Part shown: positions 1 to 64,000 of the stretch, in pieces
Position numbering within the stretch: position 1 is the stretch's first letter
Layout of the letters: every line of letters starts with the position of its first letter
DNA from: Nymphaea colorata
Lineage: Eukaryota > Streptophyta > Magnoliopsida > Nymphaeales > Nymphaeaceae
Assembly (NCBI RefSeq): GCF_008831285.2
Contig: NC_045140.1
Coordinates: forward strand, 1,653,528 to 1,717,527
Direction of reading: 5' to 3'
DNA: 64,000 nt
Translations under genes and position numbers: made by a program
Notes under the pieces: generated by a model
Databases searched by the model: none
The model's input: the letters and a program-made list of their open reading frames with translations, nothing else
Told to the model about the DNA's origin: nothing

Positions 1-1388
1 TAGGGACGGGCCGATAGTCCTGAATTCAAATAAAAAAAAAATACATGGTGTAATTAAAAAAAATTATTTTTTTCAATGTATTTTTTGTTTTCATTAGCCG
101 GGGTGGGGCCATGGCCTAGCAGATTTTGGATACGACTTCTATTTGTTCGTACTCAAAAGTGAATTTGAATCCGAATACATGAATATCCAAAAAAGTTGAT
201 ACAGTTACAAATACATCTGATCTTTTTACATTCATACAAACGCGATCCGAAGTTTGAACCAAATCTGGCCAATTTTCAAAATGTAGGACTATTGGATATA
301 AGCAATTTGTAAACTATATGCCACTCATGATCAATTGAAAAATTCTTAACCATATGCTTATTACATCATAAAAAAAAAAAAAATCTAGCTCTGGCCCATG
401 ATTGGTAGCACATGAGTTGACTATTAGAAGCTAGTTTCTTATGCATGCAGAATAGAATAACAAGGGCTACCTAACCTCTCGGGTTTCTTTCAAGGACCAA
501 ACTGAAATTGCAGAAAGAATCGCCCGAGTAAGACAAAGCACTTTTCCCTTTATTCGTGGACAAGTTCTAGGGCTATTAAAAATCCAATTAATATGGACAA
601 GTGCATCTCGAGCACCATGAAAAAAATTCAAGAAAAAGTGTTTCCTTAGTGAAGAGGTAACAGTTCATAATCTCCACAAGAAATCTTGATGGTTGCATAT
701 TCTTCTTCTTACTGTTTGGCATCTAAACTGAAGTCAACATTGATAAACAAAAAGATCTGATTCCTTTTCTGTTTTTTTCATTTCGTTTCAATACGTCCAC
801 ACCACTTTTCACCAGTCCCTTGCCTTTTTTCCTGGTCGGGTGATGCAACCCTCAATCTTATTCAAACCTTGGAAAAGAGGAACAGATCACTTCAAGGGCT
901 TTCACATTAAGATTTGGTAGGTGCATCAATAAAATAAACATTTTATAAACGAAGCAGAAAAGCTAGAATACAAGTCAAAAAACCTGATAAGCTGGGATTG
1001 AATTAATCCCTCCAGAAAAAGGAACACATAAATTTCAGCAGACGCCGCATCAACAGTTAGTTTTCCTTTTTCATTTATAGTGAGATTAGGTCAACCGTTC
1101 GAAAAATGTAATTTCATTATCATTTAAGAAAGCAGGAGGCAATTTGCCCTGGGAACCTATCGTCTGCTTCATTATTTGAAGAAACAAATGCAAAAGAGTT
1201 CATGTTCCCATTACCTAACAGTTCCGGAATCTACGTGTTCCTGTTGTTCAGAATTTCTTTGTGCAGCTAATACATGGGCTTTTCTTTGTGATCATTCTCC
1301 AAAAGAGCTCATCTTTCATACGCATATTCATGACACTGGTCTCTGTTTGCAGCAGCCTTAGAAAAATAAGGTCATGGTTCCCATTAGG
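1..1388. other. Intergenic, no gene seen
   Basis: I see no convincing gene here. The short open frames lack codon bias, splice context or a recognisable family. The first 120 bases have A/T runs next to a G-rich stretch (about 98-112) and resemble the sequences at 35050-35250 and 60245-60480, so they are probably part of a dispersed repeat. Bases 121-250 have phrases of the 'GAATCCGAATA...GAATATCCAAAAAAG' kind that recur in the tandem array at 15108-16533. Confidence 0.5.
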
Positions 1389-1389
1389 A

Positions 1390-1526
1390 GTTCAATATAA
1401 GAACTAGTAATATCATCATAACCAAACCAATGACATCATCATGTGTCGTATATATATATATATATATATATGTGTGTTCAATATAAGAACTAGTAATATC
1501 ATCATAACCAAACCAATGACATCGTC

Positions 1527-1571
<45 letters not shown>
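1390..1571. repeat. Duplicated 53-bp unit with (TA)n tracts
   Basis: A unit of about 53 bp starting GTTCAATATAAGAACTAG occurs at 1390-1442 and again at 1476-1528, with only one or two differences. Each copy is followed by a (TA)n run (about 1449-1470 and 1532-1571). The pattern suggests unequal crossover or slippage that duplicated unit plus microsatellite together. It is non-coding; the 'IYIYIY' frame across it is a microsatellite artefact. Confidence 0.85.
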
Positions 1572-1576
<5 letters not shown>

Positions 1577-1888
1577 GTACAAATTTAATGAAAAAAGCGT
1601 TTATAACTTTGGCGTCTAGTTCCCCATAGAAATGGTTGTTATTGGAGAAAATGATAGCTAAACTTCAATGGCCAAAGGAATTGTAAGGATCTCATTCTCC
1701 GTTCCCCAAGAAACGGACCCCCAAGTCCTATGCACTCTTCAACTTGCACAGCAGGAAATTTAATTTATGAAGGCACAATCCTTAGTATAAGGGGCATTTT
1801 GAAATATGCTGGCTGTCAAACTGCTAAACATTAAAAGATCAGTTGTTGAAAATGCCATATCATTATTAAAATTATCATAAGCCATTTG

Positions 1889-2050
1889 GGGTCGTTTGGT
1901 AGCAAGGACGTTTTACCAGTGTCCCATGAATCTGTCTTAAAAATTGCAGCATATTCATGAGATAATAGTTCTATTGTGCCATGAATCTGGCACATTCATG
2001 GGGGGCGGATTCATGGGACACTCCCATAATGTCCCTAATGCCAAATGACT
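1889..2050. mobile_element. MITE-like element with ~44-bp imperfect TIRs
   Basis: The left end (about 1889-1932, GGTCGTTTGGTAGCAAGGAC then GTGTCCCATGAATC) is an imperfect inverted copy of the right end (about 2007-2050, ending CCTAATGCCAAATGAC). The element is about 160 bp with no coding capacity and several internal short copies of the CCATGAATCTG motif. Size and terminal inverted repeats fit a miniature inverted-repeat transposable element. The superfamily cannot be set because I cannot see a clean target duplication. A similar motif appears in the element at 63232-63359. Confidence 0.6.
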
Positions 2051-3700
2051 TCTTAGTACATCATAAGCTATGGCGAATACTTCTTGACTACTCTTTTTAG
2101 TAATAATTTTTTTATTTTTAGCCACCCAATGTCACTTTTTAACAGATTTAAATTCTTCAACATGCAGGGAGATTGGTAGATCCCACAACATTAGGTTAGG
2201 GATCGAAACCAAACCCTTTCAATTTTTTGCTAAAAAAATCTTTTTAATAAAATATGAACATTCTAAATTAAAAATGGATAAAAATGTCCCTAACCTTATT
2301 GGTTTATGACCTACCAGCCTCCCACACACACACACATACAAAAATGGATAAAAATTAAAAAATTGTCACTAAAAAACAGCCGCTACAGACTATGGTCATA
2401 ATACTTTAGGAGACGGATTTTTAGTTGGACCTTTTGGCAACACACTAATATGAAGAAGATCAAGGGTTATGTTTGTTTCTTATTCGTTTATTATCTAAGT
2501 GTCTAGTACCTACCAATTTCTTATTCGTTTATTATCTAAGTGTCTACTACCTACCAATTTCTTATTCAAAATTTTACCTTACTGAGGAGCATTGGAAAAG
2601 CACGAAAATATGAAACGATTTACCTGTTTAAGCATCCCGTCAAAATTAATGAGTGTAAAAGGTACCTCTCTTTCAATCATTTTCCAAACTAAATTTCGAT
2701 AGTCTATTGATATTATTATGGACATTCAATAAATAATGTAAATTTTTTAATCTTTCATGTAAAATTATTGCTGTAATAGGAGAGCGTTCGGTTTGAAGAA
2801 GAAATTCGATTAGTAAATATACTAAAAAATGTCATTGCATTTACGAAATTTATCTATGGCAAAGCCAATGACTCCTGGTCTTTCAAAAGTGAAGGGTGAA
2901 AATAGATAAATATACGGAGGGCCACTTTCTTGTCAGTTCTCTTATAAAGTATTAACTTATTTCCCCAAGTCGTACTTGGTTGCTTCTTTTTTCCATTTTA
3001 CCTGTAAAAGCAGGTCTGTGGAACAGTCTGCTACTGTTTTATTTATTACCAAATGACCACGGAGATGCTTTTCTATGTGTTCTATTTGTGTTCAAAATAA
3101 TCAGAATGGATCAGATGAACTCTTAATCATAACTATTTTTTCAGATGTTTATATATTCATATTCTAATATTTTTTCTTCTATATCCATTTTTTTAAAAAA
3201 CGAATTAGTCTAATATCAAATTCGGATAAATTGACATCCTCCTTCAAAACATATGGGCGCCAAAACAAGAAATAGAAGAAACGAGGTGATTTCGATTGTT
3301 TCCCTAACCGCCATTCACTTTTTTGACAAAATTTTGTCGTCAACTTGACAAAAAAAAAAAAAAAATTAAATCCCGTCATTCCAATTATAATATGACTTAT
3401 GCTATCCAGAATGACTGTTACTGTCCAAGTGCGCAGAAGAGAGAGAAAGAGCATTCAGTTCAACAAAACACGGAGAGTTGTGTGCACGCGACAAACAAGC
3501 ATGCACGGGTATTTTTGACAATTTTATGAAATGATGAGCATTTTAGATTTTTAACTTTCTCACAATCTTCTTCTTTTATTTTTATCAAAAGCGTCTTTTT
3601 GTTTATTTTAATGGAAGTATTTTGGTTATTATATGCACCAATTTTCAATTTAGAGTTCCAAAAACAACGGATGGAAAGCATATAACAAAATTTATAACAA
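2051..3700. other. Intergenic, no gene seen
   Basis: AT-rich non-coding sequence. It has a two-copy 41-bp tandem repeat at 2476-2557 and homopolymer runs (for example around 3350). The short open frames in this stretch match no known family. Confidence 0.5.
2476..2564. repeat. Two-copy 41-bp tandem repeat
   Basis: A 41-bp unit beginning TTTCTTATTCGTTTATTATC occurs at 2476-2516 and 2517-2557, with a single A/T... G/C difference near its middle, and a few bases of a third copy follow. It is a simple local tandem duplication in intergenic DNA. Confidence 0.85.
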
Positions 3701-3839
3701 AATTAAGAGAGAGAGAGAGAGCCGACAAAATGGGAATTCAAGTAGTCAAACACACAAAACGTATGTGAAAAACAAACAAAAAAATGAAGCATGCAAAGAA
3801 CCGAAAAAAAAAGCAAGAACATTTATAGCCGACGAGGAA

Positions 3840-4017
3840 GAGTCTTCGAAGACTCATTGGCTTGGGAGACTATTAAATGCTTCATCCACCCTTCACCCTT
3901 GCATCCAAGACGTACTTTCTCCTCTCTCGATTTCGAGCAAAATCTCTCCGCCCGCCGCCCATTAGCGTGTAGAGAAGGATGGGTACTGACGGTCCAGTCG
4001 GCAACAGCTATCCGGAG
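3840..4017 (+). other. Candidate orphan promoter and first exon
   Basis: A perfect 16-bp palindrome, GAGTCTTCGAAGACTC (3840-3855), is followed by a TATA-like TATTAAAT (3871-3878), a C/T-rich leader, and then ATG at 3979 in an AAGGATGG context. Thirteen codons follow (MGTDGPVGNSYPE), ending at GAG directly before a consensus GTAAGT donor at 4018. Together these look like a plant promoter, 5'UTR and first coding exon in phase 0. I find no matching downstream exon before the transporter gene at 7345, and I do not recognise the peptide. It may be a remnant of a broken gene, a first exon whose partner I missed, or chance. Confidence 0.3.
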
Positions 4018-7000
4018 GTAAGTCTCCTCCTCCTCCCATCCTCTGTTTTAAGGTTCATCCTTCCTGTCTCTCAGGTTAATCCCGTTTAGGATCAGCATCC
4101 GCCAAAGCCCACGGCAATTCTTTCCCCTCTTCTTGAACAAGGAAAAACTTGTACACCGCCCGCTCTCCTCCATCGCCAGTTCCTCACGTCATGTTTGACA
4201 AATTAAGCATCTCTGGGCCGTTTGCTTCTGCCGTTTTCACGTGAGAAGGCTGCCTTTCTCACAGGTCCGGGAAGCCGAAACGAACATCTTCGAATGCCCT
4301 GCCCATTCCCCGCCCGCCATTAATTTACTGTTCCATGCAATTGTCTAGTTAATGAGCGAAGGCACTTTCTGCAATTTCCGTCTCCGCCGCTTTTTCCCTT
4401 GTTTGTTTCAGAATCTTGGGAAACTGGCCGGAGGGAAAACTGCTAAACTCTCGCTCGCAATTGTCTTCCGGCAGTCCTACTCCTCACCGTCCATAAACTA
4501 TCTACATAGGGGCAGCGATGAAATAGTTTTTTAACAATTGTCTCGCCGCGGGGGACGTTGCTGCCGGTGGCGGTTCGAGAAGCTACTGATTCCAGAACCG
4601 TAAACGGACGCCGGAAAGTGCGGTTGGCTCCACGGCTCCAACCGAGAATCCGGACTAACTCGGCTCGTGTGCACCTTCGCTCCGGCCCATCAGTTGACTT
4701 CACGAGCTCCTGTAGGCCGAGTAAGCATGGGACTGCCTTAATGGAACGGGCACTGGAATCCGATTCTCCCTCGCCCCTGGCGCTCCGGCCAGTGGCAGGG
4801 CTTTTCTGAGGTGCCAATTATATTTTTCACAATTTTAACAGAAGCCAGTTAAATTTTTGAAATCTTTCAATGGCAAAATTTTACTGAATTCAGAAGGCCG
4901 GCCATGGCTATGGCTGCTGCTGGCTCCCCCTTGGTCCCGCCAGTGCGTCCGGCCGCCCATGCTCCGAGCTGCCTGAAAAAGTGGAAACCAGCGGCACTTT
5001 TTTCTTTGTCCCTTTAAAATCTTTAAAAAATTTCCCATACTCAACCACGTCCTTTCTTCGAAAACCCAAATTATTTTTTTTTTAACTTGGTGCATCGCTT
5101 GAGACGGCAGATTGAAGGGTATTTTCGCCATACTAAGTTTGCTTTCTATTTAGTCAACGTTGAGCGGGTGAGAGTCCAGATCTCAAATTTATTTGGGGAT
5201 GACGAATATAATATTCTCGAAAGCCACCCTTGGTTCCTGATTTTCGAAAAGCGGCGCGAACTTTTTTTTTTTTTGGGAAATAAGGCAAATTTGTGTGGCT
5301 ATATCAGAATGGAGGAACGAGCTTCATATTTACTCTTGATGGAGATTTGAGACCTAAAGGTCGACTTGATTTTGAATTTCGGAAAAGGGCAATTCATCTA
5401 CTAGGGATATTCTCCACGAACTTTTTCTTTTGGCTTTTTTGGTTTTCATATTCAAATTTATGGGCCGAATTCTTTTATATCTTTTTGTTTCGATATTAGC
5501 ATAGTTGGTCGAACTAAGTGTCAATTTCATCACATTCATGACTATGAGTAGCAATATTGTCTTTTTACCATACCTTTTGGTGGGTTATAATTATCTCGCT
5601 GACCTCAATCAATTATTTCAGTTGTGAAACTCCAAATGCCTTAATGTCAAATTACTTTCTCTTGGTCATTTTTCTTGCCCCATGAAATTAAAAAGGCCGA
5701 GTTCATGAAATTCAATCATTCGTTTCATGAATTGATAGTGCTCCAATCGCATTAATGCCTGTAGTTCATGCACTTTGTCACATTCCTTTTTTTTTTGTTT
5801 TTTCTTCTCATGACCTTTCGTCGGTTTCGCTTGCTGAGAAAAGAAAAACAAGTTTAGAAAAGGAAAAAAGTGCATGGCTCATGAACGCTGTCAAATTTTT
5901 AATTGGCAAGCCAAAAGGTCTCCCAAATCTTTGAGGCCATCAATTTCAGTGGCTTAGTACTTTATAGTTGTCATGTGCAATGAATTACGAGCAGCTTTAC
6001 TGCAACACGGCATGCATGTGATATGTTTCGCTTTGTTAATTGGAACTTATTCATTTTTTTTATACAATAAATATTATGGACTCTATTCTCGAGTCCATTC
6101 AATTTTGATCCTGATATCATTTTGATTCTTGTGGTTGAGATATCTTAAAAGAAATCAGAAAAAACAAAAAGAAGGGAATAAAACTTCAACCTTCTGACGC
6201 CTCATTCAATGCCTCGAAATTCATGAACATATTTATTTACTTATTTATCTCGGATTCGTGACTTGTGGAATCCGGCATCTGAGTGGAGTTGAGGAACTTT
6301 GACTTCCAAACAAAAGCTGAGGTTCTTATCCACCTTGCGCACGTAGACGTCAACAATTAACAATGTAATAGAGAGATTGGATTTGAGAGAAGTTTAAAAT
6401 CAAGTTACCGTATTAGTGCCCTCGGTAAAAAAAAATTCTCGCTCGTTACTAGCACGACCTATTTACTTGTTGTTAGATATCTTTTAGTAATTTTTTCACC
6501 AATTCTTGCTCGAGTATGGCCTTTTTGTCTAACTTGACAACATGTTTTGCATGTTTATTCAAATCAAAACTTACGCCTGCTTTTGTCATACCACCCAAAT
6601 TTCAGTTAATTCATGCAGCTAAACTTGTTCATCTGTTCAATTTAGTTTTCATTCGAATGACAAAATTTTCCTTTTCAATCTTCCACGTGAACACGGCAAC
6701 CTAAATCGCGAGACTTTGTCTTTAACTTAAGCACATAAAATGCGATTACTTCTCCTCCCTTACAACCTGTTTGGATGGAGGGAAATGGATGAAAAGGAAT
6801 GAAAAGAAAGGTCTTTCTTACGTTTGAATGCAAGAAAAAAAAATGAGTTTTTAATGTAATTCTAATCCTTTCGAAAATAGAAAGATAAAATAGAGTGATT
6901 GGAACTTTGCGTTTGTCTCGCTCGATTTTCACTTGAAAAAAAAACGGGTGCCAATGCGGTTCGAGCTGCCGACCAGCTGTCGTTGAAACAGTCCAAACAA

Positions 7001-7344
7001 AAAGCTGTTAAAGTCCAGAGCAGGATGTAGAAACCTCGCCGGAATAGGGAGGTCAGCTGCTCAAATCGCGGAGCGAATTGCTATGGTTAGGCATCATCAA
7101 GCCGGTCATGATAGGGGAACCAACGTATTGGCGGTGGCGGGGATCCCGCGCAGAAACCGTAGGGAATCAGCGTTGGCCGAATCCCGAACTCATCGGAACG
7201 GACGGACCAGTAATACACATCTTTAGATTTCGCCTTCATCTAAGAAGCCGAACTTGGATCCTTGGATGATCAAGTCTCTCTCCCCATAGTCTGGTTACGG
7301 AGAAAGAGGGAGTGGTCATTTTTGTGGCTTGACAAGGTCTGACA
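4018..7344. other. Intergenic, upstream of first LHT gene
   Basis: No supported gene. Bases 4540-4810 are GC-rich relative to the surroundings and carry overlapping open frames on both strands (83 and 124 codons) that match no family I know. The rest is AT-rich with homopolymers. The last 250 bases include the presumed promoter and leader of the LHT gene; I see no unambiguous TATA box there. Confidence 0.45.
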
Positions 7345-10343
7345 ATGGCGGATTCTTCCCTCTCACAGGAAAGCTCCTTCAATGTTGAGAAGAAGGTTGC
7401 AAATGACAAGGACGTCGACAAGTGGCTCCCCATCACAGCGAACAGGAACGCCAAGTGGTGGTACTCAACTTTTCACAATGTCACGGCCATGGTTGGTGCA
7501 GGCGTGCTCAGCCTGCCTTATGCTATGTCAGAGCTTGGATGGTATATTTCTTCTCTCAATCATCTTCAGTTCTTGCATCTCTGATAAATTGAAGATTCTT
7601 CTGACTGATCATAAGTTGACAAGCCAAATAATTGATAAGCCGAGTGATCCCCCTTTTTAATTAATGCCTTTTACCAAACAGTTCACGGTTTTACTTTTCT
7701 ATCACTGCCTTTGTAAGTGCATGTATTTGTTTGAATAACTTATGTTTTAAATTTGCAACAACTGTCTTGAGTTTTCTTCATATCTTCTCTCATTTTTGTT
7801 TCTTTTCTATGGCATATACAAGTTTAGTTTACTCTAGCTGATTCAAAACCAACAATTATAAGTTCCTTAATCTGCTGCCCTGCTTTTGCCCTGTTTGTAG
7901 GGTTGCCAGTGGGACACATCCATTTGGTTACCCACTTGAATATGAACCCATTTGGTCGTCTGGTTGCGGAGACAGTTTCGGATCTGTTAATCAGATCTGG
8001 ATCCAGTTCGCAGTTTCACAACCCCGTCTAAAAGATCAGGCTAGGTTGATTCAGTAACAAGACCGGGCCCAACTGCATATCAATTATCAATGTCAGGTCT
8101 TATGATAATTGAATCTGGGTTCTGTTTGAAAAACATGTCGTGTCCAAGTCTGAACCCAGATCCAATTAAATAGGATCAATTAGCTCGGATTTGGTAAAAG
8201 CTGGATCTAATTATCTTAATGTTTTCATACTATTTGTTGTCGTATATATCTTGGATCATTTAACTACTCTTGATGTTCGCAATCTGACTCTGCAGAGAAG
8301 ATGCGGTTGTTGGTATTGAAACTTCAGATTGTTCTTGATTTTCAGGGGTCCCGGTATTGTTGTGTTAGTCCTCTCATGGATCATCACTCTCTATACTCTA
8401 TGGCAAATGGTTGAGATGCATGAGATGGTGCCTGGAAAAAGGTTCAACAGGTACCATGAATTGGGCCAGTATGCCTTTGGAGAAAAGCTTGGCTTGTACA
8501 TAGTTGTTCCACAGCAACTAATTGTTGAGGTCGGCGTCAACATCGTCTACATGGTCACCGGTGGCAAATCATTGAAGAAGTTCCACGACACCGTCTGCCC
8601 CAACTGCAAATCCATTAAGCTCACATACTTCATCCTGATCTTTGCTTCTTGCCACTTTGTCCTTTCCCAGTTACCGGATTTCAATTCAATTTCCGGTGTC
8701 TCCTTGGCAGCTGCAGTCATGTCCCTAAGGTACATGGTCAACTCAAGTGCTCATTCTGTTATATCTTCAAATTTTAAAATGCATGGACATCTGTCTGGAT
8801 TTCCTCTTCCTCTAAGTTTCTAGTAGTACAGTAAGTTTAGTTTTTGAAGCTGCTTGTGTTTTGCATTTCAGTAAACTACAGAGATAATGATATCTAAATA
8901 GGTTGGCAGTTTACGTAAACTAAACAATATGATGACATGTCACAGGTGGAATCATGTAAATGAAATTTCATGCAAAGAATGTGTATATTCTAGGCAGGAA
9001 ATTGCTCTCATTAACAATGAAATAAGAAACCTTCATATCAAAGAATTCATTTATTTCATGATTTAGCAGTATTTAATGGCTTTCTGAGTGCTGTGAGGTC
9101 ACATTTCTCTTTCATTGCTTATTTGGTGCAGCTATTCTACAATCGCTTGGGCAACCTCTGTCAACAAAGGGCAACAACTAGACGTAGACTATAGCTTAAG
9201 AGCTTCAACAAATGTAGGGAAATTTTTCGGTGTACTGAGTGCACTCGGGGATATTGCTTTTGCGTATGCTGGCCACAATGTTGTGCTGGAAATCCAGGCA
9301 TCTCTCCCTTCAACACCAGAGAAACCATCTAAAAAGCCCATGTGGAAGGGTGTTATCTTTGCCTACATCATTGTTGCACTCTGCTACTTCCCTGTTGCAC
9401 TTGTTGGCTATTGGGCATTCGGCAACTCTGTTGAAGACAATGTCTTAATCTCCTTGAGCAAACCAGCATGGCTGATCGCCGCTGCCAACATGTTTGTGGT
9501 CATCCATGTTATTGGAAGCTACCAGGTGCTTAACTCTCACTTTATAAACATCCATGAAAGTAGCATTATCAAATCCTTTATCTTGAGCAATCACATAGTC
9601 TAACTAATTATAAGCCTCTGTTTTGGTCTTTTGAATACAGATTTATGCAATGCCTGTATTTGATATGATTGAAACTGTACTTGTGAAGAAGCTTCACTTC
9701 ACGCCAAGTTTTCCCCTTCGATTGGTTTCACGCAGTCTGTATGTTGGTGAGTGTTATTTTCTCTTTCAATGGCCGTTTGATCATCAAATGCTGATATATG
9801 GCCTCATTGTTTGTTGCTCACTTGGTATTCCTTCTATCTACAGCATTCACATGCTTTGTTGCCATAACGTTTCCCTTCTTCGGAGGTCTGCTCGGCTTCT
9901 TTGGTGGATTTGCATTTGCGCCGACGACATACTTCGTGAGTACCTGAACTAATTCTGCTACTGTTCTTATGCCTTCGAAAACCAATCCTGTTGTTCAAAT
10001 GTTCTAAAGCTCATGTCTTTTCACAGCTTCCGTGCGTCATGTGGCTGGCTATTTACAAGCCTAAAAGGTTCAGCTTATCTTGGATTACGAACTGGGTAAG
10101 TTTAATGTCTTAAGACTAGTTTAATGTGTTAAGACTGGGAATGCAACTAAGTCAATTCCTTGTTCATCTTCGTGCACAATACCTTGAGGTCTAACTAGCA
10201 TTTGCGTCCTGATTGAACTCTTTTAATTTGCTGGTTTATGACAGATCTGCATTATTCTCGGCGTCTTGCTCATGGTCCTATCGCCCATTGGTGGACTGAG
10301 ACAGATCATTGTGAATGCTAAGACCTACAAGTTCTACTCGTGA
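7345..10343 (+). CDS. LHT-type amino acid transporter, copy 1
   Basis: Encodes a plasma-membrane proton-coupled amino acid permease of the AAAP/ATF family, LHT (lysine-histidine transporter) subgroup. Members import neutral and basic amino acids into root and mesophyll cells. Coding exons: 7345-7541, 8346-8729, 9132-9525, 9641-9746, 9844-9935, 10027-10095, 10245-10343. All introns are GT-AG and phases join cleanly, giving 446 aa, the usual LHT1 length. The start ATG at 7345 leads into a short acidic cytosolic N-terminus. Then come [17 protein letters not shown] and [17 protein letters not shown] (residues about 50-66, first membrane segment), [19 protein letters not shown], and a C-terminal half with [21 protein letters not shown]. 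About 10-11 membrane helices are expected. There is no frameshift or stop. Copy 2 lies 13 kb downstream in the same orientation. AATAAT signals near 10620 may mark the poly(A) site. The exact substrate is inferred from the family only. Confidence 0.95.
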
Positions 10344-10815
10344 TCTTCATGAGGACGTTGTATAACCATTCGTGGAGTATTGGACTTCGGTCAAGACAAC
10401 AATTTGACCATTCTGAAAGTGAAGGAAAGAATGTCACAGGAAGGCTAAAAGACTCTTAGCCTTTTAGTTGTTGTTTGGGTAGCGGCTTAATTACTTCAAT
10501 CCAATGCTAGATAGCTTTTTATGTCTATAGGAAACAATGCCGCCACAGGTTTCTGAAAAAGCACTCGCTTCGTTATTCATTGTCTCTATTCTTTGCAATT
10601 TGGTGTGTAACCTTGTTATAAATAATAATGTGAAATGAATCAACTCAGTTTCTCTGTCTCTCTCTCTCTCTCTTTTTCTGTGTGACCCCCATCATAAGGA
10701 ATATGATAACACTGACAGAAAGATTTAAGCACCTGATACCTTCCAATAACACGGATGACCGCAAACATCTTGTCCATTGTGATCAGCCACCTTGGTTCTC
10801 CGACAAAATCAGGAT

Positions 10816-10852
<37 letters not shown>

Positions 10853-12764
10853 TGTCTCTCCACAACAAGTTTCTGGCTAGACCATTTCAGCATATTAATG
10901 ACCCCCAAGCAAGCTAAAATCGTGGAGGCATAAGGGTAATGACTTTGAGGGTTTTACGCAGAAGGCGCAAGTAAACATTAAAAAAAATGATGGTTTGCAA
11001 GTTAGTAGCCATGCGACTGATTCAAAATTTTGAGGAACTGATTGAAGAAACTTATGAACCAGCCTCGAGTCCGTATACAAACAGGTCTTTAATGGCCGTA
11101 ACCTTGTTTCGGTCTGCAAGAACTGACTTAAAACCTAGAAGAAGCTGTTCTAAAACATCATGAAAATGGCCTCCTTGCTACATTAATTATACCGATACGA
11201 CATTAGTAACTAAGTGGCTTGTTGGATAAAATAATTATACTGATACAACAGTAACTCAACACAAAATTATTATTTTTTTATATATGAGATGAATTTTGCT
11301 AGCTAGAAAATTCAAACTCATTGATTTTAAAATCTTACCTGTAATTTAAAAACACTGTTTTATTGCATATTCCATATTATATTAAATGTAAAAGAAATGA
11401 CATTGATATATAGCAGTTTTTTCATGAAACAGGTTATATGTTATGGGCCACGACATATGATCATGTGTTATGGGCTGCAAATGTCTAAAATGTCCCCGTT
11501 GGCTAAATAAGAAAACCTTTATTTATCGGGGCAAAAATAGAACCCTGGAAGCCTTTTGCTTATAAAAGTACTAAAAATAAAAGATGGGAACATGTCATAC
11601 CATGTTAGCTACATAACATGGTCGTTTTTCAAGAGACTGAAATATGTACCCGTCAAAGGAATTTAGAGAGAGAAAGAAAAAAAAAAAGAGAGAGAGAAAT
11701 AAATCAGTTTCCTTAATTAGATCCCCTTCTGATATGCTTAAATGGACGGCGCAGTTCTATTAAGTATGGTAAATGAGGGTTTTACGAATTGAAAATTCAA
11801 TCTCACTTTATATCGACATGATTTCAATCCATCCCAGTTCCTTGAACACTTTTCACTAATCTTTCTGAGATAAAATTCCAAAAAAATCAGGAACTAGGAA
11901 AAAAGTAAACGGCAGACTGTGAAATATCAAGCTGCTTAATTATATTGTAGGAAATCAATAGGTCACATTTGTTCGCATTTATGAGAAATCAAGCTGCTTT
12001 CCCGAATTGAAACTAAGCTCGCATTTTTTGTTGTTTCCAACCTAAAAATGCAACAAAAAGAATGGTTTGACATGTAAGGCCATGGTTAGAGGAGGGCATC
12101 AGGATAGGCCGGACAGATTTGCAGTTGGGTCCAGGCCGGCCCCGGCGCATTTTGGCAGCCCAGCCCGGCCAATTTCAGCTGGGCCTGGGCCAGGCCTAGT
12201 TCTATTTTAATAAAAAATATATATTATATAAAGTATATATATATATATATAATATATTTGTAATCAATAAATTTTTTTATCGGGTCCAGCCCGGTTCAAC
12301 CTAGGCCCGGGCCCCAGCTTGCCCTGGACCCAGGCCAACCCAAACCGGGAGCCCGAAAGCCCGGTTCAACCTAGGCCAGGGCCACAGCTCGGCCTGGATA
12401 CATATTTTTTTTACTTTCTTTGCTGATTTTGCGTTCACAAAGTCAGACTTTTTCAGCATTTTTGTTTTTCATAAGGATTTTTTTTTTTTTTTGGTTTTTC
12501 CAAGCACCCGAACTGTTCAGGTTTGCCAAGTTTTTTGACTAATTATATCACTTTTTTTTTAGCATTTCCACTAATGATATTCGTCAGTTTGAGTTCTAAT
12601 GAGATTAACAATCGGACTCAAGTTTGGATAAAAATGGCCTTCTAATTGGCTCGATCTCCAACTTTCACGGATATACTTCATTACTTGACGTAAGACTTTG
12701 TGGAGAAGGAAGAAGGAAAATTGTGGTTCGGTCCAAAACCAAGTCGACAACCGAAATAAGCGCC
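10344..12764. other. 3'UTR and intergenic repeats after LHT copy 1
   Basis: The first 300 bases are probably the 3'UTR, with AATAAT-like signals near 10620 and a (TC)n tract near 10655-10672. A (TA)n run lies at 10818-10850 and a GA-rich run near 11665-11698. I see no gene. The open frame at 10895-11119 on the minus strand is unsupported. Confidence 0.5.
12105..12402. repeat. GGCCTGGCC-rich dispersed repeat with (TA)n core
   Basis: Two GC-rich arms (about 12105-12200 and 12285-12402), built of variants of GGGCCTGGGCC and AGCCCGGTTCAACCTAGGCC, flank an AT-rich core with TA repeats (about 12210-12260). In the right arm a unit beginning AGCCCGGTTCAACCTAGGCC appears twice, near 12289 and 12358, a direct repeat about 69 bp apart. 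This type of GC-rich repeat is scattered in plant intergenic DNA. I cannot assign a family. Confidence 0.55.
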
Positions 12765-12892
12765 CTAGCTGTTACTGTTTTTTTTCTCTCTCATCTCATT
12801 CTGCAAGTACAGAGAGAAATAGCCTTTTCAAAAGAATACCACCGTGAAATCACGATAAGTAGTTAGCCACAGCACGAAAGCAGAAATATTGT
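12765..12892. repeat. Diverged copy of the LHT copy 2 upstream region
   Basis: This stretch aligns over about 125 bases with 23013-23135, about 200-320 bp upstream of the second LHT gene. Both carry CATCTCATTC, GTACAGAGA(G/T)AAAT, TTTTCAAAA(A)GAATAC, ACCGTGAA and CACGATA(A/G)GTAGTTA in the same order, at roughly 80% identity by eye. No coding part of a third transporter follows. It may be a promoter-proximal piece left by the tandem duplication, or a shared repeat. Confidence 0.65.
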
Positions 12893-12902
12893 ATATATTG
12901 TT

Positions 12903-13055
12903 GAGAAAAGTTCAGGTTTTCAATAGAGAAAACCTGGTTTTTCCCATGCTATCCAAACGATGAAACCAGGTTTCAAAACACAATCGAAAAACTGGTTTTC
13001 TCAATACCAGGCTTTTACAAAACCAGTTTTTCCAAGGGGTGCATCCAAACGCTTC
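12903..13055. repeat. Partly duplicated AAACCAGGTTT-rich segment
   Basis: The segment repeats related phrases: GAAAACCTGGTTTTTCCCATGC followed by TATCCAAACG, then AAAACCAGTTTTTCCAAGGG followed by GCATCCAAACGC, in the same orientation about 100 bp apart. It looks like the ends of small non-autonomous elements. No protein is encoded. Class unknown. Confidence 0.35.
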
Positions 13056-13149
13056 CGTAGCCATCCCAGGAGGCTGAACAGCGGTCGAAGAATATTTTTC
13101 AAAAATTTGTGGTGCCAAATTAGAAATTTTGAAACTATAAGTAGCAAAT

Positions 13150-13340
13150 TTTGTTTTTTTTCAATCCGCTACTCATCTCGAATGCGTCTCCATTGTCTTT
13201 TAGATCATCAAACTGCGTGAGCGGAAGGCCTTTACTAAATCTATCTGCTGCTAGCTCTGAGTATTTAGTATGTGGTGTGAAAATTTATATTCATGAACAT
13301 CATTGTGACCGTCTTTATATATATATATATATATATATAT

Positions 13341-13377
<37 letters not shown>

Positions 13378-14720
13378 TAGTTTTTTCGTGAAACATCCAA
13401 AATTCGATACCATATGAATTGCATAGGAAAGAAGAATCGACTTGGGGTCTCCTCTTTTGAATAAGAGATTTCAAGAGCCAAACAATTTCAGTTTTTGTTG
13501 CAACCGCTAGCTGTCTTGTATATATTTTGCCTCTATGCTGACCTTGAAACAGTGCGTGGTTTTGTACTTTACCGTGATACTAATTCCTTCCAAGGTACTG
13601 GCAGATCTTTTATTGAGCCAGCTCCCTAATTTTTGTCATAATACCTTTGTATCTTTACGTTCCCATTGATTTTGTATAACAAACCTTGTCCACGAGTTTT
13701 CTTTTGAGGGTCGATCGATCAGCAACCAGGATAGTATGGAACTATTTCATGCATCTGGCAAATATTAATGCAGATTCATTGAACACTATATCACAGTATT
13801 ACATTACATAAATCTGCTTTAATATTTGGACAAATACATGAAGTTACTGTTGTCAAACTGCCCCTTAAGTATCTAACAAGTCTATCAACAGCCTTAACAT
13901 GAATAAATTTTGAGGAATGCATGCGTTGACCGACTAGGCTGGTGACATATGCAACATCGGGCCTTGGCGATGTTGCATATTAACTAAATTACCAACTAAC
14001 CTTTGATACCGTGTGACAACTTTGAGGCAAAAATAAGGGTTTCTTCGATCTTGTAACATCTATGCTAGGAAAATATCCCAGCCTCTTCATATCCTTGATT
14101 TGAAGGTTTAGTGTAGGAATGACTTGATTTTTGCAATACCCTAGAATTATTTCCCATCATAATTATATTGTCCACACAAATGAGAACATCTACAATCTTG
14201 CCCATAGATTTTTCGATAAATATTATCATCTATTGAACTTTCTACTTTCCAAAACAACATTTAACTTTAGGTGTCATGCATGAGGAGATTGCTTCAAACC
14301 ATATCGAAACAAACTTTTGAGCTTACAAACAACAGTATGATTTCCTGATTTCCTTTCTGTGAATGCCTAGGAGGGAGCAACATGTAAAGTTTTTTTGTAA
14401 GGTCACTCCGCAAAATAGGCATTTTTCACAACTAATTGGAACAGAGGCCATTCAAATCCTAAACAATAGGTAGAAGAATTTAGTTGGTATTCATTCTGGC
14501 CATAGGGGCAAACGTTTCTTCATAGTCCAAACCATGAGTTTGTGTACCCCTTAGTTACCAACTGAACCGTATGATGCTCAATAGAACCTTAGGTTTGGTA
14601 CTTAGTTTTGAAAATCCATCAGCTGCTCGTCTCGCTTCTTGGCAAGGGAGGGTAATGTCCCATATGTGATTTTTATGAAGAGCCATAAGCTCTTCATACA
14701 TGGCTTGCATCTATAACAGT
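13150..14720 (-). pseudogene. Decayed Ty1/copia pol (RT-RNase H)
   Basis: Read on the minus strand, pieces of copia polymerase occur in the right order with stops and frameshifts. They are WIFKTKYQT then GSIEHHTVQLVTKGYT (about 14540-14635), a LDYEETFAPMARMNT block (about 14500-14545), a degraded YVDD-region remnant (about 14165-14190), PDVAYVTSLVGQRMHSSKF (about 13890-13965), a broken SSAEAEY-like block with ATKTEIVWLLKSL (about 13460-13545), FHEKTKH (about 13378-13400) and SKGLPLTQFDDLK (about 13195-13240). It cannot encode a working protein. Reverse transcriptase and RNase H are present; gag, integrase and LTRs were not found. It is far older than the intact element at 17455-22942. Confidence 0.8.
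13316..13374. repeat. (TA)n microsatellite inside copia RNase H
   Basis: About 58 bases of alternating TA, broken once by AGATA near 13341. It lies directly after the sequence encoding FHEKTKH on the minus strand, where copia elements normally continue with the conserved RNase H C-terminus. The microsatellite therefore expanded within former pol coding sequence. Confidence 0.85.
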
Positions 14721-14879
14721 TGAGTTTTTACTTAATTGATCAGACTTTTTATGAAGCAGCCTGATGCTTAAATAAGTTATCATAAACCAAGAAATAGATC
14801 AAGGTGATGATTAGTAGCAAAGAGATAGATGATGTATCTCGGAGGTTGGCTAACTCAAGTTGATTTTTTATTGTGCTCT

Positions 14880-15107
14880 CAAGTAGGGATGTTAATATAT
14901 CGGATTTGGATTTAATATCCAACCGATATGTTTAAAAAAAAAAAACCGTTACTATCCAATTAAGAAATTGGATCTAATTCATATTTAAGAAATGACATCT
15001 GATAATCTGGTTGATTTTCAAAATGTGAGTACTATATTAAAATATTTATTTAAAACTAAATCTGATCTGAATCCAAATCCGATCAAATATTTATGTACAT
15101 TTGAATA
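14880..15107. other. AT-rich spacer before the tandem array
   Basis: Non-coding, with phrases such as GGATTTGGATTTAATATCC, AATCCAAATCCGATC and TTCAAAATGT. Similar phrases occur at 121-290 and 46060-46310, pointing to a dispersed repeat family. No gene. Confidence 0.45.
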
Positions 15108-16533
15108 TGAGTCGAATTCAGATTGTGAAATCAAATTTCATATTGGAATTCAGATATGACTCTTGCTCGTTCATATTCGAATCTAAATATGTGAATATCC
15201 AAAAAAGTGGATTCAGATTAAGAGTATATCTGTTTTGAATTTGATTCATTGATATCCATAGTCTCAAGGGGGTTGGTTTCAATAGTTTCCAAGAGACACA
15301 ATTCCACATCAGATGCAATATTTTCCTTCCTCCCTATCATGCTGGCTTGCAGCTATGGCTAGATCAAAAACCTTGTACACTAAAAAGCTAGATACATCAA
15401 TGTTGCCATGACCGGAAACTTCCTCTAGCTTAGTTATTCCTGAAAATCAACCTGATTTTGTTCAAAATTCAGGTTTGAACTCAGATTGCGAAATCAGATT
15501 TCATATTAGAATTCAGATATGACTTTTGCTTGTTCATGTTCGAATCTAAATATGTGAATATTCGAAAAAGCGGATACAATTAAGAATATATCTGTTTTGA
15601 ATTTGATTCATTGACATCCACGGTCTCAAGAGGGTTGGTTTCAATAGTTTTCAAGAGACTTAATTCTACATCAGATGCAATATTTTCCTTCCTCCCTATC
15701 ATGTCGGCTTGCTGCTATGGCTAGATCAAAATCCTTGTACACTAAAAAACTAGATACATCAATGTTGCTACAATCGGAAACTTTCTCTAGCTTAGTTGTA
15801 TTCTCTCTTAAAATCAACCAGATTCTGTTCAAAATTCAGGTTCAAATTCACATTGTGAAATCAGATTTCATACTAGAATTCAGATATGACTTTTGTTCAT
15901 TCATATTCAAATCTGAATATGTGAATATCCGAAAAAGCAGATACAGTTAAGAGTATATCTGTTTTGAATTTGATTCATCCACATTCATAGTCTCAAGTTT
16001 CCATCGTTTCCAAGAGACTCAATTCCACATAAGATGCAATATTTTTCTTCCTCCCTATCATGCTGGCTTGCAGCTATGGCCAGAACAAAAATCCTTCTAC
16101 ACTAGAAAGCTAGATACATCAATGTTGCTACAATCGGAAACTTTCTCTAGCTTAGTTGTATTCTCTCTTAAAATCAACCAGATTCTGTTCAAAATTCGGG
16201 TTCAAATTCATATTATGAAATCAGATTTCATACTAAAATTCATATATGACTTGCTCATTCATATTTAAATTTGAATATGTGAATATCCGAAAAAGCAGAT
16301 ACAGTTAAGAGTATATCTGTTTTGAATTTGATTCATTGACATCCATAGTCTCAAGAGGATTGATTTCAATAGTTTCCAAGAGACTCAATTCCACATCAAT
16401 GCAATATTTTTCTTCCTCCCTATCATGCTGGCTTGCAGCTATGGCCAGATCAAAAATCCTTCTACACTAAAAAGCTGGATACATCAATGTTGCTACGATT
16501 GGAAACTTCCTCTAGCTTAGTTGTATTCTCTCT
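15108..16533. repeat. Four-copy tandem array, ~361-bp unit
   Basis: A unit of about 360 bp is repeated four times. The anchor TCCCTATCATG falls at 15331, 15693, 16052 and 16417 (spacings 362, 359 and 365). Each unit holds a GAATTCAGATATGACTT segment, GAATATGTGAATATCCGAAAAAG, TCCAAGAGACTCAATTCCACATC, and an AAAAAGCTAGATACATCAATGTTGC block. Copies differ by scattered substitutions and small indels, so they are not recent. The fourth copy runs straight into copia pol sequence at 16534. Open frames of 60-91 codons inside two units are equivalent stretches and match no family. The unit may be a retroelement LTR or leader fragment amplified by unequal crossover, but I cannot identify it. Confidence 0.85.
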
Positions 16534-17005
16534 GCAAGTGAAAAGGGCTGATTTTCTTCAAGTCTATAGATTAGTTTATAGTTACTTTTCTTCTTATTTA
16601 CGTTGATGACATATTGATCACAAACAATGTCGCTCACAAACATATGTAACAAATGGCTCATGAGTTCTCTATTAAAGATAGTGGCAACCTCCACTATTTT
16701 TTAGGCATTGAAGCTCTATTCACTTACCAAGAATTCCCTTTTCACGTAAAAATAACGCATGGATGATCTCCTTAAGCAAAGTGGCATGCCTGATGCTAAA
16801 CCCATCACCTCGATCTCCTCTTTGTAAAGTGACAAAAACGTTGGCAACTCTGTTGATCGTAAATCTACTAGTGGGCTCACAGTTTTCTTGTGTGATTCTC
16901 TCATTTCATGTAATGCAAAGGAATATGGGTTGTTGCTCAGTCAGCCTAGAGGCAGAATATATATCAAGATCTTGTCTCCACCACTGCTAAAGTTAATTCT
17001 CTCCA
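16534..17005 (+). pseudogene. Second decayed Ty1/copia pol fragment
   Basis: On the plus strand, FLLIYVDDILITNN (about 16585-16627; the YVDD box is the reverse transcriptase active site) is followed by FSIKDSGNLHYFLGIEA (about 16665-16715), both in the expected order. Near 16940-16965 a SLEAEYISRS piece matches the RNase H SSAEAEY block. Stops and frameshifts break the frame. It faces the opposite way from the decayed copia at 13150-14720, with the 361-bp array between them. Confidence 0.75.
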
Positions 17006-17454
17006 TAGTATTCCTTCAAGAACTTGATAGACTTTGTTAGATCTCATGCTTGATTCGAGTAAACTCATGATAAAAGCCTAACCTTGTTGCCACCGATATG
17101 AGATAAAGCCGATCGGTTCCTCTGGCAGTGGACAGGTCGATGGACACCGAGAAAAACTAAGCTTTGACAGTCCCATTCAAACAAAGAAAATAACATCACA
17201 AGAGAAAGAAAGAAAAAAGGCAACAAACATAAGAACGAACCAGAAAAGGAAATAGAAAGAGATAGAGGACATGCCCAATTTCATCATTTTTCTTATTTTG
17301 TTGCAGTGGAAAATCTGATCACTCTATGGAGGTGAAGTTTTCTCTGACAAAAGCTCCATCCGACTTCTGATTTCTCCTCCCCCGTGTTTCAAGGTTTTTC
17401 CTCTAGTGGAGTCGAGTTCATGTGAGTCGAATTTAATTTTAAACTCGAGTCGAG
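17006..17454. other. Intergenic flank of the young copia insertion
   Basis: No gene seen. It includes a short GAAAGAAAGAAAAAAGG purine run (about 17200-17220). The last bases (TCGAG, 17450-17454) form the left target-site duplication of the copia element. Confidence 0.5.
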
Positions 17455-17836
17455 TGTTGAGAAGTATGCAATGAGAAAAAACAGAGATTGCAAGTGAAGG
17501 AAAAACTGTAAGACAGTAATTACGTGGTTCGGCTTGAAGCCTACATCCACGAGAGAAAGGGAACTCTTCTTCATTGTGTTTTTTTTCACACCTTTACAGC
17601 AGGGGTACACCCCATTATATAGGTTTCACTTATAAGATTGAGATAGGAACAGATTTTTAGGGATTAACAAGAATCTTCAGTTGCTGCCGTTAGAGATGCT
17701 CCTTGATCACGACAATCTTGGTGTGGATGATTTGATGAGGAACACACACCAGATCAGCGTCCAATCTTCTCCCAAAAGTGGTAGATCTTCTAATATCTCT
17801 TTACGAGATTTTCGTCCCATCTCTTTGTAACTAACA
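17455..17836 (-). repeat. 3' LTR of the copia element
   Basis: 382 bp, read as base-for-base the same as 22561-22942. It is the 3' LTR because the element runs on the minus strand. The ends are TGTTAG...CTTCTCAACA on the minus strand. Confidence 0.96.
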
Positions 17837-17849
17837 GTCTCCCCCTCAA
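17837..17849 (-). other. Polypurine tract of the copia element
   Basis: On the minus strand TTGAGGGGGAGAC lies directly against the 3' LTR. It is the RNase H-resistant primer for plus-strand DNA synthesis. The gag-pol stop codon TGA (17846-17848) overlaps its start, so coding sequence and tract share bases. Confidence 0.85.
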
Positions 17850-20800
17850 GTTGGCGTGCAGATATCGATCTGCCCCAACTTGTGTATAATGAATGTATGA
17901 CGATCTCTTCCAAGAGATTTTGTAAGAATGTCAGCAAGTTGAAGTTCACTTCTGACGTGTGGTGTTATAATGGTTCCATCCTGTATTTTTTCTCTGATGA
18001 AATGGCAATCGACTTCGATGTGCTTAGTACGTTCGTGAAAAACTGGATTTGCTCCAATATAGATAGCAGCCATGTTGTCACACATTAACCTCATGGGCTC
18101 CTCTACTTCAATCTTCATATCTTTCAATAATGCTTTTATCCATACTAATTCACACGTACATGACGCCATAGCTCTGTATTCTGCCTCTGCACTTGATCGG
18201 GCCACAACCGATTGTTTTTTACTTTTCCAAGTCACCAAGTTTCCTCCGACAAAAGTACAGTATCCTGTTGTAGATTTTCGATTGTTTGGATCCCCCGCCC
18301 AATCAGCATCACAGTAACCAATGACATCCATTTTCTGATCTCGTTTCATCACGATCCCTTGTCCAGGAGTTCTTTTTAAGTATCTCAAGATTCTGTGAGC
18401 AGCTTCAACGTGTCTTGACTTTGGGTTGTGCATAAATTGACTTACCAGGCTGACAGCATAAGTGATGTCTGGTCGAGTGACGGTCAGGTATATGAGCTTC
18501 CCAACCAATTTCTGAAAACTTTGAACATTTTCAATTCCTTCTCCTTCATCTTTCTTCAATTTGCAATTTATCTCAAGAGGTGTGTCTGCAGCCTTTGCTC
18601 CCAGGCATCCAGTTTCCTTTAAGAGGTCTAGAGTATATTTTCTTTGGCATATAAAGATTCCATTTTCTGAGTGCGCCACCTCTATACCCAAGAAGTACCG
18701 TAGGGTTCCAAGGTCTTTTATTTCAAATTGCTGATTGAGATAAGTTTTGACGTGTACCATGAACTCTTTATCATCACCTGTCAATATGATGTCATCTACA
18801 TAAACAAGTAGAATAGTTATTTTTGAGGATCGAATAGCAACAAACATTGTATAATCAGCGCTGCTACGCTTAAATCCAATCTTAGTTAGTGCTTCACTTA
18901 GGCGTGAAAACCACGCTCGAGGGGACTGCTTAAGGCCGTAAAGAGCCTTTTTTAGTTTGCACACATACCCTTTCTTATGTTGTATGCCTTGAGGGACTTC
19001 CATGTAAACTTCTTCATTGAGTTCTCCATGAAGAAAAGCATTCTTGACATCAAGTTGTGCTAGTTTCCACCGTTTGATTGAAGCAACTGAAAGAAGAGTT
19101 CTTACTGTATTCATCTTAGCGACTGGAGCAAAGGTTTCATTGAAGTCTACTCCCTCAGTTTGAGTGAAACCTTTTGCAACGAGGCGAGCTTTGTACCGTT
19201 CGATAGTTCCATCACTGTGATATTTGATCTTGTATATCCACTTACATCCGACGACTTTCTTCCCTTCAGGCAGTGGCACTATCTCCCAAGTTTGATTTTT
19301 GTTCAACGCGGACAACTCTTCTTGCATAGCTCTCTGCCAGCTTATGTTTATATTAGCTTCCTCATAGTTTTTTGGCTCATGATGAGAGTAGGTATTGAGA
19401 ACATAGGACTTGTATGGCTTTGATAAGGTATTGAAATTGATGTAGTTTTCTATGGAGTGGTTGTGTTGAGTCGATAAATAGGTATAAAAGTCATTCAGTT
19501 TTGATGGTGGTCTAGAGGGACGGGTTGATCTTCTAAGGGTTGGTTCAATGCTTTGATTTTGGTCAGACAACAGTGGCTGCAAATCTTGGTTTAGGTTACT
19601 CTCTTGGTTTTGGTTTTCTAAGATGGTAGGTTCACTAGGTTGCTGGTTTTGGTTTTTGGTATGAGTTTGAAAAACATCAACAAGAGGAAGAGAGAGAGGA
19701 GCTAGAGCAAGAGGAGCAGTAACAGAGCTAGTGCCTTGATCTTGAGTCTCCCCCTGACTTGGTGCCTCATAATAGGATTCATTCTCAAAGAATTTCACAT
19801 CCCGAGTTACAAAAAACTTTCTTGATTTTGGGTCAAAGCATTTGTAGCCACTTTTCTTGCTTGAGTACCCAAGGAAGATGCATTTCAAAGCTCGCTTTTC
19901 AAGTTTGTTTCGAAATCTCTCTTGTATATGCACAAAACATTTACACCCAAAAATTCTTAAATGTCTAATAGAGATTGTTTTGTGCATTAGAACTTCAAGA
20001 GGAACTTGATTTTCAATACTAGAACTGGGAATTCTATTAGCAAGATAGCAGGCAGTACCAACTGCTTCTGCCCAAAAAACTTGAGGTACGTTCATATGCA
20101 TCATAAGGGCACGGGCAATATTAAGAAGCTGTCTGTTCTTTCTTTCTGACACCCCATTTTGTTGGGGAGTCCCTGAACATGTAAGTTGAGGTTGTATCCC
20201 TTTTTTGTTCAGGAATTCCTCAAACTGTTGGTTCACATATTCCCCCCCATTATCAGATCGAAGCTTCTTAATTTTTGCACCATACTGAGTGTATACCAAA
20301 TTGTAATAATCTTGAAAAACCTTAACAACTTCACTTTTATTTCTAAGAAAAAATATCCATGACATGCGAGATTTATCTTCGATAAAAGACACATAATACC
20401 TGTATCCCGTATTGGATTCCACAGGAGCTGGTCCCCACACGTCTGAATGTACCAAATCAAAAAAATCCGTAGATCGATCAGTGGATGTTTGAAACGGCAG
20501 CCTAGTTGACTTCGAATATTCGCAAGCATCACAAGAGTGTTCATTAATGGTGACATTAGGAACACGTATTTTCAAGCTTCTGTCTGAAATATGCCCAAGT
20601 CTTGCATGCCACATCTGGTATTCTTGCCTCTTCTTTTCATTATTGGTGTGTACTAAGAAGCTTGACTCTGGAGTCTCCACCATATAAAGCCCATTTTGTT
20701 CCCGTCCTCTACCAATCTCCCTCTTCGTTTCCAGATCCTGAAATATCACATTCTTGGGAGAGAAAACAGCCATACAATTGTAAGTCTTTGTCAACTTGCT

Positions 20801-22060
20801 AACTGACATCAAACTAGTGGAGAGATGTGGTACATAAAGAACTGAAGATGATTTATTTTCAAAAAAAGAAAATTTTCCAGTTCCATCAACTGCAATATGT
20901 GATCCGTCAGCTGAGAAGACGGATTTTTTGTTCATATGATCAATAGTGGTCAGCCTTGTCAGATCATTTGTCATATGATCGGTGGCACCAGTATCAACAA
21001 CCCATATAGATTTACTAGAATGTGTGAGGAGGGCAAGGTTGTTACCTTCAATAGAGTTGCTGACCGGTTGAGAAGAGACGAGGTTCGTTTTTGAGAATTT
21101 TTGGAAAAATTTCTCTAAGTCCTCTTTTGTAACAAAATGAGCAAGATCAACTTGAGGAGTGGTTGTTGCCTTGTCTCTTGCAGGTTTGCCGACGAGTTCC
21201 CAGCATCTTTCTCGAAGATGACCCGTTTTTTTGCAATAAGAACATTTTAGTTTGCTGCGGTTTCGTTGAAAATTTCTGCCACCACTTTGATTTTTTGAAT
21301 CGCCTTTCCATGTCTCGCCTTTCCATGTCTTGGATTCAGATCGAGCTAGACATGCCATCTTCTCTGGATTTTCTTCATATATGTCTGTGGGATTCATAAC
21401 TTTTCTTCTGGTGTCTTCTCTTTGTATTGCTTGGCAAACTTGATTATAGCTTGGCAAGGGAGTGGTCATGAGAATCTGGCTACGAAGATTCTCATAGTCA
21501 GGTCCAAGACCAGCAAGCACTTTAAATATTTTGTCTTCATCGAATCGCTTTTGATAGATCTCAGCATCGGTAGTGGCTGGTCTGTATTGGGCGAGTTCAT
21601 CATACAGGCTGCGAAGTTTGTTTAAGTAGAGGCTGGTTTGCTTACCATCTTTGGTGAGATTGGCAATGTCAAGTTGTAGTTGATAGACGCGGGCAAGGTT
21701 GTTTTGCTCGCTGTACATCTCTCTCAATGTATCCCATATTTCCTTCGCTGTTTCCTTGTATAGAAATAAACTAGATATGTGAGGTTCCATAGAATTCATA
21801 AGCCAAGCCATTACCATATCATTCTCAGATTCCCAATCTTCATAGTTGGGATCGTTCTTTGCTGGAGGTGTGATTCGTCCACTGATATATCCTACTTTGG
21901 ATCGCCCGCTTAAGAATAGACGGGCAGCTTTAGCCCAACTGAGATAATTGGTGTCGTTGAGGAGAATAGAAGTGATCTTGAGCGTCCCATGGCTCTGATC
22001 GTGTCCTCCTTTCATACTGCTGGAATTTCCGCTAGATTGGTTACTAGACGTATCTGCCAT
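17846..22060 (-). CDS. Copia gag-pol polyprotein, intact
   Basis: A 1404-aa single-frame polyprotein that would package, cleave, copy and integrate the element. Domains in order: an N-terminal gag region (NDTNYLSWAKAARLFL near residue 35) and a CCHC zinc knuckle (CSYCKKTGHLRERC, about 272-285). The aspartic protease has DTGATDH (about 354). The pre-integrase HARLGH zinc motif lies about 490-500, and the integrase core has HSDVWGP (about 541), DNGGEY (about 601) and a later SERKN Glu (about 638), a D,D,E set. The reverse transcriptase runs from WIYKIKYHSDG through FAPVAKMNT to YVDDIILTG (about 1088). RNase H has DADWAGD (about 1251) and SSAEAEYRA (about 1293). Gag and pol are fused without frameshift, as is usual for copia. 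All visible catalytic motifs are present. The ATG at 22060 lies about 490 nt after the primer-binding site. Confidence 0.96.
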   Translation of the reverse strand: MADTSSNQSSGNSSSMKGGHDQSHGTLKITSILLNDTNYLSWAKAARLFLSGRSKVGYISGRITPPAKNDPNYEDWESENDMVMAWLMNSMEPHISSLFLYKETAKEIWDTLREMYSEQNNLARVYQLQLDIANLTKDGKQTSLYLNKLRSLYDELAQYRPATTDAEIYQKRFDEDKIFKVLAGLGPDYENLRSQILMTTPLPSYNQVCQAIQREDTRRKVMNPTDIYEENPEKMACLARSESKTWKGETWKGDSKNQSGGRNFQRNRSKLKCSYCKKTGHLRERCWELVGKPARDKATTTPQVDLAHFVTKEDLEKFFQKFSKTNLVSSQPVSNSIEGNNLALLTHSSKSIWVVDTGATDHMTNDLTRLTTIDHMNKKSVFSADGSHIAVDGTGKFSFFENKSSSVLYVPHLSTSLMSVSKLTKTYNCMAVFSPKNVIFQDLETKREIGRGREQNGLYMVETPESSFLVHTNNEKKRQEYQMWHARLGHISDRSLKIRVPNVTINEHSCDACEYSKSTRLPFQTSTDRSTDFFDLVHSDVWGPAPVESNTGYRYYVSFIEDKSRMSWIFFLRNKSEVVKVFQDYYNLVYTQYGAKIKKLRSDNGGEYVNQQFEEFLNKKGIQPQLTCSGTPQQNGVSERKNRQLLNIARALMMHMNVPQVFWAEAVGTACYLANRIPSSSIENQVPLEVLMHKTISIRHLRIFGCKCFVHIQERFRNKLEKRALKCIFLGYSSKKSGYKCFDPKSRKFFVTRDVKFFENESYYEAPSQGETQDQGTSSVTAPLALAPLSLPLVDVFQTHTKNQNQQPSEPTILENQNQESNLNQDLQPLLSDQNQSIEPTLRRSTRPSRPPSKLNDFYTYLSTQHNHSIENYINFNTLSKPYKSYVLNTYSHHEPKNYEEANINISWQRAMQEELSALNKNQTWEIVPLPEGKKVVGCKWIYKIKYHSDGTIERYKARLVAKGFTQTEGVDFNETFAPVAKMNTVRTLLSVASIKRWKLAQLDVKNAFLHGELNEEVYMEVPQGIQHKKGYVCKLKKALYGLKQSPRAWFSRLSEALTKIGFKRSSADYTMFVAIRSSKITILLVYVDDIILTGDDKEFMVHVKTYLNQQFEIKDLGTLRYFLGIEVAHSENGIFICQRKYTLDLLKETGCLGAKAADTPLEINCKLKKDEGEGIENVQSFQKLVGKLIYLTVTRPDITYAVSLVSQFMHNPKSRHVEAAHRILRYLKRTPGQGIVMKRDQKMDVIGYCDADWAGDPNNRKSTTGYCTFVGGNLVTWKSKKQSVVARSSAEAEYRAMASCTCELVWIKALLKDMKIEVEEPMRLMCDNMAAIYIGANPVFHERTKHIEVDCHFIREKIQDGTIITPHVRSELQLADILTKSLGRDRHTFIIHKLGQIDICTPT

Positions 22061-22548
22061 GGCAGGAAATCACTTGATGACAGGAGATATTTAAAAACAA
22101 TGGACTACTCCTTTCCGGATTCTCAAAAAAATCCCACCGATATCAGTCCCATGAGAAGAGACTAAAAAAAACAGAGTTGCACAAATGTAAGCAGCGACTA
22201 ATTCTCAAAAAAGTCATTTAACGGACTTACGCAGAAAATCCATTGTCCTCTGTTCATTTCAACGAGTGTCTGCCTCTGTTCTCAACAAATAAATCACAAT
22301 GGAAAAAAAAAAATTTCTTCAGATTTTTTTTTCCGTTACCGGGGACCTTGCCGACTGGTGGAGCTCCAATCAAAAACGAGAAACGAGGTTGGCAGGAGAA
22401 GATGGCAGCGAGGAAGGGTGAGATGGGCTAAATCGACATCTCTTACGATGATCTTTTAGGCGTTGCAGAGCAGACTTGATTGGATCGCCCCATTGCTGAA
22501 AAAAACTTAGAATTCCTTTTGCAGCGGCTCCTCACGAATCATCTCCAA

Positions 22549-22560
22549 GCTCTGATACCA
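22549..22560 (-). other. Primer-binding site (initiator-Met tRNA)
   Basis: TGGTATCAGAGC on the minus strand, directly after the CA end of the 5' LTR. It is the standard copia primer-binding site, complementary to the 3' end of cytosolic initiator methionine tRNA, where minus-strand DNA synthesis starts. Confidence 0.93.
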
Positions 22561-22942
22561 TGTTGAGAAGTATGCAATGAGAAAAAACAGAGATTGCAAG
22601 TGAAGGAAAAACTGTAAGACAGTAATTACGTGGTTCGGCTTGAAGCCTACATCCACGAGAGAAAGGGAACTCTTCTTCATTGTGTTTTTTTTCACACCTT
22701 TACAGCAGGGGTACACCCCATTATATAGGTTTCACTTATAAGATTGAGATAGGAACAGATTTTTAGGGATTAACAAGAATCTTCAGTTGCTGCCGTTAGA
22801 GATGCTCCTTGATCACGACAATCTTGGTGTGGATGATTTGATGAGGAACACACACCAGATCAGCGTCCAATCTTCTCCCAAAAGTGGTAGATCTTCTAAT
22901 ATCTCTTTACGAGATTTTCGTCCCATCTCTTTGTAACTAACA
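22561..22942 (-). repeat. 5' LTR of the copia element
   Basis: 382 bp, TG...CA ends, identical by eye to the 3' LTR. It holds the element's promoter and starts at the TCGAG target duplication. Confidence 0.96.
22721..22728 (-). promoter_or_regulatory. TATA box of the copia LTR promoter
   Basis: CTATATAA on the minus strand within the 5' LTR. About 30 bp downstream (near 22690) would be the U3/R boundary and transcript start. The same box in the 3' LTR (17615-17622) would drive outward minus-strand transcription, away from the second transporter gene. Confidence 0.6.
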
Positions 22943-23329
22943 TCGAGCTCAACTTGTTGAACATCGCGAATCCAAATACGCTTCCACAACGAAAAACATC
23001 TGGGAAAAAGCAGCTGGTACGGTGCTTTTTTATCATTCATCTCATTCCACATGTACAGAGATAAATGGCTTTTTCAAAAAGAATACTACCGTGAATCACG
23101 ATAGGTAGTTACAAGACGGCATAAGAAGAGAAATAATATCTATCACAAGGAAAAACTCGTCACCAACGTCTGAATAAGAATCTCCACGTGGAATGCAAGA
23201 GATAAAGATGACCCTGCCTATGTTCAGTTCATCTCTCAACAGTCTTTTACGGATCGAGTGCCATCTTCTGGGATAAGCGTCGGCACGGAGAAACAGTGAG
23301 AGGTTTGGTGCTTCGTCTGAGTTTTAACA
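22943..23329 (+). promoter_or_regulatory. Upstream region of LHT copy 2, with G-box
   Basis: The 387 bp between the copia element and the ATG are all that remain contiguous of the gene's upstream DNA. They contain a perfect palindromic G-box, CCACGTGG (23184-23191), a bZIP/bHLH/ABA-type binding core in plants. The stretch 23013-23135 is similar to 12765-12892. No clear TATA box is seen. Older promoter sequence now lies beyond 5.5 kb of transposon. Confidence 0.55.
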
Positions 23330-26300
23330 ATGGCGGACTCTGCTGATAATGTGAAGTCCCTTAGCATTGAGAACGGTGATGACGAATTGGATAAATGGCT
23401 TCCAATCACCGCGAATCGGAACGCTAAATGGTGGTACTCAGCCTTTCACAACGTTACGGCCATGGTTGGTGCAGGAGTGCTCAGCCTCCCTTACGCCATG
23501 TCCCAACTTGGATGGTATTATCTACGTACACTTTGTTCCTTCCATCATCATGTCATACGGATTTCTTCATGTAGATCTGAGCATGTCAGAAATCAAAGAT
23601 CGTTCGCAACTTCGCCTCCATGCATGCCCTCAAATTCAATCACAGATCTTGCATCGCATTGTCTTTTGAATCATCTTGTATGAGTTATCATTAGATGAAC
23701 TGCTTGAGCAAGTGAAACAAAGGGAGTGCATAAATTAAAGTTGCAGAATAAACCAATGAAACCTCTGATGACTATAACTATCATGCATGAAGAACTCAGT
23801 TCCTTGTTTTCTTTTCTTTTTCCTCTTTTCGATATTGCATGGTAGAAACCTTTGGGTTAGTTCGAATGTAGATCTATATGGGTAGCTGGTGCATGACTTG
23901 CCTCCGTATAAATTTATATCTGAAGGGTAAGTGATTGGCATAATGAGCAGAGCACCAGGCTATTAAAGGCTTTTAGATGGGGAGTCACGCTTGAATTCCA
24001 GCCATGGTCGTCAGTGATAGTGAACTCCAAAGCTATAGATAGGTATACACCGTCGTTCTGATAGATCACGTAATCTCTAATTAAGAGATCTTGCCGCGGC
24101 ATGTAAAAGCTCAATGGCAAGCTCTTGTTTTTTAATGCATCTGCTACATATTTCCAAATAGCTGCTTCCACTTCATTCGCTACAATTTTTCATATTTCTT
24201 AGAATATAAAATCTTCGTTTACGTTACTAAAAGGCAAGTATATATGTACTTTCCTATAACTAGTGCTGAACATGTTCTAGTATTTTAACAATTGAACCTG
24301 ACAGTGGTTGCTGTTCCATGTCCTTTTCAAGTTGAAGTATGATTTGTTTGGGCAACAAGTGCTCCGCTCGAGGCTTCACATCACTAAGGGGTTGAGTTTG
24401 AAGACCTTATAGTTGAAAAAAGATGCCCAAGAAGGAGAGGAAAGACAAAAAAAGACAAATGATTTTCTCTGTTGTTGATTTACAGGGTGCCTGGAATTAC
24501 AGTGCTACTGTTGTCATGGATCATTACCTTGTACACCTTGTGGCAAATGGTTGAAATGCATGAGATGGTGCCAGGAAAGCGATTCAATAGGTATCATGAG
24601 TTAGGGCAGCAAGCCTTTGGGAAGAAGCTTGGCCTTTACATTGTCGTGCCGCAACAGCTCATTGTCGAAGTCGGGATAAACATTGTTTACATGGTCACTG
24701 GGGGGCAGTCTCTGCAGAAAGTCCATGAGACAGTTTGCGGAGAGTGCAAACCCATCCGCCTCACTTACTTCATCCTCATATTTGCCGCTCCACAGTTCTT
24801 CCTCTCCCAATTGCCAAATTTCAACTCAATATCTGCAATTTCATTGACTGCTGCAGTTATGTCTCTAAGGTATGCACGTTGACTACTTAATTATGATTTT
24901 TATTAGTGTCATCTCTAAGGCCTTACCCACATGCCATTATTGGACCATTCATTTTTCTAGTCATTATGAGATGCTACCTATATATATTAAAGCAGCATGA
25001 ATTGGGCATTGTTCAATGGTTCTTCAACATAGTGCACTGTCATGTTTGAACCTTTTTATGAAAAAGGAACTCATAGCGTGAGTTTGAGGTTGTAAATATA
25101 ATTTTCATAGACAAGATTGAACATCCGTGAAGTTTGGTGACTTAATCTACTTAGTTAGTAAAGACAGACAACGGAACTTCAATATCTGAAAAGTCATAAA
25201 ATGTTGTTTAGAAGCGCAAAAAAGCACTTCTAAATTTTTGGCTATTTACTGCTACATTTATAAAATATTTAGAATAAGAAAAAATCATAGTAATAAGATA
25301 TACTTAACTGATTCAATGGATAACGGAAACCACTTAATGCAGAAATTGAAGCCGGATTTATCTGTTCAATGTCCCATGAGTCAGAACTCAGAAGTAGCAA
25401 AGTTATATGTGATTTGAATCCAATCCATTTGCATCTTTACTTTAGTTATAATATGAGCAGTCCAATTTACAATTTGTTCTTATGCTTTATGTTATAGATA
25501 AATGTCTTCCTACATGTGATTGCACTATAGTAGGGTAGACACTGGAGTTCATAAGTTCATATTTTAAGCACATCATTACATGCATAGATGGATTTATAGA
25601 TTCTTTCTACCATTTGTATCAGTTACTCTACAATAGCCTGGGGAGCCTCTGTTCATAAGGGGAAACAACCGGATGTAGAATATGGGCTAAAGGCTTCAAC
25701 AACAGCAGGGACTGTATTCAACGTTCTAAGCGCTCTTGGAGATGTTGCTTTTGCGTATGCCGGTCATAATGTAGTATTGGAGATCCAGGCGTCAATTCCT
25801 TCAACTCCAGATAAACCATCAAAAAAACCCATGTGGAAGGGTGTGGTTTTTGCTTATATTGTAGTTGCGCTCTGTTACTTTCCCGTTGCACTAATTGGCT
25901 ACTGGTACTTTGGAAATGATGTTGCCGATAACATCTTGATGTCTCTCGAGAAACCTCGATGGTTGGTTACAGTTGCTAACATCTTTGTAGTCATCCACGT
26001 AGTTGGAAGCTATCAGGTTGTCATTTCTGTTTCTTTCCCCCTGTTAACTAAATGTTCTGCAATTCTCTTTCTCTGGTCTTCTCTGAGAGTTCAAAACCAA
26101 TGACATACAAGTTTATTTTCCAAGCAGGTATACGCAATGCCAGTGTTTGATATGATAGAGACAGTTTTGGTGAAGAAGTGCCAATTTAAGCCTAGCATGT
26201 TTCTTCGCTTGATTGCACGCAGTTCTTATGTTGGTAAGTTTGCTTCTCCATCCCAGCATTTAATCATTTCTTTCAGAAAATATTTCTCTATCTTAAAAGT

Positions 26301-27017
26301 CTACACTCTGTATCTGTTACATTTATGGCAAATCTGAATAGAATCCGAGTCGACTGTCCAGATATTTGAAAACTAATCTACTCAGATAGATCATGATTAG
26401 TGTGATGTGAGCATGCAATTTTTAAATGGTTGGTGACCCAAGGACATGAAGATAAGGAAAAAGTGATCCCTTTCAAATTGTAAGGGGGGTTTTTTAATCC
26501 GCTTTTTGTGTCTTTATTTTCTTACTGTCCTTGCATCGTACTGCAGCCTTAACATGCATAATTGGTATAATCTTCCCTTTCTTTGGAGGGCTTCTTGGCT
26601 TCTTTGGGGGATTTGCACTTGCCCCAACTTCGTATTTCGTAAGTACAATTACATAAATGCTGTTGTTTTATTTTGTTTAAACTTTAGTGTTAATTTAGAA
26701 TTGGTTCGATGATTCTACAGCTGCCTTGTATCATATGGCTGGCCATCTATAAGCCCAAAAGATTCAGCTTGTCTTGGTTGACAAATTGGGTAAGTTTCCA
26801 TATGCTTAACAATTGATAAGATGATGAGAAAAAAATTACTTAATAAAAAATTTATGTTTCCATGCACCTTCTTGTCATATAAACTGACAACTGAAACGGT
26901 TTCCTTTGTTCATCGTAGATGTGCATCATTCTTGGTGTGCTGCTTATGACTGTATCACCAATTGGAGGTCTAAGACAAATCATCCTCTCTGCCAGGAACT
27001 ACAAGTTCCTTTCATGA
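23330..27017 (+). CDS. LHT-type amino acid transporter, copy 2
   Basis: A second proton-coupled amino acid permease of the LHT subgroup (AAAP family), tandem paralogue of the gene at 7345. Coding exons: 23330-23514, 24486-24869, 25623-26016, 26128-26233, 26547-26638, 26721-26789, 26919-27017, giving 442 aa. Exons 2-7 equal those of copy 1 in length (384, 394, 106, 92, 69, 99); only exon 1 differs (185 against 197). The protein shares [53 protein letters not shown] and [21 protein letters not shown] with copy 1. It differs in the acidic N-terminus and parts of the loops. All introns are GT-AG. It is intact and presumably functional. The nearby copia insertion may have altered its expression; this is inference. 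Confidence 0.95.
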
Positions 27018-30000
27018 TTCAGTTTTTCCATCCACAGCAAATGGAAAAGAAGCACGCGGTTTGGTTGTAACTTACTCTGAAGATCATGCAAAATAAGCAC
27101 GCAGCACTGGGCCTTGTAGTCCTGCCTGACTTGGGCGCCCAGTAAATGCAGTAATACGGATCAACAAGCAAGGCTTGTAAAAGCCGCCAGTCCTTCCTTC
27201 GTACTAGCTAGTTAAAGCTGTCCTACCAAAGAGAATCTTCTTCCTCCTCTTCTTAAATTTTCAACAATGCATGCCATTCTCTTACATTCATTGCTTACAA
27301 GATCCCACATGTAAAAGCTCTGTGGGATCATGCAGATCATCATGCAGTTTTCATTTGGTTGTTCACTTTCCCTACTTTAATAACACACTTCATGAACAAC
27401 GTGGCTAGCTTTCCTTTAGTAGTAAAATTATTCCATTTCTTATGTGAGTGTATTCTGCAAATCAAATTTTTAAGGGAGCCTTTCGTTCAGAATTTTAACC
27501 AATAGCCTATGCTGTACACGGTTTGGAGAAATGAGTTCTTGGATCAGTTTATTAATAATTCTGAAGATAGAAGCATAAGCTTATTTACAAGAAACACTCG
27601 AAAATCTTTGGCTAAACATCAGAATCGAATTGTGATAGATAAGGGTAAATAAGCGAATGTAGCCTCTATTTAATGGGTAAAATTGCATACACACACGCAC
27701 ACGCACACACATATCCATGAACCCTATCTAGATTATGTCAAGAAAGTCCTTACACTGAGGATGTTAAAAAGTTTTGCCCTTGGTGAATGTCTAAAGCTGC
27801 TCCTAGACAAGTAGATGTAAGTCTTATTGTTTATATATACCAATTCAAAGCCATGTTTGATTGCCTACGGTAGAAGTACTATGAGAAGCTTGAATATCTG
27901 CTTCTATAGAAACCCACCTAAACACGAACACTAAAATCTTGGATATGTTCGCCAGCTTTAACACTAATATTTTAAGGCTATCCTGGACTTTCAGTCGGCC
28001 AGGACCAGTCCGACTCTTTGCACTGATAACAACTGAGGAGCCGTCTCAACACTAATTACATATCTAAACTGGTAAATTTCAATCTGTCCCCGGGCCTTTT
28101 TATCACATAAACTCATTCGATCGGCCAGAGCAAACACTTGATCAATATTTGGAATGCTGTTGTTTACGTACTATTATTGTTAGCAACATATTGATTTGTT
28201 CAAGTGACATGCGTATATTTTCTCTGTAGTAAAATGATTAGTCATGCACAGATCATTTGTATCTGCCTTTGGTGTGGCTTGCTATTAAGGTTCTAATTTC
28301 TGTTGTTAAGCTTCCATGTTGGTTCAGCCAATGGGTCACGGGACCAAAAATTAAAACTTCCAAAAAAGAAAATACATAAAGTCAAATAAATATTTTCACA
28401 AATACACCGACGGATTTGATAACAATTGTACCTTACATTTTTTGATATCTTTAAAAAACGCACCAAGTATTCAAGGAACTCTTTAAGAAGGAAATTAAAC
28501 CTAGTCATATGAGAGTAGCAATTTGAAAAAGATTTGAGGAATTGAATGGTTGAGACTTGATCTAGTGCCTTCAAGTTAACAACCCATTTCGGATGAGCAG
28601 GAGGAAATCTCACTGCTCGAGTAAGGCTGAAACCTCCCCCCTCCTCCAACCCTTTATATTCTCCCTTCTTCAAATCGTGCGGTGGTAATATGGTTTTAGA
28701 GTGTTAAGCAAATAAAAGAACACTTTCAGTGAATTAAACCTCGGTTGACTATCATTAGCTTAAGCTGTGTCAATGAAACAAATGACTAAGACACTCCCAA
28801 TTTAAAACAAAATTCATGTTCTGTAGTTTACGTTATATACTTATCAATTATATCCATCACAGCAACTATATTCTTAAAACCAAACATACCTTGTTGCACT
28901 ACCAAAAAATGAGTAGTTGTAATTGTGTCTGGTCAAGCATCAGCCCATGACCATCAAATTTCCTGATTTTTTGAGTCAACCTTTTTCCTTTCCCTCAGCT
29001 GTGATTTTTTTTTTTTGCAAAACCCCATTTTAACACTTGGGATCTAGAGATCATGGTCAGTTTCATCATCTCAATAGATCTAAGTCGGAGGACAAATTGA
29101 AAATATGGTGTCATTAATCTAAAGAGGACAAATGCGAACAAGGAAGAAAGGAAAGGAGGAGGAGGAGCAAGTAGGCAGCAACCATGATTCAGGGGTTAAT
29201 AGGAGGATGGCTCAGGAAATCCAAGAGGGACTTAGAGGAGGAAGGCATGCCGTTGCAGGCAAAGATGTCGGACCAGGGAGAAAGAGAAGCACGACGGCAG
29301 ACCATCATGTTCGAAGTCAGTCAAACACGATGGTGAACATCGAGTTGAAGTAAATTGGTCTTTCTTAAAAGGTAACTTGTATTAGGAAAATCTACATCAG
29401 CTTACAATTGAAGGGTGCACCTTTCTATTATGACACCGACGCAGCTCAAGACCCCGAAGGCAGAGAGAATGAAGGGCCTTCGGACTTCGGTTCAGGCGGT
29501 GGGATTGATCCTCTCGCTCACCCGAATAAGGGTGAGTGGATCAACTGGACCCTGGTGCCATCTAAAACCGGGATGCGCCCATTTCGTTTTCGGGTACACG
29601 TTGCTTTAAATTAACTATCGCGAAGATCATCTAGAAACTGAACCTCATTTTTCTGATCTTTTATGCAGTCATCAGTTAGAAATGTGAAGCTCTCTTTTAT
29701 GCATGACATACAAAACAGACATCTTTGGAACGGGCTCCCACTTTTGGCGTGTGGTGGTATGAAACAATCAAGATAGACGACTTTTGCAGGAAACAACTGC
29801 CTTCTAACAAGAAATATATCCAATATACAACAGATGCAGCTTTTTGGCCTCTGAGCCCTTCTGGGCCCTGAACTAATGGAGAAAAATTGACATGCCAAGC
29901 GGCAAGAAAGCTAATTCCACCCAATGCACCAAATTAGGTCCCATTGGACACTTGCCACCACGTTTGGCAGAACTCCAATTTCGCTTCGACTACTTGTAAA

Positions 30001-30024
30001 TTATCCTCGACCGCTCAATCGCTG
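27018..30024. other. 3'UTR and intergenic, no gene supported
   Basis: Bases to about 27300 are likely 3'UTR of LHT copy 2. An (AC)n-type run lies at 27690-27711. Open frames at 28293-28673 (minus) and 29132-29353 (plus) have no recognisable domain or splice context. The frame at 29408-29614 is discussed separately. Confidence 0.45.
29408..29614 (+). other. Unidentified short open frame, codon-like
   Basis: A 68-codon frame, less AT-rich than its surroundings, with acidic and glycine-rich text (EGPSDFGSGGG) and then PNKGEWINWTLVPSKTGMRP. I do not recognise it. It lies 0.4 kb past the stop end of the nuclease gene on the other strand. It could be a transposon fragment or chance. Confidence 0.15.
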
Positions 30025-32885
30025 CTACAGGTCGCACAGCTCCATTTTCCCTTCAACTTCCTTGTAAATTATCCTTGACTCTGCAGCCAAAGCTCTGCTT
30101 TTAGCCATTACGTATCCCGTAAGCTGGTGTTTTTCCGTAGGCATATACTTCTGTGCTCTCTCCGTGTCCCCAAGAAGCAATGCCTCCCTTGCAGGAATCA
30201 CACTTTCCCACCAAAACTCCTTAAGAATACCCTGTATCAACTCCCAATAGCTAATGTCCTTGTAAACTCTAAACACTGTACTAGCTTTAGGCGTCCAGCA
30301 GTACAAGTCCACCCACTCTCTCCCCATGATCTCCAGTAAGCCCTGCACTTGCGGTAGATAGTAATATGGGGCCTTCGTCCATGGCACCCCAAGCTCTGGT
30401 TTCCCATTGTTATAGGGACATTTCACCTCTAATATCCCCACATCAGTGACAAGTCCATCAGGTGACCCACCCACCCAGCCAAATTCTTCCTCATTAGTGT
30501 GGGTAGCGAAACCAAGAACACCTACTTCATGGCCCGTGATGCTTTTGTACCTCTCAATGGCAGCTGCCTCATTAAGGACTCCCCATGTCATGGCAGAGGT
30601 ATTAACGAAAGTAGATACATCCGGTTCAAATACCTTCTCATACCACAGCTCTGAGCGACGGTTTTTCCAAAATCCCAGGGCTGTACTGAAAGAGCTAGTT
30701 GTCAGTTTGTTTTTCCTCAGCTCGAACCACTCAGCTGAGCGCTGGGGAATGTCAACTGCAACTGCAGCAAGAGTCAAGTTCCTAAATTGAAGCATTCGAT
30801 TTCCATTTCTTGGCACCATATGATGGAGCATTCGAAACTCTAGCACGTTGATCTTACTCATACTCTTGATAGCCAATGATCGATGGAAGGCCTTGCCAAT
30901 GGTCCAGACTGATAGATAAAAGTAAACTGTGATAAGCTCATGAAAACAAGAGATCAGAGGAAAAAATGACCAGCCAAAAATGCAGAAAACTACGAGCCTA
31001 ACCAAAAGAACAGGCACATCGTTGGCTGTGACCACCTCTGTTTTAAAAAAACACCAAGGAAGACAAAAACGTGGACTATCTAACAAACAAAGAAACTCCT
31101 AAGAGTGGCACAATTGTCCAAGCAAAGGGATAAGGAATCTTTCAGACTGTCTATTTTCCTTTTCAACAGCACGAATTACAGCTGAAGCACAAGATAATCC
31201 AATTACATGTCATGCCAAGATGTCCTTCCGTTGGGATCTTGATGGTCTGTGATGTTTGGAAAAATTAGGAACCAATATAACAAGAAAATCAGACTTCTTA
31301 TACAACGCCAGAAATGAATATCTGAAAATCTTTTAAACTGTTCTTAGGCCTATATGTCCCATGTGGTGGTTATACTCGAAAACATGGTGATGGTTTGCAA
31401 TATGAAAATTTGAAATATCAGTGGAAGCCCCACAGTTTGATCGAACTAGAATGTCATTCAAGTCATGCAAACCATGTCAGACTGTGACCAGGTAATACAG
31501 TTTATCCTGTCTAGGGTTCCAGATGTTACCTAGCATGACCTAGAACTCCTAGCATTACCATTTTCTAATAACTGCCTGTTTAAGCTAGAAGTTGGCCTAA
31601 GAAAAGAAGCCTTTTACCTTTCATTGTGAGAAAAATATGACCACCAATACAAGTATCGACTTTATCAAGGCCTACTTGAGTAGAATACACTGTTCAATTA
31701 AAGGATAGCCAAAAAAGGGTAAATAAAGAGCATTTTTCACAAATATGTAAGTAGGCTATAGAGTATTTTGTAAATATAGATTTTGAAACACTAAAAGAAG
31801 AAAGTAAATTTAAGCTTCATCATAAATAATGAGTAAACGAAGCTAGGATCCTCAGGAAATGCACATCTTATAACAAAATGAGTAATTCTCCAACTCCTTT
31901 GTCTCATTTTCTCTCTCCTTCCCTCCTTCCCTTCCACCAAGCCATCGACTTTGTTATGCGAACACAACCTAATGAAGTGAATAATTTCCTTCTCAATCAA
32001 GAAGATCAATTACTGACATACTTATGTAGATCTATAGCAAATACCAATAGAAATGCATACTTCATTTATTAGTTAAGTTGTCTTCGTCAAGGTTATCTTG
32101 GGAAAACCTTCAAAACTCAAAAAGTTTAAAAACATACAAAGAATAACAGAACATGCCAGCTAATTTTCTTAAAATTAATAAAGATTCAAAACAGGTTGTA
32201 AGATTTTATAAGAAACGAAAAGAAACAGAACCATACTCTTAAAGGCTAAAGCACATTGTGGAAGGAACTTTAAAAAAAAGGTGAAATATTGCTATAAGGT
32301 TATGGTAATCTTTTTGTAGAGGTATCAAAATATTCTCCAAACAAAAAGGGTGTATCACTCTGCCTTGGTGAAAATATAGCAATATTTTTCAAATACTGTT
32401 CATATATGTGACAGCAGTTCTAACATGGACAATTTAATGGAAAATGGATGACTATCTTGGTTTGAAGTTTTGAACCTTAAATTGGTCTAGGTTTGAGCAA
32501 GATTGACCTGGATCAGAAGTGGCAACCTATGTCAAGAGTCCTGGCAAAAATCCATTTCAGAAGCAAATGGAAGCCACTTGCATGCTACACCCTGTATTGA
32601 AATTATCTTGAACTCGAAGAGCTTGGCCCGAAATTAAGGGAAGTAATGCAGCTGACCCACTTTACGGAGAATAATGCTTGAAAATAACAGCCTTGTACTT
32701 CCATCATTGCACTTCAGCTTTTCCCCCATAGAAAAAACCAATCAAGTGCATCCACACAATTTTAAAAAGGAAAGATAGCACTGCTAGAAAGCAGAAACAA
32801 CAAAAATGAAGTGAAAACAGGCCATATCCTTACCTTTGTGGCATGGGACAAAATCCAATCCTGATACAGTAAAACCACTCGTCAT
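30025..32885 (-). CDS. YqaJ/lambda-exonuclease family PD-(D/E)XK nuclease
   Basis: A predicted DNA nuclease of the restriction-endonuclease-like fold, with the YqaJ viral recombinase domain found in small plant families. Reconstructed as two coding exons on the minus strand: 32834-32885 (ATG, 17 codons plus one base, then GTAAGG) and 30025-30908 (after a CAG acceptor). The junction restores ...PCHK-V-WTIGK in frame, giving 311 aa. Conserved features: RSAEWFELRKNKLTTSSF (residues about 74-91), TWGVLNEAAA with a Glu at 131, GGSPDGLV with Asp 168, EVKCP with Glu 178 and Lys 180 (the D...ExK metal site), and LPQVQGLLE (about 202-210). The basic N-terminal 60 residues, poor in acidic groups, may be an organelle transit peptide (inference). 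The minus-strand frame reading through to 31086 runs into intron. In phage this fold degrades double-stranded DNA ends; the plant substrate is unknown to me. Confidence 0.85.
31087..32833. other. Intron of the nuclease gene
   Basis: Non-coding, AT-rich sequence between the two coding exons (the intron runs 30909-32833). No embedded gene or clear element seen. Confidence 0.6.
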
Positions 32886-34450
32886 GGAATGTGCTATCAC
32901 CTTGTTTAATGGATTAACCCTGTTTAGAGCAACATCAGTAGAAATGAACACAATAGGTTATTTGTACCATAAATAAGAACTGAAAATGAATACATTTTCT
33001 GCAAACACATAATATGGAAACAGGACTTCATTGAGCTTTCCACCATGCAAACATGGACAGCAAACGTGCTAGTCTAGATATTTAACCCATATACAAGCAT
33101 CTCAAACAAAAACAGAAAACTAAGGCTATCCTTGTTATACAATCAAAGTCATAAGCTCCACATAATGCTTAGACGACCAAATCTACAGATAGCCCAGCCA
33201 AAAGAAGCTAACCAATGAGAACCTGACACATCGCTAAACCACTCCATCATAAATCGTGAACTGGTGAGTTAGTAAGAATTACATGCATAAAACAAAATTA
33301 AATGTGCCTTGGTGAATTGCACAGTGATGCGATCAGAATGCCTCCTAGCATACAGATAATCAGTCAACCAAGAAGGTTGTAGCAGTAAATTGACAACCTA
33401 CGGTATTTGACTTTAGATGAAAGCTTTATTTACGTCCAGTAGCACTAACTCCAGAAAGGTCAAAAACCACAAAATGCAAAGTATTGACAATAAAGAAGGA
33501 ATCGGCTGAAGCCCAAGCGTTAATGACGGAACAAGTGCATCATTGGAAGAGTTGAAAACGTGAATTTTCTAATCGCTTGATGCGTTCAAAATGCCCATAT
33601 TGTACAGTGTTGCATTGATACTGCAATTCTATGTAACCAAATAAACTAAAACAACAAGGAAACTCCATAAATGTGGCTAATGGCAATGAAAAACCTGCAC
33701 AATCATGTTGAAGTGGAGCAAAAAAAACAACAATGACAAGAACAACATACCAAAATAGACCATTATAAACAGTTCGCACACAATAACGAAAAAATAATGA
33801 GATTGTAATCTGATAATCGAGCAAAAAAGCATGTGTTAGTCCTTCAAAATACCATAAGGAAAAGAAAAAAGGAACCAACTAGCTACTTAAAATAACAGTT
33901 CCTACAGCCAGAGAGAAAAAAACATCGAAATGTAAAACTCGGTAGCCCGACCCCATTCTCTGCTTCTTCATAGGAACGAAAAATCACAAATGGATGCTAC
34001 CATGCACAAGGACAAGCGAAAGAGACAAAGCCGACACGAGAGTGACCTTATAAACCCCTACAATGGAAAAATAGAAGCAGAAGGGGGAACCAGAGAGCAG
34101 GAGAAGGAGCTAGCCCTGTCCCCTAATCTCAAGCTCTTAGAGGCGACTGGAGTCCCAGCGAGCTCATCATTCCTAGATAGCAGAGGCAATGCCGTTTTGC
34201 CTTCTGATACCCACGAAAGCCATAAAGAATGGGTTGCTCTACTGAAAGGATTAGCAATCAGCAATTATCTGGCCGCAGATGAAACGTTAGAGATTCTGGG
34301 TGGAAAGGGTCGACATCTTCCCTCGAGAAAGAAAGCCCTGGCGGGAAAGTTACCGGGCGACACCTTGCAGAGAGAGAGAGAGAGAGAACGGGAAACCTGA
34401 ACGAGCGGCGGCCGATGGCTGTCGCCGGAGCTGACCAGAGGAAGTGAGGA
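32834..34450 (-). other. Probable leader region of the nuclease gene
   Basis: The first coding exon probably extends upstream to 32919, next to a CAG acceptor, implying an earlier 5'UTR exon. The likely source is 34050-34450 (minus strand), which is GC-richer and has a (CT)n tract at 34371-34387 typical of plant leaders. A short upstream frame (MSTLSTQNL, near 34290-34318) would fall in such a leader. The plus-strand 136-codon frame at 33990-34400 overlaps this region and looks like an antisense shadow. The exact first-exon boundary is not determined. Confidence 0.4.
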
Positions 34451-36200
34451 GCGTTGATCTATCGGACTTTATCGCGACATTTCAGTAAAAGGGCACTTTT
34501 CTTGCTGTCCTCAGAAAGATCTCATGCGACGTGGCCAAGCAGTCTCGGCAGCTCTCGTGAAAACAAAATAGTGTAAGAAAAAATGTAATTGTTTCACAAC
34601 GTGAGAAAAATAAAAACTGGTTTGAGGAAGTAACAAGGTTAGAACCCAAAAGGAGATGAGCGTTACTTCATGGGAACTTTTGAATATGCAACATTGCTAG
34701 TTAACCATGTTTCCATATTTTCACCGACTAATTTGATGAGGAAATCAAATCTATCCACATCTTGGTTGTGGAAAAATATATCATTATGATGTTGATCTCA
34801 AAATATTATTTCATCCATTCAAGAGAAAGTAGCGTACTAGTCCCCATGTCCAGATGAGCCTTTGGTATTGGTGAAAGGCTTCCATTCAAGAACTTTGCAA
34901 ACTTGTCTTTATTTGAAGTAGTATTAGGAGTGTGTATCGAATAGTGAAAGCTATAAAGTTTTAGGTGAAGAACATTGATCGATCTTATTATTGCAATGAA
35001 AAGCTACATGGCACTGGTCTATGTCTGATATAAGCAATGGATATAGGTAGGCATCAGTCAGGGCTGGGGGAGGGGGAGGGCGGGCACCTAGGTCATGACC
35101 CCATCCCAACTAATTGAAAAAAAAAATTACATTACAACAATTAAAAATTTTTAGTTGCGTAATGTATTTTTTATATTCGGATTTAGTTTGGCCCTACCCA
35201 GATAAGTTCATTGGACCGCTTGGTCTGTCCCTAAAAAAAAATCTCAGTTTCACCCCTAACCTAAGTCTAACGTCATCATAATAAAACTTTTACAAAGGTT
35301 TACACAAGCTGGTGTAGACAACTGTTCCCACCATCCATGGTTGATTGGCTTATGTGTGTATTCAATAATTCACCTATCAAGGTATTTTAAGCTCTAATTG
35401 ATAGAATTAGTCAAAGTATTTATCTATAGATTTAGATGGGATTTGTCAGGTGTTATTGGTAATACAAATAAGCCAAATGCAAATAGTTCAATAAAAGAAA
35501 GTGAATTTACTTCAAACCCTCATTGCACAAACGTGGGCTAAATTGTGTTCGCTGGCTCCTCAAACATTGTTTATACGACACCCACACAACACCTGTCTTT
35601 TCAAAGACATCCGATAAAATTGGAACAATACACTAGGACATGGCATAGGATTTTTTATAAGGGTCATTGAAATAAAAGGGGCATTGATACTACCACGTGT
35701 AAAATAACAGAGTAAGTTCTATCTTTTCTTTAATGCACCATGTGCACCATGTCAGTAAAAGTGTTATTACTTTAGTGACATTGGTTTTTTCACATCTTGA
35801 TTTTACAGAAGTTCGTAATAAAACGTCAATGGGATGTTTTGCTTGTTTTTATTGATGTTTTATGATTTATAATTTAGTTTATATAAAAATTTAAAAAAAA
35901 TTATATTTCGGCCGTTGTATAATTTTGAAATTACTTTGTTCCCCTAATGACAAATTTTCTCACGATACAACCTTTGTAGAGCTTATAACATATTCCTAGC
36001 TAAACAAATATAATATTTGTCATTTTTTTTTCCTTTTCTTATTATACAAAACAAGGTTTTATTCCCTCTCCTTTCACTTTTATCTAACTGAAATTCTGAA
36101 AATTTCGTCGGGAAATCTGACGGAAGAATTTAAAATCGAACCATTTTCCGTCCTCCCCTCACGGCTGCCCAACAGCGTCACTTGCCACCACCGCCGCTTC
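34451..36200. other. Intergenic between divergent genes
   Basis: No gene. A repeat-like segment at about 35040-35250 carries a G-rich run (35066-35084) and A/T blocks similar to those at 1-120 and 60245-60480. The rest is AT-rich. This space separates the divergently transcribed nuclease gene and FAR1-related gene. Confidence 0.5.
35066..35084 (+). other. Potential G-quadruplex motif
   Basis: GGGGGAGGGGGAGGGCGGG satisfies the four-run G3+ pattern with one-base loops. It is therefore a strong predicted quadruplex on the plus strand. It lies in a dispersed-repeat segment in intergenic DNA. Confidence 0.7.
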
Positions 36201-39200
36201 TCGGAGGGCGTTAGGACGATGGCGTGACGTCGGCTCTGTGCACCCTCTGGTTAACCTTGGTTAGCCGTAATAACAGAGAAAATTACGAAAATATCCACAT
36301 CATCCCCTCCCAACTCTTTACCAGACAGAGAGAGAATCCTTCCTTCTTTCCTTTCGTCATCCCTGCCCTCGTCTTTTCTGTTTTATGTTTCTCCTGGGAA
36401 TTGCCTCTCTTTTGCACCAAGAACTACCATAGAGGAGTAAGGTGGGAACTGACGCATCCGCTGCGATTTTCTCTCTCATTCGGCACTCAGATCTTCTTCT
36501 GCTTCCGCTTCTCTTTCTATGCTGAAGAAGCCACCGAAAGAAGGGATAGATTACGAGGTGGAGCGTTAATTTTGTTTCTTATGTTTCTGTTCCTTGTGTA
36601 TGTGTATTGGGAGGAGGGGTTTTGCTGCATTCGCGTTGTTTCTCGGTTTCCGGTTCTTCGTGGTTCGTCTTTCGTGCTTTTTCGTCTATGCCCCTTTTTT
36701 TTGAGGTTTTGAGAATGCCGGAGGCGGTCAATACAGACGATCTGCTGACATGTTGACTTACTAAATTGGTTCTGATTTTCGTCGTGTCTTTTTGTGTTCT
36801 TATCTTGCTTCTACTGTTCGTGGTGAGTTTGAGATTACTGTGGCGTTCGCAATGTGGAACCTTTAAGCTTCGGATTCCCGTAATTGAGATAGTTTTACAC
36901 CCCTGACCTGGAATTCTTGTCATCTTTTCTCGATGGCTGGGGTTTGGTTCTTCTGGCAAACATTTCGTGTCTTTTTGAGGTCTCTACTCTGCCAATTATA
37001 GAGGGCAGGGAATGAGAAGTGTGAATCATTTTGCTTGAGCTTGTTCAATTTTTTCGTCATGTTTAGCGCAGAGATCCGGTGATTTCTTGTTGAAGATATT
37101 TTAATAGTCATCAGCTGTCTATTTTTTTGATATTCCTGTGATCCGTGGCTTCTTATTCCTGTGATCTGCGGCCTCGCATTGCATGAAATGAATGCGATAA
37201 GAAGATAGCGTGAAAATTTGTTTGAAATTCTGAACTGATCAGCTGAGTGACGCTATGGTGTTATAGATCATCCATGTAAGTAGAACTGGTGCTTGATTGG
37301 AGTGATCCCTCTCTACTCTTTAGTGGAATGCCTGGTCAGTTCTTCCTTTTGTAATTCATTTGTTCATAGTATGGCAGCCAAGTTCGCTTTCTGGTGGTTT
37401 AAATCTGTCAAAAGAGAAAAGAGGAAAAAAAAGAAAGTGTTTCAAATGCTAGGCTTAGTTTAGCTTTTTCTCTATGTTTGGATGGTACTGTGTCTTCCAC
37501 TGGCATTATAGACTGTTAGTTCGTGGTCAAGAATGTGATTATATCCTGATGCATATTTGATCAGCACACTTCATCTGTGAGTTATGATTAGATGTGACTA
37601 TCTCAGTGTACTGACTATCTCAGTGTACTTTATTCATCGTATATTTGTTGATGTACCAAATAAGTGTTGAACTAGGTCTTACTTTATGTTTGAAACTTTC
37701 AGAAATTAAATGTATCATTTAGTGTGCTGGAGATGGTAAACCCCATTATGGGGCATATGTTGGTTATTTTTCATTGTTAGTCCCTGTTCAAGTTCCCTAA
37801 ATTCAGTTGTTCCTTTTCGGAACTCTTGCATAATGAGATTACTTTGCTACTTGTTTTCGAAAAGTTATCTTCCCTTCCAAAGATTTTTCTGTAATAAAAA
37901 ATACCCACTTTGAAGAGCTTTTGGCACCTTTTATCCTTGATTTTTTGAATCTTACCCCAAGGCTTTGTGGATGATTCATTTGAGTTATGATGGTTTCTTT
38001 CACCTGTATTCGAACTTAACCTCCATAATCATTGGGTGTGGGCTATGGAAAACTAGGGAGAATTCTAAAACAGGTAGAAGGCAGGGATAGTTTGTTTGTA
38101 GCCTGTAAGGAACTGTTTTACTTAAAAAAATGAAAATTCTTAATTTACCTTTTTTTTTTCGAGAAAGCCCAGAACCCAGTTTTCCAAATTCTGTATAACC
38201 TGGTTACTGCACCCTACAATGGATGGTGCCACAGCCACAAAGGTCAGGAATTTGGTTTGCCATGTCAGCCAGACAGGCTTATGATGATAGCTTTTCTGGC
38301 AGCAGCTGGATGCATTGTAAGGCATGTGCAGGTGTGGTTGTGCCATTTTTTCAAATAACTCGGCTGTGGGTGTTTGTCTTTATATACTATACAGAGTACA
38401 CACACACACACACGTAAGAACTAAGAAGTTTATCTGAACTAGAGAATAATAAACTTCAATGATCATTACAATTATGAACAGTTTCACTGACAGTTTGTGC
38501 TGCTAAAGCTCTACGCAACACACACACACACTCACACACACACACACACACACACATAGGAACATTGGTAATACCAGACCACTTAGGTAAGAGACAAAAA
38601 ATGACCCACAGCGCACAACTAGGTGCACACCCTACTCAGGTCCGGCAGCTATTTGCAGCACCATGTGACATAGAATGCACCATACATCTAAGTAGCTATG
38701 CTGCACCAAGTTTGTGGCACACAAATTCTTGTTTTAGTTGGACAACTAAAGGTTGATTTATGAAAACCTGCTAGTACTTAAATGTGTAATGGTAACCTTA
38801 TGCAAAAGCATCATTTTTATCTTTTTAAAGTTGAAGCGTGGAATTTATCGCTCAACAATATGTGGCGTAAATTTTCTTTGAATTTACCGTTGTGCTTCCG
38901 CAAAATGCTCATGCATGTTGTGAACCTTGTATTGCTGTGTTCTGAAAAACTATAAAACATGACATAGCAGTGATGTGTTTCTTTTTTAGATGTCTGCCAA
39001 GATATTATTCATTTATGAACTTTATTTTAAGTTTTCATACTTGTGCATGCGTGTGTGTGTGTGTATGTGTATGTTTGCATATATTGATTATATGTATCTA
39101 TATATATAGTGCATGTGCATCAGTCAGGTTATCTATTCAGAGATAAAGGCTTGACTGGTTGTTTATCTTGCTAATGTGATCATAATGCTCTATATTTTGT

Positions 39201-39256
39201 AGTTATGATGCTTGTACAGAGGTTTGTTTTGATGCTTCTTATTGCTATCTTCAGAC
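36200..39256 (+). other. Presumed leader and 5'UTR intron of FRS gene
   Basis: The FRS coding exon is preceded directly by a consensus-like acceptor (TTGCTATCTTCAG, ending 39254), so at least one non-coding exon must lie upstream. The C/T-rich, less AT-rich segment at about 36120-36560 looks like a plant promoter and leader. The intron would be about 2.5 kb and holds (AC)n runs at 38400-38414 and 38519-38557 and a (TG)n run near 39051-39065. The 162-codon frame at 36224 is not a recognised protein. Confidence 0.45.
38519..38557. repeat. (AC)n microsatellite
   Basis: Imperfect AC dinucleotide run within the presumed leader intron. A shorter run of the same type lies at 38400-38414 and a reciprocal (TG)n run near 39051-39065. 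Confidence 0.85.
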
Positions 39257-41215
39257 ATGGCTCTTGTTGTTGCAAGCGACAATGGAAGTAATGAGAGTGA
39301 TTGTCCTATAAAAGATGTCATTGATCTGGAGGACAGTAGTTTGATACCAAAAGTTGGTATGGAGTTTGATGATGATGTTCATGCATATGAGTTTTACAAT
39401 ATGTATGCTCACAGACAAGGTTTCAGTGTCCGGATTCGTTCATGGGATAAGAACAGCAAAGGGCAGATCACACGTAAGACGTTCGTATGTAACAGGGAAG
39501 GATATACCTTGAGAAAAGGGGGTTCTGCTAGAGTTAGAACTGATGCTAGATGTGGTTGCCTTGCACGAATGATTGTAAAGAAAGGCGCAAATGGCAAGTT
39601 GTATATTGCACAATTTGAACCTACACACAACCATCAAGTTGTTAGTTCTAACAAGGTGAACATGTTGTGGTCACATCGACGAAAAATGCTTTCAGCATAT
39701 GCAGATTTGGCAGAGAAGTCTGGTGTAGGTGTCAAAGATGCATGTACACATTCGGGAAAACAAAATGGTGATAGTAAGGAATCAGCACAGTTACCACTGG
39801 AGTACAGGAACTATTTGAGGAGAAAACGTTCCATAACTCCAAAATATGGTGATGTGGGGGCTCTTTTGCAATATCTACAAGATAAATCTGCAAATGACCC
39901 TGCATTTTTTAGTGCAATACAACTTGATAAAGATGAGCTCATAACAAACATTTTTTGGGCAGATGCACGATCAAGGGCAGATTATGATTGTTTTGGGGAT
40001 GTTGTTTGCTTCGACACCTCTTTGAGAGCTAATAAACACGGCTGGCCTATTGCACTATTTACTGGGGTAAATCATCATAAACAAAGTATTATTTTTGGCA
40101 CCACCTTGTTGTATGATCAGTCTGTTGCATCGTTTGAGTGGTTGTTTAAGACTTTTGAAGGAGCCATGAAAGGAAAACAACCTTGCGTAATATTAACTGA
40201 TCAAGATCAAGCAATAACAAATGTTATACTCAAGGTATGGCCTAATACATCCCATCGGTTGTGTGTATTGCATATCTTTCAGAGTGGTACAAGGCACTTG
40301 GGCCCTGTTTTTAATAGCGGGAATGACCTCAGGAATGACTTCAGCAATTGCTTGTTTCATTGTGATGATCATGATGGGTTCATGTCTGCATGGCAAAACA
40401 TGCTAAAGAAGCACAAAATTGTGGACAATGAATGGTTAGGTAACTTGTTCAAGGAAAAAGAAAAATGGGCATTAGCTTATGGGAGGGACACATTTTGTGC
40501 TGATATGAATGCCACTGAATTAAATGAAAGCATAAATAATCTTTTAAAAAGGTACTTAAACTCAAAGCTGGACATGTTAACTTTTCTCAACAATTATGAA
40601 GAGCTTGTGGATGATCAAAGGAGAGAGGAGTTCAAAGAGGACAATAAAGCAAGAGAAACAGCCCCAGCAATGTTGTACACAAATCTATTGAGAGAAGCTG
40701 CAAAAGTTTACACACCTACAATTTTTGAAATGGTGAGAAAGGAGGCATTGGGTGTTTTGGACTGTAATGTTGACTGTTTGAGTGAAGATGCATACAAGTC
40801 AAAGTATAAAGTCACATCAATGCAGAGTGTTAAGGACCACATTGTTAGTTTTGACTCATCTAATTTCACTATTTCCTGCAGTTGCAAAAAATTCGAGTTC
40901 ATAGGAATTTTATGTTGTCATGCTTTGAAAGTTCTTGATCATCTAAAAGTTAAACAAATTCCAGAACGATACATATTGAAAAGGTGGACAAAAAATGCTA
41001 AAAGTGGTGTAACAACTCATGTTATGGTCCAGACTGATGATGATAAGTTACATTTAGCAGTGCGTTTTAACATTGTACATGATGTTTTGACTAAGCTTGC
41101 AACAAGGGCCTTGAAAAACAAAGAGGCATGCAAGTACCTTGAAGATCAGGCCATGATTATCATAGACGGAGTAGAAAGCATGTTGAAAAAGAATATGGAA
41201 GAAGATACATCTTAG
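39257..41215 (+). CDS. FAR1/FHY3-related protein (FRS), domesticated transposase
   Basis: A nuclear transcription-factor-like protein of the FAR1/FHY3 family, which descends from Mutator-like (MULE) transposases. The founding members act in phytochrome A signalling. It has 652 aa in one coding exon, starting at ATG 39257, because TCTTCAG just before it is an intron acceptor (an in-frame upstream TTG lies in the intron). Domains: FAR1 DNA-binding zinc finger, residues about 35-130 (VCNREG with Cys 78, RCGCLARM with Cys 99/101, THNHQ with His 124/126). The MULE transposase core spans about 245-345, with CFDTS Asp 253, LTDQDQA Asp 315, HRLCVLHIFQ, and a later NESINN Glu near 424. A SWIM zinc finger, ISCSCKKFEFIGILCCHALKVL, lies at about 539-560 (CxC...CxH). 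The length is typical of the family. I see no terminal inverted repeats, so it is a host gene rather than a transposon. Which FRS subgroup it belongs to is unknown. Confidence 0.93.
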   Translation: MALVVASDNGSNESDCPIKDVIDLEDSSLIPKVGMEFDDDVHAYEFYNMYAHRQGFSVRIRSWDKNSKGQITRKTFVCNREGYTLRKGGSARVRTDARCGCLARMIVKKGANGKLYIAQFEPTHNHQVVSSNKVNMLWSHRRKMLSAYADLAEKSGVGVKDACTHSGKQNGDSKESAQLPLEYRNYLRRKRSITPKYGDVGALLQYLQDKSANDPAFFSAIQLDKDELITNIFWADARSRADYDCFGDVVCFDTSLRANKHGWPIALFTGVNHHKQSIIFGTTLLYDQSVASFEWLFKTFEGAMKGKQPCVILTDQDQAITNVILKVWPNTSHRLCVLHIFQSGTRHLGPVFNSGNDLRNDFSNCLFHCDDHDGFMSAWQNMLKKHKIVDNEWLGNLFKEKEKWALAYGRDTFCADMNATELNESINNLLKRYLNSKLDMLTFLNNYEELVDDQRREEFKEDNKARETAPAMLYTNLLREAAKVYTPTIFEMVRKEALGVLDCNVDCLSEDAYKSKYKVTSMQSVKDHIVSFDSSNFTISCSCKKFEFIGILCCHALKVLDHLKVKQIPERYILKRWTKNAKSGVTTHVMVQTDDDKLHLAVRFNIVHDVLTKLATRALKNKEACKYLEDQAMIIIDGVESMLKKNMEEDTS

Positions 41216-43690
41216 CAATCTCATTCAGTCAATTGAATGTGTGAGTATGAATCTTCTGATTGTCCTCTTCAGCAATCAAACGTGATTCTTATCACACACA
41301 TAACTTCCAAACAAGTAAACAAGTATGATAAGAGATTTAGAAACAAGTGGCAGGAGGGGAAGACTCATGATCTTATCTCTTGTTGGGCAAGATATGATTG
41401 AGAAAAGAAAAATGAAGAAGATTGAGAAGATGTAATGTCTGTTAGAGGACAACGTATCACAAGTCCTCATGGTCTGTATGTTTGGATCTGTTGACTTTGA
41501 AATTGTTCACTTTTTGGTATCTTCATATCTTCTATTTTCTATACTAACATTAGGTTTATATTTCCTGTGATGTAGAGAAGGACATACATGAAGAGCCAGA
41601 TGGTTATATGTATTTGCACCAAGAAATCCTCCTTTTGGAGATTTTATTGTGTGCACATTGAAATGCAGGTAAATTTTGGTCTAGCCTGAATTAAAGATTT
41701 TATGTTTCTTTGTACTACGCTTTCATATGTATTTCCACCAAGCAATCCTCCTTTTAGATTTGTATGCACAAGGGAATGCAGGTAAATTTTGGTCTAGCTT
41801 GAACTAAAATGTTTGTTTTTTGTACTATGCTCGATATTTCTTGTCGTCAGATATGAGGCTGAGTTTCTAGCAAATCCATAAGTCTTAGAGAAATGTTCTT
41901 TTATTATTAATGGATGCACTGAGTTCATGGACATTTTAGACCATCTCAAAGGAGCAAATTCTACTTGATTAAGAGTTTGTTTCAAATGGGTGACCTTGTA
42001 AGTCTGGGCAACAGGCTAGATCCTGGTTGGTCAAAAACAGGTCTTTATCTGCCTTTATATTTACAACTTGCCACGGTCAAGTGGTCTCACAGGTTTTCTC
42101 GAGGACCATAATAAGATAAAATGGTGATTTCAGGCAGAAAAAAGCCTTAATTGAGGTTGCTTTGGAAGACAAAAGGTGGAACCTAGTTACTTTGCAGTTT
42201 CCCTCTTGTTTGGTTCTCAAAACAGGGTTTCAGTGAAAAGTATAGAACAAAATATTACAAATGAGAAAAAGCTGTCTTTTTCGAGCCTAGCAGTTCAGAA
42301 TGGACCGGCTGAGATCACCTATGTTATAGTGACCTGATTGGCTGCTCTCTAGTTGGTTGGAGGCCGTAAAATGGCTTGAATATTCAAAAAGATTTTAAAA
42401 GAAAATTAGAACAATTTCTATTTTACTGGCCAGAAAGCAGGCCGGATAAGGCTGCCTGTCCCGGGCTACCTTACCTGGCCTATTTTCCAGCAGTGGCTAA
42501 GAAGTGGTGAAATAAAAAAGAACGGATGAGAGAAAAAAAAAATTCTGGCTGTCCCCAGCAAATGATTGCAAAGTAACTATGTTATCCCACCACCACCAAT
42601 GTCATGGGATATTAGAATTAAAGGGGGAGGGGGACTGTGGTCGAGCATGGAGGCTTCTTGGGCTGTTATGGCTCATGAACAGCCTTCTGGTGTGGCCCAG
42701 CCTTATATCTAAGCTGAAGTTAGTCAATATGTTGATGCAGCATCAGTTTGTCCATGAGAGTGAATTGAAAATTTCAGTTTTCAGAGGAAGAAAACAAATT
42801 TACAAACAAGTGAGCCAGCAAAACAGTCAGATATTCTACATGTTCGTGTCATACTTTCTATTGTCTCCTTGCTGGATTTGTGTAATTTCAGCATTTCTCA
42901 TTTCTTTTGTTTATCTGCCAATTCTAAAATTTAGTCCTAAAAAAGTTCCTTGAAAATATTTGGTGCAGTTGCAGCAGGCCTAGAAATTATCATTTATCTG
43001 CTTTCGCAAGGGCCATGATGAGTGAAGACACCCTTTGCTGAGGTTAGTAATTTGCAACTGATGATGCCTAATTGAGACACCATTTCTTCTGGCACTTCAT
43101 GCACATTGGAGATCTCTTCTTTTAGGTATAGCCTCATTGAAACAGGCTCAGCATGGCCTTCTGGGGATGCTTTCAGAATAGTCTATTCCTAGTTCTGGTG
43201 CTTGTTTGGAATTTTGATTGTCACCTTAATGCATGACTGGCTATTCTTTAGTGCACACCTGAGTTTTGTCTTGGTGTTTCTGCTGATATCGAAGGTGACA
43301 TTGCTTGAGAGTTGAGACAGCTGCTGCCTCTGTGGATAATAGTTCTTGAATTGGTGTTGCCATCATATTACATGATTAATTGAGACGGCTGTTTCTTTTC
43401 CTGCACTGGGCTTCTCCACATTGATGATGCAGCATTTCAAGATTGCAGTACTCGAACTTCACATCCTATGACACACATGCTGCAGTTGAAGAGGCGTTGA
43501 ATCTCCACTTGTTAGTTGTTTTCATCTTCATGCTCGTAATATTGTTCTTCTTTCTGACATTTTGTGGGTGCTTCTGGATCAACAAAGGATCAGTTTTTTT
43601 GTGGTAGTAGGACTTTTGCTGTCAAACATGATGGGTGAACTCTCAGGATGCAATGATGCTTGTTTCACCCTTAGCTTTCCTTGACATGCA
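41216..43690. other. FRS 3' region and intergenic DNA
   Basis: No protein-coding gene supported. The first few hundred bases are likely 3'UTR. A 115-bp direct duplication lies at 41606-41830. The 124-codon frame at 42579-42953 has no recognisable domain. Confidence 0.45.
41606..41830. repeat. Direct duplication of ~115 bp
   Basis: Segments 41606-41720 and 41725-41830 share ATATGTATTT(G/C)CACCAAG, AATCCTCCTTTT, AATGCAGGTAAATTTTGGTC and TTTGTACTA(C/T)GC in the same order, offset about 119 bp, with several small differences. It lies 0.4 kb after the FRS stop codon, possibly within its 3'UTR. Confidence 0.8.
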
Positions 43691-43691
43691 G

Positions 43692-44065
43692 AATCACAAT
43701 TCTTGCCAATTATTTGTCTATAACCATTCTCCTTCATGCAAGACCACGGCGAGTGAAAACAGGGTTCTTATATTGGCTAGGTGTTCTGGTTGGTTCAAGA
43801 CCTGATAGCACTTCGAGTAAAGTCACCAAAAAAGATGTGGACCTGTTGCAACTTGATCGGATGGAAAGATTTGAAAAGCAGTGCCATCAGATTCTCTTTG
43901 CTGTTTGCGCCCCACTGTTATGGCAGGTAAGCATTCCGGTCTATGCATATTCAGCCAGCACCCTGCACTTCTGCACTGCCATATCCTTGTTTTTTTAGAC
44001 TGAAATTGATCTGACAAAAAATCCAGGTGCATGAGGAGAACCGGATTTGGATTTTAATTTTGTAG
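43692..44065 (+). other. Unplaced two-exon coding candidate
   Basis: An open stretch at 43692-43926, bounded by a GCAG acceptor and a GTAAGC donor, joins in frame to 44027-44065 (after a CCAG acceptor, ending in TAG). The joined text contains YLSITILLHARPRRVKTGFL, VTKKDVDLLQLDRMERF and CAPLLWQ-VHEENRIW. It could be the 3' end of a gene or a spliced non-coding exon. I recognise no family and find no upstream exons. It may also be chance. Confidence 0.25.
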
Positions 44066-44340
44066 ATATACTGGTCTGGTGGAACGGAGATGATTATGTA
44101 TCCTAAAGATACGTAGCCAAAACTTAATTTGAATTATGTATAATATAACATATGCGCTATGTTGTCTCAGTATGTGAAAGTCCAAAAGGACAATCAGAGG
44201 TGATCTAACTTCTAAGTATGTTGGATATTGGTATCCCGATTATTTGATTTTGCTTCTGTAGCATAAAGTAAGATGACTGATGTTACTTTTATTAAGCACT
44301 TATTGCTAACCATATTAATGAGGAAGATGCGGTCATCAAG

Positions 44341-44585
44341 GGGGTTGGCGCAATGGTCGAGGGGCTTGGTAGGCGGCTAGTTCCTGTTTTGAATCCTTAG
44401 GGCATGAACTCTTTGTGCTGGAAAAATAAGGGGGTGAGGTGTACCACTAACATGCAAGCTGAAACATGGTGGGGAAGGCCATCTGAGAAACCAAAGCTGG
44501 CCTCGTACCTTAGGAGGATGAGGGTTTGGGTGGAGATTTCAATTCTCTGGTAGGGTCAAATGTTCCTCATGCTTACTCAAGAATG
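44341..44585 (+). mobile_element. tRNA-derived SINE
   Basis: The segment opens with GGGGTTGGCGCAATGG. TTGGCGCAATGG matches the RNA polymerase III A box, and GTTTTGAATCC (44386-44396) is a one-to-two-base variant of the B box, spaced about 30 nt away as in tRNA genes and plant SINEs. The tail region is about 190 bp long and not tRNA-like; an A-rich end (GAATGAAAAACA) lies near 44580. It does not fold as a real tRNA. The target duplication is not certain. Confidence 0.65.
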
Positions 44586-46582
44586 AAAAACATGTTGCTT
44601 TATCTAACTTGGGCCGTGACCAGTTTGCACGCCTTCAATTGAAACTGAGTACAGACTCCACTGAACCTTTTATTAGCTATTCATGGTGTTCCAACACAAC
44701 TGTATCAAACAAAATTCCAGGTTTGATTCTCAGATTGGATCTCATTAGGTTTGATTTTCATATTGGATCTCATCGGCAACAGACAGGTGTTTCTGCTGAA
44801 TTCAGAGAGTCAATTGAGGATGAAAGTTCAAGGATTGACACTGCAGAAATACCTCCTTTTAACTAACTGGGTATTTTCCAGATGACATGATCTGTTTTTC
44901 CCCATGTTTCTCTGCACTTGCCTTGGGATTAACCTGAGAAGGTCTGATATTTCTTGCATAGGTTTGAAAAATAATACAATTTATTCAAGAAATTGTCAAT
45001 ATTCCCTTCGGCAATTTCTAGAGAGATGGTTTGCTAATAAATTAAGAGATAACATTCATATAGTGATCACAAATGTTTGAAATCCGTATTATGCAAGTGC
45101 TGCTTCACCATTCCACCTCTTACTAAATATATGCGGCCATCAATCCAATCTCTTCCATTACCAGGCTGCTTTCCCCCTTGGACTAGAACTACCACATACT
45201 TTATCACATCAATTCTTATTGGACCATGTTATGGGTTTTCATAATTTCAAAATGTTTTCTAAACTTATACATGTAATATTTGCAGTTTGCTTGGTAAGAA
45301 ACACTGCAAGAAAAGTACTCTAGTCTACTTGAAAAGGTACATCTATGGCAATGTTTCTAACGGTTGACACCAATCATGTTTGGCTTTATTATTTTCTTTC
45401 TCGATCATTTTCCCCAAGGTTTATGTTCATCTCTCTTTAATTAGATAAGTCCTGTAGTCCTTCAACATGTGATTCCGTTTATTATGGTTTTACTTTGCCT
45501 TCTAGTTCACAAAACATCCAATCCCTTTCTTTCACCAAGCAAGTTCAAAGAGAAACCCAGACATGAGACGAAAATGCTTTTTAGGAGCAACTGGAAAACC
45601 CCATGCGCTTCCTTCATCCAATGTTGTCCAACCATAGGTCCATAGCATCGTCTTCTCCAAGGAGAAACTTGTGGAATTTGAACCATGACATCCGTATAAT
45701 ACTCAGGGCCAACTTAACATACCACGCAAAAGAGGTTAGTCCATCTTCTTCATGTAACAATTTTCCGTTTTGTCATTACTGTTAACAGTTCGTCTGTTGA
45801 TGATTTCTTCTACATAAGATTTTATAGAAGCGATAATCATGATTGTGTCTAAAAAATAGTAAACTTCGACTCTGCTTCCCCTTCTGCTGAATCATATGGA
45901 GAATGCCTTTCATAGTTTTCAAAATCAATCGCCTACATGAATATTTTGTTCATGATTGCAAACGGGTCAATCATTGGTAGTATACAGTTCACAGATATTC
46001 TTTGATCACAAGAAATGACGCCAACCAACATCACAAAGACGCCCATAAGAAGATGCCAATAAATTGGATTTGCCGATTACAGATCCAAATTTGAACCCCA
46101 ATTGTTCAAGATTTGAGTTACGTGGATAGAAGTTACATGTTCAAGTCGGATACCTGCTAAGTTCGGACTTTGGTTTTAACAAGTTCCATTCAAGTCTGAA
46201 TCGAATATTCAAAATTCCACTATTTGTTGGTTCCCAGATCCGAACCAGTTAGATCCATACAGACGAATTTGATCTGTTGAACTCAGTTCATTCGTCATAA
46301 ACAGAGTATTCAAGAACATTAATCATCTCGATATCTGAAAGCAACATGCTGGTTATCCACGCAGTAGTTCCCAAAGAGGTGCAAAGAGAAATCAACATTC
46401 ATAATCATTGAACTTTATTTGTCACATTATCCTTTCCCTTGCAATTTATTTTATTGCATGAGTTGAAACAAAAACAGACACTAGATTTCGACGCAGCAAT
46501 CTCACTCTCATGAACCAATAAACTGATCATACAAATAGAACCGGTACGGATGAGTTCCCGGTTTTACACTATGCAGCGCTTG
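44586..46582. other. Intergenic and 3' flank of G6PDH
   Basis: No gene. Bases 46060-46310 repeat phrases of the 'CAGATCCAAATTTGAACCC' type, seen also near 121-290 and 14880-15110. Minus-strand AATAAA-like signals near 46410 and 46448 could end the G6PDH transcript. Confidence 0.45.
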
Positions 46583-49500
46583 TCACTGAGTAGGTGGCGC
46601 CCAAACATAGCCGTGAGTTTGCACATAACCAGCCTTTGCAAGTAGTTTATCTGCTTCATCTGGACCTCGACTTCCGACTTTGTAAGGAATTGGCTTCAAC
46701 TCTCCATCGTCAATTCTATGTAACAGAGGAGTAAATATCTCCCAGGCAGCCTGAAATAAAGAAACATGTCAGAACTTTTACTCGAATTAAACATCAAGAT
46801 TCTCTTTACCACATTGAAAGATAGGAATACCTTCAATTCATCCCTGCGTACAAAATGCTGCTGGTCGCCTCTTATTCTGCAATGTCATAAACGACTAATG
46901 AACTACCGATATCTCAAACATGAATATATCAACGATTTAAACACCAACCTGACTACTAAATTTGACAAAAATTACAAATCCTTTTAAACCGCCATATCTT
47001 TTCAAAAGTTCATTATTTTGGCACCAAAGACGTGCATGCAAAGATGTGAGTGAGAGCGAGAGAGAGAGAGAGAAAGAGAGAAAGACGTTCCAGTTTTTCC
47101 AGTAATACGGGCTACAACAAGCTTATAGTATTTGTGAGAAGGCCAGCTATGTCATTATATCCATCAATTTTCACATTCATGCACACAGGTGCTTCTAAAT
47201 GCACCCATTCAAGTTAGCAGTTGAAGTAAGAAAAATGGAATAAAGTGTAGAGCTAGTACAAATTATAAATTCTAGTAGACAAACAAGTAAAATTATCAAG
47301 ATTTCAACAACAGTATCATGTCCCTGCATGTAATGGTACAGGCTGGTAACTACTTCAAACTTGCCATTAGCTTTAACATTTAACCACAAGTAACATTAAT
47401 CATTTTTTTTCCTACAGAAGTTAACTAGGTTGGAAGCTTCCAGTTAGTTTACAGTTTTTACCATCTCATAACTATATAGATCAGCAGCAGTAACTGTTCT
47501 GATAGAAAATAAAGGAGACCACAAAAGTTTGAAGCATACGTGTCCAATATTAGCCTTTCATATGCTTCAGGAATTGGAACCTCTTGATATCGTTGCTTGT
47601 ATGACAAGTCCATCTCACTTAGGACAGTTGACATTTCCAGTCCCGGTCGCTTAACCTGCACAGATGAAACAGGTAAGTCAAGAGTTCACATAAATTGCCT
47701 TTGTTTGCTATGCAATCATCAAAATAACTAAGGTATCAAAGTATTCAAATAATTTGACATGAAGTAAAGTAATTATGCTCTGTCAGGAATAGTTTCAAAG
47801 TTCAAACTGGTCTCATATTTAAGGTTTTGAGAAAGAACCATGGTCATATGCTACATTGTGTCCTAGTTTGTGTCAAACTGAAGTTGGCCAAGGCATTTTG
47901 TACCCAATGGACTGGCCTTCAGATAACCTGCAAAAACACCGGCCCCTAACGGAAGATACCATATACATCTGCATCCAATTACTACAATGGTTCCTGGTCC
48001 TTAACCTATTTGATATGAGACTGAAGCTAGACACAAGGTGGGCTAGGGCCCCATAACAGGCACTTCGGTCTTTATGGAGCCAAGTTGTTACAGAACTGAT
48101 TTAGCGTGTCATCACAACCTCCTATTCTTTTCAAATTGTTGTTCATCTGGAATTTATTTTGTGCCAAAGTACAGAGCAATAATATTGAAGGGTAATCATC
48201 ATTTACTTCACTAAGAAATTTTAGTGAAAGTCAAATTATTTCAGAGATAAGCTGCTGAAACTAAGGTTGTTGTAAGAAACTTAAGTGAAACCAATAAGTT
48301 TCATGAAATATATTAGGTTATTGTCTAACAGGATCACAAACATTTGCAGACTCTAAATGTAAAAATTTCTTGACAAAATTCAAAGAACATGAAGTTATTG
48401 TGAATATATCTCCTAATTCAAGTAGCCAATTGAATGAAGCAAAATATTTTGGATACAAAATTGTGGTGTGATCTAAAGTTCCAACCATACTAGGTGTCCA
48501 TGTCAAATTTTCTGATCAAAGAGGTGTCATGTTTTATGTGATACTTCAGCATCTGGAATTCAAACATGGGAAATTTATCATGGTTGTTCTTTTCTCAGTG
48601 ACAGGAAGGTAGGCAACATAGAGTAGAAGATGACACATAATCAAGTTCTCATTTGTATTATAGATTATCAGAAGGCAAACACAAAGATAATCGAAAGACT
48701 TCCAGATGGCTTCTAGATACTACATAGAAAGACCCCACAAAGTAGTAGGGAGCTTGATAAGCCTGTTCCACTCAAATAAATGTGTCAGGGTTGAGCCAAG
48801 AATAGAGGAACACCTGGATTAGAAAATATCAATTTGAAAATTTACATACAAAAAGTGCATAGAAATATGTAGCATTTATATTGATGTCATGGTTTGAATC
48901 CAGAACTTGCTCATATCTAGTGCATTCAGGCCCATAAGTGGAGCTGGCATGGGATATTCTGGATTCCGTATCAGCATATAACAAGCATTCCTCCTGTGAT
49001 AATCATTAACTAAATGAAAGAGTATGTAAACTTTCAAATTTAGGACATGTCCACAGTAACATGACTATTAGTAGGACATGCATGCTATAAGTGGTTGCTT
49101 CCCTTCATTTACAGCTGTCTTCTAGTAGTAGACAGAAATTTAACAGGTCATAGAAATTAAAGGACCACATCTTGTAGATGTTATGGTAGAGTCTTATAGT
49201 GCAGCAGGTTGTCAGTTAGACATACATCTGGAAGTCCTGGTTCCTAGCCCAAAAGAGTTTTCTCACATTAAACATGATGGACATAAATAAAAAGAACATG
49301 ATCTGAAACACAAAATACATGGGTTTGATAAAATTTCCCAGTTTCCAGGATGAACCACTTACTGTTAATTTCATGTACATGGCCTCAGAAGGTTGTAGTC
49401 GGATAACAAACTCATTTCTGCCTTGCTTTTTACCTGAACCAGTAAGTTTCAGTAAATGAAAAAAAAAAAACTCTACAGCCGAAATTCTTGAGAGTTTAAA

Positions 49501-52500
49501 ATAAAAGGCTGAAACTCAAAAGTCTACTATTAACAGATACCAATGAACAGGAACCTAATTTGCAGAATCAAGATACAAAGGTTATCAGTGTTGGTTTGTT
49601 CATTAGAAAACAAGTAACTTAGCAAATATTTTTTGTTAAAACTCTAGACATGGGGCAATTTTCTTAGGATACATACCCAAACAACTAACAGATTAGAGTG
49701 GGTTTCCAGCTGCAGTGATATGGCCATGGTATTACAAATATTTACAGATGCTCAAAATGCACCAAGCTTCTGTATGTTGGCCTTGTTTATCCTGGTCTTA
49801 GGCTTATAAAACATGCTGAATGCATGCTTTAAGGGTTTTTCATCTGCAGGATCAATATTACAAACTGACACTCTGGAAGCACCATCTGAGATAACCTTAT
49901 AATTGTGAATGCATTCTTAATGGGTGATAGACAGGCATAGATATTCATTGTTCCTCCTGCCAATTTCTTGATGCCAAAATACATGAACTTTCTAATAAAA
50001 TAATCGATGAGTGGAATGAGATCATGGATCACAGGTGAAAGGAGAGTCAGGAAAGTTCAAGGTTGAACCTAAATGCTATTCAGCATGGTACACAGCTATT
50101 GCATATTGGTTGAATTTGAGGTTTCATGGCAGTTGACACGTGAAGCGAATTAAAGTGCTGACTGCAGACAACTGATGCCACTTTCAACATTCTGAGGAAG
50201 GGTTTAATCATATATAAGGATATCAAAGAAATAGGAAAATGACAATAAAATCATTATTAAATTGAAAGCCTTTGAAAATCATATGAGTGAATAAAGAATG
50301 ATGAATATGATCGTACTTCTGAATATGTCACCAGGAACATCCTTGAATTGAATCCTGATTTCTGCTTTCCTTGAGTTCAGTGCTTTTCCTGCCTTGAGAA
50401 TAAAAGGTACACCTGCCAAGAATCTCAGTCAAGTAAATAATTAGGGAAGTGTAATTCTGAATTCCTGATAATCAGGGAACCAAAATTGAACGTACTTGTT
50501 TCGCACTTCTGGAGCAGATTTCAAACGACTAACCACTTGCCTACCATTTTTTGATCGCACACTCAGATTTTTTGACTAATTTTCTTTTCAATTTTCTACT
50601 TTTTTCAGCATAGATGGGAAAACCCAAGCCTCCAAGTACCTGCTCACCATGGTTCAGCCTCACATGAGCAGGTGTAACTCAGGAGATGAGTACCACGGGT
50701 TGAGGTCCTGTTAAAAATTCCCATTCCCTCCACCACCACCACCCCTAACCCCCCCAACCCTCCCCCTTCCTCTTTTTTTTTTTTAAAAAAAGAAAATTAT
50801 TGTCACGTTCTTTCTAAATCAACTCACTTAGAACTCAAAGCCTGATTCTCCACTGGCTTTTTATTAAGGTAACAGGGTAAGTCCTACAAAGAGAAGTGAC
50901 GTTCTCATGCAATAAAATGATGTTCTTCATGGATAGCATTTGTTACATTTCAATTTATGCACTTGATTCCAGATTTGTTTTACTCAACATGTCATTATTT
51001 TATGAACAAATTGGAGAAGCAATAAAACATGCATTAGAGTTATGATTTTGCACTCTTGGAAGTTGGAATATGAGTATTAACCAGAAGGTTCAGAACTATA
51101 CTCGCAAAGTATTCTCTTTTCCCCTCCATTATGCACTATACTGCAAAAACTTTTTGCTATGCAAATAATTGCCTTGTGTAGAAAAGCAAACATTTATTTA
51201 TGAGGAAACAATTTAGTCCATAAAATGCACACCTTCCCATCTTTCATTTTGTACCCGGAGAACGACAGTTGCAAAAGTGGGAGTATTAGAATTTTTTGAA
51301 ACAGTTGGATCATCTTTGTATCCCTCGTACTGTCCAAGAACAACATCTTCATCTTCAATGGGCAAGACTGAATGAAGAACCTGTAATACACAGACCATGA
51401 GTTCTAACATAGCTATAACACATTTATCACGAAGATACAGTAAACTTAAACACGAACCAAAAGTAGAACTGACATAAAAGAGACTAATTAACTCCATAAA
51501 GGGAAATACACACAAGAAAAGGTCCAGAACAACAATACAAGTCTATTGATAATATTTGGAGAAATGCACACCTTCACTTTCTCATCTCGAATATTCTCAG
51601 GACTAAGAGATATTGGCTTTTCCATTGCAACTAAACAAAGGACCTGGAATAGCAGCAGAGCAACTATTAATAAATACAAAAAAAAAAAAGCATGGACATT
51701 GACTAACAATACAAACTGGTGATAATTCAAATGTAAAAAATGTTATATATATATATATATATAAGACTTTCAACAGATAGAATTGCTCGTCAGTAGTTGC
51801 GAATATGTAACTTGCATGCTTTAAACAAGTTCATACCTGCAGTAAATGATTTTGAATGATGTCGCGAATAATTCTGCAAAAAATTCAAAAAAATGAATAA
51901 GTCACTATTGAATGTGCAACTTAGTACAACTTTCAAAACAAAAAAACCAACTATAAAATGTCACGAAATGATGGTTGAAAAATTAAACGTCATCCTCCTA
52001 ATGAACGGAATTACTCTGCGACCAGAAATATTTATTTAAATGATGAAAAATTCTGATTTGATACTTGATAAATCCGGTCTAACTATAACAATGGCAGCTT
52101 CAGAAGTGTCACAAAATGATGGCTTGAGTTTAGCTATCATGCAATTTCAGAATTGCAAAAGGATAAATTATGGTTTTGCATCATCAACCCCTCAAAAACT
52201 GATTGGTAAATGAAACATAAAAGCTTTAGTACTTGATCCATCAAAAGGACACTGTTGTTATTCATTTCAGTGTCTTAAAATATCAAGTGTGTATAATGTG
52301 CATATGGCATAAGGAAAGGAGATGAAAATCACCTACCCATATTCATCAAAATATCCACCACGTCCTTCAGTTCCAAAATCCTCTCTGAAAACAATCTGCA
52401 AAGAGCGAAATCAAAGGTTTGATATATTCCATGAAATCAAAGATTATCTCCAGAATTAGACAGAGAGACTGTACAGTCAATATTAAGATTCAAAATTGAA

Positions 52501-55500
52501 TTGGGATCTTGGAACTAACTATTTCATGCCATTAAATTATATTGACTTTGAAAGACAAATGACTTATAGTCATTTCACATACATGGCTCTATGGACGTCA
52601 CGAAATTTCATTATTTATAGGAAAAACATTAAATGGTAAAACGTTAGATGAGAAGACCAATGTCAGATAGAACGATGATGACAAAATATAGCATTAACTA
52701 CAAAATTTGAACAGAAAAATATAGACAACTATAGAGTAAAAATGAAAAAATCAAGTGACCAAAATCAGGAAGTAAGAACAGGTGATAAAATGTTTTACCT
52801 GTATGTTGTCTATGTTATCACGATTCCAGAGTGGTAAAAATAGACGATTAGCAAAACGAAGGACCAACTGTGAGTTTCAACATATAAATCGTTAAAAATA
52901 ATGGAAAGGTGGACACTGAGTTCAACATGTTGAAGCTTTGACACGATATGACAATTACCAGATTCTGCACCAACTCCTTTCCCAAGTAGTGATCAATACG
53001 ATAGAGCTGTTTCTCATCAAAGAGTTCTCCTAGTTGGGAACTTAATTCCTCTGAACTGGCCAAGTCTTTTCCAAAAGGCTTCTCCACAACCACCCTAGTC
53101 CAACCACCCTGATCAGCTGAAAGGGAAACAATAAAGGGTTTTAGGTGAATTATTCTGTTAACTCACAAACTTGACAATGCTCAAATCACTAAATGTATTG
53201 TTTGAATTTTAAAATCCTTGAACAAACTCTAGCACATTTAATTCCATAGTGCATCATCAAATTGACACATACAACTTGGATGCTTTATAAAGCAGTGGGG
53301 ATGGATGATCCGCTTATCTAGCAAATATCCATCAGACAACCAAAAACAATGTCAGGTAGCTCACATTGCAGACCTCTCTCTCTCTCTCTCTCTGATTATA
53401 AGTGCAATTGAAATCCTCCTCAGCAACAACCAATTGGAAGTCCAATGCATGAGCATATATACATAGGTAAAAGACTGACAATTGAATGCAAGTACTTCAC
53501 AGCCATGAATAGCTAATGAAGGACCATTGATTACATCATTAGATTACACAGACAACTTTAGTCACATCCGTTTTCCCACACTTTGCGAATGCAAGCCCAA
53601 CTTGATGCCCTTGGCAGTCATGCTAGCCACTTATGTTTCCTACTCTTTAGAATGCAAGATCACTTTGATGCCCTTGGAAGTTATGATTAATGAATCCATT
53701 TGCTACAATTTCACTCAATAAATTATGAGAAAAAAATAGAAAAGCTGACTGTCACCAAATGCCTATAAAGAAACTAATAACACTTCAGTACACATGGTTG
53801 AGCGCATGTACATATGTACAGACACATTTATCCAGACATTTGTTATTTGAACTTTGAACAAAAAGACAACAGGACAAACATGAAAAAGGCAAATCACCTT
53901 AAAACTGCAATTCAAAAGTTCACTGAATCAGCTATTAGCAGTAAGGAGACTTAATGTCCCATTGGTTTTTCTTTAGAAGTGGATCAATTAAGGGCCTAGG
54001 ATTTTAAAGCAGCAGCATGATATCTGGGACAACATGCCTATATTTAGAAAAAGAACCATGAATGTTATATTTAGTACTCTTTGTTGACGACTGCTTTAGG
54101 ATATAAACCGTCAGTCCTCAACCGGCAGATCAAAAAACACAAATAGAACCAACATCTGAAAGTAGGAAGATTAGGTGCAGTGACCAATAATATTTATCTC
54201 TTAGGAGGCACCAATGGAACAAAATGTGAAAGATTAGAGCAGCTAGCAGAGGCTCACATTTATTCATGCAAAAGTGCTGAATCATTTCGCAGACAGGTGG
54301 ATACACTGACGGTGGAAGTGCAAGATAAAATAGCCTCCTAGAAGACCCTTCATGACTACCCCTTCGAGCTTCATGCTCAGATATTTTCTCATCTAAAAGA
54401 ACAAAGCCTGCCTTATCATCATACGAACCAGAGACATATTTGATCTGCAAGTGTTCAAGCCCATAGTAGTTGTAAATTTTGACATCCAATTAGAATCAAG
54501 TGTAAATATACAAGAGTCACTGCATACCATTTTCAAAAACTTTGTTACGATGTTCGAGAACTCTGATGACTCTACATTGCCACTTTTAAGGTGTCTGTAC
54601 AAATCAAACCAACAAAGCTCAACACCCATAATAAAATGGTGATCATACAACTACTGCAAGAACCTCTTAGCTTGCATCAAGAGATTGAATTCACATTTGC
54701 AATGCAAGGCAATGGAATATTTGAGATTTTATGTTATTACGAAAGCTTTTAAGATCAAAATGGAAAAGGGGCAACCACAAGACAGCTTAAACATAAAAAA
54801 ATTTTACAGACACAGCAATCATGCTAACAATTTGAAACTTTTGGTTCATTAGCATTGTTGAAGTTCATATCGCAACATGGTTGTGTAGAAGAGATCATAT
54901 TTCTACTAGGTTATATTTCACAGTACCTTTGAATGAATGCAAGAGAGATATGCTCAGATCCTCACTAACATGCAGATTCATTCAGAAACTATTTTCACAA
55001 ATACGCCGCAGGCCCGCAGCTTGGAGAGTGTTGATTTTCCTAAAGCCAGCATTTCAACCATTGCTTAAATAGGTGGCTACTGGCTCCTGAGACTTATGGT
55101 TGAATTTATAGTGCCTGTGCACGGATGCACATGACCTGGAACATTTTACATGAACATGCACAAAGAAGGGAGCCTGATAAGGGACTTGGGGTCTTCATTA
55201 TCATTTAGTGGTGGCAAAAAGCCAAGTCAGTGTGAAGCCATAACTTGAATATTATGGCAGTATCTCTCTCTTTGAGCCAGTTAAGAGCTCTAGAACCAGG
55301 GCATATGCATATGGGTCGAGAGAATGTAAAGCATTTTCTTTCTCTTCAATCGTATGCAGAAATTATGGACCATATTAAAGCTCCCTACAACAAAGTATGA
55401 AGAAATCAGAGGCATTTGGTCGAACACTCGAATGGATATCATCATGGTCATCATATTATTTTGTGACTTGACTGCATATTTCACAACCTTACAACATCAG

Positions 55501-57499
55501 CCTGTTAAAATAAAATAATCTTCCTGCATAAGCAAATCATGTAAGCTTGTTAAGCAAAACACACAAATGGCAGAATACTGTGTATAGTCATGGAACAAGA
55601 CTCAGACAAAAGAAACAACAAAGATATCTAAGAAAAGAATCTATATGTTAAAAATAAATATGATTTTTTTGTGAAAATCCTAATAGCTGAAAGATTTTAG
55701 TTTGAGTTCCTTTCAAAATGAATGGAAGCAGAAAAATTTAAAGTGCAAAACAGCTCACCCGCGTATCCGATTTCTTAACTCATCATCTGAAAGCTTTGTC
55801 CTTGCGTATCCAAAAATTTGAACTTCATTTTCTTGTATAAACCCCTACGTATGGTTGGAAGGAGATACTTAGAATAGAATGTAATCCAAATGAACATACA
55901 GCCCACACTATTACATTGAAAGTTGAAACTAAGCAGAGATATAACATTCTATAATTTAATACAGAAGGAAACTTGAGCAAACATCAAACATGAATGCATA
56001 TGACAGATCTCTTCTATCCTCTAATCTCTTATATTGCTAAGACCACAACTAAGTTTTACAAGCACTAACCAGTCACCACCTATCATACGTAGAACCCCTT
56101 TGCTTATCCTGTCCTTTCCTCCCTTCCTCCTTTCCTTTCTAATTTGTATTTCTAATTTAAACAGAAAGGCAAAAGAAGAGGAAAGTTCAAAGAGATTAAT
56201 AATTAACATAAGCTGATGAAATAAGATGAGTAACATTTCCAAAGTTATGAAGCCTTGAAACTTCATTGCTTAATCAGTTACAAAAAGTTAATAGAATTTT
56301 TTTATGAGTTAATTTTAAAAGTATAGTTTTCTTTTGAAAAGATGTCACCATCTGTCACTGAACAGGTTTTCTTAAATCAAGATATTCTTAAACTAGGAAA
56401 AATACATACATAAACACATACTATAGTTCTGGCTTAATCATCTCAGGCCTCAGCCGTTAAATTTTGTGCTTAAGAGACATCATGAAAATCCAAGTACGCA
56501 TGCCCTTGTTGACCAGTCTGAGTTTTTGAATTAGATTTCACTAACATTTTTGACAACAAGTGACGAAGTCCAAAAATAATAATTATAATTTCATATTGGA
56601 CATTTGATCCTTAAACAGGATATTTCAAGGTTTACACTCAAAGTTCTGGCCATTCCAGCAGTGAAGCAATACCGGATGACAAAATACTTATCACTCTCTA
56701 TGTTGGTTTTTGTGCAACCAACATGTTGACATAGAACATTGTTTCGTGGCTTGCTTCTATGGTTGACCATCCGTTGGACTTTCAAGCAGATTGCTGCGAG
56801 TTCCATGCTTCTACCATTGCCTTACAGTTGAGTAGCACATTTGCTTTTCTAGTGGTCAACCAATAGGAGATGTCTGACTATGAGGTTATGCTGTGAGCCT
56901 ATATTGTGCTTTGAGTTGACTATGAGACCAACCAGAATCTTTGTACAACTTTTTTTTTTTTCACATTCACTATTCATATCTTCACGCCCTATGTCCCTGA
57001 GAGGAATGCCATCTTGTATGATAGAAATTCTTCCTTCTGTACTACTCTAGATAAGAATATGTTGCCAAAATCTAGCATTGTTCATAAACTAACCTAGTGC
57101 CTGCAGATAGAGTATTCATTAAGTGAAGAAACTGATTCCTAAATTATCTGCCCTTGATATAAAAGAAACCGGATAAACCATACATCTGTTGCAAGCACAT
57201 AGTTACAAGAAACTTCAGGGCCAAACAATTAGAAATGGTTCATGTGTCATCCATGACTAATTAAATTATTGCTGCTGATAGGCATCAGCAGGTACCTGCT
57301 TGAAAAGATTGAAAAGAGCTGGAAATGTCTTTTTCTTTGCTAGATCTCCTGATGCACCAAGAACAACAATTGAAAGGCATCCATTTTCGGAGGTACACTC
57401 AGCTTCTGTTCTCTGAGAAGAAGTTGTACTTTTCACAGATTCATCGTCATCTGAGAAGGAATCACTTCTTTTAAGCACAGATGAAACAGTAGATCCCAT
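46583..57499 (-). CDS. Glucose-6-phosphate 1-dehydrogenase, cytosolic type
   Basis: Oxidises glucose 6-phosphate to 6-phosphogluconolactone with NADP+, the first step of the oxidative pentose phosphate pathway. Fifteen coding exons on the minus strand: 57296-57499, 55759-55844, 54528-54594, 54258-54444, 52959-53116, 52799-52867, 52337-52395, 51837-51873, 51572-51643, 51233-51380, 50317-50412, 49363-49433, 47540-47655, 46831-46876, 46583-46750. Each junction is GT-AG and in phase; the total is 1584 nt, 527 aa, close to the usual 510-520. Key motifs: coenzyme loop [13 protein letters not shown] (residues 45-57), EKPFGKDLA (about 193-201), active-site [14 protein letters not shown] (221-234, catalytic His 224), and NRDNIDNIQ. 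The protein starts MGSTVSS with a Ser/Asp-rich 40-residue leader and no transit peptide, so it is cytosolic rather than plastidic. No peroxisomal C-terminal signal (it ends PPTQ). Confidence 0.96.
47656..49362. other. Large G6PDH intron (1.7 kb)
   Basis: Intron between coding exons 12 and 13. AT-rich, no embedded gene or clear element seen. Confidence 0.8.
50742..50766 (-). other. Potential G-quadruplex in a G6PDH intron
   Basis: On the minus (sense) strand the stretch reads as runs of 5, 3, 7 and 4 G separated by A, TT and TTA. That satisfies the quadruplex pattern. It lies in the 50413-51232 intron, beside a T-rich/A-rich block, and so would also be present in the pre-mRNA. Confidence 0.65.
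51745..51763. repeat. Short (TA)n run in a G6PDH intron
   Basis: About 19 bases of alternating TA in the intron between coding exons 8 and 9. Confidence 0.8.
53375..53393. repeat. (CT)n microsatellite in a G6PDH intron
   Basis: A CT dinucleotide run in the intron between coding exons 4 and 5. Confidence 0.8.
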
Positions 57500-59640
57500 G
57501 GAAACAACTGAGTGCCGTTATGGCTTGATCTCTGAACTTGCTTCCAAACTGAAATTCATAATTTTGTAGAGAACATGTCACTTAAAGCTCGTGAGTAATA
57601 TGTGAAAATAAAATAGACTACTAGACCATGTCCATCCTCCAGAAAGCAAGCGGAATTGTAGTAACGAAGAATAGCCAAAGAAGAAACGAAACAAGAAAGA
57701 CTAGAAAATGGGGCCCCTGTAAAGTTTTTTTTCCTTTTTTCTTTCTTCACTTTTTTCTTATATTAATGACAATGACTTCCGAATTAAACAGGTGGCAAAT
57801 TCATTAAGCTGTCGGAACATCCAACACTGCAAGAGAACATGGACAGATTAAGCATCTATTACTCGCTTTTACATGTTCGTGTTCCAGGAGTCATAATACA
57901 TATTTGGACTAACTACTATTTGACTTTATGCCTAAGCAACAAAAACGAAGACAGCATTAAGTCTTCGTTTAGGGGTTTGGGTTCCACGCTAGCGGAATTT
58001 CAGGACAAGTGAACTGGGAACTTATGCATTTTTTGTAAGCCCCAAACTCATCTAGTAGTTCAGTGTAAGTTTGACAAAATTTAACCTATCATTTTTCTTT
58101 CTCGAGATGAGGAAGGCCACCAACCCTTCATAACGTGTTGAAAATTTGTCAGCCTGGAAAGTATATGTTCGCTGTCTCTTACCATGTTGTCTCTCTCAGG
58201 TATCCCACCCTTGGCTGCCAGGAGAAAGTCTGTCGTTCTTGTTGCCTTGCAGCAAGGGGGTATGACCTCATCTTTTAAACTTGATTGTGTACGGTTCTAG
58301 GAAGAGCTGTTTATACCAAAGGTCGACTTTCTTAGCTTCCACTTGCTTCTCTCTAATATCAACCTGTATCATGATTTTATCCATTAATTTTCTGGTTCTT
58401 TTCACTGCTCTCCAGGGCATCCAAAAATGGCCTCCGTGATAACAAAGAAGTGATTGCTCATTTTCTGTACTTTGAAGATAGTGGCATGCTAGAAAATGCT
58501 TAAAGGAAAACAAGCTTACAACAGGAAGTTGGTTATCAAAATAGTCAGTCTCTGGTGCAACTGCTTCTAGCTTAGATCAGGAGTAGTAGATAACACCTCA
58601 TGAGTAGGATGTCGGTGACGATTAAGGCTTCCACTGGTACAGGGCCACCAAACGAGTACGTATCAAAAGCATAGTCGCCAGTTATCATATACTCTTTCTA
58701 TTCTGAGTAATTCAGAAGTTCGGGGCAAAGATTTTTTGTGAAGTGAGGAATTCGAAATTAAAGCATGGTCATTCAAATCTCCAGTAATACTTTTGAAATG
58801 TTATCCTGATGCTTTCGCAAGATTACCAAGAAAGTTTCACAAGAGGTTATTTCAACGAATTCCAGGCCCTTTCTTTTGTTCTTGCATTTTAGTTTTTTTT
58901 TTTTCCTTCTTTCCGTTTGCGTAACATAACATTCCACAGAACAGGCTACAGGGCAAAGTCAATGGCAGCAATTTCTCACACCAGATATCAAGATAAGATC
59001 AAAAGCAACTAACCATTACTGCCAATTTACATAGAAAGAACAGATAAAAGATAAGGCTGCGAAAGTAACAAGAAAGCGAAAACGAGGCCACCAAGTGACT
59101 CGCATACTAAAAAGCTGCACATAAAGAAATAAGCGAACAGCGAAGACCGCCATAATCTAACAGAATTCAGCTCCACACTCACCATGGAACGCTAGATCTA
59201 TGATGAGTCACATGTTGAAAAGATCTAAGAAATAAAGTCACCAAAGGAAACAGCAAGAATTCAAACACAAATCGTCAACCACAGAAGATCTCAAGAGAGC
59301 AAGTGAGCCGGATTGTGAAACGACAACCAATTTCTCACCAAGAAAAAGAACAGACGCATTCTTCCTTTACCTATAAAGAAAAATCGAGATGGGTGCTCTC
59401 TTCTCCGTTGAAAATTATCCGAATTCTGTGATATTTATAGCAACAGAGAAGGGAAGCAAGCTCTGCTGTTCGACCAACTAAGCCGCCATGCTTGAACGTT
59501 ACCGCGTTGGAAAAACGAGAAGACAAAAAATCTAAAGAAAATGTACCTATACGCCTCAAACTCTTTCTACAATGGCTATCGGGTCCCTCATTCTTCATGA
59601 TTGGCCATTTTATCACGGGTGGAACCATCATCTTCTCGTC
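57500..59640 (-). other. G6PDH 5'UTR with ~1.8-kb leader intron
   Basis: Upstream of the ATG (57499) the leader runs to 57548, next to a minus-strand acceptor GAATTTCAG. A matching donor, CTTTATAG|GTAAAG, lies at 59370/59371, so the first non-coding exon is probably 59371 to about 59640. This implies an intron of about 1822 bp (57549-59370). Leader introns are common in plant housekeeping genes and often raise expression. The transcript start is not located exactly. Confidence 0.55.
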
Positions 59641-60633
59641 ATAGACAAATAGGAAAATTTACGGGTTACGAGCCAGAATTTGTCAAGAATCTATGAGCCC
59701 GTCATATATTTCACACTTGTCGACAGCGTGTGCCCACGCCACTCACTTGTACTATATCATGCGTTCCCACTAAATGGGCCAAGCGGCATAAGAGAAGAAG
59801 GGGCACAAGCCGGGTATAGGGTCATGGCTCGCCTTTAGATTTTTAGAAAATAAAATTCTAAATGTTGAAAAAATTACATTTCGTTCTCGATCAAAAATTT
59901 TAATTATAATTGAGTTCCTGCAATGAAAAAATCGCTCTACCTTCACAAGCATTAATTGTGTCCATGTATGAAGCTAGAATTTTTTAGTTGTGGGGCACTT
60001 GAGTCACCAATAAGTCTATTGTGGGCACTTTATGTAATTTTTGAATTGTTAAACTATAATTTTAAGACTTTCATTAAAATTACACCAGCCCTCATGTATC
60101 ATAACTATTTTGGCGTTGACTTGACAGCCGCCATTCATTTTAGAAATGAATTGCAGGCGGAAAATCAAGATGGATCTGATATTTTAAGATGTGGGTTTAA
60201 GATGAGGTAACAAAAAATAACAATTTGAATAGCATAGGTCTGAAGGGGGGAATAGCTTTGTTTAGTTGGTTGCAGGGCGGAGCTAAGGAGGGGGACGGCA
60301 GGGGCGCCTTGGGTGATGGGTCCCTTCAAAATTTCAGAAACAAAAAATTTACATGAAGGTTTTAAAAGTTTTTAATTGGCCTATACAAAAATTATTGAAA
60401 AATGATAGCTCGGTTCATGTAAAAATTTTAAAACTATAATTTGACCTCCCTCTATGAAAATTTCTTACCTTCACCTCCTGTTGGTTGGTTTCCGGCATGA
60501 AAATGACGTCATATTACCGAACTCTTTTTAATACTCTGCTTATTCTTTTGGCACTTTCCTTCCCTTCTCCCCTTAATGCAATACATCGGGAAGAGATTAA
60601 ATTCCTCCAATATATAAAAGTAAGCCGCCACAC
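59641..60633. other. Promoter side of G6PDH and intergenic repeat
   Basis: No gene. The part nearest 59650 is the likely G6PDH promoter. About 60245-60480 looks like a dispersed repeat (GGGCGGAGCTAAGGAGGGGGA, then A/T-rich text) similar to 1-120 and 35040-35250. Confidence 0.4.
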
Positions 60634-60681
60634 ACTGTGCAGCGGCTGCACAGTACGTTCGATCTAACGCAGATCGAACGT
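60634..60681. repeat. Two adjacent perfect hairpins
   Basis: Bases 60634-60654 form a 9-bp perfect inverted repeat (ACTGTGCAG / CTGCACAGT) with a 3-nt loop. The next base starts a second, 11-bp perfect inverted repeat (60655-60665 and 60671-60681, ACGTTCGATCT / AGATCGAACGT) with a 5-nt loop. They are directly abutted. The function is unknown. They lie about 95 bp upstream of a CACGTG (60777-60782) and a GC-rich island. Confidence 0.8.
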
Positions 60682-60719
60682 CTGTCTTTGACGCGTTTTA
60701 CTTTTCTTTTTTTTTTAAA

Positions 60720-61091
60720 GTTAGCGTCGGGGACACCGGATTTTGGCGCTCCAGACGCCTTTACCCTCTTTCCCGGCACGTGAATCATCCCGTCGTCACC
60801 CTCCGCCGTCGGATTATCGCCAGCCGCGTCAGGCCGCCGACCCCCATCGGGCTGATTCCGTCTGGAGTCGTGAAGCTGCCGCCGACCCTCTGTTTACAAA
60901 GAGGGGGCCGTGATCATCTTCCCCTACCGGCCGCCCGTCGCACGTCGCCCGACGTCCGGCCGATAACGTCCGATCTGGTGAAGCCGCCGTCGTCCCCCTT
61001 CGTCAAGCTAACGTTCCCTCTCTCTATCATAAGAAACACAACACTCACAAAATTTCGCAATATTAAGATGCAATGTCGCGAAGAACTCTAG
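60720..61091 (+). other. GC-rich island with unidentified 103-codon frame
   Basis: About 300 bases of C/G-rich sequence in otherwise AT-rich DNA, rich in CCGCCG and CCGTCG. A frame opens at ATG-like 60780 with proline-, arginine- and serine-rich text (VVKLPPTL, SPDVRP). No family recognised. It may be part of a transposable element or a decayed gene promoter. Confidence 0.25.
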
Positions 61092-63231
61092 CACCATCAT
61101 CGAGGGGAAAAAAATCACCTACAGGCACAGAAAGCAAGGCATTCTGGCATTTTGAATGGATGAAAAAGTGGAGGCTTAGATCTTGAATGCTTTGAATGTA
61201 AAATGAAATACTCACTCAACAAAAACTTCTTCCATTGGCACCAAACGTTTGTAACTTGCATAATTTAGTCAAGTTATACCTAACTGAAGCTTGCTAATGA
61301 AAATTGACTAAAACATTTGCATGCACAAACAAAATTATGTTTACATGAGAACCATGAAACTTGATGCCGAATCAAGCCGCATGGTCCAATATTATTCAAA
61401 AGCTACAACTTAACACCCTTTTTATTGCGCAGAGAAGACGGACGTTATCTTTTACCTAATTCAGATGTTATCTTGAGTTGCTTCTGCATGCGACATATTA
61501 GAAGATCCAACCAAATTTCTTTACAAATTAGCAGTAAAAGCAGATCTACGTGTCAGCTCAGGTAGATCAATTAAGTTAGTGGAAGGTTTGAATCAGGGCT
61601 CCACCGACATAAACTAGACCACAACCTGGAAAACCTTGAGCAGACTCAAACTAAAATTTCAGTTGGTTAGACATCGAACATTAGTGTTCGCTGGAACGCG
61701 TTTGAAAAGATTACCATTGTGTCATGGAATCACATTATTATATGCTTTCTAGAACGGCATGTCTTTCATAATTCGATGAACAGTAGTCAAATTCAAGTGC
61801 GACCTTAAGCAGATGGATACATGCTTTCGCATATAAGAGCCTAAAAGAGTTCGCTGTAATTAAAAGCTTAAAGTTTTTGCCTAAAATGCCAAAAGGATAC
61901 TCAGTCTTAATGATTTTCATTTGACTGCTACTTATTATTTCCTTTTTTTAATCCAAATTGGTAATAACAAGCTTGAAAACGGCTTCTTCGTGCTAACCGC
62001 CAAAAAAAATTAAGCATTCATTTTTTGCTAAAATTTTCATGAACTTCCCTATATGAAGAGTACATGTAACCACATTAAGCTATCAAAAGCTTCATTCACC
62101 TGCTAAGAGGTGGGACCTAAAGAGGCCCGAGTGAAAACAGAATACCAAGGGATTGGCACAAAGGTCAAACAGTCATTGTTTCGAGTTCTTATGACATCTA
62201 CTTTTTATATTGCAAGTTGAAGCATAGCGGAGGCATTATCTTGAAACACTAAAAACAGACTTGATATCCTGGGCATGAGAGGAAAAGTAAGAACTTCGGC
62301 TCTCAACTGAATGGTAGGATGAAATATTGTCCTGCTTACCGATAAACAAGTGATCATTAAAATATGATGTTGTAATTCTGGAAATGATTGCAAATAATGT
62401 AGAAGGGTCTACCAAACCGTAGCTCAACAATCAAATAAAATATTAAGAATGCATTTGTCTTATAGATTTAGTCCTGCCTGTGCGCTTTTTTGGAGCAAAA
62501 CATTCTTACAAACCAAAGCAATATTTGGTCATTCACAGTACCTCACCAAACGGAGACGCTGGACCAAACACTAGAATCCATTGAAAACCAACATGGTCAA
62601 AGTCAGACAGACCCATGATAGAATTTTGATCATTTTTTTCATTAGGACGTAGAATCGTCATAGCTACATGAAACAATCATAGTTTCACACTTTTCATTAT
62701 AAAATTAATTTTTCCGACCAAGGAGTCAAGTCCACGAGGACCTAACACAAGTTTTCATTTTCCGGCTTACCTTGCTTATAATTCCAAAAAATTGAAAGTG
62801 GGCGATGATTTTTCAACTCCCGTATCTAGTGAAAGCAACTTTACTTTTTTGAAAATTGAAAGTGGGCAGACTTGTTCTCACATGACTATGACCATTATGA
62901 CCATGGTGATGGTCATGAATTGGGGCCTCTGCTGACCTCTTCCTCATTCCAAAAGAGTCAAAATTCTCTAGAAACTCTTTTTCTAGAGTTTTCATTCTCT
63001 AGAAACTCTAAAATAAGGGAATCTTATGGCCTCATGTCTAATGAGCATACATGTAATTGCAGAAAATCACTACAACAAATTATGTTTTCAGCCACGGTAA
63101 ATGCCCAGGCTGCTTAAAGATCTGAAACCCCAGAAATGATTATACTACACTCGTATGTCCCTTTACTTTCCTGCGAAATTGTCGTTGTCAACACCGTCAT
63201 TGCCATCACTAAAACATGGTGTCCAACAAGA
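61092..63231. other. Intergenic, no gene seen
   Basis: AT-rich. Small features only: nested TCTAGA-type inverted/direct repeats at about 62960-63012 (AATTCTCTAGAAACTC twice, with its inverse between), and AAATTGAAAGTGGGC twice (about 62788 and 62859). The His-rich minus-strand frame at 62813-62995 is not convincing. Confidence 0.5.
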
Positions 63232-63359
63232 GGAACACTGTGCTAGTGATCCATGAATCTGTTCTTACTTAGATTCAGATATAATTATAAAATATTGGGT
63301 GTTCTATGAATATGCCTCAATCTGTAGAACATATTCATGGAACATTTACACACTGTTTC
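63232..63359. mobile_element. MITE-like element with ~30-bp TIRs
   Basis: The left end GGAACACTGTGCTAGTGATCC followed by ATGAATCTG is an imperfect inverse of the right end, CATATTCATGG then AACATTTACACACTGTTTC. An inner inverted pair, GTTCTATGAATATG and CATATTCATGGAAC, nests inside. At about 128 bp it has no coding capacity. It shares the CCATGAATCTG motif with the element at 1889-2050, so the two may be related. Confidence 0.55.
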
Positions 63360-64000
63360 TGCTGCCAAAGCATCATAAGGGGAGGTTGATTATGCTTAAG
63401 CATTTGAATTATGATGAACTTGCACCGCCGCATGAACGTGTTAGTCAGTTGATAGCAAATGTGAGCAGTTTGGAGTTCTCCTTTTTTTTCATTAATGGTT
63501 TGTCCTGATTTCTAAATTTTGCATCATGGATGGGAAATTTCCCATCCCCATTTCTTTTTCGTGGTTGAACCAAATAGGATATATTTAAGGACCAGTCTGT
63601 TTATTCATTCAGGATTTCTGACTTTTGCTAAAATACGATCTACATGAAACTAGTTCTTCAGTGTGTCATGTGTTGCAGATGTCTAATCGTCCTTGGGCTT
63701 GTCCCAGCCATAAATCTTACCCTTGCTTATAATTGTAAGTAAATGGTAAGTGGATGCACAAATAAGCTTATGTAGAACTAAAGTACCTAAGTTTCAGTTG
63801 TAAACTAACGATTCTGCTTTGGCATTCCATCCTAGCGCAAGATACTGAACAAGGTACTCATCATGGCCTTGTTCCTCCTTATCTTTCCTACCCAACTTTC
63901 ATACATCTCTAACACTAATCCCCTGTGGAGTATTAGAAGATAAGGTTCTCCTCTCCACTTAACCCTTGGCCTAGGACAGTTGCTACTAGAGACACTGTGA
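63360..64000. other. Intergenic, no gene seen
   Basis: AT-rich sequence to the window edge. The 69-codon frame at 63299-63508 overlaps the MITE end and is unsupported. A gene may begin beyond the window. Confidence 0.4.

What the first reader, a model, noticed from the sequence alone, without database searches (positions are those of the whole stretch)
17455..22942. Very young, apparently intact copia between two tandem transporters
Both 382-bp LTRs read as identical, a clean TCGAG duplication flanks the element, the primer site and purine tract are in place and the 1404-aa frame is unbroken with all catalytic motifs. Identical LTRs mean little time since insertion; the element may still transpose and may be polymorphic among individuals. 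It lies 387 bp upstream of the second LHT start codon.
Basis: partly seen in the sequence, partly recalled or inferred. Interest (0 to 1): 0.7.

Follow-up and report, generated by a model that had tools for sequence, protein, structure and literature searches.

The report
Young intact plant copia retrotransposon
This is a recently inserted, complete-looking jumping gene of a common plant type sitting just upstream of an amino-acid transporter gene; it is largely ordinary, with one small possible RNA signal next to its second-strand priming site worth a look.

Summary
Window 17455-22942 is a complete Ty1/copia LTR retrotransposon on the minus strand: two 382-bp LTRs with 0 differences, TCGAG target duplication, TGGTATCAGAGC primer site, purine tract one base from the 3' LTR, unbroken 1404-codon gag-pol frame with PR, IN, RT and RNase H active-site residues. 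It lies 387 bp before the second transporter's ATG, transcribed away from it. Zero differences in 382 bp bounds age only loosely (5% limit 0.30, 0.56 or 1.57 My at three recalled rates). Activity and polymorphism are untested: no genome is held. One extra: the last codons form a hairpin abutting the purine tract, the element's strongest 40-nt fold; 1 of 5000 synonymous recodings folds as well, and 1 of 9 relatives examined also has it over the stop codon. It differs from the published inverted repeat around copia purine tracts (PMC2829016). Verdict: ordinary, new member of a known kind.

The parts
17455..22942 (-). Complete Ty1/copia LTR retrotransposon
22561..22942 (-). 5' LTR, 382 bp, the one next to the second transporter
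   Evidence: identical to the 3' LTR
17455..17836 (-). 3' LTR, 382 bp
17450..17454 (.). Target-site duplication TCGAG, left copy
22943..22947 (.). Target-site duplication TCGAG, right copy
22721..22727 (-). TATATAA, candidate TATA box of the 5' LTR
   Evidence: LTR position 216; motif match only
22549..22560 (-). Primer-binding site TGGTATCAGAGC (initiator-Met tRNA type; that assignment is recalled)
17846..22060 (-). gag-pol ORF, 1404 aa, no internal stop
21398..21901 (-). Retrotran_gag_2 (gag)
   Evidence: E 7.5e-15
21203..21244 (-). CCHC zinc knuckle
   Evidence: aa 273-286
20786..21004 (-). Pol_BBD stretch with the protease DTGA motif (aa 356-359)
20507..20692 (-). Integrase N-terminal finger (gag_pre-integrs), H-x4-H-x19-C-x2-C
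20204..20455 (-). Integrase core (rve); the two D of D,D,E are here, the E follows just downstream
19772..19984 (-). SH3_retrovirus domain
   Evidence: E 2.4e-29
18617..19297 (-). Reverse transcriptase RVT_2 with YVDD
17849..18310 (-). RNase H stretch with D, E, D, D residues
   Evidence: no Pfam hit
17847..17882 (-). Hairpin in the last codons, abutting the purine tract
17838..17847 (-). Polypurine tract GAGGGGGAGA
23330..26797 (+). Second amino-acid transporter gene (Aa_trans), downstream neighbour; homology to the first copy traced to 26797, where the slice compared ended (26800)

Best explanation
A single autonomous-type plant Ty1/copia retrotransposon inserted recently, by integrase, between two tandem amino-acid transporter genes. 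Shown: structure, identical LTRs, target duplication, unbroken frame. Inferred: the LTR promoter (TATATAA) makes a genomic RNA; tRNA priming at the PBS starts minus-strand DNA; the purine tract primes the plus strand; integrase joins the cDNA with a 5-bp stagger. It may still be competent and may be polymorphic (not shown). Its 5' LTR now sits 387 bp from the second transporter's ATG in divergent orientation, so U3 could add regulatory sequence to, or displace part of, that promoter (inferred, no expression data). The hairpin before the purine tract probably helps purine-tract primer selection or 3' RNA structure (inferred, weaker).
For: LTR identity, TSD, PBS, PPT; ORF and domains; the integrase piece matches PDB chain 7z0h_W, named Integrase, E 1.9e-10 (that it is the Ty1 enzyme is recalled); transporters on both sides on the + strand; no further copy found in the window.
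Against: No expression, extrachromosomal-DNA or population data. Integrase finger spacer shorter than in 5 of 5 comparable relatives. The CpG ratio of the element (0.57) is like its immediate flanks (0.59, 0.55), so it adds no independent sign of youth. The polyprotein AUG follows 10 other AUGs counted from LTR position 241 on, so its translation route is not obvious.
Confidence: 0.92

Rival explanations
1. An older insertion whose LTRs were made identical by gene conversion.
For: Identical LTRs alone cannot separate the two.
Against: The frame is unbroken over 1404 codons and the target duplication is perfect; conversion of LTRs would not keep these.
Confidence: 0.05
2. Assembly artefact: one LTR or the internal part filled in from another copy.
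For: Identical repeats are where assemblies go wrong; no reads are available here.
Against: Perfect TSD, clean flanks and correct PBS/PPT order at both junctions.
Confidence: 0.03
3. Structurally complete but already defective, for example in the integrase finger.
For: Finger spacer 19 residues against 25 in L002, L003, L005, L006, L008.
Against: Those relatives are only 36-39% identical over the stretch. The relative with the same hairpin aligns without a gap on the cysteine side; its histidine side is not readable in the same frame, so the spacing there is uncertain.
Confidence: 0.15

Closest known systems
Plant Ty1/copia (Pseudoviridae) LTR retrotransposons
   Same: PR-IN-RT-RH order, single gag-pol frame, TG...CA LTRs, PBS of the TGGTATCAGAGC type, 5-bp TSD.
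   Different: No structural difference seen; the lineage (Ale, Ivana, Tork and so on) was not assigned because no reference set was at hand.
Inverted repeat around the PPT/3' LTR junction (Bousios et al. 2010, PMC2829016; section 8 read, other passages seen)
   Same: Secondary structure directly upstream of the purine tract; in some published elements the left arm also lies in coding sequence.
   Different: There the right arm is inside the 3' LTR and the purine tract is in the loop; here both arms lie before the purine tract, inside the last codons.
Citrus LTR-IRAP primers (PMC7876178, passages seen)
   Same: A printed primer carries CCGAACCACGTAA, which is also in this LTR.
   Different: Only a short motif; no species assignment follows.
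TGTT and AACA elements of Rosaceae (PMC5659011, abstract and section 5 read)
   Same: Copia; this LTR also begins TGTT and ends AACA as letters.
   Different: Those end TG..TT or AA..CA; this one has ordinary TG..CA ends.

Membership tests
Ty1/copia LTR retrotransposon | Integrase upstream of reverse transcriptase | tested here: met
   Pol_BBD, gag_pre-integrs/rve, SH3, RVT_2 in that order
Ty1/copia LTR retrotransposon | Paired LTRs with TG...CA ends and a short target duplication | tested here: met
Ty1/copia LTR retrotransposon | PBS next to the 5' LTR and PPT next to the 3' LTR | tested here: met
Ty1/copia LTR retrotransposon | Catalytic residues of PR, IN, RT, RH | tested here: met
   (read by eye against recalled motifs)
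Currently active element | Transcripts, extrachromosomal DNA, new or polymorphic insertions | not testable with these tools
   no genome is held for the window; no reads or accessions at hand
Sirevirus genus | Multiple purine-tract copies before the 3' LTR (PMC2829016) | tested here: not met
   one place only with five tract patterns in window 17455-19400, minus strand
Bousios-type PPT inverted repeat | Left arm borders the PPT, right arm inside the 3' LTR | tested here: inconclusive
   16-nt arms 81% complementary (17786-17801 / 17912-17927) enclose the PPT, but the left arm does not border it; 31 of 500 base shuffles pair as well
Named plant copia lineage (Ale, Ivana, Tork and so on) | Placement on an RT tree with reference elements | not tested
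   no reference set of plant elements in the collections
Tos17-like target choice (ANGTT-TSD-AACNT, as quoted in PMC6911290, passages seen) | Palindromic target consensus | tested here: not met
   site is TCGAG-TCGAG-CTCAA; only GAG/CTC next to the TSD is symmetric

The most novel reading that the evidence does not exclude
A clade of plant copia elements carries a selected RNA hairpin, written in the last codons of pol directly against the purine tract, that guides plus-strand primer selection or blocks ribosomes or RNase H there. It would be a second kind of PPT-associated structure, different from the published inverted repeat whose loop holds the purine tract.
Probability: 0.3. Interest if true: 0.5.

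Novelty: new member of a known kind. Interest (0 to 1): 0.25.

Why it matters
A complete element with identical LTRs 387 bp from an amino-acid-transporter start codon is a good marker candidate and a natural test of LTR effects on a neighbour gene. Such insertions are common in plants (general knowledge), so the interest is local. The hairpin, if it holds across the clade, would make a testable point about how copia elements choose their plus-strand primer.

Tried and rejected
Paralogous empty site: the region upstream of the first transporter was compared with the joined flanks. The only strong match (E 2.2e-37) lies inside the first coding exon; a weak one (E 0.15) begins about 45 bp upstream of the ATG. 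Nothing reaches the insertion point, so the first gene offers no natural empty site.

Relatives: viral contigs gave none by protein, nor did phages. Plasmid records gave four for RT and for IN and three for RNase H; bacterial genome contigs gave four (67 stretches matched a pattern); all are probably eukaryotic DNA in bacterial records.

Noncanonical TGTT/AACA subfamilies, Sirevirus and Tos17-like target choice were considered and rejected. The Rfam scan at gathering scores and the tRNA scan of the window gave 0 matches. PDB gave no match to the RT piece. A paper search for LHT genes with copia insertions gave 0 papers. CpG depletion as an age signal was uninformative.

Papers: PMC5659011 abstract and section 5; PMC2829016 section 8 and passages; PMC6911290, PMC4032725, PMC5445492, PMC10760457, PMC3601003, PMC3185511, PMC7876178 passages only; every other paper was seen in search listings only.

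Full report
Observation. The element is at 17455-22942 on the minus strand. The LTRs (17455-17836 and 22561-22942) are 382 bp with 0 mismatches, and the flanks carry TCGAG on both sides, a match at length 5 only among lengths 3-11. The minus-strand primer site TGGTATCAGAGC abuts the 5' LTR and a purine run GAGGGGGAGA ends one base before the 3' LTR. The ORF 22060-17846 has 1404 codons.

Protein content. Five pieces of the frame were scanned with Pfam: gag (Retrotran_gag_2 E 7.5e-15; Retrotran_gag_3 2.8e-12), zinc knuckle 1.7e-7, Pol_BBD 4e-15, gag_pre-integrs 4.9e-9, rve 1.5e-7 (32.0 bits against a cut-off of 32.6), SH3_retrovirus 2.4e-29, RVT_2 5.7e-68; the last piece gave 0 families, but its RNase H residues can be read. 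The PR motif DTGA, RT YVDD and an ADILTK motif are present, as are the integrase D, D, E residues. The integrase piece matches PDB chain 7z0h_W, E 1.9e-10. Integrase before RT makes it Ty1/copia.

A possible weak point. The integrase finger is H-x4-H-x19-C-x2-C. In the five relatives whose match covers both halves (L002, L003, L005, L006, L008; L002 and L003 nearly the same) tblastn puts six more residues in the spacer. The decayed copy in NZ_CP104070.1, the one relative that shares the hairpin below, aligns without a gap on the cysteine side, but its histidine side is not readable in the same frame. This may be a lineage trait or a small in-frame loss; it cannot be settled here.

Age. Zero differences between two 382-bp LTRs gives a 5% limit of 0.30 My at 1.3e-8, 0.56 My at 7e-9 and 1.57 My at 2.5e-9 (rates recalled). 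'Young' holds; 'very young' is not forced. The CpG ratio of the element (0.57) is like that of its immediate flanks (0.59, 0.55), while other parts of the window range from 0.33 to 0.85; it adds nothing on age.

Empty site. Joining the flanks with one TSD copy gives ...AAACTCGAG TCGAG CTCAACTTG....

Neighbourhood. Whether other genes lie between the two transporters was not examined. The effect on the second gene is inferred only.

The hairpin. The last codons (HKLGQIDICTPT, stop) fold into a stem of 15 pairs ending at the purine tract: -19.2 kcal/mol for 17846-17885, z -5.34 against dinucleotide shuffles, 0 of 200 as good. That stretch was chosen after seeing the fold; in the wider 101-nt stretch z is -2.74, 1 of 200. 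It is the most stable 40-mer of the element's sense strand (next separate one -15.3), though 0.10% of 18,276 40-mers sampled over both strands of the window are as stable. Of 5000 synonymous recodings of these codons 1 was as stable. The decayed relative in NZ_CP104070.1 (L001) has a hairpin in the same place with other letters in the upper stem (z -3.37, 1 of 200 shuffles; -16.9, 24 of 5000 recodings); its loop is one base longer, so this is not clean column-by-column covariation. Of the nine loci examined, L001 alone has a strong hairpin over the stop codon. L002, L003, L005, L007, L008 and L017 have weaker best folds near the stop (-8.0 to -13.3); L004, a very different element (30% identical in RT), has a -19.2 hairpin that starts 22 nt after its stop; the reading of L006 ran past its true end and is uninformative. 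So the hairpin may be a clade feature, with n = 2.

Literature on the hairpin. Bousios et al. 2010 (PMC2829016, section 8 read, other passages seen) describe an inverted repeat around the PPT/3' LTR junction in Sireviruses and almost half of classic copia elements, with the right arm in the LTR, and suggest that it helps to form the correct primer. PMC3601003 (passages seen) calls for a systematic search for PPT-containing hairpins. Here both arms precede the tract. An outer pairing with the LTR (17786-17801 / 17912-17927) is weak (31 of 500 shuffles as good). Five searches listed no title or abstract opening about a hairpin wholly upstream of the purine tract in plant copia: 15 of 35 papers listed; 20 of 89; 20 of 20; 4 of 4; 12 of 129. 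The held library is partial, so this is no proof that it is unpublished.

Verdict. An ordinary, well-preserved, recent plant copia insertion, correctly spotted. Interest is modest, with a small open question in the hairpin.

Noticed in passing
L001, L002, L003, L004 (NZ_CP104070.1, NZ_CP115302.1, NZ_CP115454.1, NC_015657.1): Four 'bacterial plasmid' records carry copia-type RT and integrase; three are 4.6-5.4 kb, about one element long, and one of these (NC_015657.1) is recorded as circular. Probably eukaryotic DNA, perhaps element circles, recorded as plasmids.
   Followed up: partly
L005, L006, L007, L008: Contigs in two Streptomyces assemblies and one Solirubrobacter assembly encode copia RT, probably contamination.
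   Followed up: partly
15115-16533: Tandem array of a 362-bp unit, 3.9 copies, 89% matches, about 900 bp left of the insertion.
   Followed up: no
22060-22680: Ten AUGs lie between LTR position 241 and the polyprotein AUG on the sense strand; the first opens a 57-codon frame across U5 and the primer site.
   Followed up: no
21300-21330: 15-bp unit repeated 2.1 times inside gag; the unit length is a multiple of three.
   Followed up: no
30028-31086: Minus-strand 353-aa frame with a YqaJ-like recombinase domain, E 2.6e-18.
   Followed up: no
39242-41212: 657-aa frame with FAR1, MULE transposase and SWIM domains, a transposase-derived gene.
   Followed up: no
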